A stretch of 64,000 nt of DNA from Siphonodentalium dalli (lineage: Eukaryota; Mollusca; Scaphopoda; Gadilida; Siphonodentaliidae), in contig CP136067.1 in the NCBI GenBank assembly GCA_032622095.1, positions 178,532,556 to 178,596,555 of the forward strand. The letters are read 5' to 3'. This document shows positions 1 to 64,000 of this stretch, piece by piece; position 1 is the stretch's first letter, and each line of letters starts with the position of its first letter. Under the pieces are notes generated by a model. The model was not told the origin of the DNA. It was given only the letters and a program-made list of their open reading frames with translations, and did not search any database. Both the position numbers and the translations under genes were made by a program.

Positions 1-99
1 GCCTTTAGTCCCACTGAGCTCAAATCTCGAGCTATACAGGATCTACATCTCATGCGCCTAAAATAAATGTTCGTTCGTTTTGTCCCAGACAGGAACGTG

Positions 100-580
100 G
101 CGACAGGGGTGTGGGCTGGTGTACACCTCCCCCACAACTTTTGTAAAACATTAGCACCAGTTGGATATTTGAAATTTCATGCCTGATACAGTATACGTTT
201 AAAATACCACACAAAACATAGGTTGTAATTACTGCCATAGTTCGATTTTCCAACCAGTATAATTAGTGGGGAATTTGTTGATGTTAGACCTATAGTCGCA
301 ATACTCAATTTTTTTTAAATTATTGGAAATGTACAAACCTCTTTGGTGGTGTCAGGGGAAAGTTGGAAAGATTGAGAAACATCATGTACAACTTGACGGA
401 CGTTGCAGTTTGAGGGCGCAGTTGGAAATTCCAAGGCGAATAATATCGCCATTCCACAACACCCCACCCCCTGATGCCCCTCTCCCATTGGATTTTGAGG
501 ATGCAGTTGGAAATTTCAAGGCGAATACAATAGCCACCCCACAATACCCCTCCCGGATGACACCCGCTTGCGACATCGCT
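100..580. repeat. Imperfect tandem repeat with GTTGGAAATT motifs
   Basis: Two adjacent units (about 418-500 and 501-570) share the order GCAGTTGGAAATT, CAAGGCGAAT and then a C-rich run ending in CACCCC or CCCTCC. A weaker relative (CAGTTGGATATTTGAAATT) lies near 160-180. Similar GTTGGAAA palindromic motifs recur at 20.2-20.6 kb. No coding gene is apparent in 1-600. The upstream exon of the gene at 622 is not recognised here. Confidence 0.5.
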
Positions 581-621
581 GGTCCTAGGAATTTATATTT
601 AACCTTGGCGTCTTTTTGCAG

Positions 622-1683
622 GTATATGCTGGGCGAATTTTCCAACACGATGGACCATTGGGTGTGATACTCATCAATCAAGTTATCCCCCTTAACAAGA
701 CGGCCGTCGGACCCACGGGCACACCCGGAGTAGAAGCTAATAAGGGAAGTGGAGTCTCGAAATCGGTTGGACCAATGGGAAATTCCGAAAGACACCGACT
801 AGAGGAGGAGCTAAACCGGAAAGTTATGGACGTGACAATAGTTACCGCTTATTTCAATCTCGGTACATTCCAAAAGGGAGGCCCAGGAGTTATTTACACC
901 CCACAGAGATACCTAAACTGGATGCGGGTGTTTTCAAAAATTAAAAACCCGGTTATCGCATACCTTGACAGCGAGGATTCGGTTAAATATATGCAACAAC
1001 TGCGGAATGGAAAGCCAGGGAAAGTGATATTGGTGAAAAGGACAGACATGTGGGCGTACCGACTGAGAGATCAGATAGATAAGGTGTACAAACAGCCAGG
1101 ATACGCGAAACACCGACCTAACACCGTGGTGCCTGAATACTCGTGCGCAATGCATGCAAAATTTGAAGCTTTGAACGAAAGTATTAACCACAATTATTAT
1201 AATTCTTCGTATTTTTCTTGGATCGATATTGGTTTATTCAGAGATATTCCTAATACCTCACTCAAAAGGAATGCTGTAGATTTCGGCCTCGTTGTTCCTA
1301 ATAATTTTAACTCTACTTGTGTGTCTTATAGTAGAGTTGGTGGCTTGAATAACACTCTTACATGGAGAGACATCGTGTTCGGTAACCAAGTGTTTGTAGG
1401 TGGTGCTGGTAACTTAGCAACCAAGGCAGTGATGACAAAGTTCGTTGAACAGTACAAACAGACAGTGAAAGCGTTTCTGGATAATAACCTTATGAGTACT
1501 GACCAGCAGATTATATATGGGATGTATAATAAGGATGGTACCAAACATGGACTGAATAAGGTGCCTTTACAGATCTATGAAAAGGGTTGGTTCAAAATAG
1601 GATACCTCATGATGGAGACGTGGCACAAAGCGCATACAGAGATACTAAAAAAGATCACAACCAACAACTCATCTACCAGCTAA
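622..1683 (+). CDS. HtrL/YibB-like protein, terminal exon (5' partial)
   Basis: This is an open exon of 353 codons ending in TAA. The likely 3' splice site is the pyrimidine-rich tract ending TTTTTGCAG at 621, which gives a phase-0 exon start, so an upstream exon should supply the start codon and any membrane anchor. Residues 1-70 are a low-complexity linker or stalk. From about residue 71 (VTIVTAYFNLG) to about 340 the protein follows the HtrL/YibB family, whose bacterial member sits near lipopolysaccharide-core genes and whose fold is glycosyltransferase-like. Visible family blocks are YLNWMR, PVIAYLDSED, LRDQIDKVYKQP, NTVVPEYSCAMHAKF, WIDIGLFRD and LMSTDQQIIYGMY. Enzymatic activity is inferred and the substrate is unknown. 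The same family appears as two relics at 31.25-33.13 kb. The coding sequence is intact. The Thr/Pro-coding repeat just downstream may be a lost C-terminal tail. Assignment is by remembered family motifs, not a search. Confidence 0.82.
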   Translation, partial: VYAGRIFQHDGPLGVILINQVIPLNKTAVGPTGTPGVEANKGSGVSKSVGPMGNSERHRLEEELNRKVMDVTIVTAYFNLGTFQKGGPGVIYTPQRYLNWMRVFSKIKNPVIAYLDSEDSVKYMQQLRNGKPGKVILVKRTDMWAYRLRDQIDKVYKQPGYAKHRPNTVVPEYSCAMHAKFEALNESINHNYYNSSYFSWIDIGLFRDIPNTSLKRNAVDFGLVVPNNFNSTCVSYSRVGGLNNTLTWRDIVFGNQVFVGGAGNLATKAVMTKFVEQYKQTVKAFLDNNLMSTDQQIIYGMYNKDGTKHGLNKVPLQIYEKGWFKIGYLMMETWHKAHTEILKKITTNNSSTS

Positions 1684-1904
1684 GTTAAAGCCAACCACAA
1701 CTAAGCCCAACCCAATCACAACCAAGTCCAGCTCAACAACAGTTAAACCAAACCCAACCACAGTTAAACCAAAACCAACCACAATTAAACACTACCAAAC
1801 TACAGCCAAACCCAACCCAACTGCAACTAAGCCCAACCCAACTACAACTAAGCCCAACCCAATCACATCCAAGCCCAACACAACCACAGTTAGGACCTCA
1901 TAAT
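1682..1904 (+). repeat. Thr/Pro-coding minisatellite, out of frame with the HtrL exon
   Basis: A degenerate repeat of AAGCCCAACCCAAYYACAA type runs from just past the HtrL stop to a TAA at 1902-1904. In the frame offset by one from the HtrL frame it is open throughout and reads as about 70 residues of KPNPTT-like repeats, a mucin-like composition. The HtrL frame itself ends in a Thr/Ser-rich stretch and then a stop. A one-base shift near 1660-1680 would join them. It could equally be a non-coding A/C-rich satellite. Confidence 0.55.
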
Positions 1905-2135
1905 AAGTGTGATATTATCAAAGAGTGGAATCTTTGGTAATGGAGCTGTAGGTGGCTTTATTAATATAGGAATCACTGAACTAAATGGTTTCCCATAGGC
2001 GACAGTGTTAACGTTTCGGTCAAATTCACTGAATTGAAGTCTGCAGGCCATACCAGTGATGTTTACCCAGCTAGATTGACACCAGTTGATCACGAAAATG
2101 CAAGAAAATTCATAGGTCATGTGTTTACTTTTTAA

Positions 2136-2141
2136 AATAAA
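2136..2141 (+). promoter_or_regulatory. Candidate polyadenylation signal for the HtrL-like gene
   Basis: An AATAAA hexamer lies about 450 bases past the HtrL stop codon, and a second one occurs near 2216. This position is plausible for the transcript end, but AT-rich DNA makes the motif common. Nothing else was recognised in 1905-3043. Confidence 0.3.
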
Positions 2142-3043
2142 TCCCCAAGTCTACGACAGGGCTATCTCACAGCCAAATTTGATCTGGAAAAACCCAGAAC
2201 TACAGCAGCTAGTTAAATAAATTTCCCGCTCACAATAATCCATTCCCCCATTCATTCACCAGTTTAAATTATTTAGATATTATGTACAACTCAAATAAAC
2301 GCGATGTCATCCTTTAATAACGTGTCGCATGTATCAGGTGAAGGTCATTCTTCAGCTACCTTCACCTTTAGTGTTCCACGGTGTACTCGCTCCCCGGCTC
2401 TAGAACACATTTAGCTCCCTGATTCCTGATTCCTGTTGCTGATGTGATAACGCAGTATACGTGTTCCAGTATATCATATCATGAATCTCTACTCCAGCCA
2501 TACACCCGTCGAGACAATATTCCACCAGTACAAAACCTGGGAACGTTTTGATGTTATGACAGGGAAGTTTATAACATTGAAAATTAACGGTGCATGTAAA
2601 ATATTACACAGTTAATACCATTCCGTAATAATGTAGTTCACTGCAGGTGAAGGTCACATCTCCAAGTCTTACGATTTAAGTGACTTTGTGAGCGATTTTG
2701 CTTTGCATCGCTTACAATCATGGAATTTCTCTCGGTTAATTAATTCAATGTTTAGTGCGATGTCGGCTCAAAACAGTCATCAAAATGCATGAAATAATCT
2801 CGAACTGGGACCACCCACTATTGCGAAGTAAATTATTGAGGAACATATATTAACAAATAAAGATATCCTCTGCCTTGTTCGTTCAATGTTATAAAGTTCA
2901 TTGTTTGAACGGGTAAGAACACCAAAATGTACCCATGTTTCGTGCCGGTAGAGTATGATCTATACGTGCGTAGCCAGGCCGAGTATGGAGTTTCATGGCA
3001 TGATCTAGCGAAATAGGAAAATACAGCGAAATATATATATATA

Positions 3044-3301
3044 TTTTATTTTTTTTGGCCGGGGCTATTGTGGACCATCTTATCGGCTGGAGCACCCCGA
3101 AAGAGGTGACCCACCCTTACGAGATGGTCAAATTGCCTGTCGGGGTCAGTCCCCGCTAGAAGCGGAAGTCCGTCAGTCAGTCGGGACCACTCGTCCTCCT
3201 CAGACTGCGAACCCATACCGTGGAAGTCCCGTCCAATGGGGTGACCATCGTCGGGGACGTATCTCACAGCACGGGCTCGAGCCAAAAGGCCGAGAAGCGA
3301 T
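3044..3301 (-). mobile_element. U2-snRNA-headed SINE-like element
   Basis: Read on the minus strand, the element starts at 3301 with the conserved 5' end of U2 snRNA (ATCGCTTCTCGG, then CCTTTTGGCT). It then skips most of the U2 interior and rejoins U2-like GATACGTCCCC. About 200 bases of GC-rich unrelated body follow, ending in CCCGGCC and an A-rich tail (T8 on the plus strand at 3049-3056). The A-tail and discrete 5' end indicate retroposition. The insertion lies in a GCGAAATA-rich repeat (copies near 3007-3030 and 3318-3366), so the target duplication cannot be read cleanly. The minus frame across the body is open, but I see no protein family in it. A diverged B-box-like GGTTCG occurs in the body. 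Confidence 0.7.
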
Positions 3302-3804
3302 CGAATCATCACCCATTTCGCAATAGCGAAATAGCGTGATAAAAAATGCAGCGAAATGGCGAAATAGAGCCCGCCCACCCTATAGAAGAATTTGACTTCT
3401 ATTTCACCAGAGTGTATCTATTGTGGTGTTGCAATTTCTCATACAAATCGCCGTTATTTAGTAAAGGTGCATTCTGTATAGAGTTATTACCCTTCATATT
3501 AAATATGATAGACAATCGAAACCACCTCCCGTGGTCGCGACTGTATGCGAATAGCCATCTAATCGTGAACCCCGATTAGTTATCTTTTGGTAGTCAAACG
3601 TGTGCGTATTAGGTGGTATTTGAATGTGTTCTACACATAGTGAACTTCCATCGAATTGTTCAAATCAGCCGAAGAGCGCACAAAGGACAACTTTAAATAA
3701 AAGCGGTACTTTTTCTTAAGATCATCGCTTTCCCATACCAACACCATAGTAAATCAGCAGGACCATTTAACCAGGGTGGTCATCAGTTTATATTTATAAT
3801 GCTA
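3302..3804. other. No gene recognised
   Basis: GCGAAATA motif repeats are present at the left edge. No coding family or RNA gene could be supported in the remainder. Confidence 0.5.
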
Positions 3805-3951
3805 TTAACCCTTTCATGAATGGAGCTGCGCTGGTGCAGCATTCAAGATAATGTGCCAGTGCATTCTCTTACACATGCCTCACAAATAAGAGAATGCATT
3901 GTCATAGCGTGTTCGCAAAAAATCAGGAAGCTCCAGTCATCAAAGTGTTAA
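3805..3951. mobile_element. TTAA-flanked MITE with internal hairpin (piggyBac-like ends)
   Basis: TTAA at 3805-3808 and 3948-3951 bound 139 bases. The ends are inverted repeats: left CCCTTTCATGAATGGAGCT, and right (reversed) CACTTTGATGACTGGAGCT. TTAA duplication with CCC...GGG-type ends is characteristic of piggyBac-class elements. The interior holds TGCATTCTCTTA and its complement TAAGAGAATGCA, which form a hairpin. It is too short to code for anything. Relatives: 8759-8994 and a left end at 23728. Confidence 0.72.
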
Positions 3952-4009
3952 ACTTTGCATGTTCTCATTTCCCATCTCGTGAGAGAAAAATTGTGAAAAT
4001 TCTAACGTA

Positions 4010-4430
4010 TTAACCCTTTACCCAACAGAACGGCCCTGTGACAATGCATTCTCTTATATATGCGAGTCGACCATAGGTCGCCACGCATATATAAGAGAAT
4101 GCATTGGCTTAACACATATTAAAAATGATAAAATTGTCAAAGAATGTAGAAAAATATTATAAAAATTGTTAAAAAATGTAAGAAAAAATTATAAAATTGT
4201 TTTTTTAGGCCAATGCATTCTCTTATATATGCGAGGCGACCTATGGTCGACTCGCATATATAAGAGAATGCATTGGCACAGGGCATAACTGTAACCATCA
4301 CAATGTGGTCAATGAACCGGTTCCAATGATATTCATATTTGTATGGTTCTATTGAGACAGACCGAAGATATTTTAGGCTGTTGAAGCTTTATTTGGGCGT
4401 TTTTGGGCGTTTTGTTGGGTAAAGGGTTAA
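4010..4430. mobile_element. TTAA-flanked MITE carrying a double-hairpin core
   Basis: TTAA is present at 4010-4013 and 4427-4430. The outer inverted repeats are CCCTTTACCCAACA at the left (with GAACG following) and TGTTGGGTAAAGGG at the right. Inside, two long hairpins (4041-4108 and 4207-4277) are inverted copies of each other and flank an A/T-rich spacer. The duplication and terminal C/G triplets fit a non-autonomous piggyBac-like element. There is no coding capacity. Confidence 0.75.
4034..4287. repeat. Double-hairpin core module
   Basis: Each hairpin has arms of the AATGCATTCTCTTATATATG type, about 22-32 bases long, around a loop of the GTCGACCATAGGTCG kind. The whole module is itself an inverted repeat bounded by GCCCTGTG and CACAGGGC. 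The same module lies at 59990-60345 inside an element with different outer ends, and degenerate forms lie at 3850-3900 and 8807-8965. Confidence 0.75.
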
Positions 4431-4637
4431 TCGATGATCCTGTTGACCACGTGACCACTTAACTCTGTATAAATACAAATAGCGTATACTAGCTGAAACA
4501 GGCTCCATTCGGGGGCCTTTATTCAGCGTCCGATGCGCCTGCGGCCCCTACACAAAGGGACATGTGTGTGTTAGGGACATGTGGCCACTGTGCACGCTCC
4601 GCGCACATAACATATATATCCTACTCTTTTATATAGT

Positions 4638-6370
4638 ACTAGCCGATGAGCCCGACGTTGTCCGGGCTATTCAAAAACCAAATTTCAAGTCGATAGCTCC
4701 ACCCATTTCCGAGATCTGGTCTGCGCATGCGCGAAGCTGGCGTCGCACGGGCTCGGCGACCCGATAAAATTCGCATCCGGGGCAAGATACATTCACATAC
4801 CAAATTTCAAGTCGATAGCTCCACCCGTTTCCGAGATCTCGTCTGCGCATGCGCGAAGCTGGCGGTCGCACGGGCTCGGTGACCCGATAAAATTCGTAAC
4901 CGGGGCAAGATACATTCACATAGCAAATTTCAAGTCGATAGCTCCACCCGTTTCCGAGTTCTCGTCTGCGCACGCGCGAAGCGGGCGCCGCACGGGCTCG
5001 CCAATACGACAACGTCAACCGCCTGGTCAAACTACACACACGTACCAAGTTTCGTCGCGATCGGTCGAGAATCGTAGATTTGTATCAATGACAGACAAAC
5101 AAACATACATACAGACAAACAGAGGTCTTCAAAATAGCTCTACCTGTTTCCCAGATCTGGTATGCGCATGCGCGAAGCTGGCGTCGCACGGGCTCGGCGA
5201 CCCGATAAAATTCGTATCCGGGGCAAGATACATTCACATACCAAATTTCAAGTCGATATCTCTACCCGTTTCCTAGATCTCGTTTGCGCATGCGCGAAGC
5301 TGGCGTCGCACGGGCTCGGCGTCCCGATAAAATTCGTATCCGATGCAAGATACATTCACATACCAAATTTCAAGTCGATAGCTCAACCCGTTTCCGAGAT
5401 CTCGTCTGCGCATGCGCGAAGCTGGCGTCGCACGGGCTCGTCGACCCGACAAAATTAGTATCCGGGGCAAGATACATTCACATACCAAATTTCAAGTCGA
5501 TAGCTCCTCCCGTTTCCGAGATCACGTCTGCGCATGCGCGAATCGGGCGCCGTACGGGCTCGCCAATACGATAACGACGACCGCCTGGTCAAACTACACA
5601 CACGTACCAAGTTTCGTCCCGATCGGTCGAGAATCGTAGATTTGTATCAATGACAGACAGACAGACAAACATACAGACAAACAGAGGTCTTCAAAATATA
5701 TATGAGACTAGCCGATGAGCCCGACGTTGTCCGGGCTATTAAAAAAACAAATTTCAAGTCGATAGCTATTCAAAAACCAAATTTCAAGTCGATAGCTCCA
5801 GCCGTTTCCGAGATCTGGTCTGCACATGCGCGAAGCTGGCGTCACACGGGCTCGGCGACCCGATAAAATTCGTATCCGGGGCAAGATACATTCACATACC
5901 AAATTTCAAGTCGATAGCTCCACCCGTTTCCGATATCTCGTCTGCGCATGCGCGAAGCTGGCGTCGTAGGGCCCGGCTACGCGATACAATTCGTATCCGG
6001 GGCAAGATACATTCACATAGCAAATTTCAAGTCGATAGCTCCACCCGTTTCCGAGATCTCGTCTGCGCATGCGCGAAGCTGGCGTAGCACGGACTCGGTG
6101 ACCCGATAAAATTCGTATCCGGGGCAAGATACATTCACATAGCAAATTTCAAGTCGATAGCTCCATCCGTTTCCGATATCTCGTCTGTGCATGCGCTGTA
6201 CTGGCGTCGCACGGGCTCGCGAATACGACAACGACGACCGCCTGGTCAAACTACACGCACGTACCAAGTTTCGTCCCGATCGGTCGAGAATCGTAGATTT
6301 GTATTAATGACAGACAGACAGACAAACAAACAGAGAGACAGACAGACAGATGTCTTCAAAATATATATGA
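4638..6370 (+). repeat. Composite of tandem SINE-like elements with a 122-bp internal repeat
   Basis: Heads at 4638 and 5706 read CTAGCCGATGAGCCCGACG and TTGTCCGGGCTATT. They are followed by units of about 122 bases that start CAAATTTCAAGTCGATAGCT at 4679, 4801, 4924, 5242, 5364 and 5486, and again from about 5745 through 6143. Each block closes with a tail containing GTTTCG, CGATCGGTCGAGAATCG and GACAGACAGACAAAC microsatellite (ending near 5130, 5700 and 6370). The middle block lacks a head, as expected from unequal recombination. The long minus-strand frames here merely reflect a stop-poor repeat. Confidence 0.75.
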
Positions 6371-6388
6371 GATAATGCTACTTCAATA

Positions 6389-6552
6389 TATCCTCGGGCA
6401 AATAGGTTCATATTAGACCTACGTATTGACATGGGTTCATATTGGACTTATTTTGTTCTGATATAAGCCCATTGTGGACTTATACCCATTATTTTATTGA
6501 ATGGCGCGGGCCACATTGAAAACACATCTATAAAGAGTGTACAGCTGGTGCT
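6389..6552 (+). repeat. Dispersed repeat, copy 1 (partner at 7895-8060)
   Basis: Shares ordered blocks with 7895-8060: CAAATAGGTTCA, GGTTCATATTGGA, TTGAATGGCGCGGGCC and TATAAAGAG. The two direct copies bracket about 1.3 kb containing the U2-headed insert and other SINE/LINE tail sequence. This suggests a nested insertion or a segmental duplication. Confidence 0.65.
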
Positions 6553-6599
6553 GAAATAGGCCCATAGTGAGTATATATTTTTTGTTATTTATTTAATTA

Positions 6600-7210
6600 A
6601 ACATTTTTAAGTAACATTTTTGAAAAACTTACGCCTTTATTACCTCCACCGAAGTACACCGAGTCAATACACCAAATTTGGTTGAAATCGGTCTAGGGAT
6701 CTGAGAGAAATATCCGAACAGATAGACGGAGAGACAGACAGATCCTACTCTTCTAATATATATTTGAGGAAAGTTTGTGTGTGTGCGTGTGTGTGTGTCT
6801 GTGTGGCCGCGATGGACTCTAAAACGGCTAAACCGATTTCGACGAAACTTGGCACGGGCACGTAGTCTCACACGAGGACCAACATAGGCCCATCCATTTG
6901 TTCGTGCGGCGTGACCTTCACCTTCAAAACTCATATCTCCGGATCCACTGAGCCGCAGTGCTAAATTACCTTACAAACAACGCTCTTTATATTTCCAATA
7001 TTCGGGTTGGTTAACCTAATAACGCTCTTTATCTGTATATGAGGCTGGCGAATGTTTTGTTGTTCGACGCAACGCTTCGACTTCAGACATTCTTTTTGTT
7101 AATTCAGACTGTTGACTGTTTTATAGGTTGTGAATTCAGACTGTTGACTGTTTTATAGTTTATAAGCATTTATTTTCCACACCTCGCTTAGTGCGAAGTC
7201 CTGTAGAGTT
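6600..7210. repeat. SINE/LINE 3'-tail-like sequence with GT microsatellite
   Basis: The stretch contains phrases common in invertebrate retroposon tails: AAATTTGGTTGAAATCGGTC, GACAGACAGATCC, then a (GT)n run at about 6777-6806, then AAACGGCTAAACCG and TTCGACGAAACTTGGC. No open reading frame of note is present. Confidence 0.45.
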
Positions 7211-7300
7211 ACGCTTCTCGGCCTTTTGGCTAAGATCAAAGTGTAGTATCTGTTCTTCTCAGATCAGCGCCTGATACGTCCCCACAGGGGACTTCGATGT
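7211..7300 (+). ncRNA. U2 snRNA 5'-half pseudogene or U2-headed retroposon
   Basis: The first about 75 bases track U2 snRNA: CGCTTCTCGGCCTTTTGGCT, AAGATCAAAGTGTAGTATC (one A more than canonical U2 in ATCAAG), TGTTCTT, then a stem-loop with GATACGTCCCCACAGGGGAC. The branch-site-recognition segment GTAGTA is intact. After about 7290 the similarity stops: no Sm site (AATTTTTGG type) or 3' stem-loops III/IV follow. It is therefore not a complete functional U2 gene and is more likely a 5'-half retroposed chimera. No proximal snRNA promoter element was recognised upstream. Confidence 0.75.
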
Positions 7301-7354
7301 TGGTTTGATGAGAATGGTGGGCGGAAGAATCACCTTCTAAACATCATTGTCCAC

Positions 7355-7833
7355 AGACCGAAATTTTGGTTAAAGCCGTGTAACAGACGTTTGGTTTATT
7401 TACATTGAACTTGCTTAACTCTATTCTTTTGAAGCTTCATCCGTAATGAGCGTGTGTATATGAGGCCTTCAACCTCTATCTCGGGACGGGTATATAAAAA
7501 CAAAATCCATGATTTTCTCCATTTAGCTGAGATGGCTTCCAGAATGGCCGAAATTTTGGTTAACGCCGTGTAACAGACGTTTGGTTTATTTACATTGAAA
7601 TTGCTTAACTCGATTCTTTTTATGCTTGATACCTCTATCTCAGGATGGGTAGTTTGATGCGCTGAACAATTTCGTCACACCCGGATGCCCGTGTGGCGTG
7701 ACATTGACCTTTAAAATGACATTGAACCTGTATCTCGGTATCCGCTGGGCCGATTTCCCCCATTTTCAGGGTGTTGATGTAAAACAAAAACACAACGACT
7801 CTACCCCGTCAGGACGGGTACCCAGCTAGTTTA
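7355..7833 (+). repeat. Direct repeats and retroposon-like tail
   Basis: Two direct copies (about 7358-7440 and 7547-7622) begin CCGAAATTTTGGTTAA and run through GCCGTGTAACAGACG and TTTATTTACATTGAA. The block ends near CCCGTCAGGACGGGTACCCA at 7805-7826, followed by a TA microsatellite. It lies downstream of the U2-like head, so it could be part of the same composite. Confidence 0.5.
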
Positions 7834-7894
7834 TATATATATATGGATAGCCCGAACGTTCGGCAAAGAGATGCACCGATTGGTGTTGTTCACA

Positions 7895-8060
7895 TATCCT
7901 CCTGCAAATAGGTTCACACAGGACCTAAATATTCACATAGGTTCATATTGGATTTATTTGATTCTGAAATAAGCTCATACAGAACTTATATATATACCGG
8001 TTATTCCGTTGAATGGCGCGGGCCGCAGTGAACACACATTATAAAGAGCGCTCATCTGGT
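7895..8060 (+). repeat. Dispersed repeat, copy 2 (partner at 6389-6552)
   Basis: Second direct copy of the block described at 6389-6552, with the same motif order ending in TATAAAGAGCGCTCATCTGGT-like sequence. Confidence 0.65.
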
Positions 8061-8340
8061 AAGTCTTGATAAATAGTAGATAAAATTGTTCCTATATGAT
8101 GTTATTTCGAACGACATGGGCTTATTTTGAACGACACATTTTACGCCCATATAGAGCGTATTTTCCCCCAAATAAGTTCTATATGGTCCTACACGCGACA
8201 TTCAAAAATAAGCCCGCACTGTGCTTATTTTCACGAGAACAGGCTGTGTTAACACCATGTTATTCATACAGTCTTCAGTGATTTAGGAATGTAGATTCCA
8301 ACCTTGAATATTTAATTGTTTTTGTCACAGGATTTGCATT

Positions 8341-8690
8341 TAAAGGGGGACTAACTCCAGCCATTCATGGTACCATCTCCTATTATACTCAACAGAATAT
8401 ATGCAACAAATGAAATAATTTGAGCCATGGATGAGTGCAAAATACACCCATTTGCTCTATGAAGTATGTAAACAACATAGTAATTATAATTAATATGAGT
8501 TTTTGGCTCTATTCATAAACTCATTTTCATTGTAATTACCTTGTTGTTTACATCATTCACAGACCACATGAGTGTAAATTGCCCTCATCCATGGCTCACA
8601 TTCATTCATGTGTTTCATATATTCTGTTGAATTTAATATGAGATGGTCACATAAATGGCCGGATAGAAAGCACAGTAGCACTTTAAAGGG
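8341..8690. mobile_element. Fold-back MITE, ~155-bp inverted repeats
   Basis: The left arm contains CAACAGAATATATGCAACAA, GAGCCATGGATGAGTG and GTTGTTTAC in complement. The right arm repeats these in reverse complement around a short centre at about 8500-8530. The outer end has CCATTCATGGTACCATCTCC at the left and GAGATGGTCACATAAATGGC at the right. A longer family member occupies 56089-57325 and a solitary right end lies at 14985-15105. No transposase is visible in any copy. Confidence 0.75.
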
Positions 8691-8758
8691 ATCGTATACT
8701 TCGCAGTAGGTGCACGTGACTTCGCATGTGATATAGTGTTTTTGAATCTAAAGGTGCC

Positions 8759-8994
8759 TTAACCATTCCATGACTGGAGCTTCCTGAAATTTTGCGAAAA
8801 TCCTATGCCAATGAATTCTGTCATATATGCGAGTCTCCCAAAGGGAGCCTCGCATAAGAGAATACATTGGCCTAACAATATTTACATTGACCTTGTAAGC
8901 CAGTACATTCTTTTATATATGCGGGACTCACTCTATGATACTGGCACAAGAGCTTTAATGCTGCACCAGCGCATATCCCGTCATGAAAGGGATG
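8759..8994. mobile_element. Decayed TTAA-type MITE with two hairpins
   Basis: The left end, TTAACCATTCCATGACTGGA, matches the 3805 element. The right end, read in reverse, is TCATCCCTTTCATGACGGGA, followed by GCGCTGGTGCAGCATT as in the 3805 element, so one TTAA has decayed. Two degenerate hairpins (8807-8872 and 8896-8965) match the double-hairpin module. Confidence 0.62.
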
Positions 8995-9064
8995 ACACTC
9001 TCTTTTTTGTATATCCATTTACTGTGTGCATTGTCCAGTATTGTCAGTGGTTTAGAAATTAGAG

Positions 9065-9945
9065 TTACGTGAACAAGTATTATTATAGCAGTTGATGTAA
9101 TGTAGCACTAGACGTGCTTTTGTATCTAAATATCTACTATAGATACAATGTCTGGCCTGTAACAAGACTTATTCTTGAAAGCAAACTGTGATATACCATT
9201 CATTTTCATAAAAAAAACAAGCAAAACTATGAACATCTTTTACAAGTAGATGACGGAAACTCTCAATATATTTTATTTTTAATTTGACTGAACAAACAAT
9301 TTTATTTGGTGAAAAAATTGATAAACCTGTATGCGGAGGTTTTCACAAATATTCATTAGTGAAAGGACATTACAATGAGACAAGGTATCTGCAGAAGTAG
9401 TTTAATTAGTTTCAGAGCGGCTGCCGATATGCTATGATACACCATACATCATGCCTCCTTTTCGTCGTTAATTATAAAACATATGACGAATGTCACGCAA
9501 AATAAAAAACAGTGTTCTGAGCATGGATGAATTTCCAACAGCATTGCATTAGACAGCATTTGATACAAATTTGTGTAAGTTATGATTTGACAACAAATAG
9601 GTTGTTTGAAATTAGGCTATTTTAGACGTAAAGACATATTATGCACTTGTTCGGTCTGTGAAACTGATAAGTTAGTACTCATGTGCTAAGCGAAATGGGG
9701 GGATGTAGCATTCTATTAACATTGCCGAAAATATCAATGAAATCGACAATACCACTTCATAGAAGACATCGTCTGAACTACTCTCAATTGTAAATATTTA
9801 CATCTCGATTCCGCAACTATCGGCTTTAAACTAACGTAAATGATTTTGCCATCGAGACTCAATGCATTTAATTAGTAAATATATAAGAATGACGGTGTGT
9901 GTTGTAAATTGGACTAATATTCGTAAGAAAAAAAATCTACTTTGA
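9065..9945. other. No gene recognised
   Basis: AT-rich unique-looking sequence. No coding family, RNA gene or repeat structure was supported. Confidence 0.5.
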
Positions 9946-9947
9946 GC

Positions 9948-10440
9948 AAGATTATTCTCCATTTCTAATTGATCACCATATCGGAGTGTTTCACACCACT
10001 TTAGGATTATTCTCCATTTCTAACTGATCATCATATCGGAGTGTTTCACACCACTTTAAGATTATTCTCCATTTCTAATTGATCACCCTATCAGAGTGTT
10101 TCACATCACTTTAAGATTATTCTCCATTTCTAATTAAACCATATCGGAGTGTTTCATATCACTTTAAGATTATTCTCCATTTCTAATTGATCACCCTATC
10201 GGAGTGTTTCACATTACTGTAAGATTAGTCTCAATTTCTAAATGATCACCTTATCGAAGTGTTTCACATCACTTTAAGATTATTCTCCATTTCTAATTGA
10301 TCATCCTATCGGAGTGTTTCACATCACTTTAACATTATTCTCCATTTCTAATTGATCACCCTATCGGAGTGTTTCACATCACTTTAAGATTATTCTCCAT
10401 TTCTAATTGATCACCCTATCGGAGTTTTTCATATCACTTT
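9948..10440 (+). repeat. Satellite, ~55-bp unit, about nine copies
   Basis: Head-to-tail units read GATTATTCTCCATTTCTAAT, then TGATCACCCTATCGGAGTG, then TTTCACATCACTTTAA. Variation between copies is a few bases (for example CCATATC versus CCCTATC), and one unit is shortened near 10130. Confidence 0.88.
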
Positions 10441-10444
10441 AAAT

Positions 10445-10835
10445 TATGCGCGAATCAGGGAGGGGGGGGGGGTGAAAACAAATTTTCCGGCACGTATGCC
10501 GGGGTGGGTTGGTGGTCAAAGCCACCAACAAGCAATTTTTTCCGCAACTAAAAATAATAATTTCTGCTTGTTTTTTTAGTGTTTTGGCAATGAGTTGGGC
10601 TTCAAAACCACTTTGAATGAGAGAAATAATGTAATTCTAACTGGTAAACTGACTGCAGGCAGTTATCGTGTTGTATTTTGTTGCAAATTTTGAAATCCAA
10701 GATGGCCGCTGGCAGCCATGTTTTTTTGGCTGAATGACCTCAAAATGACTCATTCCTACAAAAAATGATCGAAAGGGAAAAAATGCCATACGTGCCTGAA
10801 ATTTTTTTCCGACCCCACCCCTGCGCGAATATCAA
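10445..10835. mobile_element. Short inverted-repeat element with G-rich ends
   Basis: Left end: GCGCGAATCAGGGAGGGG, then AATTTTCCGGCACGTATG. Right end in reverse: TTCGCGCAGGGGTGGGG, then AAAATTTCAGGCACGTATGG. The arms are about 50 bases and diverged. The interior contains AAGATGGCCGCTGGCAGCCA but no coding family. The target duplication is unclear. Confidence 0.6.
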
Positions 10836-11047
10836 TATTATGATGAACAAAGAATTTTCGATGCAGCAATCGATCGGCTTAGTCGCTGATTGCCGTGATT
10901 GGTTGAAACTATCTGCTAATAATTATTTGACTGACATTGTGGAAAGGTCCACTGGCCGCAACTTGATATACTAGCCAGATTAAGGCCAACGTACGTGTAT
11001 TTAATTTGTAACTCGTCAACAAAACTGCAGCTCTGATTTTCCATTCT

Positions 11048-13474
11048 GTCATTATCACACGGCACAATCGTTTCGACGATTCTACGACCAATTCCACGAT
11101 TCTGCGGCTTGACAACCACGGTGCTACGGCAGTTCAACGATTCTGCGGCCTTATTATACGTGATATTTTATGACAAACTTAGATAATGGGGCCTTTTACT
11201 GAATTGGGACGATAAAAGTTGGCTTCTTATTGTATGCATTGTGTAGAGTAGACTTTGCAGGTCCACCAGGTTGACTCACGGAATACATGCGAAGATGCGA
11301 TCAATACATAAAATGAGTCACAATCGGCTCGGTCAAGTCTGGATAATCCGATCGAACCGCGAACCGATCTCAAAAAGTCGTTTCTTGGGCTACAAGGGGA
11401 CAATAACAGTGCGAAAATTAACATCCAACGTAAGCTTTGATAAGCATAAATGTATTATTTGTCAAATTCGTACCTCCGTTGACGCAATATTCGATTAAAC
11501 TACACACAGAAATGCAGTAACAGTGTCAACTATTTGACAACGCCCCGCTTCGACCATGACAACGACGATTGTGCGACTCGTTGAGCGGTAAGTTTCATTT
11601 GTATACGACGTATCTGTCACTGCACGATCGGACAGCTTAGTTATGCGTGTAAGCCCATACATGCTGCATCAATAACTGTTTGGAACAGTACCTTCGTTGT
11701 ACAATGCACATGTCCTGGATTCAATACAGTACTGTGTATTTACTGATCCCCACATGTGAAGCTATAGAGACCAAGTCGCAAAAGAGATTTGTCGCTAAAC
11801 GAGCATTCTCTTTAATTTTTTGAACATGACAAAATGCCCGACTTACATGTATCTGAACATTTTCCTTCTTGGTGCACCTAGCGGCTTTGTAATTTTTGTA
11901 AAGTTGACTTGTTCATTCGAAAATGTCAGCACTTACCCTACCATAACATGAGTTATTTTAGTCATATTCTGATTAGCAGGTAGGCGATGTCCTCGAAAAA
12001 TTATTGCCCGTTTAGTTACTTTTATAAATGTGTTTGTATGAAAGTATTAGTTAATATTCTTTATGGTTATCTGAAACTGAAAGTAATGAGCAACACTTTA
12101 AAACAAATAAATAAATAAAAGGGATGGATGCCAGAATATTGCAGTAAAAACGTATACATACATAAAATAGTAGAACATTGGGTTGGTTGGTCCCGAAAGT
12201 AGCCAAAATAAAAAAATAACCTATAGGTATACGCTGATTTATGACCCCCTACCCCTGATCCCCCGGTTCGGATGCCGGTATATTATTAACATGGGGTGTT
12301 TTGTTGCGGTATAGTATTTTTAATTGGGTAAACTGGAGTGTGCATACTTCAAATGAGTTAAGAATTAATAGGAAATAAATGTCATAGAATTGTAATATCT
12401 GGAGGCAAATCTTGACTGCGTGAGGGAATTATATTTTAGATAACTAGATTTTAATCAAAAATAAATAAATCATTATAGAATATCATTTTCACCGTTTATA
12501 GATATATATACCTGGATGTCAAATATGGAATTATACTCAAAACAAAATATTAAGTTTCATGTGTGGAGTTAATTTCTAAGGCGACCATTCACCACCATCG
12601 ATACCACAACGCAACTGAGAATAAGACATGTTGACCATAAGAAAATACCGAGGCATTGTGAGTCGGCTGCTAGTTAGGCGTACAGACAGACGGAAGGAAA
12701 GTTGGATAGGTGGAAAATTTAAATCATGTAATGTGTGGTGCACAGATATGGAAATTAAACCTGTACAGTATAGCAATATACGATTTGACATTACTTTATT
12801 TTCCACAGCTGGGTCCAAATAAAAGAGTCTTAATCTCGTAGCCTTGGGGTCATGTGATTCATATGCGTATTCATGTCTATAGCGAGCGTGACATTCATTA
12901 GAAAACGACTTCTCGTGAGCACAAGTTAATGAAATTTCAATTGCTGGTCTCACAATCGTCGTTGTCATAGTCGACTACTCGGCGTTGTCAATTGAGTTCG
13001 ATGATACCCCCACAAATATGGACACAGCGCCATCAATCACAGAACTGATGTTAACATCAGTTGTGAAAACTCAACCAAAGACGTATGGCTATGTTATTAT
13101 ATAGGTTTCCACTCAATTTTATAGGACATTATATATATTTTCTCAACTCTAAAGACGATTTTCACACAGTGATGTGTGTAAATCCTAAACAACTGGTCTA
13201 TTTGTGTCAAAGATTATGTATTGTTGTGCTAACTGTCTAGTGCTGAACTCTCTACCGATTATCGATTCGAAGATCGCCGTACCTAATAGAAATATAATAT
13301 GTGGTACATAACTGTCTATATATCTGGAATTATTCATTTCTTAATGTTTTTTTCGTGTTTATCGCATCAGTCTGGTCGCAGAATCGTTAAATTGCCGCAG
13401 CACCGTGGTTGTCAAGCCGCAGAATCGTGGAATTGGTCGTAGAATCGTCGAAACGATTGTGCCGTGTGATTATG
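11048..13474. mobile_element. 2.4-kb inverted-repeat element
   Basis: The outer 100 bases (11048-11150) recur in reverse complement at 13373-13474 with few mismatches, including CGGCACAATCGTTTCGACGA and CCACGATTCTGCGGCTTGAC. A second inverted pair lies inside (11533-11578 versus 12948-12992, core ATGACAACGACGATTGTG). The distance between outer and inner blocks is about 382 bases on both sides, so the arms are about 530 bases with a diverged middle. The interior (11.6-12.9 kb) codes for nothing recognisable. Confidence 0.72.
11278..11470 (-). repeat. Dispersed repeat, inverse partner of 28318-28512
   Basis: The minus strand shows the same motif order as 28318-28512: TATCAAAGC, GTTGGATGTTAATT, GATCGG-TCGCGGTT, TTGACCGAGCCGATT and CATGTATTCCG. 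At 28.3 kb this repeat ends just before a LINE reading frame, so it may be LINE 5' sequence. No LINE follows here. Confidence 0.6.
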
Positions 13475-13479
13475 GTTTC

Positions 13480-14984
13480 GTGCGGGAATTGTTCTCAAAG
13501 CACATAGAAAATTTTACTTTGGAGTGATCGGGTTTCGCTGGAAAACCCAATGCTAAATATAGAAACACAGACCAGTACCCAGCCGGTGACATAGTCAGAA
13601 AGGAAGTATGACTAGTGCACTCTGGTAGAGATTGACATTACCGTAACATTACCAATCAAAGTCCGATTGGATACGACACATTAATACAAATAGACGGTAA
13701 ATATTGGAAGAGATCAACGCATTGAAAAATCTGAAAATCACATTTAGACCAAAACAGACTAAATTATTTGAACTGACTATGCAATCAGTGATGTTTGTTG
13801 GCAAATAACTGTAACAGTTTTGTTTACATAACAATGATTTTACCATCGTGAAATTTAGATATTACATAACTGTCAATAAATGAACATTTACGTTTACCCA
13901 TTGCGAGTGCATTATATCCGTTTAAACCAATTGAATTGACTCCCAACTTAAATGAACAAAAGTTATTTCATTTAATTTCGTGAGAATTGTATTTGTTTTC
14001 ACGATTTCGTCTTCATTCGGAATATGTGACTATCGTATTTCATATCACCATTTCGCTATTTGTGTTATTGTTTACTATTTTAATAAAGAGTTCATATTTT
14101 TAACAAAGAAACATTGGATTCTACAATTCCTCATTCCCCAAATGATTTCATGTGGTATAAATAATATTGTAATACGACCTTGCCTAAAAAAATTGGCAAC
14201 TCTCGACCCGATTGGACAATAGTCTGTCTTGCCGTGGTTATGTCGACGTCGTTTGTGGTACATTTCTAGAATATACCACACAACATCGTGGTACAATCAA
14301 TGTAATGCTAGCACTGTCTAAGACTTCCAGCACCCTCATAATTATAATCACAGGCGAATTGGTTAAAATCATTTTATTACCACGAAAGAGAAACGTAATC
14401 TGGTCCGGCACATCCTGAATTCAACTATTGTTGTTATAGTTAACTATAATAGGTCAACATAAATATTGTTGTTGTGTGAATTCGATTCAAGAGGCATAAT
14501 AACTCAAGGTCATATATTCGTAGACGAGTTGTGAATCAAATTTAACAAACGAGATTATATCCCAACATAACGAGTTGAAGATCTTGTATATCACATGAAA
14601 AAAATAGAGCTCTATGCCTTTTTAACAAAACAAAATCCTTAAAAGAAGCTTTAAAATGCACAGATTTACATCGTTGGCGGAGACGCTTCACAACCGTATA
14701 CGACAGTATACGCGCGCTCAGGCTTGCGACGAAACTATAGTCCCCGAAGTTGCCTCCTTGTTTTGTGTCTATTTTCGTTAGTTCAACGAAGTTGGGCAAG
14801 AATTTAACTTTAATGAACACATCAATCATTTTGCATTGTCCGGTGTTGGTGTAATCTGTGGCTTTTGGAAATAATATTAATCCGCCTAATCAATGTAAAG
14901 TAATTGTCCAAGCTTAGACCAAGCCAATATATATAGTCACCGTTTAATATTGACGTCAATTTTGACGTTAGCATTTGAAGAGAC
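13480..14984. other. No gene recognised
   Basis: AT-rich sequence. A minus-strand open frame at 14542-14829 was inspected and shows no family. No RNA gene was supported. Confidence 0.45.
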
Positions 14985-15105
14985 ATGAGTGTATTTTGCA
15001 CTAACCAATGGCTCAAATTCATTCATTTGTTGCATATTTCTGTTGAGTACAAAAGGAGAAGGTCCCATACATTGCCGGATTTAGTAAACAGTACCCCTTT
15101 TATCC
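14985..15105 (+). mobile_element. Solitary right end of the 8341/56089 fold-back family
   Basis: Contains GGCTCAAATTCATTCATTTG, TTGCATATTTCTGTTGAG and GCCGGATTTAGTAAAC, matching the right arms of the elements at 8341-8690 and 56089-57325. No left arm was found nearby. Confidence 0.62.
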
Positions 15106-15112
15106 TTTATAT

Positions 15113-15305
15113 ATTAACGCATCATTGATGAGTAGTTATCACATAGGAAATGTTCAGATAATAAGTTTAACCCTTTCTATACTAAATCATCATTGATGTG
15201 TAGTTATCCCATAGGAAATGTTCAGATAATAAGTTTAACCCTTTCTATACTAAATCATCATTGATGAGTAGTTATCTTATAGGAAATGTTCAGATTATAA
15301 GTTCA
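15113..15305 (+). repeat. Tandem repeat, ~68-bp unit, about three copies
   Basis: Units run AAATCATCATTGATG, TAGTTATC, ATAGGAAATGTTCAG and TAAGTTTAACCCTTTCTATA. The units include TTTAACCCTTTC, which resembles the TTAA-type element ends, but no inverted partner was found. Confidence 0.8.
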
Positions 15306-16785
15306 ATACAACGATCATAGAACTTATTCTCTAAACATTTCCCTCAGTAAATAGGACTCTCTCCGCTATTTCATTTATCATTCGTCTGCTTATATTACCT
15401 GCCCATTCCTGCAAATCAATAAAGACCAATCCTATGTACACTTTGATAGTATGTCGGAAAAGCTACATTTGTGGAATACTATAACCCAAGAGGCATTTTT
15501 GGGGAAAAGCATGAAACTAAGTTTTCTAGCATAATTCAAGTATGCTGAATCCAATGAGGGTGCCTGTCGCTGCCTGTGACCCATATTTCACCCATACAAT
15601 CAACTTAAAGTCACATACTGTTTTTATTGCCGCGAAAATACACTAAGTCAATATCGAGACATATTTCACACTCGTTATACATATAATCTCAATGAACATG
15701 GGAATACTTTGTTATTTGAATCACCCCTCGTGACCTTTCTGTCAGAATTATCTCATCATCTGCTATACATATACGGACAAGTATGTTATTTAATAAATAA
15801 ACGCTCTTCATGAAATCACACCCGTTTGAAAGTTCTGTGAATCAGGATTAAGTTGAAAATATGACGTGTTTTCACAGATATATTCTAGATCGGTTCATGC
15901 TGTTTGGAACTGGTTGAGTAATGTGACTTTATTTTGTGTTTTGTATATTAACTGATCATTGGAGCAATTAAATATGCAATTATTGGGGTCCTAGCCCCTT
16001 CCCTAAAAAATTCGATTTTTTAGAACGCGGTATAAAATTTCACAAAAAAATCACAATTGGGAATCTAGTCACATTTCAACAAGAAATGAACAGAACTTTG
16101 TAATCTAAGTGAGGCATATCATTACCTATGAATATTCCAACTCATTGGAACCAAAATTCTTACTTTGAAAATATGGAAAATGGTTAATATTGCCCCAGTG
16201 TGTCCTGCATGTCTGATTCACCATGGTTATTAAGTGTTACTATTGTCACCACTGACATAACCAAAAATATTGGACTTTTCTCTCAAAAACTTGACATAAA
16301 TATCGGCAAAAATTAAATTTTCAGGTATGGACCATTTTTTCAAGTAAAATGTAACTGACTTTGGATTCAAATGTGTTTATAGTTTTGGTCTATCTTAAAT
16401 GTGTCACACTACAGTATTTATAGACCAAATTGTTCGAGATGGCTTCCAAAATGGCAACCAAATTTGTAAAAAGTATTTTTTACATATATCCCGAACATTA
16501 TTCTCTGTGTTATCCGAAAAGGTAGTAAATTGTAACTCACTTATTATACGTGTTAGTTAATTAACTGACAACTATATGTTCTATTCTGGTTGTCCCAGTT
16601 CCGTATGGGGCATGACAAATTAATTTTAAAGTATGGAATTTTGCCGAGAACCTCTTTTGTGATTCTGGCCATATTATTGAACAGAAATGGGCAGAACTTT
16701 GAGATGGAACCGAGATGAACCATAATCTGTGGATATTCTGGTCCACTATGATAAAAACAAATTAACTGGATACAGGGTGGATGCC
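15306..16785. other. No gene recognised
   Basis: AT-rich sequence without a supported coding frame, RNA or clear repeat. Confidence 0.45.
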
Positions 16786-16789
16786 AAGC

Positions 16790-16960
16790 TGGTAGTCAGG
16801 GAGTTATGGTATGTCATGAATGATGTGAATAGGTATACAAGGAGTGACTATATGGTTATGTGTGAGTTGTTCACGGTAAGATGTATATCGTCGGTGTGCT
16901 TCGGAAATGTCGTATAATAAAATTTGCCGCCAAAACTAAATTTTACAGGAGAGCAAAAAA
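16790..16960. repeat. Partial copy of the repeat at 22515-22990
   Basis: Contains AGGTATACAAGGAGTGACTA, CGTCGGTGTGCTTCGGAAAT and GTCGTATAATAAAATTTGCC. The first motif belongs to the minisatellite at 22.6-22.9 kb, and the second is the reverse complement of the left flank of that block (22560-22585). This implies a shared element with an inverted end. Confidence 0.5.
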
Positions 16961-18385
16961 ACTAAATAATTCCTCTTCTGTATGACATACAACAATGTCG
17001 TCAGGCATGGAGACTAATTTATAGGCCCTCTATTCAATGGATATCATGGCTTATCGATATACTGCCTTATATGGATATTAGAGCTCATACGACATTTTGG
17101 AATTATAAACAGATTATACGACATGTTTACGACAATTCAGATCTATTGTTATTGAATGTCCGACATATACGACATTTCGACACTATGTCCGAACTATGAT
17201 GGATATTAATTATTCACACAATTCACACAATTCCAATGTAGGCAATGCCCTATAAACATTGGATGACAATGAATGTGTGTTTCTGTAACATTTTACGATC
17301 ATATCAGAATACTGGGGTCCTCAATTAAGCTAAATAATGGTTGTGTACCCACAATGCTGAGATAATGTGATGTTACCAAATCATACTACATCCAATACGT
17401 AATTTAGATATGTCCAATTACACTTAATTATGAAACTAATCAGAATGACAAGTGTATTTTATGAACCGATTCACACCCCTCGGCCAATCAAATTGCTCCA
17501 ATTCATGAACAATATTTCGTGTATGAGTCTGTATTTCAACGGGGCCAAAATACAGGCTTGAGCTAAATATCACACAGAAATTGACATTAATTGGATAGTA
17601 AGCTGAGAGAAGATCGGGCCGGTAGGTGTGAAATTCTAACAATGCGCCATGATAATGATCGCAGCAGTCACTTGGGAAGTTAAAACACGGATCATTCCAT
17701 TATTAGCGGACATATAGGGGTGGTCTGCATGGGTTGGGTCCCAACACTTTTGGTTGAATATGTTTTTGTCTATCGAGAGGGGCGGGCGATTGGAAGTAAA
17801 CTGAACGAGATCCAAACCTGTTTCGAATGTATAAACCACAATAATCACATAATGATCTTCGGAATGATACATTGAGAAAATTTCACAACTGTTCTCATAT
17901 ACATGCATGTGCGCGGAAAATACAGGCACTATACACAGGTTTGCTTACGGCTTTTGATATGAATGCCGGTGATATTTCATCAAACAAACTTCATGCAATT
18001 AATGTGGAATAGTTTCACTTCGGAGTCCGAACACTACCGGCACATTGTCTCCTGTGTTCTGAACGATAATTCCATTATGACAACAAGGCGAAAAATAACT
18101 TAAACAGCTGAAACAGTTTATTGTCACAACGAAGAATCTGTTTTATCATGAAACACGTTATCAGTATAAAACATTCTCAAATTCGGACACAAAATGAATC
18201 ATCAATGCTGATATATAATGCAGACCCAAGTGAGCCGATTGTCAACGAACATTTGACAAATTATTCAACAGGAATATGTAACACCACAATCCATTCAATT
18301 AACTTTTAATTGAATGGTAATTGATAGGTAATCGTCGAATAGAATGTGGCTCAATTGTGTTTGCCTTGGGATGTGAACCGTTTTA
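16961..18385. other. No gene recognised
   Basis: ATACGACAT motifs recur at about 17088, 17117 and 17165, resembling 22.37 and 22.55 kb. No coding family is visible. Confidence 0.4.
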
Positions 18386-18390
18386 TAAAT

Positions 18391-18493
18391 ATGTCATAAC
18401 CCCCTTGGGTATCTGTACAAGAAATATAGACCGCGCCGCTTCGCGGCCTGGTCTATATTTCTTGTACAGATACCCAAGGGGTTTATAACATAT
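18391..18493. repeat. Near-perfect ~43-bp hairpin
   Basis: The left arm runs from ATATGTCATAACCCCC through CTTGGGTATCTGTACAAG to AAATATAGACC. The right arm is its reverse complement with only about two differences. The loop is GC-rich (GCGCCGCTTCGCGGCCT) and contains a smaller stem. The arms are far more similar than random AT-rich palindromes. Confidence 0.88.
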
Positions 18494-18499
18494 GCATAT

Positions 18500-19750
18500 A
18501 GCAGACGATGGACAACAACCCATAACCACTGCATGTTCATTATGGGTAATTCCGAAAGTGTGTACACATTCAGATGGGTCATGGTAAACTAGCAGGCTGG
18601 CGATCGTTGGTATTATCCACGCATTCATTATGAATCAGTTGGAATAATTGGAATGACGTTTTGTTCAAAATGAATGAAGTATTAATATTGATATGTTATT
18701 GAAACATAATAATAAAAAGAAAATACCAATTCAAATCCTTCCTCGTGTCTATATGCACTTAAAATTAGTAACATCAGTTTGAAACTATATAATCACAGTA
18801 ACATCGAAAGCATTATATTGCTCATGTCAGTGCTATATTAGCCTATTTTGTTTTAGACATGAGCTAGTTTATCGTCGAATGCATTGTAGTCAGATGGGAT
18901 TATTTGCTTTAAATCCTGTAACTCTCCGTAAATTTTAGTACATGATCGAAAACTGCTTTAAATTGCATAAAAGGTGCCCATTACTCTAACCTTAAACGCA
19001 ACGGTGTCTATATGAAATGAAACGTTTAGTGGTTTGGTCAGGGCGAATATTGTTGATTAATGAACATATTTTATACGATAAAGCATGATATTTTAAGCCT
19101 GATATATTCTAATTAACTAGTTTACACAAATTACCATCAGAGGGAAATGAATGTTTTCATCTTATTACACAATATTGCGGTCACAAATTAATGGTTGCTA
19201 AGGTATACAAATCAGGCACTAATTCCTGTTACATAACGTGTTGTTTTACAAAATTGGTTCATTTAACGGATATATTGGCAATCGTAATCATATATACACA
19301 CATGAAATGACTGATTATGTATGAATAAACGTCTAATAAATACTCGATTGGTAGTATTAGTATCACCAATGTATGGGCACAAACGAGGGCGTATTTGATT
19401 GTCATTCTCAATGTGGCAGTCAAAGTCTTATTGTATATTACTCATTAACTTTACATTTTGATATCTGGTTACGTCACCTGTTGCAAAAAGCATTTGTTGG
19501 GATTTATTGGTACCAGTGGGTAACCACATAACAGCATACTACGTATAGAAATCAGATAAACATCATAACGATCGCATATGACAAACATTACCAACCTTGT
19601 TGACATTAGACCAGGCGGATACAACAGAAACCCAATTTATATGACTTAAAATAATATTATGCTAACAACCTATGTATCTTGTTAATTGAACATCATAAGA
19701 CCACATGAACAGCACCAACACGTCCACCAACTGGAAGTTATTTGTGTTAT
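18500..19750. other. No gene recognised
   Basis: AT-rich sequence without supported features. Confidence 0.45.
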
Positions 19751-19756
19751 GGCTAT

Positions 19757-20856
19757 ATTTACACTGCTGTATATCTGTATAGAGATCTGTATGAAGTCAC
19801 GTGTCGCGCATTACTGTGATCACAACATAATTACCAATAGTGAACGCGCGCTGATCAGTACTCTGGTAATTGACAATTCATTACGAGTCGTGTTAGGTTT
19901 AGGCCAGACATAAAAATGGATCAACTATCAGCAGTCAACAGCGATTTGGTATGTGCCACATGTATTTAAAGTGCATCCTTATACCACTTGATAATGGTTC
20001 GAAGAAAGAATGCAAATCGCTAAGGAATAGATAATAAACAACCGTGTGCACAAATAGAGAGGCACCCATGTAGCTTTAGATGGCGATTTCACCAATATTT
20101 AGGATTTCAGGTGATTATCTACATATCTAAAGGTCTCCTAGCTGTTTGACACCATCTGGGCGGTGGCCATTTTGGATCTGTATGGAATGGGTATCCACCC
20201 TACAACACCATTTATTTGACCAAATGTATTAAAAATTCCAACTGATGAAAATTCCCATGACAATGTTGGCCAAATGTAGGACAATATTGTTTTCTTAAAT
20301 TAACTAGCAGTTTTTGACTGGCCACGGGTAGGGACCAGGACACAATCTTTCCAAGTGTTGGAAATTTCCAACCTGACACCCACCCCCATGATAAAGTTGG
20401 AAAACTTCCAGCTGATCGATGGCCATTCCAGCCCAAAATTTTGATGAAAAGTAGGATATTACGCAAATATTGGTCCGAAAATAATACCCCCCCCCCCCCA
20501 TTAACCTATTGTTGGTTTGGAAATTACAACTATTGTTGTGTCAGGTATGAAATTTCCAACTGTTGAAAACTTTGACCAAAGTTTCCATTCCCTGTCCGTG
20601 TTCAATATTCGAAATACACGGGTTGAAATGACAACGAACACTAAAACACATTCGCCAAACCCGAGTAACAATTAATAAAAACAGATTTGCCTGTCAAAAT
20701 GCTTCGGCGATTACCGTCACGTATATCGGACACGATTTTTGCTCACACGAACTAATATCGTTTTCTTTCTGTGTGCATTTCTATATCAACCCGTTTACAC
20801 TAGTCTGCGTGTAGATCCGTGTACAGTGCTATAGCAATGTAAATGCACCCTATAAC
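19757..20856. mobile_element. ~1.1-kb inverted-repeat element; 5' part repeated at 43776-44160
   Basis: The left end has TATTTACACTGCTGTATATC-type sequence, and the right end in reverse reads AGGGTGCATTTACATTGCTA. The copy at 43776 starts AGGGTGCATTTACACTGATA, confirming the terminus. The first about 350 bases (19785-20145) match 43800-44155 through TGAAGTCACGTGTCGCGCAT, GAACGCGCGCTGATCAGTAC and TTCGAAGAAAGAATG. The right third (20.2-20.6 kb) is rich in GTTGGAAA/TTTCCAAC palindromes. No transposase is visible. Confidence 0.62.
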
Positions 20857-21071
20857 ATTAAATATGACATTCAGTTGATTTGCATTTTCATGATAGTGTC
20901 GTGACAGTTTGCCCTCTGTTGACAGCATCAATGCTCTAATCAGAACAATTTTTATACTTTCTGATAGTGTGTTCTAATATCTTCAAAATGACTCATAAAT
21001 CATTAATATCCAATTTAAATAAGATAATATGTATGTCAATACCATTTCCACTACATATAACGATCTGGCAT

Positions 21072-21951
21072 ATATGGGGCGCCATCTCTGCAAATATTCG
21101 TTTTCGGATATATCTCCTTGGACCCAAGCAGATATCTGCTCGCATTATGGATATATATCCTCGGTTTCAAGGAGATATCTGCTTGGAATATGGAGATATC
21201 CCCTCGGAAATATTTTCAAGGAGATATCTCCTTGAAACCGAAGAGATATCTCCATAATGCGAGCATATATCTGCTTGGATCCAAAGAGATATCTCCTTGG
21301 GTCCAAGCAGATATCTGGTCGCATTATGGAGATATCTCCTTGAAATATGTTCAAGGAGATATCTCCTTGGATCCAAGCAGATAGCTGCTCGCATTATGGA
21401 TATATCTGCTTGAAAAATATTTCAAGGATATATCTCCATATTCCGAGCATGATAGCTGCTTGGATGTATTTCGTTCATAGATATATGTACTGTGGAGAAA
21501 TCATTAATATTTCATGGCCGCGGTTTTCCAAAGAGATATCTCCATAATCCAAGCAGATAACTGCTAGGAATATTTTCAAGGAGATATCTGCTTGGAATAG
21601 GGAGATATCTCCTTGTGTCCAAGGATATATCTCGTTGAAAACTATTTCAAGGAGATATCTCCATAATCCGAGTAGATATCTGCTTGGATTATGGAGATCT
21701 CTCCTCGGTTTCAAGGAGATATCTTCTTGGATTATGGAGATCTCTCCTCGGTTTCAAGGAGATATCTCGTAGTTGCGAGGAGATAACTCCTAGGATCCAA
21801 GGACATATCTCCATAATGGACCATATTCCAAGCAAATATCTGCTAGGAATTGCAATTCCAAGGAGATATCTCCTCGAAACCGGGGAGATATCTCCGAATT
21901 ACGAGGAGATATATCCGAAAACGAATATTTGCAGGGATGGCGCCCCATAGG
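21072..21951. mobile_element. Fold-back element built of GATATC palindromes
   Basis: The terminal inverted repeats are about 45 bases and nearly identical: TGGGGCGCCATC, then YCTGCAAATATTCGTTTTCG, then GATATATCTCC. TA flanks both ends, consistent with a TA target. Between them nearly all sequence consists of variants of AAGGAGATATCTCCTTGG joined by TTATGGA, CCAAGCAGATATCTGC or GAAAC spacers. About 18 exact GATATC cores plus degenerate ones are visible. The open frames on both strands here are periodic artefacts. No coding gene. Confidence 0.85.
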
Positions 21952-21959
21952 CGTAAACA

Positions 21960-22510
21960 TAAAATTTAACAAGATATTTCGTGAATGGTATAATGTTATA
22001 TTAGGCTATATACAAATAATAAATATGTTGAATAGTGGGGTGCTGCATGGGGCATGGGAGCACGGGAACACGTTCAACCTGGTCCCCCATGACTGGCTAT
22101 GAAAGCTATAAACTGAAAATATGAGAATTATTGATCTAAATGAATATATACATAAACCCAATTTGACAATTAGGCTGGATTTGTTAATGGTAGTGTATAT
22201 ATACACATGTTGGGCTTACAATTATGATTAATAATCACAGATTTTAAGTTCTAGCCGTGGGATTGGTCACTTTCAAACGATGTTTGGTCGCTTTCAAATG
22301 ATGGGACGTAATTCCGAAATGACGTATAACACCATGCGGTCAATAAATATAATTCAGAAATGTCGTATAACTTATACGACTTTTTGGAAGCACAAGAAAT
22401 TGAACAATCAAAAAAATGCAGAATAAGAACACGTCATAAATTTGTTTCTAGGAGGGGCTTTCTAGCCAGGATTGAATTTTTCCCGCTGTAATCGATGACG
22501 TAGAATCCGA
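21960..22510. other. No gene recognised
   Basis: Contains short GTCGTATAACTTATACGAC palindromic motifs at about 22362-22382. No gene was supported. Confidence 0.4.
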
Positions 22511-22514
22511 TTCT

Positions 22515-22990
22515 GCAATAAAAATATTTCGCGCCAAAATGACAAAAATCGCGGTATACGACATTTCCGAAGCACACCGACGATATGTATACAGGGAGAG
22601 GTCATGGTCATGTGTGAGGTGAATCGGTATGAATGGAGTGACTGTATGGTGTATGGTTGTGTATATCCAGTACTGGTGCACCCGATGTGCCTGTATGGAC
22701 ATTGATGTGGTGTATGGATATAGCTACATAGTCATCTATGTGTTGATTATGTATATATGGAGTGACTGTAAGGTAATGGGTGGGATGTACATGTGTTGTC
22801 TGTGTGATCATGGATGGGGTGTGTGGATAAATAGGGAGTTATTTTATGGTTACGGGTAATGTGTATAGGTATACATGGAATGACTGTACGGTCATGATTG
22901 AAGTGTATATGCATAGCTGGAGTAAGCTGGGTGGACATTATCGAGGGTGAGTTTCAATTTTGCGCCAAAAAAGTGTCATTATGTCTTCAC
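22515..22990. repeat. Minisatellite-bearing repeat (TATACATGGAGTGACTGTA-type units)
   Basis: Degenerate units containing GGAGTGACTGTATGGT recur near 22637, 22757 and 22875. The block is bracketed by GCGCCAAAATGAC (about 22532) and TTTTGCGCCAAAAAAGTG (about 22957), which look like related ends. Confidence 0.5.
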
Positions 22991-22994
22991 GAAA

Positions 22995-23725
22995 ATATAT
23001 ACATTTGTATACATTTTACCAAATTTTCCCGCTATAATTGCATAAAACTGATTTGGGGTCTGATCTGAAAAACGGCGGCCAGGATGGACGCATCTTGTCT
23101 AGAGTCTACACGGCCACGTTTTTTTCTTGTTAACATTGCTTACAAATTGAAGGACATAATAAGGAACAAAATGAGTGGGGTGAAGTTAAGTCCCCGGGGG
23201 GGTGCAAGGGTACCCATTTTGGCTCCCGGACTATAAGTAATTCTTACGAGAATCGTCGATAAATATACAAAACAGCAATGTCTTACCGTAGGTACCTGAT
23301 TAATATGATGATAATGTTTCAGAATTATTACTGTGATGATAGTATCATGATACAACGCGGCTTTGAACGTTCCGCGGGGAGTATATAAGTTTGAGTATGT
23401 TCAAGGCCAGTTACCTGATTTCATATGACATTGTACGGTGCGCCGTATCAACAACCCTTCAGCGAAGAAAACAAGAAGATTTTAAAAGCCTTTTATTGAA
23501 CCCTATGTTCATCCAATCGGGCGACCGGCAGTCTATTCGTGTTCGGCATCTTCGAATTATGGTAAAAAAGTTGGTTTGACACTTTTCCGCGGAAATGCTT
23601 CTAGAAACGTCTTTTCTGAGAACTAAAAGTGAGAGAATCCATTTGGTATAAAAAGGATTTATAAATATTTTTGTATAATTTAACACATTTTGAGAGATAA
23701 ATGAGATGGGTCTCAAATGGTGTCA
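22995..23725. other. No gene recognised
   Basis: No supported coding family, RNA or repeat. Confidence 0.4.
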
Positions 23726-23729
23726 ATTT

Positions 23730-23795
23730 AACCCTACCATGACTGGAGCATCCTGAAATTTTGAGAAAACCCCTATGGGTAAATTTCACCATATG
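23730..23795 (+). mobile_element. Left end of the 3805/8759 TTAA-type MITE
   Basis: TTAACCCTACCATGACTGGA, then GCATCCTGAAATTTTG, matches the left end at 8759. No matching right end was found nearby, so it is a truncated copy. Confidence 0.55.
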
Positions 23796-23894
23796 TATTC
23801 AATTTGTACAGCTGTTTATTATATATTGAACAAATAAGTATGTATGAAATGTCGTTATTTTCTGTAACTAAATTGTAAATTTGACACTCAAAAA

Positions 23895-24650
23895 TGAAAA
23901 TCGCTATTTAGCAGCAGATGTCATTTGATTGTATTTTAGTCATCATTTTATTTAATTATTGAAAGCACATGTCTACGTTTACAATACATATCTGTCGCTT
24001 TTGCACACACTTCTGCTGCTCTTTAAAGGTGTGGGAAATACAGCTGTATGTCTTGTATTTTTGAACACAAACGGCTCACCAATAAAATGTGTGCACCTTT
24101 ATATTACAAACCGTCACCTATCCGTTTTACAATTTACAATACCCATATATTACCCCAAAACGAAAGGTGCATAATTGCATTATATAAACCACCCCTATGT
24201 ATATTCACATTGAACATACGACTGAGTCTTGTTAATTAACTACGTTATAAATGTGATACATATATATGTTATAAATTGCAAACATATATATGGACATTGA
24301 CAGAAATTTGCATTTGTATGTACATGTAGTTAGAATAGCACATACATATGACAGTCGCTATTTAGCAGCAGATGGCATTTTATTTAATTAATGAAAGCAA
24401 ATGTGATCATTTAAAATGCATATATGCTGCTCTTCAAATGTGGGAAAATAAAACCTTATATGTCTTCTATTTTTTAAACACATCCATCTGACCAATAAAA
24501 GGTGTGCACCTTTATATTATAAACCGTCACCAATCGGCTTTGCAATTTTACAATACCCATATATCACCGCAAAATTCAGCGTGCGTAATTGTATTCTATA
24601 AACCACCTCTATGTATACTCGCGTTGAACAACCATGTGACGGGGTTGTAA
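23895..24650 (+). repeat. ~454-bp tandem duplication
   Basis: 23899-24240 and 24353-24645 share CGCTATTTAGCAGCAGATG, GTGTGCACCTTTATATTA, AAACCGTCACC and CAATACCCATATAT in order. The copies are clearly diverged, so the duplication is old. No coding frame is shared. Confidence 0.75.
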
Positions 24651-24669
24651 TACACGAAGCTGTATTTTG

Positions 24670-24784
24670 TTGGAAAGTAATAATTTGTCTTATTGGAAAG
24701 TACTAATTTGTCTTATTGGAAAGTACTAATTTGTCTTATTGGAAAGTACTAATTTGTCTTATTGGAAAGTACTAATTTGTCCAG
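24670..24784 (+). repeat. 23-bp tandem array, five copies
   Basis: Unit TTGGAAAGTACTAATTTG plus TCTTA, with one variant base in the first copy (GTAATAATT). The remaining copies are identical. Confidence 0.88.
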
Positions 24785-24836
24785 TGTTGCGATTAGACAA
24801 ATAGCTCTACAATGTTTTCGCGGTTATCAACATATA

Positions 24837-25428
24837 TATGCTCCTAGTTGTTACCGGGGACTGGGCAGGATGTGTGTAGCAACCCTCATGGTACATACAT
24901 AGTGGACAAGAGATTGAAAGTGATATAATTTTATATACTATGCTGGCATGACTCTCCAGCCTATAAAAAGATATATATACAGAACAGGTGGGCAGCCCGT
25001 GGGCTGAGGCCCCCACAAATGCATACCATGTGAAATGAATGTAAGGTGTTATCCGTGCGTTGGTGGGTGGGTGGGATACTCAGAGCATGTGGTTTATAAA
25101 CTCGAACTCGATGTGGTGGAAGTGAATGTGTTCTCCGAGTTTTAATTAGTTATACCATATGTTCTTTCTGTAGAATTCGTTGCCCATTGGATGAAGCGTT
25201 CTGTCGCTCATCCTGAAACTGGATGAAGCATTACTCGCACAGCCGATGGTACCATGAAACGAATTTGTGCTAGATCGCATAAAGATGTTTATGCATTATA
25301 TGCATAAACTGTATTTATGCTCCTAGTTGTTACCGAGGACTGGGCAGGATGTGTGTAGCAACCCTCATGGTACATGCATAGTGGACAAGAGATTGAAAGT
25401 GATATAATTTATACACTATACTGGGGTG
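24837..25428 (+). repeat. Pair of ~112-bp direct repeats 480 bp apart
   Basis: 24837-24948 and 25317-25428 are almost identical: TATGCTCCTAGTTGTTACCG, GGACTGGGCAGGATGTGTG, CAACCCTCATGGTACAT and GACAAGAGATTGAAAGTG. The 368-base spacer has no recognised gene. The arrangement resembles solo repeats of a short LTR-like or tandemly duplicated element. Confidence 0.78.
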
Positions 25429-25801
25429 CTACTATATACCATTTGCGCCCCAGACCCTCACCTGAAATGAGGTCGAATTTTAAAGGTACCACCAGGTGTA
25501 TAGAGGAATGCTTCGCGAATGCAAGTCTGGAACGGAAACGTGATTAGTACATAGATAATTTATTTATATATGGTATCCGGGCTGCGCCAAACGGTCGAAT
25601 CGCTTTGGTGGAGACAGGCAGACAGGGCAAGCTGCAAGGCAGAGTTCAGTCCCATACGCCATGAGCTTAGGTGGAGCTGTGTGCAGCTTGCCTACATGGT
25701 TCTCAGAAGACAAGGGAGGACTTTACAGACGACAACAACAGCAACATTTTTAACAATGGCGGCAGCTCATTTCTGTTTCCAACAGCAAATATAAATTTTG
25801 T

Positions 25802-26533
25802 TTCCACAGTAGTGTTCGGTCCGAATATTCGAATGTTCGAATATTCGCTCTTAAAAATAAATATTCGAATATTCGAATAATTATTTGACTATTCGAATAT
25901 TCGAGAATAATCTCCGGGTAATTGTTTCCTAGTCTGAGGGTCTGTTAAAAGTGTAGTCTACTTTCCACTGACCATCAACGAATTAATATGACGTAACTGT
26001 AACGTTCTGATTTGATTGGCGTCATGACGTCGAAATAATTTTATTGGCTAGATGTAAACCAGACCGTGCTTGCATGTGGTCATAGAAAGGCATCGTTTTG
26101 TTTTTTTTGCGCGTTGTCACTTGTGTGTATAATATGGCGTCATATTCGAAGAAATGAGATATATGGACTCACTTCACGTTGGATGCCAAAACTAAAAAGG
26201 CAACCTGCAAGCTCAATCCAGATCATGTTCTTAGTTATTGTGGCACTATGACCAACTTGTGGAACCATGCATGGGACATTGACTACTTGAATTTCATAAA
26301 CAGATAAACTCTTGCTATTAAGCCGAAAGACTTTTTTTTTCTCTCTTTTTTGCGTATAGCATGTGCATGGATAAATATGCTATTTCATTAAATAATAAAT
26401 TGGTTCCAAAATATGTTATCTATATAATTTTATAATTTATCTAAATATTCGAATACTATTCGAATATTCGCTCGTTATTCGAACCGAATATTCGAATACC
26501 GAAATCCGTCGAATACCGAACACTATTCCACAG
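25802..26533. mobile_element. hAT-type DNA transposon relic with 8-bp target duplication
   Basis: TTCCACAG occurs at 25802-25809 and 26526-26533, directly flanking an element that begins TAGTGTTCGG and ends CCGAACACTA. The 8-bp duplication plus YAGTG ends is the signature of hAT transposons. Subterminal regions on both sides are packed with GAATATTCGAATATTCG motifs (25820-25905 and 26440-26500), typical of transposase-binding subterminal repeats. Total length without duplications is 716 bases. An internal fragment (26134-26292) codes for a broken BED-finger-like peptide, so this is an internally deleted copy. Confidence 0.9.
26134..26292 (+). pseudogene. BED-type zinc-finger N-terminus of a hAT transposase (relic)
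   Basis: From the ATG at 26134 the frame reads MASYSKK, then a TGA, then IWTHFTLDAKTKKATCKL, a gap-like change where the second zinc ligand would be (CKLNP), then LSYCGTMTNLWNHAWDID. This follows the BED-finger pattern of hAT transposases (W-x2-F, a C-x2-C pair and a C-terminal H-containing NLWNH block). It has an early stop, lacks the second cysteine in place, and has no catalytic domain downstream. Its position inside the hAT element supports the identification. Confidence 0.7.
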
Positions 26534-26539
26534 CAAATA

Positions 26540-27280
26540 TAAATAATGGAGTGGAATTTATGATGTTTCATTCCACATATTGTCATGGCGTTTCCCCATG
26601 ACATTGGTTATGTCGAGGACTAAACACTAAAACAGGTCTGAGTGTAAAATGTTAAAATTCAGGTAATATTTTTGACGAAATGTGTTAAAATGGATTTAAA
26701 TTTGAATCCATTGGCACACTCTGCAGGTTCCATTTATTGGAGAATTATATTGAAAATTTACAGCCATGTTTAAAATCGCCTCTAGATGGGATGATTTGAA
26801 AAAATTTCTATGCCAGCCATCTTGTATTAGCATACTCTTTGCATGACTAAATAATACAGATCACATCCCTCACCCGATCATCACCAAACTTCATATTAGC
26901 AATAGGCTACCCCCGACAAGAACGATAACTCGCCCATTTCTGGAATTCGGCAAATGATGACATCGCCGGGAAATCTCCGAGAGCTTGGTGAAAGTAGATG
27001 ATGTGAAAATTGCTATTTTAAATAATTAAGCATCATTTTCAAATAAAAATATCACAATTCGGCAGCGAATAGAATATTCTTTGTTTACTAAAAACCCGCA
27101 CTTATATTTCAGAAACGATTTTTGTTAAAGTTGTGAAAAATACTCTTAATTTGAAAGTTCCGACCACGAATGTTTACACTTTGTTCCTCACTGGCCCCGG
27201 GAAGTTATAAAGTAAAAAAATTGCAAAAAACAAATGTATATAGATCATAGAGATTGTCGGCGGTTCAATGGAAAAAAATC
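26540..27280. other. No gene recognised
   Basis: AT-rich sequence without supported features. Confidence 0.4.
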
Positions 27281-27286
27281 AATTTG

Positions 27287-28300
27287 ATTGCGCTTAATCG
27301 CAAATAATTGCACTTAAGCACAATCAATTGCGCTTAAGCGCAAATACCACATATTGTGCTTAAGTACAAATAGGGCATTTACGCTTAAGAGTAATGTATT
27401 GCGCTTAAAATGTGCTTAAGCGCAATGAATTGCGCTTAAGCGTAATTGTGACTACTATCTACCCTACCCATAAACTATTGGCATGACCTGCTGTATCACA
27501 TACCAACACAAGAGGTGCATTGGGCTAATTTTGGCCTGTTTTAATTAGCCTGAGTACTCAACAGTCAACTGTGAGTATGTTTTCAACAATGATAATCCAT
27601 AATTACATATTATCAGCATCCATATATCCAAAGAATTGATGTCTCCTTCCCGGAACTCTAGTAATTTTTTATATGATGTTTTTTAATGTATTTTTGCACA
27701 GATTTGGGCCATTACTATAGTCATATACTATAGCATCTGGTGTCACTGCATGAGGGCTTGCTTACCTCATATGGTTTACTTATTGACTTAAATCGGGGAT
27801 AAACCCTATTTTCATATTATCAGCATCCCTGTTCCAAATAATTGGTGTCTCATTTCTGAAGCGTTGGTGTCTCAGTCCTCGAGCTCTAGTTTGTTTTAAT
27901 TAAATCAGCATCTCTTGCATAAATCTATAGTATTTCCATCTCATATAGTGTGAATGTGGTGTCACCAATGGCTTCCCTCATACGGTATGCCTGTATACTC
28001 GAAAATTGAAGAAAATCAAAGTTGCCCCAACTAATAAATACCGAAGATAATATAATGCTATCACGAGTCACTCCAACTAAAACAGAAGGTCATACTGTTG
28101 CAAGTCAGCCATTTTGATAAAGACGTTGGGCTGGCCCTCTACCCATCTAAATCAATGAACACAAGAGGTGATATATCAATAGGAGTTAAGGTTAAGTTAT
28201 GGATAAACCTATTTATTCACCAGGGGTGTTTAGTTACATATAACCATGAATTGCGCTTAAGTGCAAATAATTACGCTTAAGGGCAAATAATTATTAAATG
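27287..28300. repeat. CTTAAG-palindrome clusters (TTGCGCTTAAGCGCAA family)
   Basis: 27287-27450 contains about seven variants of the 16-base palindrome ATTGCGCTTAAGCGCAA, and 28250-28295 contains two more. The 800 bases between hold no recognised gene. The clusters could be the two ends of one element, with inverted orientation trivially satisfied by the palindrome. Confidence 0.6.
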
Positions 28301-28317
28301 TGAATTTGGCCTCCCAT

Positions 28318-28512
28318 AAAATCCTACATTTATTCTTATCAAAGCCTATGTTGGATGTTAATTGTTGCACTGTTAATTTCCCATACTTCTAATCAAAGAA
28401 ATTTCTTTTTGCGATCGGCTCGCGGTTTGATCTCATGGTCCGGAATTGACCGAGCCGATTATGACTTATTTTATATATAGATTTCAAGCACGTATGTATT
28501 CCGAGAGTCTGG
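28318..28512 (+). repeat. Dispersed repeat just upstream of a LINE relic
   Basis: Motifs shared in inverse orientation with 11278-11470 (see there). It abuts the LINE open frame at 28532 and may represent its 5' untranslated part. Confidence 0.55.
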
Positions 28513-28531
28513 AATTTATTAGAGGGAAACA

Positions 28532-30246
28532 ATGGATAGTAAAATGAAAACCAAACGGGTATCCAATGTCTCAGAACTGAATATTCTGAATAACACTTCA
28601 CCCAAATTATTTTTGAAAAAACTAGACCAGCTGAATCAGGGAAGTAACACTGACCAATATAATAAATTGTGCAAGATCTCATTGGATTCTTTCTTTAAAT
28701 GTTTTAAAGATATGAACACAGAGTGCGGCGATGATGATGATGATGATAATGATGATGATGGTTGTTTGGAATATAATTTTAAGGCCGATCTTGATTTATT
28801 GAACTCTTCCTATCTCAATGATGAATTCAATGAGAATGAAATTCTCATGGCGATTAGAAAACTGCGTGACAATAAGGCCCTGGGTTTTGACAGAGTATCA
28901 AACGAATACATTCAAGTATCTGCGGAATACGTGCTACCAACCCATACAAAATTTTTCAATGCCATACTTGACAGTGGATACTACCCATCGGGGTGGACAA
29001 TTGGCATGATACAGCCAATCTATAAAAAATCAGGTGATGTTCATAAGCCTGATTCTTATCGAGGAATAACTATTTTGAGCTGTCTGTCTAAAGTTTTCAC
29101 ATCTATCTTAAACACAAGTCTGACATATCTTTCTGAAGATAATGAAATCATAAGCAAATATCAAACTGGTTTAAGGAAAGCGCACTCCACAATTGACAAC
29201 ATCTTTATACTGCAGAGTATTACCAGTTTATTTGTCAATTGGTAAGAAATTGTATTGTGCATTCATTGATTTCCGTAAGGCATTTGACACGGTGTGGAGA
29301 TGCTAGATTGTGGAATTAGCGGGAAGGACATGTGTAGTAAAAGTAATATGTGTGTTAAAGAGGGCGGAGCAAACTCCGAGTTCTTTTCTTGCAATGTTGG
29401 CCTATTTCAAGGTGAATTAATGTCACAATTTCTATTTTCTTTATATATTAACGACCTCACAACCTTTCTGTCAAATTGTGCACTAAATAACCTCCAATTT
29501 CTAGACAATATTTACATGGAATATATTGGAATTTATATAAAATTACTTTGTATATGTTATGCAGACGACACGGTCCTGATTACCGAGAATGAAGAAAATA
29601 TGCACGGCGCTTTGTGGGCATTTTCCGACTATACCGATGCATGGAAGCTCCACGTTAATACTAGAAAGACTAAAATTGTGATTTTCTGTAAAAAACACTA
29701 CCGAAAAACCTGCCGATATTCATGTACAGTGGAGGAGAATTGGAAATAGTTAAAGAATTCAAATATCTTGGGGTTAATTTCTTTTATAATGGGAGATATT
29801 CCAATGCATTGAAACAAATTCATAACGCAGCAACGAAAGCCATGTATGGCCTGCTCAATAAAGTGCGTAAACTCCACCTTCCAGTGAATTTGATGCTGAA
29901 ACTCTTCGATAGTATGGTAGCTCTTTATGGTAGTGAAGTTTGCTGCTTCGAAAAATGTGATATTATAGAGAAATTGCATATGAAATTTTGTAAAATCCTT
30001 TTGCGCATGAAATCTAGCACACCTAATTATATAGTATACGGAGAGCTTGGTAGACATCCACTGGTAATTGATATAAAATGCAGGGTGTTGTCATACTGGT
30101 CAAAACTAAACTCCTCCGACGGATCTGAATTAGCAAAGAATATTTATCTTGTGATGAAGGAGGTCCATAACAATGATAGCACATATTCTGGAAAACTTAA
30201 ATGGTTTGAGTTTATAAAATTAAGATTGAAAATATATCAATACTAG
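28532..30246 (+). pseudogene. LINE reverse transcriptase relic (CR1/Jockey/RTE-like)
   Basis: Three consecutive frames (28532-29245, 29250-29749 and 29722-30246) together resemble the reverse transcriptase and post-RT region of a non-LTR retrotransposon ORF2. Visible blocks are KLRDNKALGFDRVSNE, PIYKKSGDVHKPDSYRGI, YQTGLRKAHSTIDN, the palm motif FIDFRKAFDTVW (about 29258-29300), YINDL, CYADDTVLI (29555-29581) with the catalytic YADD, and post-RT KEFKYLGV and SSTPNYIVYGELGRHP. At least two frameshifts and an apparent deletion near 29300 break it. The endonuclease domain is absent (5' truncation) and the C-terminal zinc knuckle is missing. The element at 53647-55640 is a close relative. Clade assignment is approximate. 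Confidence 0.85.
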
Positions 30247-30870
30247 CAGGTGACCCGACTTCGTCCGGGCTTTGACCTTGAATTTACCATTTTGAAGGTC
30301 AATGTCAGGCTGGAGTCACGATTTGACCCGTCCAAAACACTCCCCGGACAAAATTGTCCGTAGGTATCAAATATCGTCGAAATCCGTCCAGCAGTTTTCC
30401 CGGCCATAGCTAACAGACAAACAAACAGACAGAAGTCCCAAAATATATATTATATCATTTGTGGGTACCCGTTTCAATGTGAAGGTCACCTCGGGCGGAA
30501 AAACTGACCGATGAAAATCTCCCCCATTCACAGGAACCCCTAAGTACGAACACAGAATCACACAACATGCTCATGTCTGTACACAGACACAACACGCTCA
30601 TGTCTGGACACATACACGCTCTTTATCAACGACACTGCGGATACGAACGCTCTTTAACTATCACGCGATTAACCCATGAACTACCCATTGCGGTGGCGGG
30701 GGATTAGAGAATGAGTGATCTGACGTTCCCAGAAGCGGTGCGATGACATTCCATCAGGGGATTTTACCCTTAGATAGGAAGTTTGGGCTCAATCCGTCCG
30801 ACAGTTTTCCCGGCCATAGCTAACAGACAGACAGACAAACAGAAGTCCCAAAATATATATTAGAATTAAA
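30243..30870 (+). repeat. Two SINE/RTE-tail-like copies
   Basis: The block opens CTAGCAGGTGACCCGACTTC right at the end of the LINE relic. Two copies of a tail (30386-30452 and 30795-30862) read TTTTCCCGGCCATAGC, TAACAGACAAACAAAC and AGTCCCAAAATATATAT. The head resembles that of the 4638 composite (CCCGACG, TGTCCGGGC). Confidence 0.6.
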
Positions 30871-30937
30871 GAACGTTAGCATTTATTTGAAACTCTTTTT
30901 AAAAGAATACAACTAAGATAGTACACTGATCTATAGA

Positions 30938-31183
30938 GTTATCCATGTGAATTTATATACACATATTTCTGTATTATATATATGCTCGTGTGTAAATATA
31001 TGTATACATTATACATATGATATATTTATATAAGTATTACATACAATTTATTATAGATTTGTCCATGTGAATTTATATACACATATTTCTGTATTATATA
31101 TATGCTCGTGTGTAAATATATGTATACATTATACATATGATATATTTATATAAGTATTACATACAATTTATTATAGATTTGTC
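30938..31183 (+). repeat. Perfect 120-bp tandem duplication
   Basis: Two head-to-tail copies of about 120 bases (TCCATGTGAATTTATATAC, ACATATTTCTGTATTATAT, ATGCTCGTGTGTAAATATA) are essentially identical, indicating very recent duplication or an assembly artefact. Confidence 0.9.
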
Positions 31184-31245
31184 AGAAGTTAGACGAACGA
31201 CACATGTGACACGTGGTGACAGCCATTTTTATGTATTTGCTCTTC

Positions 31246-32080
31246 CAAAAATAGACGGTTGTGCCATTGCTCTGACCAGAACTCTATGGTGGTCTGATCA
31301 GCGATGGAACATAACTCTGTAGTGATTTCATCAACGAGGGACAAAACACTGCCTTGCAGTTTGTCCTCGGCGTTGTTAATACCGTAACCACGGATACACC
31401 TATAATGAATGTTCACATTGATTCTGTTTCCATGCTTGGCGACAAATATTTCCAAGACGGAAACATCCTCCAGAATGTTCTTTTATTTCTATTGTCGGTT
31501 TATATTTTCGCCGACTGTTTACGAACATGCCGTATAATATATGTTGGTCTGTACTCATCAATTTGTTCGATAAAAAATGTCGACAATGTCTCGATATTGT
31601 CGTATAAAATGAATCACTATACGACAGCTTTGAACTGTCAAATCCTTCTGGAAGCGACAGCCCGAACTTGTTTCTACTACCTACGAGATCTCGGAAATAT
31701 CCCATGTCCACCCACATGAAATATTTCTCGTCGCTATAGTTAAGAATCGTCCCATGCATTGCGCACGAATATTCCGGAACTACAGTGTTTGGAAGATGTT
31801 GTGGGTAATTAGGTTGTTTGAAAACCTTATCCATTGTATCCCTCAAACCAAAGGACCATAGCGAAGTTCGATTAACCAGCTTGGATACAATGGTCGGTGA
31901 ACTCGCAACACCCTTGAAGTATTCTAGCATTTTAATGTCGTCGAAATGAGCCACACAATTATTCTGAATGGTTGCATAAGCTTTCATCCAATTCATGTAG
32001 GTCTTGTTAGAGAATACGTTGTTCCTGTCGCCTTTGAAGAAATTTCCGATATTTAAGTAACTGGTTACTATGACAATGTC
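31246..32080 (-). pseudogene. HtrL/YibB-like relic, copy A
   Basis: The minus strand from about 32080 to 31400 encodes an HtrL-family domain: a TYMNWMKAY block, LRDTMDKVFKQPNYP, NTVVPEYSCAMH, KYFMWVDMGYFRDL, then NKLMSTDQHILYGMF. It remains open for 198 codons from 31996. Compared with copy B it lacks 21 bases after CAMH and 98 bases around the block coding for VWVAGGAVLAS. The 98-base loss cancels a one-base frameshift in the T-run at about 31568-31576. A stop (TGA) lies just ahead of the domain start in this frame, and no ATG or splice acceptor is evident there. It is therefore probably non-functional despite the open frame. The repeat unit continues to 31246. Confidence 0.75.
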
Positions 32081-32141
32081 ATTTCATTTGTCCTCTTTTG
32101 TATGCCTCGGTATTATCTGTGGTTTTGCTACTTTCCTCTTC

Positions 32142-33130
32142 CAAAAATAGACGATTGTGCCATTGCTCTGACCAGCGAGGGGACAGAACTCTATAGTGGT
32201 CGGATCAGCGATGGAACATAACTCTATATTGATTTCATCAACGAGGGACAAAAACTGCCTTGCAGTTTGTCCTCAGCGTTGTTAATACCGTAACCATGGA
32301 TACACCTATAATGAATGTTCACATTGATTCTGTTTCCATGCTTGGTGACAAATATTCCCAAGACGGAACCATCCTCCAGAATGTCCTTGTATTTCTAATG
32401 TCGGTTTATATTGTCGCCCACTGTTTACGAACATGCCGTATAATATATGTTGGTCTGTACTCATCAATTTGTTCGATACAAAATGTCGACAATGTCTCGA
32501 TATTGTCGTATAAAATGAATCATCACATCTCGACTTGCTAAAACAGCTCCACCCGCCACCCATACGTTACCATTAACAATGCACACGAAGGACGCACGCT
32601 GATCGAATCCGCAAACAGCCCTATACGACACCTTTGAACTGTCAAATCCTTCTGGAAGCGAGAGCCCGAACTTGTTTCTACTACCTACGAGATCTCGGAA
32701 CTATCCCATGTCCACCCACATGAAATATTTCTCGTCGCTATAGTTAAGAATCGTCTGCTCCAAGAAATCAAATTTAGCATGCATCGCTCACGAATATTCC
32801 GGAACTACAGTGTTTGGAAGATGTTGTGGGTAATTAGGTTGTTTGAAAACCTTATCTATTTTATCCCTCAAACCAAAGGACCATAGCGAAGTTCGATTAA
32901 CCAGCTTGGATACAATGTTCGGCGAACTCGCAACACCCTTGAAGTCTTCTAGCATTTTAATGACGTCGAAATAAGCCACACCATCATTCTGAATGGTTGC
33001 ATAAGCTTTCATCCAATTCATGTATGTCTTGTTAGAAAATACGTTGTTGCTGTCGCCTTTGAAGAAATTTCCAATCTTTAAGTAACCGGTTACTATGACG
33101 ATGTCATTTCATTTGTCCTTTTTGTGTATG
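32142..33130 (-). pseudogene. HtrL/YibB-like relic, copy B
   Basis: A tandem neighbour of copy A, about 85-90% similar by eye, retaining the segments copy A lost (KFDFLEQ after CAMHA, and VWVAGGAVLAS). It carries two nonsense changes: TGA in place of the Cys codon after VVPEYS, and TAG in place of Tyr after VDMG. It shares with copy A a one-base frameshift just before NKLMSTDQ, and the same TGA just upstream of the domain. The shared lesions suggest the gene was already broken before it was duplicated. The relation to the intact exon at 622-1683 is family-level, not recent. Confidence 0.78.
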
Positions 33131-33169
33131 CCTCGGTATTATCTGTGGTCTTCTGTGGGCTGGAATAGA

Positions 33170-33990
33170 ATTAATGAAACACCATTGAGCTTATCATAAT
33201 ACATGTACATGGAACCACATGTCCATGTTTATTAAATAAAATACTAATAAATGAAAATAAGACTAAACTTTCATATTAATGTTCGACACTGTTTAGTAGA
33301 TATTTTCTTCTCTGTTTTAATAACTGCTGTATACAATCTAAACTGTAACGTCATATGGTCCATTCAAATTGTAGGACCTTTTGTAATATTATGTTTTTAC
33401 ATCTCACCTAATACATCTATCTATCTATAGTTCCGACGTTGTGTTTTCTGACATTGTACGATCTGCGTGATTGTAATACTTTTTAAATATTAGTTTATTT
33501 CCCTTGTGTGGCTATAAGTAAAAACAAGAACAAAACTGCTGATTATAATTTAGTGTAATATAAATATTCTGAACAAGCTGCCATATTAGTTCAGCAATAT
33601 ATTGTCAACTATTGTCAACAACGCAGCAGCCTGTCCATGATAAAAAAAGGCCGTTTCAACATGAAAGCCTCGCAACTTTAATTTCATGTTCGCTGATTGG
33701 CTAAATTGCGGCCACGATTCAGCTACAGTTATGGATGGAATTAAGTATATAGCTTCACTATGCTGCGTTGTATGAAAACTTGTCTTAGTTTACCCTTCTT
33801 TTAGAATTTTATAGAACGTGACTAAGTTAATGAAATATAGCCGGGGGTAATTAGTGATTTTTTTCGATCTAAAAATTCTTCCGATTGCTACATTCTCTGA
33901 GTGAGCAGCAAAGTAACTAGTTTGACTCGCTATTCATTCTTAATCAAATGCTTCATGTTTTCAATTTTGGCCATTCCATGATTAAACGGT
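33170..33990. other. No gene recognised
   Basis: AT-rich sequence without supported features. Confidence 0.4.
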
Positions 33991-33992
33991 TG

Positions 33993-34330
33993 GCCATTCT
34001 ATATGAAGACGCTAGCTCGTCCATCCTGCTTAATGGTCACAACGTTTTAAATTAGGACGTGGCTGTCGACAGGGTGATCCCATATCCCCGAATATATTTC
34101 TCCACTGCGCTGATGTATTAGCAATGTTGATAAGACAAAATGACATAATTAAAGAAATAGTCCTAGGTGGTTCAGTGTATAACACATGACAGTACGCTTA
34201 CAACACAACGTCCATACTTGATGACAATGAAAGAAGCATACGTAAGGGCTACTCAATTCTTGACCTATATGTTCCGGTTTCGGGACTGCACATCAATCCG
34301 GAGAAAGGTCAGGCGGTGGATAAGATCACA
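33993..34330 (+). pseudogene. L1/Tx1-like LINE reverse transcriptase fragment
   Basis: The frame from about 34055 reads LGRGCRQGDPISPNIF, LHCADVLAMLIRQND, then a TGA, then QYAYNTTSILDD and VSGLHINPEKGQAVW. This is the RT palm of L1/Tx1-type elements, in which the normal QYADDT is replaced by QYAYNT, so the catalytic aspartates are lost. A preceding out-of-frame piece (AILYEDASSSILLNGH) extends it to 33993. It is distinct from the other LINEs in the window (CRQGDPISP type). Confidence 0.78.
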
Positions 34331-34349
34331 AACAACATATGAATCAGAC

Positions 34350-35210
34350 ATTTTATAACATACTCTATACGTGGGAATGTGGCCCCGGTGTGAAATGGTC
34401 CAGACCATTTCATCACGGGCCGTTGGTCCCACAAAGAATATATTTAATTAACCTGTTTGAGGTACACCTGTACGTGTTCCAATCGAAATACGACACGGAT
34501 TGAGCAAGATACAGGACGTTGGCTAGATGGATATATATATAGATTGTAAGAGACCAGTCTCCCTATGATCTGACACTCTTTGTATGCACTCTCGCTACCA
34601 TGCACGCATAGGTTAAAGATGTATTATATATTGACTCCGTGACTGCCTGTTGACTTGCTTATACTGTTTTTAATAAATATATATCATGTCTAAGAGTTTC
34701 TGACTAAGTGCAAAGGAAAATCTGGGAGTACTGTATAGCTCAGATGGTGCAGTAATAGCAGGACGCTACGTGGAATTCTTGGACATGGACGCCCGGGCAG
34801 TCATGGAGAAAAAGATAGGAAACAATATGCGTATTGGCTGGTTCACAACCCCTTCATAGACTTTAATGTCGAATATTTTGGTTTAAAATTGTTGTGTCAA
34901 TTGGCCACTAGTTTAGGCATGCTTTGAAAACTAATGAAAAATACCGTTGCGCCGGGTTGTGTGATATTAGTTTCTCTTGTTTTGTGTCTATGTCGAGTTT
35001 GTTGGCTTAAAATCCATGCGTCGATTTGCCAATTTAAATAGGTGATATCTGGTCTAAATTTTTGCGTAAATTGGCCATGGTTCGTAAATAGAAATGTTTC
35101 CGGGAAACTCTATCATTGTCCTGTGGTATTGCTTAGCTTGTTTGGACTTAAAGGGAGCGACCCATATAGATAAAGTCTAGTTGTTCCCGCTGAGAAGAAA
35201 GTTAAAACAG
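34350..35210. other. No gene recognised
   Basis: Contains a small hairpin GAAATGGTC/GACCATTTC at 34396-34415. No gene was supported. Confidence 0.4.
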
Positions 35211-35214
35211 CTTG

Positions 35215-35800
35215 TCAAAATATGAGTTTATTAATGCAAGTTGAAATAAAGATTGGGTTTTCGAGGTATTTGTTAGTTACATGTACGCTCAGTGTGAATA
35301 GTATACATTTGACAAATGTTACCAGGTGTAAATGGTTCATTGTATAATTAATTACTGGGATAAAATTAGTGACCATTGTTATATATGGTATCCGAGGGAA
35401 CGGACAATATTGATGTTACAATCTTCACGTCCCAGTGAATTATGAGAAATTATTTGTCAAAATATGAACTTATCAATGCAAGGTGAAATAAAGATCGGTT
35501 TTTCGAGGTTTTCTTATTCCCTTGTTATAAGGTTATATACTGTTAAGTGGTTGTTATTTCTACTATTGGTACAAGTGGTGTTGAAATAATGATTGGTTTT
35601 TCGAGATATTTATTAGTTACATGTACGCTCAATGTGAACAGTTTAAAGTTGACAAATGTCACCAGGTGTAATTGGTTCATTGTATACATAATGACTCGGA
35701 TAAAATTAGTGACCATCGTTATATGGTATCCGAGGAACGGAAAAAGATTTGATGTTACAATCTTCACGAAAATGAGTCCCAGTGAATTATGAGGAATTAT
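35215..35800 (+). repeat. Diverged tandem duplication
   Basis: Two copies share GTTGAAATAAAGAT or GTTGAAATAATGAT, TTTTCGAGRTATTTRTTAG, TTACATGTACGCTCARTGTG, GACAAATG-CACCAGGTGTAA and GATGTTACAATCTTCACG. The second copy has an extra ~90-base partial unit near 35456-35545. Confidence 0.7.
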
Positions 35801-38320
35801 GCATTATACAGATGTGGTGAACAAGAAAAATCTCACAGCAAGTAATCAGTTGCTTATATTAGTTTTTATTGAAACAAACATGTGGGTTAATCAAAAGTTG
35901 TTCCATGAGTACGCAGTCAGTTTGTCTGTCTGCTTGTTTTCAAACTAGTTGGATTTGGTTAAAAAATTCAGAGTAAACATTGTCACAAGTTATGGCTAGG
36001 TACGTGTAATTTCGACCGGGTTTATTGAAGCCTATTATGATATATAGTGTATGGGTTTATCAAAAACAAATGTAGTCTGGTTTATGACACAGAAGTTTTG
36101 GTTTTAAAATAAATATTTTGTGGTCCTTGTAGTTTTGTTCTGTTTGTTCTGAGCAAGTTGAAGTCGTTTACATATAGTATTAATGCACTTTTGGTAAACT
36201 TGTTTGAGGTTTAAATATGTTTTTGTGAATAATGTAAATCACTGGAAAAAAATTGTGGATATTATGGTTAAACAGGTATTAAATTGTCTCACCATTATGC
36301 CAGTTATAGGCTTGTAAAATTTACTGCTGATTTTAGGATGTTGTCGAGTTATTCAGTATGATTTTATTGAGTTCTGGTTTTGAACAAATCATGGTTTGGA
36401 AATTAGTTAAAGTTGTTCTATCAGCAAATTAAAATTAGTGTTACTGTGCCCGGATAATCTATTGGAAAAACATAGTTATTTATGACAGTTTGTTAAGAGA
36501 CTGGTGGCGCCCAGAGAAATGTACATGTTTCGGAAAAAAGTTAGTTCATGTGAGATAGGTGATTCCAGAAATTTCAAATTAAATAATTTGTGGTCAAGAT
36601 ATAGATGCTTAAAGTTTGAAGTATTAAAAACAATTGTTCGGGAAAAATTCAGGTTAGCCAAATAGCTCCATTGTTTTGCAGGTATATCTACATGCATGTG
36701 TAGTGGTAATAGGTTAAAATATCGATATAAAAAGATATAGATCGATGTAAATTTATCGTCATTTGTAGGTTTGCGTTATACAAGTTAAAAAGGTCTCACA
36801 TAAACACATGTGAACAATGTGAAAGTTATATGCGGTTGAGAGAATGTTTACCAAATATTAATGGTTAGAATGTGGTCAGGTTTCGAACAAGCCTAAAGTT
36901 GATCAGAGTTGACAAGTCGGAATGTAAGGCATGTAATCATCAATCATTGTGTAACTACACGAACAAATGTATAGAAAATTAATTGTGTCATAATTAAATC
37001 TATTACGGAATTCTAGAGTGTCTGCGGGTTAAACTAGACTGACATGATTCCATACCATGTCTGAGAGTCTATTGACGGCACAGGATATCCGGAATTGAAT
37101 AGATCATGAACAAATAATTTTAAAAAAAAGTTAGTGACACACTGCTATCTTTAAAGGTTGGTTCACACAGAAATTAGGAGTTTTTTTTATAACAAAACAA
37201 AAATTGCAGAACATTTGGTTAATGAACTAGATGGGTTTTCAACTCATTTAGCAGGTAAACTGGAATGAATCACTTCCGATATTGGTACCCAGACCCAAAC
37301 AATTGGAAACCAAATGCACAGGCATTCACAGGGACAATAATTCCTTTTAATGGGACCAATGGCAGTTTAGAGATTGGATTAAGGCGGGATAACACTCTGG
37401 GTTAGGGATATACCTTGTCGACGAGAGTGGGTTAGGACCGGAGGCTCGTTCTCGACGAAAACTGCGAGTTGAGACTAAAATTATATGTCAAATTGTAGTA
37501 TCAGTATCAGGAAATGTAAGCTAAGTGGCAGAAATTTGTCTTCGAAAGTAGCCTTTGGCATTCGTACGCAAACAACACAAAACCCAATTTTACACAAAAA
37601 CATAACTTTGTGACATATGGCCACGTGTCCCTACTACAATTCCATTTGAAAATATTTAACGTTTCCCACATGGACTACCCACAAAAACTGAATTTACCAA
37701 GTCCACTAAACACGTGGTATCGGAATCCATTATGCCGATGTATTTGCCACCTAAACGCGGTTACAGAGGTCAAACCCGTATCACTACATGTATGGAAGCC
37801 CATAGTTGTCACTTAACTTTTGTCTTTCCATGTACGGCATCTGTGTCGTGATATCTATCAATTTCAAATATTGTGTTCGTCGTGTGGTTGCGTATATATA
37901 CATGGCAGTGAACGTATTATTGCAGACTTGTTAAAGATGAATTCAGGGTTCCAAACCTCCAGTTACAACAACAGCATACAAATATTAACCACTTTCGCGT
38001 TGTGTCACTGCAGTCAATTTTGAAGAAGTGTGGTTCACCAAATGAAATTTCTTATACATTTAGCGTTTCTCCAGACCATTTGACCTACATGTGCGATATC
38101 CAATTACGGTATAATGGTTTTTAATTTATTTTCAATTATTATTATTTGGGGAGGGGTAGTGATGCTGTGAGGTCCGTAAATTGTCTTTGTTTTGGATAGT
38201 CATCGTGTGGTCGCTTTTATTTTTCTCGACATATATGGAAATTACATGTATATATGTGCACGACCCCCGTATCCATAACCTATAATTGTGATAGGTACCA
38301 GTGTTTAATATTAGTTATCT
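35800..38320. other. No gene recognised
   Basis: A 2.5-kb AT-rich stretch in which I see no conserved coding family, RNA gene or repeat array. Confidence 0.4.
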
Positions 38321-38325
38321 TCCGC

Positions 38326-40480
38326 AACATCGGGGGTATATGGAGATTTAATACCTGGATGTCGATTTCCAGAACAATAATAGCAATATGATCAATTTTC
38401 CGAGCCAATTTGCATGTTGGGCGGTAGTTGACATCATTCGCGTAAATATTTAAGCGTGACGTTATACGACGAGCATGCCCCGGGCGAGGAGGGTGATTGA
38501 ATTGGGCGCATTTGAGCAACAGAACTTTTAATTCTATTAATACAACACTCAATGACAGAATTGTCCACTATCCAATAGAATTCTTTCTTTCGGTCACATC
38601 GCAGTTGTCGTAAGTCAGTTTTTCAAAATGATGTTGACTTGTCCAATGATACATTTGTTGAATTCAGGAACAGTATTTTTTGTGCGTACATCGACATCTG
38701 TCTTTGAAATTACCTGCAAATTCGCCGGGATTATGAGCTCTTCCTCAAATAGTTATTTCATGAAATTTGAAATGTTGAAGTTAGCAGTGCAGTTGTTTTT
38801 TAATGATGACATTGGTTCATTTTCTGTTATTTTTTCACTGCCATTGCCAGAACTGACAGGATTAGATTCACGGTGGATTGAATGTGTATTCTGAAGAATT
38901 ACTGGATTATGAATTGGTGAGTCTATTCGCTTTCTTTTTTCATCGGTTCATACATAGGCCTAGTCTCACTTCCCAATGCGTTGTTGTTGTTGCTGTTGTT
39001 GTTGTTGTTTACATCTAGCGTTGTACCACTGCCAGCGATTTTATTTTCTGGGATCACACTGACTGTATGATAAAAACTTGTGATTGGGGGTCCATTTGGG
39101 ATTAATTTGGCGGCTATTGGCCGGCCCATCTCCATCCTGTCTTCGTTTGAAACACGTTGGTATAGCGCTAGGGAGGATACGGACTTGTGACCAGTAACTG
39201 CCATAATTTGCGAAGCACTGTCATTTTGCTGAGACAATACTGTAGCCCCCGTTGCCCGGATACTGTGGTTTGTATAAATAACACTTAGTCCAGCTTTTTG
39301 ACTGAGCTTTGTCATCAATTGGCCGAGTGAATTCTTTCTGACGGGTTTTCGTGTGTACCAAACATCTTCGTTATCGGTGAATGTGCTCTTTGGAAATTGT
39401 CAAAGTCGGTCTAATTCCGGATGAAGTCTCGACACATAATCCTCAAAAGACTTCACTGGACAATACTTTGAATCTTTCTCCTCCCGCATGAAGCCTCCAA
39501 ACGATTCCTTGTCCCCCTCTCTGTGATTCTTGGTCAATTCACCATTTACTTTATACACATACCTGGAGCCAGAACGATTGTCCATCGCAGTTTTAAATGT
39601 AGCCTTGGTCATCATTTCAATGTTTTCCATTCCCCTTCTACAAAGGTAGAGCCTTAGGTCGAACATTACCTTGTTGTACAAACCATGTTGAGTGGCTGAG
39701 TTCATGTGTATAGATATGTACAATTGCTTCCTGTCCATTTCGTTTATCACTGGGTAATGTTGAGTCAAACCTTTGCCATTTTTCTTCAGCTCGGCCTGTG
39801 CACTGTTAAAGCTCAAATTTGATGTAACAAAATCACCGTCCCTAATAATATCAAAGGTTTTATTGAATGGTGGGCTTATGAGATAGCGGGACAGTCCGTA
39901 TCTAAAAGATTCTAGTGAGTTCACTTTATATTGATCACCGTCTCTCCTCCGCGCATCAAAATAGAAGCTGTGTTGTTCCGTAAATCTCAAACCTTTCATC
40001 CAGTCGCTTCCCGTAAAGCTTCGCAGATGCATTTTTCGCTTTTATTGTTGATTTTGGTGTCAATTCAAATCTTTTCCTGATTATATCCCCCTCACTATGA
40101 CTAGCAAATCTGGACATCAACATTTTCAAGCTAATTTGAAATTTCGTATGAAATGTTGTTTCGTTAGTCTGCCATAGAAACAGGAAACTAAACAGTGCAG
40201 TTACCCCCTTCATTTGTTTACATAGCAACAAGAACATTGGGCGTACTTATATAACTGGTCGTATCATGAATGAATAATTCAATTTCATCATACACAAACA
40301 TGTATAAAAAACAAATACCAACTGAGTATTTGTTTTATGCTTTATATCGGGAACAGTTGTAATCTTATGTTATACACGCAAATAATGTTCGGAAATGGTT
40401 GTTTTTCGCATATTTATGACTAAGGTCAAAGGTCATTCATATACCCCCGATGTTTCAAAGCTCATATACCCCCGATGTTT
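38326..40480. mobile_element. Crypton-like tyrosine-recombinase element with inverted-repeat boundaries
   Basis: AACATCGGGGGTATATG occurs at 38326-38342 and its exact reverse complement at 40438-40454 and again at 40463-40480, bracketing the recombinase relic. Cryptons normally have no terminal inverted repeats. DIRS-type elements do but carry RT, which is absent here. The boundary assignment is an inference from the repeats. Confidence 0.5.
38923..40237 (-). pseudogene. Tyrosine recombinase, Crypton/KIAA1958-ZMYM2-like (broken)
   Basis: The C-terminal catalytic part (38923-39400) shows the tyrosine-recombinase signature: TNHSIRATGATVL (HxxR), AVTGHKS (second His) and a following LYQRVS (candidate nucleophile Tyr). 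Upstream, in the same frame, 39403-40032 has FYFDARRRDGDQY, ESFRYGLSRYL, a LCRRGMEN block (likely the first catalytic Arg) and KYCPVKSFEDYVSRLHPEL. The two parts are separated only by a TGA at 39400-39402, where relatives have Trp. A further frameshift near 39990-40035 separates the N-terminal piece (PKSTIKAKNASAKLYG). The C-terminus has an Asn run encoded by AAC/CAA-type triplets. Being intronless and carrying these lesions favours a dead Crypton-type transposon over a host ZMYM2-like gene. Confidence 0.8.
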
Positions 40481-40489
40481 CGCGCACGT

Positions 40490-41550
40490 TATCTTATACC
40501 CCTCTGTCAAGGGTGACGGTGGACAGCGTGATTTGACCGTGGCGGTGTAGCCAATCAGATTGCTAGTTTCAACCAGATGCGGGGACAAGTGTTATTATCT
40601 TAGATATTGATATTATAGTGTCTAATAATGACTATATCAGAATATATTATTGATCATTGACATTCGTGGCCATTCATGTTTCGATCGGAATGGTATATTA
40701 AGATGCCTCTCAACTCAGATAAAGCTTTTCCGGAGAATAACAAAAGTTCAAAGGTCAGCGGATGGATGCGGATGGGTAAGCTGGTGGTGCATACACTATA
40801 GTACGACATGCCATATTATAAAAACACGCCATCCAATTTGCATTTGTTCAATGCGTGCATGCTCTTGATCATACGTTTAATCGCATAATATATATGTGTA
40901 TAAGGCCACTATAATGTGTCCAGAACGCACCCTCCATGCATGCACAACATGATAAATTCCAATTAAAAAATTCACACAAAGTATATAGTTATTTAGGTAA
41001 GATTAAAAAAATGAATTAATTATTTCGACACATTCGTATATGTATTATTTGATCTTATATTCTATATGTAAGATTCAAACAATTTTGCAAATTTATGAAT
41101 AAGCTGTATTAAACACAATACCGTATATCTGAGAAATGAATTATATATGACATTGACAATAATCTGACAGGATGCCTATATAAAGGGGTTGATACAGGGT
41201 TGGTACGGAAATCCCAACCACAAATATACACCGTTGGCCTGAATCGATGGACACCCTACTGCCATTCCGACATTACAAATTCGAAAACAAATGAACAATG
41301 ATCGAATTATAAAGAGCATGGTACATATTCTGATATATAAGTCACGGGCAGCGAATAAATTACATCGGAGGGGAAATTATGTTACTATATATACACCAGT
41401 GATTAAATTATTTAACTGCATGTATATATGTAGTCTTGGTGCGCATGCATGCAGTTCTGATAGTGTAGATCCGTACCAAGCATGTGTGAGTCGGTGTCGC
41501 ATTTCACGATTAAACGCACTATAACACAGCTCAACTCCAGTTCCTCTCTA
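40490..41550. other. No gene recognised
   Basis: AT-rich sequence without supported features. Confidence 0.4.
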
Positions 41551-41562
41551 CCATGTAGGGCC

Positions 41563-41626
41563 GTTACTTATACTTAGACACTTATAATACGTATGTTACT
41601 TATACTTAGACGTTTATAATACGTAT
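41563..41626 (+). repeat. 32-bp tandem duplication
   Basis: GTTACTTATACTTAGAC and TTATAATACGTAT repeated twice with two differences. Confidence 0.85.
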
Positions 41627-42034
41627 GTTACCTTCCATAACCAGAAGGTATCAGCCGAAAACCAATAAAAGGAAAAATCACCCCAATCTGATAAAAGTGT
41701 CGCAACTCTGTTAAAAGTGAAGGGCCGGTATCCGATATTGAAGTTGGCCTGTATTTTGTGGTTTTGAACTTACATACCATATTTCATTCCATTTAGTTCA
41801 GTAAAGTTATCATCGGTAAATGGCATATGAATAGAGATGATGCAGACGGGCTCATTATGTATACAGCGCATTATGTATACGGACTGATACAAAATGTAAT
41901 AAAGATGCATTGAGGGTACCAGGCTATATTTTAAGAAATTATTTTAATTTTTATTTAAGTTCAAGTGTATACAAGTATAATATGTTAATAACAAAACTAT
42001 CTTATTAGATATTTTTAGGTTTACTTTATATACA

Positions 42035-42355
42035 TGTAATATTTCGTATATTTCAACATTTTTTTTCAACAGAACGAAGCAGCAAGAACACTGTGGTAAA
42101 TCACATTTGTTTCATGCTGTTGTTGTAACTGGATGTCTGGCACCCTGCATACATTGTTTAAATGGGCGCATACAATGAGATATGTTTAGTTTTAGTTTAT
42201 AAGTAATATTTCGTTTTCAACATTTTTTTTCAACACTATACGAAGCATGCATAAGAAAACGGCGTTAAATCACATTGTTTATGTTGTTGTAACTGGAGGT
42301 CTTGAACCCTGGATACATTGTTTAAATGGGCGCATATAATGAGATTGCGTCATGC
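42035..42355 (+). repeat. ~164-bp tandem duplication
   Basis: Both copies run TCAACATTTTTTTTCAACA, ACGAAGCA, TTGTTGTAACTGGA, ACATTGTTTAAATGGGCGCA and AATGAGAT. No shared coding frame. Confidence 0.8.
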
Positions 42356-42359
42356 AATT

Positions 42360-43015
42360 TGCGAATAAAAGGCTCACACTAATGTTATTGATGCCTGATT
42401 CATACTTAATGTACCGGTATGATATGAATATTTTTCATAGAATTCCACACCTCAATTGCGAAATTACCACATGATCTTCAAGAATTTATATACTTATAAG
42501 AGTCAGTCCTTTTGTGGATTATCTAATCTTTGTATTATAAAGTAAGCTTTTGGATTGACGTGGTACATCACTGATTTATTTCGCTCCAACGAAATATCAC
42601 AAGGACGTGTTGGTGTCGCTGCTTCAGATACATGTGTATGATTGCTGTCTGTCTTCCAACGAAAGTCACGTGTGTAATCTTCGTGGCAACGATCGACCTC
42701 GTGTTCGTAAAAATGGCGACCCCCGAAACCAAGTGTTTGGTACTATGTTTTAGAGATATGATGATCATACCTCACTAATATGAGACTAGTATTCGATTCT
42801 GTTGATATAATCGGATACACATATTATATTTAACACAGTTTTATATAATTAAAACTTTAGAATCGGTATAGTATAAAAACTAAGTTTGGATAAATTGTCC
42901 TAAAACTCCATTCAAATGCCGAAATAAGTAGAATGGTCTTGTCCTATGATATCTATCTAATATATTTAACCCATTCGGGCCGGTAAAATAGTCAATTATG
43001 TATTATGAAGACTTT
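42360..43015. other. No gene recognised
   Basis: AT-rich sequence. TTAACCCATTCGGGCCGG at about 42968 resembles a TTAA-type element end, but no partner was identified. Confidence 0.35.
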
Positions 43016-43019
43016 GACT

Positions 43020-43495
43020 GTTTTAAAAATTTATAGGTGTGAATTACATAATTTACCGAAATCAACCCGTAAAGAAATTGAAAAAGTCGCTCGATTAACA
43101 TCAGTAGATGATTCAAAGAAAATCATGATAACATTCCAACGAGTTCGGGCCTAGTATCTGATTTCCTGCACCACTATTTGGTCAACCATGCCGATGTTAC
43201 TTGGCCAAATGTCAAAAGGGAATTAGCCACGAAGTTTGCTGAAGTTTCAGAACCCCAGTTTGCATTTTCGATGTTGAGAGAAGCCCAAACAACAGAGGGT
43301 GGATGCTCATGTATTTGCAGAACGACTGCTTTCTCTGGCTGAAGAGACTTATGTTGATTTAGTGGGAAATTGTTCCACTATAGAAAGACAATTAGTGGGG
43401 TTTTATAGAGACAGACTCTTAAACGATCGCCTAACAATGAAAATTATGAGGGACAATCCCACCACATTAGCCAAAAGCAACTGAAAGCACAATGA
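43020..43495 (+). pseudogene. LTR-retrotransposon gag relic
   Basis: From 43154 the frame reads SDFLHHYLVNHADVTWPNVK, then ELATKFAEVSEPQFAFS, and after a frameshift at about 43296 continues AHVFAERLLSLAEETYVD, QLVGFYRDRLLNDRL and NPTTL, with another shift near 43473. The W-x2-V/L-K, ELA-x2-F and FAERLLxLAEE pattern is that of capsid-like gag domains in invertebrate Gypsy/BEL-type retrotransposons. No protease, RT or flanking LTR was found nearby, so this is an isolated decayed fragment. Family assignment is by pattern only. Confidence 0.65.
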
Positions 43496-43775
43496 ATTTT
43501 TTTTTTATTTATCTCATTCAAAAATTGTTAAGCCCTGAATTTGGCTTTGTATGCGAGAGGGACAGGTGGCATTGTTATGCGAGTAACGGTCTGTACAGTG
43601 TGATACACCAAATTAACCTCGAGTTTACCGTTGTACTTATTCATGCATGCTAATTATGTTGATCTTGTCGCCAATGTTCAGGCAAAATTTGTAATGAGTG
43701 TCGGAGAATAACTGAAGTGTGTTAGTGGAGTCGTCTCAATTGTAATATTAAAGTGGTTTGTGAAAGCTTAAGGGT

Positions 43776-44160
43776 GCATTTACACTGATATGGAACTGTA
43801 TACAGATATGTATGAAGTCACGTGTCGCGCATTACTGTGATCACAATATGAGTACTAACAGTGAACGCGCGCTGATCAGTACTCTGGTAATTGACAATTC
43901 ACTACGAGTCATTTCAGTTTAGGCCATACATAAAAATGTATCAACTATCATCAGACAACAGCGATTTGGTATGTGCCGCATGTATTTAAAGTGTATCATT
44001 ATACAACTTGATAATGGTTCGAAGAAAGAATGAAAATCGCATAGGAATGCACAACAAACAACCGTGTGCACAAATAAAGAGGCTGGAGAGCACCCATATA
44101 GCATTAGATGGCGATTCCACCAATATTTAGGATTTCAGGTGATCATCTATATATCTATAA
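43776..44160 (+). mobile_element. Second copy of the 19757 element (left part)
   Basis: Starts AGGGTGCATTTACACTGATA and matches 19785-20145 to ATATTTAGGATTTCAGGTGA. No right terminus was found downstream, so it is truncated. It lies 280 bases past the gag relic. Confidence 0.68.
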
Positions 44161-44164
44161 TGAA

Positions 44165-46240
44165 GATATTCGAGTGGGAGCAGGATAGTACCAACTGAAG
44201 TTTTCTGTGCCAACCTTCGACGTGATTTGTTGTTCTTGGACCGGGGTCGTCCTGTTCATCCGGCATCTATTGTTTCCGATATGTGTTGCGGTAGGTGTCA
44301 TAATCCTCAACATCATAGAGTTGCCGACTATAGTTTTTATCACAATTGTCACTGGGAATTGGTGGTGATGTCGAATTTCGCGGGGGATTGGGCGATGATA
44401 ATTATCATAATTATCGAGCACACTTCGGAAATAATGCGACCAACGAATGTATACACAATTCAATAATATCAATTTACTATAATTTATAGTTGTAAACTTT
44501 AAAAGTGGTGTCATTTTCTTGGAAGCGCCATGTAAACAATGTAGGCACAATTTGAGATAAAACCATTCAGCAGATGGTAAAGACGAATTTAATCCAATTC
44601 TAGGACAGGAACAGACGATGAAGACAATTTGTTGATGGCATTTTCCCACGATAACTATTTTACGACTATTCCAGCATTTAATAGAGGCATATAAGCCATG
44701 AGGGTTGTATTGTCATTTTTGGGTGACCAGTGGTGATAGTGGTTAGATGTACAATGGTGGTGTTAGGTTCACTGTTGATTGTTCCCCAATAATGACATTT
44801 CGTGAGTTAAAACCAACGCAATGTAAACACAACTATCACAGTGATTGATCAACAAACACCACCAATACTGGCGGTAAGTTCCAATATGTTAGTTTGAATA
44901 TGATTTTCTGAATATTGATCAATGTCTTGTCCTGTTCCACTGTTGGACTTGTATCAGTAATTCCACTTTAACGGTAGTGTTTACCTAATAATGGTTTTGA
45001 CATTCGAAATCTCGACATTGGTGATTATTATTAATGTAAATAAGAACAGATAGTGTATTGTTCATGTGCTTGCTGATGGTAATTGTATTACATGTTGTTG
45101 TGTTATTTCTTAATTAACCCACTTCGAATGCCCTACATCATTTTAGTTATAAACTGAATGAGTTAGTTAATCAGTAGTTAATATTGATTACCCCAATCTA
45201 ATATGAACATCAAGCTATCAAATAATACAAATTATGATTACTGTTAGATTCCTCTTTAATTCAAATCTAGATTAAAATTGCTACCAGTTAAACAATATCC
45301 GATATATAGCTTGGAATTCCTTGGAAATTCCAATTTTTGTCTGGTTCAAATGTGCAGTTGGCCACGATGATCCAGTCGGAAGTTTGATATATCAAACAGA
45401 GACACAAAAACGAAACCAAAGCGCAAGACAATTACATGAATATTCTGACAAATGGACATGCTGTAAATTTGTAAGTTTAGAACTTACCAATTTCCATCAA
45501 TAAATTATTTCAGTTATGAATCCAGGAATCGTCCATAATGGCGTTGCATTGCCCAGTATATTTTCAATCAATGTCCAATGTATTTTCGCTGCTCTATTGG
45601 TCAATATATAGTATCTGTTAGCAACCAAACCACGTGTTCTAATCGATGTGTGCATTATACAAAACATAAAAGTATGAGTCAACATCTTCAACAAAACCAT
45701 GTACGCCCACAGCTGGATTCATTATGTGGGGAAATTATATGACGGATATGTTGTAAGCCATTATGTTTGGTTTTAGTCGGTCTTTACACACATATATCTG
45801 ATCAATGTTTATTCAATTGTGATGAGCTGCAAATTTCTCGAGAATGTGCGACTGAAAGTGTAGACGAGTGGTGATAATAAGATTTCATTTTCTTTTCACT
45901 GGACTGGAGACAGTCACACCGTGACAGTGGAGCGGAGGCTGGCACCGGTAAATTAATGACTCGAATCTGTTAGCAATTTTACTATAAAGGAGACCTCAAC
46001 TTTAGTCGACATATTGCTCTAATTTTAGTCTACGCACTTAACTACCAAGATGACAACCCCTATTTATTTATGAATAGACTATAATATTTTATATATACAT
46101 TTTTAATATTATGCATTAAGCAACCCTAACTGGAAATTTAGCTTATTATGCATTAGTTTGGGTCTATTGTTACTTATACACTCTTCAGATTAGACATTTT
46201 AGCATGCCAAGCGGGGCATTGCACTTATTTATTTACATTC
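44165..46240. other. No gene recognised
   Basis: AT-rich sequence. Open frames on both strands at 44155-44649 were inspected without a family match. Confidence 0.4.
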
Positions 46241-46243
46241 CAG

Positions 46244-46669
46244 ATGAATAATTGGCAAGAAGAGATATTTAAAATCCTTACAGATGCCAGTGTGACCACT
46301 GCTGATTATATTTCTACAAATGAGAACCTCCCAGCCAGATGGCAAAAAGTTGTAAACATGGAAGAACACATTCTGGAAATAAACTCAGACATAGTGTTTG
46401 AAATTAATCGGGTGGATAACTACAGCCAATATATACATTTCTATATTGGCAGAAGGTTCTTTAAACAAAATGGTTTATACCATACACAGTGTGTGGTTAT
46501 TGTTTATAAGAGGACAGCAGGGATAATTGTAACTCTCCATACAACAGATAATAGAATACTCAGAAGATTCACCGGACATATGTGTAGACAGCTCAAGATA
46601 GGACTTCTATATAAGCTGTATAAGTTCTTCTTTTTTCAAGACATTAATTTCCTAGAAAGTATGGTCTAA
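46244..46669 (+). CDS. Unassigned ORF (141 codons), possible exon
   Basis: An ATG-initiated frame directly follows a splice-acceptor-like tract (TTTACATTCCAG). Composition looks protein-like (charged and hydrophobic alternation, few repeats). It contains LPARWQKVV, which recalls the C-terminal LPxRWQKV block of mariner transposases, but the catalytic DDE/D context is absent and the rest does not fit. Possible AATAAA at about 46898. A 19-base C run lies downstream at 46716-46734. I do not recognise the family, and it could be a chance frame. Confidence 0.35.
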   Translation: MNNWQEEIFKILTDASVTTADYISTNENLPARWQKVVNMEEHILEINSDIVFEINRVDNYSQYIHFYIGRRFFKQNGLYHTQCVVIVYKRTAGIIVTLHTTDNRILRRFTGHMCRQLKIGLLYKLYKFFFFQDINFLESMV

Positions 46670-46739
46670 TTTGGAAGTGTATTTTATTTTTGGCAATCCT
46701 ACACAGGCCACAACACCCCCCCCCCCCCCCCCCCACAAC

Positions 46740-48700
46740 ACACCATGTGTAAAGAAACCCATAGATACATTGGATTTATCTTCCTTAGTCACACACCCCA
46801 CCTATAATTAACTTATTACAGCTTAATTAAATCTAGAATATTAATTTATCAGCAATGTTTACGTTTTATACCGCTTTTGGAAACCACTACAATGTCTAAA
46901 TAAAACGCATAATATGTCTTAATATGAAAGGGAGACTACTCTATAACGCACGATGGGGGGCGTTTGTAACGTCTGCATCTGTCTAAGTATTCGTAAAAAT
47001 CAAATTTGTCAATTTGGATTTTATCACGGTATTACAAGGTAATTTGAGCGGATTAGAGATTGTCACTTTCTGCATTTATGCAACATTATGGTCTCCAAAA
47101 GAGGAAAACAATTTAGGAGCCCACAATCAATAATTTTGATGATATAAACTTTCAATAAAATTTGAAGAATTTGTACTGCAACCTAGGGTATCAAAACGCC
47201 CTAAAACGCGGAAGTAAACAGTTTAAAACTAAATTGGGTCACCCCATTCACATGGTTTTAACTTTGATAATATCCTTAACGAGGTATTTGCAACAAACGC
47301 GCAGCATCCTGGCACAATCATGTGACAATGGCATGATATTTTAGCCATAGTCTTTTCACTAAGAAACGACACAGAATATGTTTATGTCAAATTTTTTAAA
47401 AATTATAAGGTTAACATAAATAGGTCATGGATCTTCCCATTGGCAATGAGGATTATAATCAAATGTTATTAAATTTTAAGTACATACCACTTTCAGCGAC
47501 GCACATAACTATTGTCCCCAATGCAAACAATTGTTTAATTGCCCATTTATATAACGACAGTTTCAATCGAATCAATTTATTTGCGTCGAAGTTACTTCGC
47601 GTAGAATTAAGGCTATGCACCGTTAACATACACATTTATATACCGGTGCCAGTCTGTCGACTTAAACTTATTACTTAGTATAATGATAAATAACATGATC
47701 ACGATACTATGACGAAGAATCATTTATACAAGGAGACACAAAGTATCGTAATTTTACGCAAAGATACACCGATATTATAGGCACTGTTTCTTATGTATTA
47801 CCAGCGAGTAATTATATTACTGAATTTAATTCCTTTAAAAGGGCACTAATATTATTAAGTCTAGTCAACCATGAAATGGATCACGAGAGACTCATTCAGA
47901 GCAGAGAATGACTGGAAAACCATGATGACACTTGCTCTCTCGGGGCCTTGTCGTGATCCATAACATGGTTTACAACTTTTTTACTCTACCGATGATATGG
48001 GTATACCGGTACTGATACATCCAATCTCTTTAGTGGATAGCCAATATTTAAACAATGTTATTGATATGTTATTAATATGTTATTAGAATAAACTATGTTT
48101 TACGTGTATATTCTTTTTATATATATTAGGACCACTGACTACATTTACAACCCAACCATGGTTATGCTTACAAGATAATAAGCTTTGCTACCGTCAATCG
48201 AAGATCGGTTTGGCGTCAATCACCAGTATATACCTTTATTTGCAAATATGTTAATCTTTCTTCCACGCCCGTATATATAGATTGAATATGATTTGATGCG
48301 CTTCTTTACATAGACTCCCATGTACAGGATTTATGTATACCACCTGCAAAATTGGGTTGGATGTACACTTAAAGGTTCACAATAAGGACATAGTCTAATA
48401 AGTCCCAACTTTTTTACCAATCCTACTTTACATCATATAAAAGAAGGGTATCTACGGTAGCAGATAGACTAAGAAAAAATAATGAAATTTACCACCTTTA
48501 CGCACATAGTGTTGGTAAACTTAACCTTGGTTGACGCTAAACAACGATTTTATTGACCGAGATGGGTATATTCATAGAAACAAAACCACAAGTAGGGAAC
48601 AATTTCCCGCAAGATAGTTGAGGGTTTATCCAACTACAAGACTTTTCCTCCAATAATGCCGATACATTTAATTGATCAAGTCGAGTGATATGGTTACGCT
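46740..48700. other. No gene; one imperfect hairpin
   Basis: At 47868-47967 AACCATGAAATGGATCACGA pairs with TCGTGATCCATAACATGGTT across a ~55-base loop. Nothing else was recognised. Confidence 0.5.
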
Positions 48701-48708
48701 ATTTATTA

Positions 48709-49330
48709 TGCCCCCGACTTGAAGTCGGCGGATATATAGTCGACGTCTCCGTCCGTACATATGTCCGTACGTCCGTTCGTACAAACATTTTGCATTATTG
48801 TTTAGCAACAGCTGGGCAGATTTAGCTTATATTTGGTATGGTGATAGGACATCATGGGGGAACAGCTACATTCATAACGCGGGTTTCGTCCACCCATTTT
48901 CACCAAAGTTATGCCCCCCCCTTTTTTTTGACTTAGAAAATTCAATTTTGTCCGTCCGTATAGGCATTTTGCATTGTTGTTCGGCAACCGCTGGGCAGAT
49001 TTAGCTGATATTTGGTACAGTGATAGAGCAGCATGGGGTACAGCTTCATACGCGTTTCGTCCACCCATTTTCACCAGAGTTAGGGCCTTTTTACTTAGTA
49101 AATTTAATTTTCTCTTGTTTTTTGGGTTTCCAGATGATAACATGAGTTTGGTAGTACGATTGCAAATCCCGTGTTTTTGTGGATCGGTTGTGTGGGAGTG
49201 CATGTGGAATGCGGGTTTGGGTGTTGTCTGATGATTTTTGCCAGAGTTATGGCCCTTTTTCCAACTTAGAAAATTTGAATTTTCGCTTGTTTTTTGGGTT
49301 TCCGGATCGCTTGTTTTTGGGTTTCCGAAA
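48709..49330 (+). repeat. Dispersed repeat with ~179-bp tandem units
   Basis: Opens CCCCCGACTTGAAGTCGG, then a GTCCGTACGTCCGTTCGTAC simple tract. Units at 48786 and 48965 share CATTTTGCATT, GCTGGGCAGATTTAGCT, ATATTTGGTA and CACCCATTTTCACCA. A partial third unit near 49230-49300 keeps CCAGAGTTATGGCCC. The element style is common in mollusc-like genomes. No coding content. Confidence 0.7.
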
Positions 49331-49339
49331 TCTCTAGAA

Positions 49340-52080
49340 GTGATGATTGTTTTGGGTTTCCAGACCATGCTTAATCCGAATTGCTATGGTCGGGGGCAAA
49401 TGCCACGCGACAGCGTACCTCTTGTTAAAACAGCTATCCTTCCCCAATAAGTATGCCGCCTTGTATCACAGGGAATCTACAAAAAATTTACTGGATCAAA
49501 TAGCCTTTTGGCCATTTCTATTTCAATCCGGAATATTCTGGGGAAAATTTTAGAAACCTACAATGTAAAATATAAATTATATTTATATATATGCTATTAG
49601 AGACTGCCAATTTTGATTTGTGCACAATCCGATATGTTATATCTTAACTTTAGAATATATAGTTATAGTATACTGCGGGTTGACAACTTTTATCCATCCG
49701 AGCATGCGACAACCATTTCCTTTAGGACGGTACTCTGCTAGGGAGCAACCTTTATCCCATCCTTATTAAACTGTATAGGGACTTTAATAAGATATCTATT
49801 GGGGGTCTATGACCAACTTGGGGGTTATCCAGATGAATTTAACTTTTGGAACCACCTGCAGGCTAAGTTTGCCAACTATGTTTCATCCAATGTTATTATA
49901 ATCTACATGATGGCCTCTTTTTGGGAGTCACCTACATATATTTCACCAGAAGTATTTAATATATGTCCACAAAAGATCTTGGAATTTGCTCTATATAAGA
50001 CTAAATTCCTTATATATCATACAAACTTCCACTTCCACCCTACCGTAACCCACTTTATTTAAATCCTTTATATACCTATCAACCATACGACCAAAATCAA
50101 CGAGCGTCCCTATTTTTCAGATAATTAATGGCCCTTAGTGGACACTTTACTGTTATTTAATTACACCGGCATACAAATATCCTGGTAATATCTTCCTGTT
50201 GGTTTACTTTAACATAACCTAAATTGATTTGGAACCTTATCATATCGTAAACATATCACGATTGTAATGTAAGATACCTAGATATTACAAACACTTTTTA
50301 TATAACGGTCAACCAAAGGGAATATTAAGGGTCGAGACCATTCAACATCCCCTTGAGAGTATTTTCTGTCGGTATTTTAGATAGGATCACAGTTAAAACC
50401 CTGACTCCAGCTGGCTTATAGTACACCGTCTAGCAGGTAACGAGTGGGTGGCATACGCTTAGTATACCACAAGTCAGCAATCTGCAACTGATGATGATCC
50501 TATCAAAAACTTTGGCACCTTTTCCAAAACATCAACCTATTAATAAAATATAAAACCAAATTCCACCTTTGGCATAAATAAATTATCTTTAGAGGGTACT
50601 TTCTAAAACATTTTCAAAATTATTTTAAACCGCTCCAGAAATATACTCTCCATTTCTAAATTTGGTTATGAGAACAGGGAACAAATTGTCTGCAAAACAT
50701 TGGGACCCTGACCATAAAAACCTGCCTATACATTAATTTGCTTAGCAGACAACCTCCCCTTTCGCATACCCAAAAACTTATTAATGCATGTAATCCCCCT
50801 ATACCAAACCATATACCACTTAGGAGATAGTTGTGCATGTAGTACATTAAATGATGTCTACAAATAAACAATGTTTATAATGTACATATGGCTATATGTT
50901 ATGTATGTCTGTCTGTTTGTTTAACTGTCTGTCCACCACCGCGATATTTTATGTGCATTAGTAGGCCTGGTTTGAACGCTGGCACCCATCACAGTACTAC
51001 TAACAATAGGGCACTAGAACATAATATTATTAAGGGGTATAGTACAATACTTTATAATATTCACATAATTGCCTTAATTATTATAAGGGGATACTATGTT
51101 AAATGCCATATCCTATATTAATTTAAACGGACATAGTTATAAGCACAAATAAAGTGGACTTTATCATTTTAATGGATATTTAAGAAAAGGAACTTTACAA
51201 TTATATAATACTATAATTTAAAATGTATATATAAGACACATAAGAGATTGTTATAAAGATAATCCATTAAATCATTTATACCCTTTATGGCATACCCCTA
51301 TAACGGCATAACCTTTATAGCAATACTATGCTGCTAGAAACCAAAACTACATTATACACTATTATAATCTTAATACAATAATTTGATTTATTCATAATTA
51401 TATGGGGTTTGATACTCACTGTACCTAATTGATAATCAACAAAATCTCATTAAGTAGGATCTGAGGGAAGTTTTATATTAATAAAATATAAAACAAATAT
51501 GTATAAATGTAATTCAAAACAATTCGATCAAAGAGCAGGCTATAGACCCATTATTATCAGACTATACTTAGTCTATAAACTAAAACCAGATACCACATTA
51601 TAAAATATACTGGTATATTATACCTACAACATATTATTGACTTTACTTATGACCTATATAGGTTTGTTGACCAAATTTGATTATAAATTAAAGGTACATG
51701 TATATATACTAACAATTTTTTATAATTACCTACGCCAATTTTAAGTTAACTTATTATAAATACATTCAATGCTAACCATAGTGAATACTATGATTGTTAC
51801 ATAAACAATAATAACAAATAATTTAACCTAAATACAATATTCATAATTAAAGATATTTGACTGACTTCCAGGGTGCTCTATAATTTTATTTTTTACTTCT
51901 GCCTTTTTATTTTTGACTGGCTAAAACTGCTCCTACGGCAGACTATCTGTTCATCATTAGCATAATACAGCTTCCGGTGAGCAAGGCAGGGTACATTTTT
52001 TGTGGGCCCAGGACACTGCGGCATCCCCCGTTGCTCACTATGAATGTGGGCACCATAAGACATTGTGTGTATTTATGTTC
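49340..52080. other. No gene recognised (very AT-rich)
   Basis: A long AT-rich stretch upstream of the transporter exon. The missing first coding exon of that gene could lie here, but I could not identify it. No RNA or repeat array was supported. Confidence 0.4.
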
Positions 52081-52082
52081 AG

Positions 52083-52242
52083 GCAAATGGGTCGCTGTTG
52101 AGGTCAGACAAGGTTCTGAGATGCCTGTCGTACATTGGGTTTATAGTTGCCTGTCTTGAGAAGGCGATAAATGGATCTGTGTTCGCACTGAATGTCTACC
52201 TCAACGATGTGAAATCCACATTCAACTACTCGCAGACCGAAA
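52083..52242 (+). CDS. NFD4/nodulin-like MFS transporter, exon encoding TM1
   Basis: The exon is bounded by an acceptor ending TTCAG (52082) and a strong donor, GAAA followed by GTAAGT (52243). It encodes about 53 residues with a hydrophobic helix (YIGFIVACLEKA) followed by GSVFALNVYLNDVKSTFNYS and QTE. This is the TM1 region of nodulin-like/NFD4-type major facilitators. The reading frame is closed by a TAA at 52056-52058 upstream and has no ATG, so at least one 5' exon is missing. The exon ends in phase 1. Its last base joins TT at 57424 to give Ile, and the following residues continue the family sequence. The intron is 5.2 kb and full of repeats. Confidence 0.75.
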
Positions 52243-52494
52243 GTAAGTAGTACCTTATAACACAAAGCAACCCCCACCACAGTCGTAATAATTCCCATGC
52301 CTGTTTCTTACTATGTTGGTGTAGTAACCAGGACATGTATGTGTATTTAATAGATAGAGCATTGATTAGGGTTAACTACGCGTGCATAGTGCCCAGTGGG
52401 TTGGTATAGTTCACGACGACAGTGGGCACTATAAACGCATAGTCAACGACAAAACATGCTCTATTTATTATAGCTTACAGAAACTATTCGAATT

Positions 52495-52783
52495 TGTAGC
52501 ATGCATCTATATATAATTTGTAGCATGCATCTATATATAATTTGTAGCATGCATCTATATATAATTTGTAGCATGCATCTATATATAATTTGTAGCATGC
52601 ATCTATATATAATTTGTAGCATGCATCTATATATAATTTGTAGCATGCATCTATATATAATTTGTAGCATGCATCTATATATAATTTGTAGCATGCATCT
52701 ATATATAATTTGTAGCATGCATCTATATATAATTTGTAGCATGCATCTATATATAATTTGTAGCATGCATCTATATATAATTT
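52495..52783 (+). repeat. Perfect 24-bp satellite, 12 copies
   Basis: Unit ATTTGTAGCATGC plus ATCTATATATA, repeated about twelve times with no visible variation. Because 24 is a multiple of three, all frames read as periodic octapeptides (for example MHLYIICS). These are not genes. The array sits 250 bases into the transporter intron. Confidence 0.95.
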
Positions 52784-52799
52784 TATCTCACCAATACAA

Positions 52800-53640
52800 A
52801 CTCTTGGAGTGTTCAAATTTCCATCACGAAAAGTTAAAAGCAATCAGTCAAGTGTAACTCATTGTACTGATATAAATTATGATTACCCACTTACAGATAA
52901 ATAGTTTAAGAGAAACACAATATTCGCAAGAAACTCTAGTTCAGTACCCAGAAACACGTAGCAGTTAAGGATTATAAGTACTCAACTCAGGACGTATAGC
53001 AGCGTGCCTTGCAAAGAAATTAACAGTAAAATATTTCATTTTACCATACTAAGTTCATAATAATTGAAGTCCAATGTTGGAGCACATGTTTACCGCCGAG
53101 ACAGGCATCTTGAAATTGTATACAGCTTTTATAGAGAATTAAGTGCCGACAAATACCAAAAATAACCACAAAAGTTTTATTCACAAAATTTTGATAAACA
53201 TACAGATGGATAATAACAATGTCATTATACAATGTTGTGTACAGTATGAGTTTGTCTTGTACTCGTCCAGGTTGTGGTGAAAAGTCATATTCAGAATTGT
53301 TTATTCTTCCACCATTAGAAATGGTACAAAGAATGGATCAAACAATACATGATACGATACATACATAAAAGACAATGGACAACAGTGTGTGTACATCCGA
53401 TTAGGGACAAGACAGCCCATTCGTTGCTCGCCCCCAGCGCACGCCCACCGCCACTGAGTTCGGCTCTTAGAGTCGAACTCAGTAACCCTGGTTATACGAT
53501 GGTAGCGCACAGCGACATGAGCAATAGTTCGGAATCAGCTATGTTCAGATGCTAAATTATGGAAAAGACAGTGTATAACGTGCGGGTGCATCTCAACCAT
53601 TTACTCGGGAGAACTACCAGTTGTTTCATTTAAAATATTA
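52800..53640. other. Intronic sequence, no feature recognised
   Basis: No gene or repeat was supported. Open frames at 53301-53555 lack family resemblance. Confidence 0.45.
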
Positions 53641-53646
53641 ACAAAT

Positions 53647-55640
53647 TTACTTCAACACTGAAGTCTTTTTCGAGGAGAGCAAGATACGGAATTTTGCGCT
53701 ATTAGGATATTTGTGGTATGCCTTCGGGATATACTGCTCTCTTTCGTGAGACATTTCTGCGCAATGAAATATATAGTGCATTTCATCTCCCAACAAGTTC
53801 TTATTACAAAGTTTACAGGTTCTTTTGTTACGTGGCGTCCCATTCCAACGTCCTGTTTCGATCGGTAATTGGTGATTACTAGTTCTAAACCTGGCTATGT
53901 TGAAAATAAAGTTATCTGTCAAATTGAGGCAATGTTCAGGTTTAAATTCACGTTTAATTAGCTTATACGTATTTCCACGACTCGAATTATCTATTGATCC
54001 ATGCCATTCTTGGATAAACTGGTCAATTAATCTCTGTTTTAATGGTTTTGATTTCTTTGAGATGACTATTTTTCCTTGGTTCAACCACCAGTGGGACATG
54101 CCTGTGTCATTCAGGGTACATGATACTGCCTCGATCCAAGCAAAGTGTGAGGGTGATTCATCTCGGAGTCGATACGCCAGTTTGTATAATAAACATGCAC
54201 GTTCGCTGCCAACATTCCCCACCAACTTACCCCAATATTGTATAATCTGAATCTTAATATTTATTGTTACAGGGTATCTGCCAAGCTCTCCATATACCAT
54301 ATAGTTCGGTGTTGATGGTTTTAATTTGAGAAGCATTTTACAAAATTTAAGGTGGACACGTTCGATGATAGAGTTGTCTCCAATACCCCACACCTCACAT
54401 CCATACAAGAGCACTGGCAAGACAATAGTGTCAAACAATCGTAAATGGTTAATTTCCGATAATCTTTTAGACCTTCCCATTTTAAACACGTCGTACATAC
54501 CTCTGATGGCTTTCGTAGCTATTTCACGTTTTGCCTGTGCAAAAGAGCCATTTCTGGTGAGTTTTATGCCCAAGAAGGTGAATGACTTAACGATGTCCAG
54601 GTCATCTTCTTTATATGTAAAGCGGACGTTTTTAGGTTGCCTTCCTCTACTAAATACCATTACCTTGGTGTTCTGTATGTTAACACTAAGCTTCCATATA
54701 TCGCAATAGTCTTCAAAGCAACATAGTACATACTGTAAATCCTCTTTCGTTTCTGACATAATTACTGTATCATCTGCGTATAGTAAAGCAAACAGTTTCA
54801 GGTAAGTATTCAGTTTTGTTTGGAGCTCTGTGGTTAATGTTTGCATTCCTCTCAACCCTGAGCTAGCTAGGAAGTCTGTTAAGTCATTGACATACATGCT
54901 AAAGAGGAAAGGTGAGAGGTTCGCTCCCTGTTTTAGGCCAATAAATGATGGGAATGATTGTGAGGATCGACCATCATGACTAACTTTTGATTTTACATTT
55001 TTATACAAATTTTGTATAACCTCTAGTATTTTTCCATTTATGTTGTTAATGGCAAGTTTATACCACATATCATCTCTCCAAATAGTATCAAACGCTTTCC
55101 GGAAGTCGATGAAGGCACAAATTAATTTATTAACTTTCAATTTACTTATCTCAAATAGAGTGTGTAATATATATATGTTATCGATTGTCGAATGCCCTTT
55201 GCGGAAACCAGTTTGGTTGTCATGGAGAATTCCAAAAATGTCGGAGTATTCATTGAGCCTTTCATTGGGAATAGATGTAAAAAGCTCGCTAAAGCAGCTA
55301 AGGTTAGTTATACCTCTGTAATTGTTAGGATCACTAGTTGTTCCTTTATTCTTGTATATAGGTATTATTGTACATACGAGCCATGATTCCGGGACAGAAC
55401 CAGAGTCGAAAATTAGATTAAACAATCTCACATATAGGGACATGAGTTTGGTCTCAGAGAATTTCAAGTACTCATTTAGAATTTCGTCATCAGATGACGA
55501 TGCTTTGTTTAGTTTCAATTTCTTGATGCATGTAGATATTTCTTGTTCGGTGATAGGGCGGTTTATAACGTCACAGCGAGAGCCCCCTTCCTTTTGAGAC
55601 TGACTTTGAGACGGAGTGGGTGGTGCTGTCTCGTTAAAAG
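53647..55640 (-). mobile_element. 5'-truncated LINE (RT ORF intact) inserted antisense in the MFS intron
   Basis: The minus frame from about 55640 to the stop at 53647 is uninterrupted for roughly 660 codons. In order: an EQEISTCIKKLKLNKA block, PIYKNKGTTSDPNNYRGI, QTGFRKGHSTIDN, FIDFRKAFDTIW (55082-55115), GLKQGANLSPFLFSMYVNDL, LYADDTVI with the catalytic YADD (54769-54780), KSFTFLGIKL, STPNYMVYGELGRYP, and a C-terminal C-x2-C-x8-H-x4-C zinc knuckle (CKLC...HYIFHC, 53757-53815). The upstream endonuclease and any ORF1 are missing. The frame stays open to 55902 only through a 19-bp satellite and unrelated sequence. The intact RT suggests a recent insertion. It is a relative of the relic at 28532-30246. 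Confidence 0.88.
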
Positions 55641-55674
55641 TATGTGACACATGTAGATTTGTATGTTGCTTATT

Positions 55675-55750
55675 GTGTGGCGAAATGCCACGGGTGTGGT
55701 GAAATGCCACGGGCGTGGTGAAATACCACGGGTGTGGTGAAATGGCACGG
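55675..55750 (+). repeat. 19-bp minisatellite, four copies
   Basis: GAAATGCCACGGGTGTGGT repeats with single-base changes at the 5' breakpoint of the truncated LINE. Confidence 0.88.
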
Positions 55751-56088
55751 GATTTTTCACCTCGTACGCTTGCTTCTTGCAATATATTTCGGGCAAAAGC
55801 CAGAAATATAAAGCCATCGTGTAACTTACAACACGGAATTTGTCTCGAATGATGCATTGTATGTTTCGCAATCGCCCACGATCGCTGCAGGTCCGCACAC
55901 AATCCCCACCCCCATAGATGTAACTATGATAAAGATACGTATACGAATGCATGTTGAAGTTTAATTAGAAGAGCATCATATGAGTTGTATATCATGACAT
56001 CCAGCTGTATAGTGGCTAAAACCGTACATCGTGTATCTAGAGTAGAGATTCGTGGCATAACGTACATGTACATGAGTTTACGGGGGTA

Positions 56089-57325
56089 TATAAATTTACT
56101 TTACTCTAAATCCGCCCATGCATTGGACCATCTTCTTTATAATCAACAGAATATATGCAACAAATGAATTAATTTGAGCCACGGATTAGTGCAAAATACA
56201 CTCGTGTGCTCCATGAACGATGACAACAACAGGGTAATTATAACGAAACAAGTTTCGTACATAGGCTATCTGATTTTGTGACGTCACCAATTTTTTTACA
56301 TAATACGAGGAGCAATTTCGTTTAGATGTGAGCGCTTATGTCGCACAGTAGAACGGTGGCTTGTATAATTAATGTCGTAATCGGCTGTCAAGAGGCCAAC
56401 CCAAATCAGTCGACGTGCAACATTCTCCTATTTATATAAACATCATAAAATCATTTGTTTTTTATTTATAAGGGAAAGTAGGTCTATAATCAATTTCTAA
56501 CGGGTCTACTACGGCACTCTACTGGATCAAATTATCGGACCCAGGGAAGATTTAATATTTTTTAAATCACCACAACTTAAAACGATCTACGTGTATCTCA
56601 AAGCTTTATTTTCCAACTGAAGCACAGCAGTTGATCGAAACTGCACGGTTCTGTAGAGACTATACATTGCGAAAGGAAATAATATAGTATTTAATATGGA
56701 TTTGATTGTTATCATAAGTCTGCATACTTACATGCATCTGATAATCCATATATATCCTATTTTCTTGAATAGAATGAAAACACATACTTATGATCAAAGC
56801 AGAAGATACATTCAGTTCCACGCGAATTCGGTTAATGGGGAAAGTTACACGATGACGTTGTTTGTCAACTATCGTTGAAATCTAGATAGTATCTGAAGCG
56901 GAGAGCTGCCCCAGCACGCCATGTAATGTAATGGTTAGTTTCAGTTCCACTCTCAACAACATATATAACTATTTATAATTACCCCACCAAACATACGCCT
57001 TATGCATGTTAATCTTATTTGGTGGGAATCTATAAAGTGATTTTGCCAAGAATTGTTTTAAACGCTACATGCAACAGAAACCCCTATGTGAGTGTTTTAT
57101 CTTTGGTTCGTTGATTACGATTGCGTATGATCATATTAATGAATATAAAGCCAAATACTTATTTTCTTTATAATTACCATGCTGTTTGCATCGTTCATAG
57201 AGCACACGAGTGCATTTTGAGAATTATCCATGGCTCAAATTCATTCATTTGTTGCATATATTCTGTTCAGTATAAAAGTAGATGGTCCTACAAATGGCGG
57301 GGTTTAGTAAACCGTACCCATTTAG
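56089..57325. mobile_element. 1.2-kb inverted-repeat element (8341 family)
   Basis: The left arm (56089-56250) contains CTAAATCCGCCCATGCATTG, CAACAGAATATATGCAACAA and TGCTCCATGAACGATG. The right arm (57165-57320) contains the complement: CATCGTTCATAGAGCACACG, TTGTTGCATATATTCTGTTC and GGCGGGGTTTAGTAAACCGT. The ~900-base interior shows no transposase. It lies wholly inside the transporter intron, ending about 100 bases before exon 57424. Confidence 0.75.
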
Positions 57326-57423
57326 GTTGAACCTTGTGGTTGGATGCGTTTGTTTGATTCAATACAAACGCTAGTTGAGAAAATGCTCATCATATATATA
57401 TTGATGAGTAATTTTGTTTCCAG

Positions 57424-57629
57424 TTGAAGTCATCATATCAGCGTCTAACTTTGGGATCGGCTTGGCGGTATTTCCTGGAGTTTTCAATGATAAATTTGGT
57501 TCAAGAATCAGCTGCGTCGTTGGTCTCGTCATAACAACGGGATCGTTCTTGTTGCTATGGAGCGCCACTCGCCTCCTCCACTTCTATGCACATAATTCTA
57601 TTTGATCGCTTTATACTACTTTACATGAG
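57424..57629 (+). CDS. NFD4/nodulin-like MFS transporter, exon encoding TM2-TM3
   Basis: The acceptor TTTGTTTCCAG ends at 57423, and the likely donor is GAG followed by GTATGT (57630). The frame entering in phase 1 reads EVIISASNFGIGLAVFPG, VFNDKFGSRIS (the MFS motif A-like D-x-F-G-x-R loop) and a helix ending SATRLLHFYAHNSI, matching nodulin-like transporters. It then meets TGA at 57603-57605. A one-base shift at the T-run 57601-57603 yields LIALYYF, which fits the family and gives the phase required by the next exon, but that frame has a TGA at 57626-57628. So either the exon is damaged, the assembly has errors, or splicing differs from this model. Confidence 0.7.
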
Positions 57630-58019
57630 GTATGTACATGTATTATTACAGCCAAATTTGCGTGTGGGTATATATGTTGATGACATTTGTCACCCGAACA
57701 AAATTTTCGGGGATACTAGCAATGAGTTATTTCCATCCGTCCGGCTTACCATCCAACCGTCCAAATTTCTTAAATTTGGTATATGGTCTACATGAGAAGG
57801 TGCCGATCAAATTAGATATTTTGTTTTGGTTCGATCTTCTGACGGAATTATACCCCTTTTCGACTTTGAATTCGATTTATTACTTTGGTGTCCGGTGATA
57901 AGTTATAGCTATATTATTACTTTCAAACTGTTTTACTCGCATGTAAATGTAGGTGAATTACGAGTCGATGATTATTTACTGAAGCATGCCTCTGTTCAAC
58001 TTTGTTTTTTGTTTTTTAG

Positions 58020-59054
58020 GTTTTGGTTCAATGTTTTGCTACATCGCCTCGCAAAACACATCTATAATGGAGAGGCAAGATTATCGGTATACAAGACGCC
58101 ATATGTGGAGGCACAATCATTATCTTCACCCAATTGTATCATATCTTTTTCTTCGCACCGGAAGGCTCGGGTGAAAAGAATGATCTTCGAGGCTTCTTGT
58201 TAATGCTCGCCGCGAGCTTCGGTGTCATTGACCTCATGTGTTTCGTGTTCTCTAACGTGTACTACCCGCACGGGTACGATGAGCACATAATGAAGGACAT
58301 TCGGACAGGATTCCACAATGATGGGAGTTTTACGGATGATCTGGAGAGCGATTCTGACCTACCGTATATTAAATACGATAGAAATAAACTAACTAAAGGC
58401 ACGTCATTTATCACTTTACTCAAAACTTATCGATTCAATATATATCTATGGTCGTTCGTTTTCTTGGAATCCGTCGATTTTGTTTGTTTGTATAATTTGA
58501 CTGCTTCGACGAAATCTCTTGGATACAGTGACTATGACAGCAATATTTTATCTGCATTCGCCGTCGCTACGTTTTGCGTAAGCATCATGATCATCACTGG
58601 GCTTGTGTCAGATGTCTTCCCTAATAACATTGTTCTTTTTCAAGTCGCGGCCGCAATTTTCGGCTGCATTGCCACATTAATATATACCACCGGAAGTCAC
58701 ATGTTCAGCTCATTCGTCGCTGGCAGTATGATGATAACCATCCCGTCTGGAATCATGTGGGTTTCCATACCAACGGAGCTGAGTTCTCGATGGGGCGTCG
58801 CCGATTTCGGAAGGAACTGGGGCTTCATTAGAGCTATGCAAACAATCGCAAACTTTATATTTCAGTACATGTTCGGCTATCTATATGAACAGAACATAAC
58901 GGTAGAATGCAGTATCGACTGTTACGGGTTTGGTTGTGTACGATCTGGATATTTGTTTCTGTTTCTCGTGGATTGCTTCACCTTGTTAATCTTTTCGGGA
59001 ATGGTTGTAACACAGATTAGATCGTTGCTACGTCCTGGACATAGACCTGTATGA
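58020..59054 (+). CDS. NFD4/nodulin-like MFS transporter, terminal exon (TM4-TM12)
   Basis: The acceptor is a long T-rich tract ending TTTTTTAG at 58019. In phase 1 the exon opens FGSMFCYIASQNTS, the hallmark after GxG in this family, then around 58067-58073 the frame must move by one base to continue RGKIIGIQDAICGGTIIIF. From 58134 to the TGA at 59052 the frame is intact for 306 codons: helices near residues 19-45, 102-125, 138-163, 168-192, 197-220, 233-256 and 270-295, a cytoplasmic-type acidic loop between the halves (DDLESDSDLP), and a polar C-tail. Substrate is unknown. The long intact C-terminal half argues for recent or continuing function, while the shift at ~58070 argues against. 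No clear AATAAA is seen within 200 bases downstream. Confidence 0.78.
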
Positions 59055-59387
59055 TATTCGATGAAACTCAGCAGTGGTGGTTAGTCGTCGCGATGAATCT
59101 TAAAGAACTGAAGTTATTATCACACTTAAAATACTACATAATCGATGTAATATTCAGATTGCGAAAGTACACAAACTAAAAAAAAGATGTTTTATAAGAT
59201 GGTGTGTGACCAGTCACCGACATCTTAGAACACTAGCACCCCCGACCCACGGATAAATATCTAGGCATGAAACGAAAGACAGAATAATCTCTTCATAATA
59301 CCTGGTTTTGACTATGAATATCACAGAAGATAATTTCTTCCATAAACGACGTCCCTGTAGCATAATAATGACACAAATATTATTAAC

Positions 59388-59700
59388 ATGGATTCAATAT
59401 CAGCATTTAAGAGTTTCTCCGACCTGAATATGAAGAAGACCCTTAGATGGTTTTACTATGCGTATACCCGCGAAGCCCAAATACTGAACACCCAGCTAGG
59501 ATTTTTACACTGTCGCCACCTAAATTACCATAGTTATTCTAACTTTGTCTCTGACCAACCAATGTGTGTCTGTGGTGAAATTGAGGTCTCAGGACACTAT
59601 TTACTTGAATGATTTAGAAACCGCTTGCAACTTCTCTCACTGTTATTATCGAGTGCTAGTCTGTATGATGTTACATCCGAGACACTCTTGTGTGGATCCA
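59388..59700 (+). pseudogene. LINE ORF2 C-terminal fragment
   Basis: The frame reads LNTQLGFLHCRHLNYHSY, then SNFVSDQPMCVCGEIEVS and GHYLLE, the C-terminal zinc-knuckle region (C-x-C-G...E...H-Y-L-L-x-C) of a LINE ORF2. The expected last Cys is replaced by a stop or frameshift, after which RNRLQLLSLLL continues in another frame. It differs from the knuckle of the 53647 LINE, so it is a separate family. Confidence 0.6.
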
Positions 59701-59932
59701 CTGAAATTTCACTTGAAGACAAAAATGTATCATTAGAACCAAGCGTTGTAAGTGATTTCACCAAGCATTTCTCCACTGAGCCACACACTCATGGATATCG
59801 AATAATGATGGTCAGCTATAAGAAACGACAGTGGACTACACATATGTCACAAGTGCGAATTGCCAACCATTGTATAATCTCACACAACCGCAGATTATAC
59901 ACATTCGCTCAAAATAACCTATACAGACAACA

Positions 59933-60403
59933 ATATATGTGACCCGCCATATCAAAATCCAGTCGTAAGTCGGGATTTTTTTTACACTGTGCCAATGCAT
60001 TCTCTTATATATGCGAGTCGACCATATGTCGCCTCGCATATATAAGAGAATGCATTGGCCTAACAATTTTTTATCATTTTTTTTTTAAATGTTTCTTACG
60101 ATTTTTAGGACATACAATAAAAAAACATCCATTACCCTGCAGGGATCCCCACACATATATAGAAGCATATAGAAGAGTGTCGTCTGCTCATGTTTGTCTG
60201 GGGCTCTGTATGGGTGAAATTATAAAATTGTTAAAGAATACAAGAAAAAATTATTAAAATTGTAAAAAATGGTTAGGCCAATGCATTCTCTTATATATGC
60301 GAGGCGACCTATGGTCGACTCGCATATATAAGAGAATGCATTGGCAAAGGGTAAAAAAAACTCCCGACTTACGACTGGATTTAATATGGCGGGTCACATA
60401 TAT
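59933..60403. mobile_element. MITE with GTGACCCGCC termini and double-hairpin core
   Basis: ATATAT flanks both sides (59933-59938 and 60398-60403) of an element from 59939 to 60397. The inverted ends are GTGACCCGCCATAT followed by CCAGTCGTAAGTCGGGA, about 45 bases. Inside, hairpins at 59992-60058 and 60276-60343 are nearly identical to those at 4041-4277, and the A/T spacer is related too, although the outer termini here are wholly different. No coding capacity. Confidence 0.8.
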
Positions 60404-61065
60404 CATCATCTCGCTCTCACTTCTTGCTTCCCTTTTATCACACAACCATGACAATCCCCTACATTATTGGTCTTGCCACAAGTCAACCGGAAACGACTCA
60501 CAAAAGCTTAAAGCTTATTGTAGAATCCCTTTCATTTTATCAATGTTAATACTTGTTTTGTAATATAGAATGACTAATATGAAACACATATTGTTTACAT
60601 CAAATTACTTTATCCCAAAAAGTACATGCAATCATAGACTGGAAGTTGAAGTAAGTAGACGGGATAAACGAGATGATATGGAATTATGTTTATTACAGTG
60701 TACTACCCTTATTCCATTCTATAAATTGTGATATTAAACGTTCGTTTCATAACAGGAAATAATGCCAAGTTACCTTTAACTTCCGGTTTGTCTTCTGTTT
60801 ACATTCCGTACTCCATGTCTCAAAATACTATGGCTTCCATTAGTTTTCCAACAAAACTCTAACGAATTAAAAGTTTGAAAAGTTATTTCATTAAATATAC
60901 GCCATTAAATGCGCGAAAGAGTGTTTATTTATCTGGGACTATTTCTTTACGCGGTCAAATAATGCATAGTTACGTGAAACGTCATCTGAGACCTTATAGA
61001 AGCCGATGTTAGTTTTCACGTCCCATTTGTTGATTTACGTATGTATTATCGAGGTTTTTGATCAT
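60404..61065. other. No gene recognised
   Basis: AT-rich sequence without supported features. Confidence 0.4.
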
Positions 61066-61069
61066 GTAA

Positions 61070-61231
61070 TAAATAGAATCCACAACTCGTCCCAGTTTAT
61101 AGCGGAATTTATAAAACTCGTCCAGTAAATTACGTATGGACCTCGCCAAAGGCTCGGTCCAGACCTAGTTTACTGGACTCGTTTTATAAATTCCGCTATA
61201 AACTGGTGACTCGTTGTAGATCCTCTATTTA
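61070..61231. repeat. Long hairpin, ~79-bp arms, 3-base loop
   Basis: The left arm contains CAGTTTATAGCGGAATTTAT, AAAACTCGTCCAGTAAA and GACCTCGCC. The right arm complements it (GGCTCGGTCC, TTTACTGGACTCG, AATTCCGCTATAAACTG) with about 85% pairing. The loop is AAA. Confidence 0.85.
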
Positions 61232-61303
61232 TGCCACTCCAGGTGACCGTTTAAACAGCCTGTTCTCCCGAAAACTGCACATTATCTGATTATAATAGAA
61301 CTT

Positions 61304-61388
61304 AGAAATCGCCTCACTTTGAGTCGATAATGTGCTAGAAATGATAGCGTTTTAGGCACATTATCGACACTTATTGAGGTGATTCTTG
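61304..61388. repeat. Hairpin, ~30-bp arms
   Basis: AATCGCCTCACTTTGAGTCG and ATAATGTGC pair with GCACATTATCGACACTTATT and GAGGTGATT. Confidence 0.75.
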
Positions 61389-61609
61389 GCAAATTATGTG
61401 CCGACAATGACACAAATAAGCCAACTCACGACTTTTCGGGTTTACGCTCTTTAATATGTGTTTTCACTGTAGCCCGCACCATAAAACGAAATAACGATAT
61501 GACTCCACTATCTGCTCATTTCATAACCATATAATCACATTATGTACCTATTTCACATCATATAGGTCGATTTTGTGCGTATTTGCGAGAGGATATGTTG
61601 GTTTAAAAC

Positions 61610-61965
61610 ATGGTGATCGCCTGACCGAAGAAGCGAAAGAACCGAAATAATCAAACGATATTTAGTTTGGTAATTTCGGTTTCACTACTTCCTCCGCTGT
61701 GATTTTTCCCAACATAATATTGGTCGTGGACACGGGTTTATGTCTCAACGCCTAACATTGTATGTATACAACAATGCGCCAACTTTCGGTTCTATTGGTT
61801 CCGCAGATGGCGAAAATTCAAGACATAACATACATTTGACGTTTTGTCGCGTTCATCTGTTTTTCAGCGATATATAATTCTATGACCAAATACAGCGAAA
61901 CAACCGAAAAATCAAACGAAATTTCGTTTTGTTATTTCGGTTCCGTCGCTTTCTTTAATTATTTC
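61610..61965. repeat. Two related palindromic blocks
   Basis: 61635-61682 contains AACCGAAATAATCAAACGA paired with TTTGGTAATTTCGGTTT. 61882-61950 contains CCGAAAAATCAAACGAAATT paired with TTCGTTTTGTTATTTCGG. The two palindromes are variants of each other about 250 bases apart and may be the two ends of one element. Confidence 0.6.
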
Positions 61966-61999
61966 ACTTGGCAGCTTACGTGTGAGTTTGAACAAATTT

Positions 62000-62042
62000 C
62001 GAACTGTCGGCGGTAACTTCGAACTGTCGGCGGTAACTTCGA
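62000..62042 (+). repeat. 20-bp tandem duplication
   Basis: CGAACTGTCGGCGGTAACTT occurs twice in direct succession. Confidence 0.85.
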
Positions 62043-62045
62043 GAT

Positions 62046-63670
62046 GAAACATTTGACTCGATGAGGACATTTTGTATAATTGTTATTCCTTCGCTTGTTT
62101 CGGGTTCGGATCTACACATTTCCTTAATTTGCTCTACAATGCACGTTATTTTTTTGAATGGGAACCTCAAATTTATAATCTGGAATGTTCCTGTCTCCGC
62201 AATTTATTCACATTGAGCCCCACTGAGACAGACATCTTGATCGGCCAGATAACCTGACCGGCTGTTGACGAATATACACTCCAACACAAACAAGAACACT
62301 TGTATAGAGCTTATGAACCCCACGAATTTCATTACATTGTCCATATGGGGGTGCATCTCATTTGTATTTTAGTGTATAATTCCAGTCAAGAATATTATTA
62401 TATTCATATACGTGCCCAAACATACAGAAAAATGCGTCGATAGTATATGCTACCTACATATAAATATGCAAATTTATTGTGTAGCGCGCAAAACTACTAT
62501 TTTATGATATGCAAACATACATCGATATTTTGTTTTAGACAGAGTTGTTTAGACCAACATTTGCTTCCACGACATGGTCAACGAAACGACGAAGCGCACG
62601 AACTTCGTTAACTTGAACCGGGTCAATGGTCGTGGATTGTTTGTCAGTATAAGGACATGTTTATACACATAAGCGTTTGCATACCCCTCATTCGTCGATA
62701 TTAAATTTGTTCTAACTTATTCATCGGTATAAAATCATGCATTTGTTTATATTTTCAAACTGTGTTTAAGTAAGTTAATAGAACCTCGAATGGACATTCG
62801 GAACTAAAGGTTATTGGGGCCTCGCCATTGTCGTTCCGAGTGTCCATTAGCCCAGACATAGTGTCCATAATACAAACTGACGCATACATAACTTTAAGTC
62901 CAAATGAGTCGTTTCCGTTAACAACTCACCTCACGCGAATGCTGTATATATTAAAACTCTAACGTCAGCACAACAAGAAGCTATTTGATATATTTTTACG
63001 ACTATAATTATAGAGTTGGAGTACGTGACCTTCGCATGGTGAATATCACGTTCTTGGAAAAGAAGCACATGCCCCCGAGTCATTAGGTAGAGCGTTTATG
63101 TTTGGGTTAGACGCATAATTATCACCAATTCCGATACATGTGTGTTATTGGTAGTGTAGTGGATGTTGGAATGTTCAATCTTGGTGAGTGTAATCATGGA
63201 TGCATACTAAATAAACCCATTTCTAGCTTGCATGCATGCAGTCGGAACTCATATTTTAAACATATCTTCACTATCTTGCATGAATAATAAAATATATGTC
63301 TACATTTATGTTTTGTTGTACATAGATGTACACTCGCATGATTAGGCGCATACTTACCAGCAATTGAGTGCTTTTAGTAATGTACTTGGTGAGTTTAATC
63401 ATGGACGCATCATAGTTTTATCAATTGAATCATAATTTTAAGTGTGAATGTTCCAATTTATAAATTTATCGTAATTTATAACACGCCGAATTATTCTGGA
63501 ACATTTGTACCCTTCGAAGTAATTGACACATTCCATTGTTCATACATGGACCATGTGTCATATATACTGTTGAGAATGGTTATTGTCCATTGCCTGTTGC
63601 TGAATAGTACAGACAAGCAGCTAGTCCTAGCTTAGTATTTATTTGGATATATTGTACATGCACAAGGTAT
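62046..63670. other. No gene; one imperfect hairpin
   Basis: At 62788-62848 AATGGACATTCGGAAC pairs with GTTCCGAGTGTCCATT across a short loop containing GCCTCGCC, recalling the loop side of the 61070 hairpin. No other features were supported. Confidence 0.5.
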
Positions 63671-63676
63671 CTCAAA

Positions 63677-63927
63677 TATAGACGACCGAAGTATAATGTC
63701 GTACCACTCTCTAAATAAAGGACCGATGGTCTCATCCACAATATAGACGATCGAAGTATAATGTCGTACCACTCTCTAAATAAAGGACCGATGGTCTCAT
63801 CCAGAATATAGACGATCGAAGTATAATGTCGTACGACTCTCTAAATAAAGGACCGATGGTCTCATCCAGAACGAAGTATAATGTCGTACCACTCTCTAAA
63901 TAAAGGACCGATGGTCTCATCCACAAT
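63677..63927 (+). repeat. 65-bp tandem repeat, about four copies
   Basis: Units TATAGACGATCGAAGTATAA, TGTCGTACCACTCTCTAAA and GGACCGATGGTCTCATCCA at 63677, 63742 and 63807, plus a shortened fourth. The copies differ by only a few bases. Confidence 0.88.
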
Positions 63928-64000
63928 TGAAGTACCGTGTACTAAGGGTTTTCATTGTTTGCGTATCTATAATTTGTATATTTAATATATAAGTCGTGTA

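Follow-up and report, generated by a model that had tools for sequence, protein, structure and literature searches.

An 877-bp, gene-less element at positions 21073-21949 of the window (the whole 64,000-nucleotide stretch of Siphonodentalium dalli DNA that was analyzed) is very probably a non-autonomous IS3EU-type element (MITE). Its interior consists of two palindrome arrays around a short core, with inverted ends and a target duplication outside (Table 1), and this architecture of ends plus palindrome arrays is as unusual as the sequence-only reading had held. We consider it likely that the whole is explained by an IS3EU MITE whose arrays would be dimer sites for its own transposase, kept after the gene was lost. 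Satellite-like repeats annotated as IS3EU, with other unit lengths, were already known in oyster; the window element adds to this known kind a MITE in which terminal repeats are combined with palindrome arrays. Elsewhere in the genome, a group of PF24764 transposons is distinguished by arrays of similar pitch, each family having its own palindrome.

Table 1. Parts of the window element, with positions in the window, and arrays found at other loci of the genome.
Feature	Position	Strand	Description
Left target-site duplication	21067..21072	.	GGCATA; 5/6 identical to the right one
Left terminal inverted repeat	21073..21118	+	Starts TATGGGGCGCCATC; inner end enters the first palindrome
Left array	21106..21455	.	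Palindromes of the GSAGATATCTSC type, with a usual spacing of 21-22 bp
Core	21456..21530	-	Non-palindromic; holds TTAATGATTTCTCC on the - strand
Right array	21531..21918	.	GSAGATATCTSC-type palindromes as in the left array
Right terminal inverted repeat	21904..21949	-	Ends GATGGCGCCCCATA
Right target-site duplication	21950..21955	.	GGCGTA
L036 array			TGATATATCA x34
L037 array			CGTGGCCACG x41
L040 array			CGTTTAAACG x30
L038 array			GTGATATCAC x14
L061 array			CCTAATTAGG x53
L063 array			CGAGATCTCG x17
L071 array			GTTAGCTAAC x12
L062 array			Interrupted palindrome GGAGA..TCTCC
L083 array			CTCGTTATAACGAG
L086 array			TTGCASCTGCAA-type unit
L033 array			21 bp, without palindromic symmetry
L035 array			23 bp, without palindromic symmetry
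L064, L065 arrays			Short, 20 bp

The terminal inverted repeats of the window element are 46 nt long with 45 of 46 positions paired (98%), so the inverted termini described from the sequence stand, and their supposed exactness over 45 bases gives way to a single mismatch. The palindromes of both arrays are centered on GATATC, and the element contains 32 AGATATCT sites (within 1 mismatch) and 27 GGAGATATCTCC sites (within 2 mismatches). Exact palindromes with arms of at least 6 numbered 11, compared with a mean of 0.55 and a maximum of 4 in 200 dinucleotide shuffles. Palindromes lie far above chance, but to call the element almost wholly palindromic overstated their extent: the 12-mers around the palindrome centers occupy 408 of the 903 columns of the family majority, and the remainder is spacers and a 72-bp core. 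Pooled over 33 copies, neighboring centers are most often 21 (n=344), 22 (n=299), 27 (n=77), or 28 (n=73) bp apart. The capacity to fold was borne out, with both foldings being exceptionally strong: the + strand folded as RNA reached -504.8 kcal/mol against a shuffle mean of -248.6 (z -27.6, 20 shuffles), the - strand folded as DNA gave a z of -31.25 (20 shuffles), and long hairpins were present, e.g., an 83-nt pair at 89%.

The element belongs to a multicopy family sharing its terminal repeat, as had been proposed, and a single copy is excluded. A 35-place pattern with at most 2 mismatches found 307 forward and 330 reverse ends (637) in the 2.23-Gb genome, and the reversed-pattern control gave 0 and 0. 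In a DNA search, the 40 scored of 452 candidates were 85-92% identical to the window copy (itself excepted). From 42 loci (the window, L002-L022, and L041-L060), 33 two-ended copies were drawn; 10 loci whose second end was not found in a span of 1300 bp were dropped. Except for the window and L002, the two-ended loci are a non-random set, picked among the 100 exact ends that headed the list. Of 27 copies aligned (five under 650 bp and L020 were omitted), the window copy has diverged furthest, differing from the majority by 6.3%, compared with 0.8-3.9% for the others. Conservation between copies was 0.971 in palindromes and 0.972 in spacers.

The expected length variants with a common terminal repeat were also found. 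Copies with the same flanks range from 458 to 920 bp in the GGTGAA cluster and from 470 to 947 bp in another. Because lengths differ within one flank cluster, we infer that arrays shrink or grow after insertion, and the sharing of flanks suggests that copies travel inside other repeats. Three copies within ~11 kb (L052-L054; C3:63628335, 63632398, and 63639497) are 99.9% identical over 1.3 kb and are each interrupted at the identical array position, which is a local duplication. In L020 (C2:133220904-133222245), a second family end follows directly after another copy's GATATC at position 208, as though a palindrome of the family had served as the insertion target, and in L017 the target duplication is GATATC itself.

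The mode of insertion was read from the flanks. The 6-mers outside TATGGGG...CCCCATA were identical in 23 of 33 copies, with 5 further copies agreeing at 5/6, 3 at 4/6, and 2 at 3/6 positions. Flank identity over 2 bp occurred in 2/33 copies and over 3, 4, 5, 7, 8, 9, or 10 bp in 0/33, while left and right 6-mers paired from different copies agreed fully in 4 of 1014 cases. The 33 copies fall into 16 flank clusters, 13 of which have an exact 6-mer pair; L002 and L045, in the same cluster as the window copy, have a 6/6 duplication. Joined flanks with a single GGTGAA were found at 27 places (15 without mismatch, control 0), all of these empty sites lying at one host repeat, that of the GGTGAA cluster; a search for an empty copy of the window element's own host site found none. 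The constant ends, the fixed 6-bp duplication, and the empty sites indicate cutting and joining at staggered nicks, and the TA target duplication predicted from the sequence is replaced by one of 6 bp.

Several known types of element were rejected on these grounds. Membership in Tc1/mariner does not agree with the duplication (2-bp identity in 2/33 against 6-bp identity in 23/33). Polintons/Mavericks, although they too have a 6-bp duplication, carry many genes and have 5'-AG ends, whereas the window element is 877 bp with TATGG ends. Helitrons have neither a target duplication nor long inverted ends, and this family has both, at 6 bp and 46 nt. Foldback/Galileo elements have ends and a duplication length unlike those of the window element, their duplication being 7 to 9 bp, and 0/33 copies were identical at 7, 8, or 9 bp.

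The published signature of IS3EU fits the family. IS3EU elements are described as having TA..TA termini and target duplications of usually 6 bp (PMC10045372), and the fungal families as having TAYGG..CCRTA ends, inverted repeats longer than 30 bp at their termini, and duplications of 6 bp (PMC12730594). The ends of the window element are TATGG..CCATA and those of its family were counted 307+330 times in the genome, the duplication is of 6 bp (the window copy itself agreeing at 5/6), and the terminal repeat of the window element exceeds the 30 bp stated for fungal families. The assignment rests on this match of ends and duplication to the published signature, and its tie to a transposase is indirect. 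The likeness to IS3EU (with GingerRoot) extends to the TAYGG-ended relatives in the same genome, which encode an integrase-core protein; the window element differs in being gene-less.

Arrays of this kind are less easily placed. The available portions of the two IS3EU accounts (PMC10045372 and PMC12730594) contain no mention of fixed-pitch palindrome arrays, and a search of a library of open-access papers turned up none that deals with IS3EU palindrome arrays and none that contains GGAGATATCTCC. The oyster satellite DNAs CgiSat35 and CgiSat47 are annotated as DNA/IS3EU, which makes them tandem repeats linked to IS3EU by annotation, but their units are 690 and 129 bp and not palindromes of ~21 bp (PMC8268682). 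Galileo/Foldback of Drosophila resembles the window element in having long ends with tandem repeats. The end repeats of Galileo are reported to hold multiple binding sites for the THAP domain of the transposase, although Galileo belongs to the P-element superfamily (PMC3688188); these sites are the nearest precedent for the role that we propose for the arrays.

A profile search with PF24764 gave 126 matches in the genome (E 0.001) and matches in 0/14 control genomes, and flanking sequence was fetched for a selection of the 126. All 10 ORFs scanned match PF24764 above its cut-off, and D195 and E236 are invariant in the ORFs (9 aligned; 10 scanned), which lie within TAYGG-ended relatives. A PDB search with the transposase alignment returned 0 matches at E 0.001. 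Under a strict criterion, palindrome arrays were present in 12 of 39 loci; among control pieces, 1 of 21 from the window had one, namely the element itself, and 0 of 18 others did. The 39 are surroundings of PF24764 matches or of a relative (L089, found when the L038 ORF was used as a protein query) and include second copies of some families. The 12 array loci have nine palindromes (L036/L073, L037/L070, L038, L040/L074, L061, L063, L071, L083, and L089). Relatives that have an array carry it between the terminal repeat and the gene, upstream of the transposase ORF, with a pitch of 20-23 bp.

By the strict criterion, 27 of the 39 loci lack such an array, so neither symmetry nor the presence of arrays is a general feature. 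Among these loci, L033, L035, and L062 have arrays that are non-palindromic or interrupted, and others are arrayless in the stretch fetched; no comparable arrays were found there in L030, L032, L034, L039, L066-L069, L077-L079, L082, L084, L085, L087, and L088. Protein identity to L037 is 46% for L036, 47% for L040, 46% for L061, 41% for L062, 43% for L063, and 37% for L035, all of which bear arrays, and 25% and 34% for the arrayless L032 and L034. In L036/L073 and L040/L074, the TAYGG/CCRTA end on the array side was placed at the point where two copies diverge. L037 and L070 share theirs, and in L062, L063, L071, and L038 it was read from single copies, the L038 end being TATGGGGCGCC. The search for the 3' end of the L037 family gave only a weak match.

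The ORF of L038 (C8:20581037) encodes 233 aa, of the PF24764 domain only the last third, preceded by an N-terminal part that has a different origin. Relatives at three places (C2:193723371, C4:102407702, and C7:79530560) are 97, 96, and 94% identical without an internal stop, so this short type of protein may be kept.

Among relatives with a gene fragment, the closest to the window family, L089/L090, is a 2453-bp element at C4:26495070-26497522. Its tip is TATGGGGCGCC, in agreement with the 11-bp tip of the window family; its inverted ends match over more than 30 bp, units resembling AGATATCT number 13 on one side and 24 on the other, and CCTATC flanks it on both sides as an exact duplication of 6 bp. 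An exon within it is 41% identical to residues 5-83 (the N-terminus) of the L038 ORF. Since none of the 126 PF24764 matches lies within it, L089/L090 is a relative with a gene fragment and is not proven to be autonomous. L091-L094 are of MITE size (L091, 1354 bp; L092, 1243 bp; L094, 1245 bp; the left end of L093 was not found). They have TATGGGGCGCCGTTC-type ends and GTGATATCAC arrays on both sides, with an exon-1 (gene-start) remnant between; the duplications are exact in L092 (TGGCTG) and L094 (CCCATA), and the left tip of L091 is altered. This layout shows that the order end, array, core, array, end with a gene-start remnant occurs in sister families.

TTAATGATTTCTCC, which the core of the window family contains, occurs also immediately before the L038 start codon, and the core agrees with L089 at 18 of 22 bases. 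Shuffles reached the core motif score in 5 of 6 comparisons (L038 and L091-L094; 300 shuffles each) and missed it for L089 alone (23 vs 24; 300 shuffles). The kinship of this core with the L038 and L089 relatives is therefore suggestive only.

In the loci examined, no transposase gene was found together with the exact terminal repeat and array of the window family. As for an autonomous parent lacking the palindromes, which the sequence-only reading had named as a contrary case, the closest relative with a gene fragment has arrays, and no intact parent with an identical terminal repeat was found. The IS481 model NF033577 was rejected as transposase bait, as the 7 of 67 matches fetched (L023-L029) resemble LTR retrotransposons by eye; family ends were absent in L023-L026. 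When single exact ends served as bait for autonomous copies, 10 of 20 loci had a partner end and L058 a degraded one. In L044, L046, L051, L052, L056, and L059, the array stops and unrelated sequence follows, and no PF24764-type transposase was recognized in these six; L053 and L054 are near-copies of L052. An integrase-like open frame was seen by eye in L046 and another open frame in L052. An apparent 19.7-kb element between two exact ends (C1:128120240-128139991) is in fact two separate short copies.

Other features of the window were recorded. Two groups of palindromes resembling TTGCGCTTAAGCGCAA, nine in all with a pitch of ~20 bp, lie ~800 bp from each other (27287-27445 and 28252-28293) and have the look of a further element that carries an array at either end; an end search found no fitting TAYGG/CCRTA pair around 27287-28293. 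A 122-bp tandem repeat at 4669-6219 is present also in L034 and L040. The ORFs at 616-1683 and 31400-31996 are similar by eye; the first matches Pfam HtrL_YibB, and the second has no Pfam match. The ORFs at 28532-29245 and 53647-55902 match Pfam RVT_1; the former match is under the curated cut-off, and further ORFs after it resemble its continuation.

In the mechanism that we propose, a DDE transposase acting in trans would join the TATGG ends to a target with a 6-bp stagger. Each 12-bp palindrome would be a homodimer site for the element's transposase or for a regulator that it encodes, and the 21-22-bp pitch would put successive dimers on one DNA face, two helical turns apart. The many sites would provide transposase specificity and the loading of both ends. 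After loss of the gene, the ends and arrays would be retained because the transposase recognizes them, array length would be altered when units slip or recombine with one another, and other repeats would carry many of the copies along as they spread.

Symmetry within the units bears on this proposal. At ±5 from the center, the family majority has G-C in 21 and C-G in 8 units, so that 29 of 34 are complementary, a value reached by 1 of 5000 shuffles; this covariation may rest on few events, as the units are related by duplication. There was no excess from ±7 to ±10, and ±11 was borderline (248 of 5000 shuffles). These values suggest a symmetric unit of 12 bp. From the sequences, we infer that a 12-bp palindrome at two-turn pitch, specific to the family and upstream of the gene, resembles an array of dimer sites. 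That the array may act as a binding platform for an element-encoded protein is slightly favored by these features; weighing against a binding role, the palindromes are conserved no better than the spacers, and the arrays of some relatives are non-palindromic or absent.

Among the alternatives, an IS3EU-type MITE whose arrays draw a host factor or serve as a promoter, insulator, or silencing signal is possible though rather unlikely. The place of the array in the array-bearing relatives, upstream of the transposase ORF, is promoter-like, but palindromes differ between families at a steady pitch of 20-23 bp, a pattern that would fit an element-encoded binder better than a single host factor. It is more doubtful still that the array is a by-product, grown by slippage or template switching at hairpins and carried along in an IS3EU-type MITE. 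The unstable array length, the equal conservation of palindromes and spacers, and the non-palindromic arrays of L033 and L035 are consistent with such growth; against it, arrays recur at the same place and with similar pitch in families with different units, and the symmetry excess at ±5 lies inside the 12 bp. The replication- or folding-driven element suggested by the sequence-only reading, in which hairpins or cruciforms of the array drive amplification and insertion, is very improbable: the strong folding with its 83-nt hairpin and the 458-920-bp range at GGTGAA would suit it, but it accounts for the change in array length and not for mobility, it is largely refuted by the 6-bp duplication, which with the constant ends of a published DDE superfamily and the empty sites points to cutting and joining, and such arrays are present in relatives with gene parts.

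Carrying the proposal of dimer sites further, we tentatively suggest, at somewhat less than even probability, an IS3EU clade with a transposon-specific operator code. Each family would have its own palindrome at two-turn pitch, read by its own transposase dimer, and families would thereby avoid cross-mobilization; the window element would be a gene-less parasite consisting of ends and operators. If the arrays are transposase operators, about nine parallel pairs of transposase and palindrome would exist in one genome, a ready set for studying DNA choice by integrase-like transposases. This would explain why the MITEs contain so little beyond their ends and array, and annotators of a little-studied superfamily would have a simple mark in a TAYGG end with an array of 20-23-bp pitch behind it.
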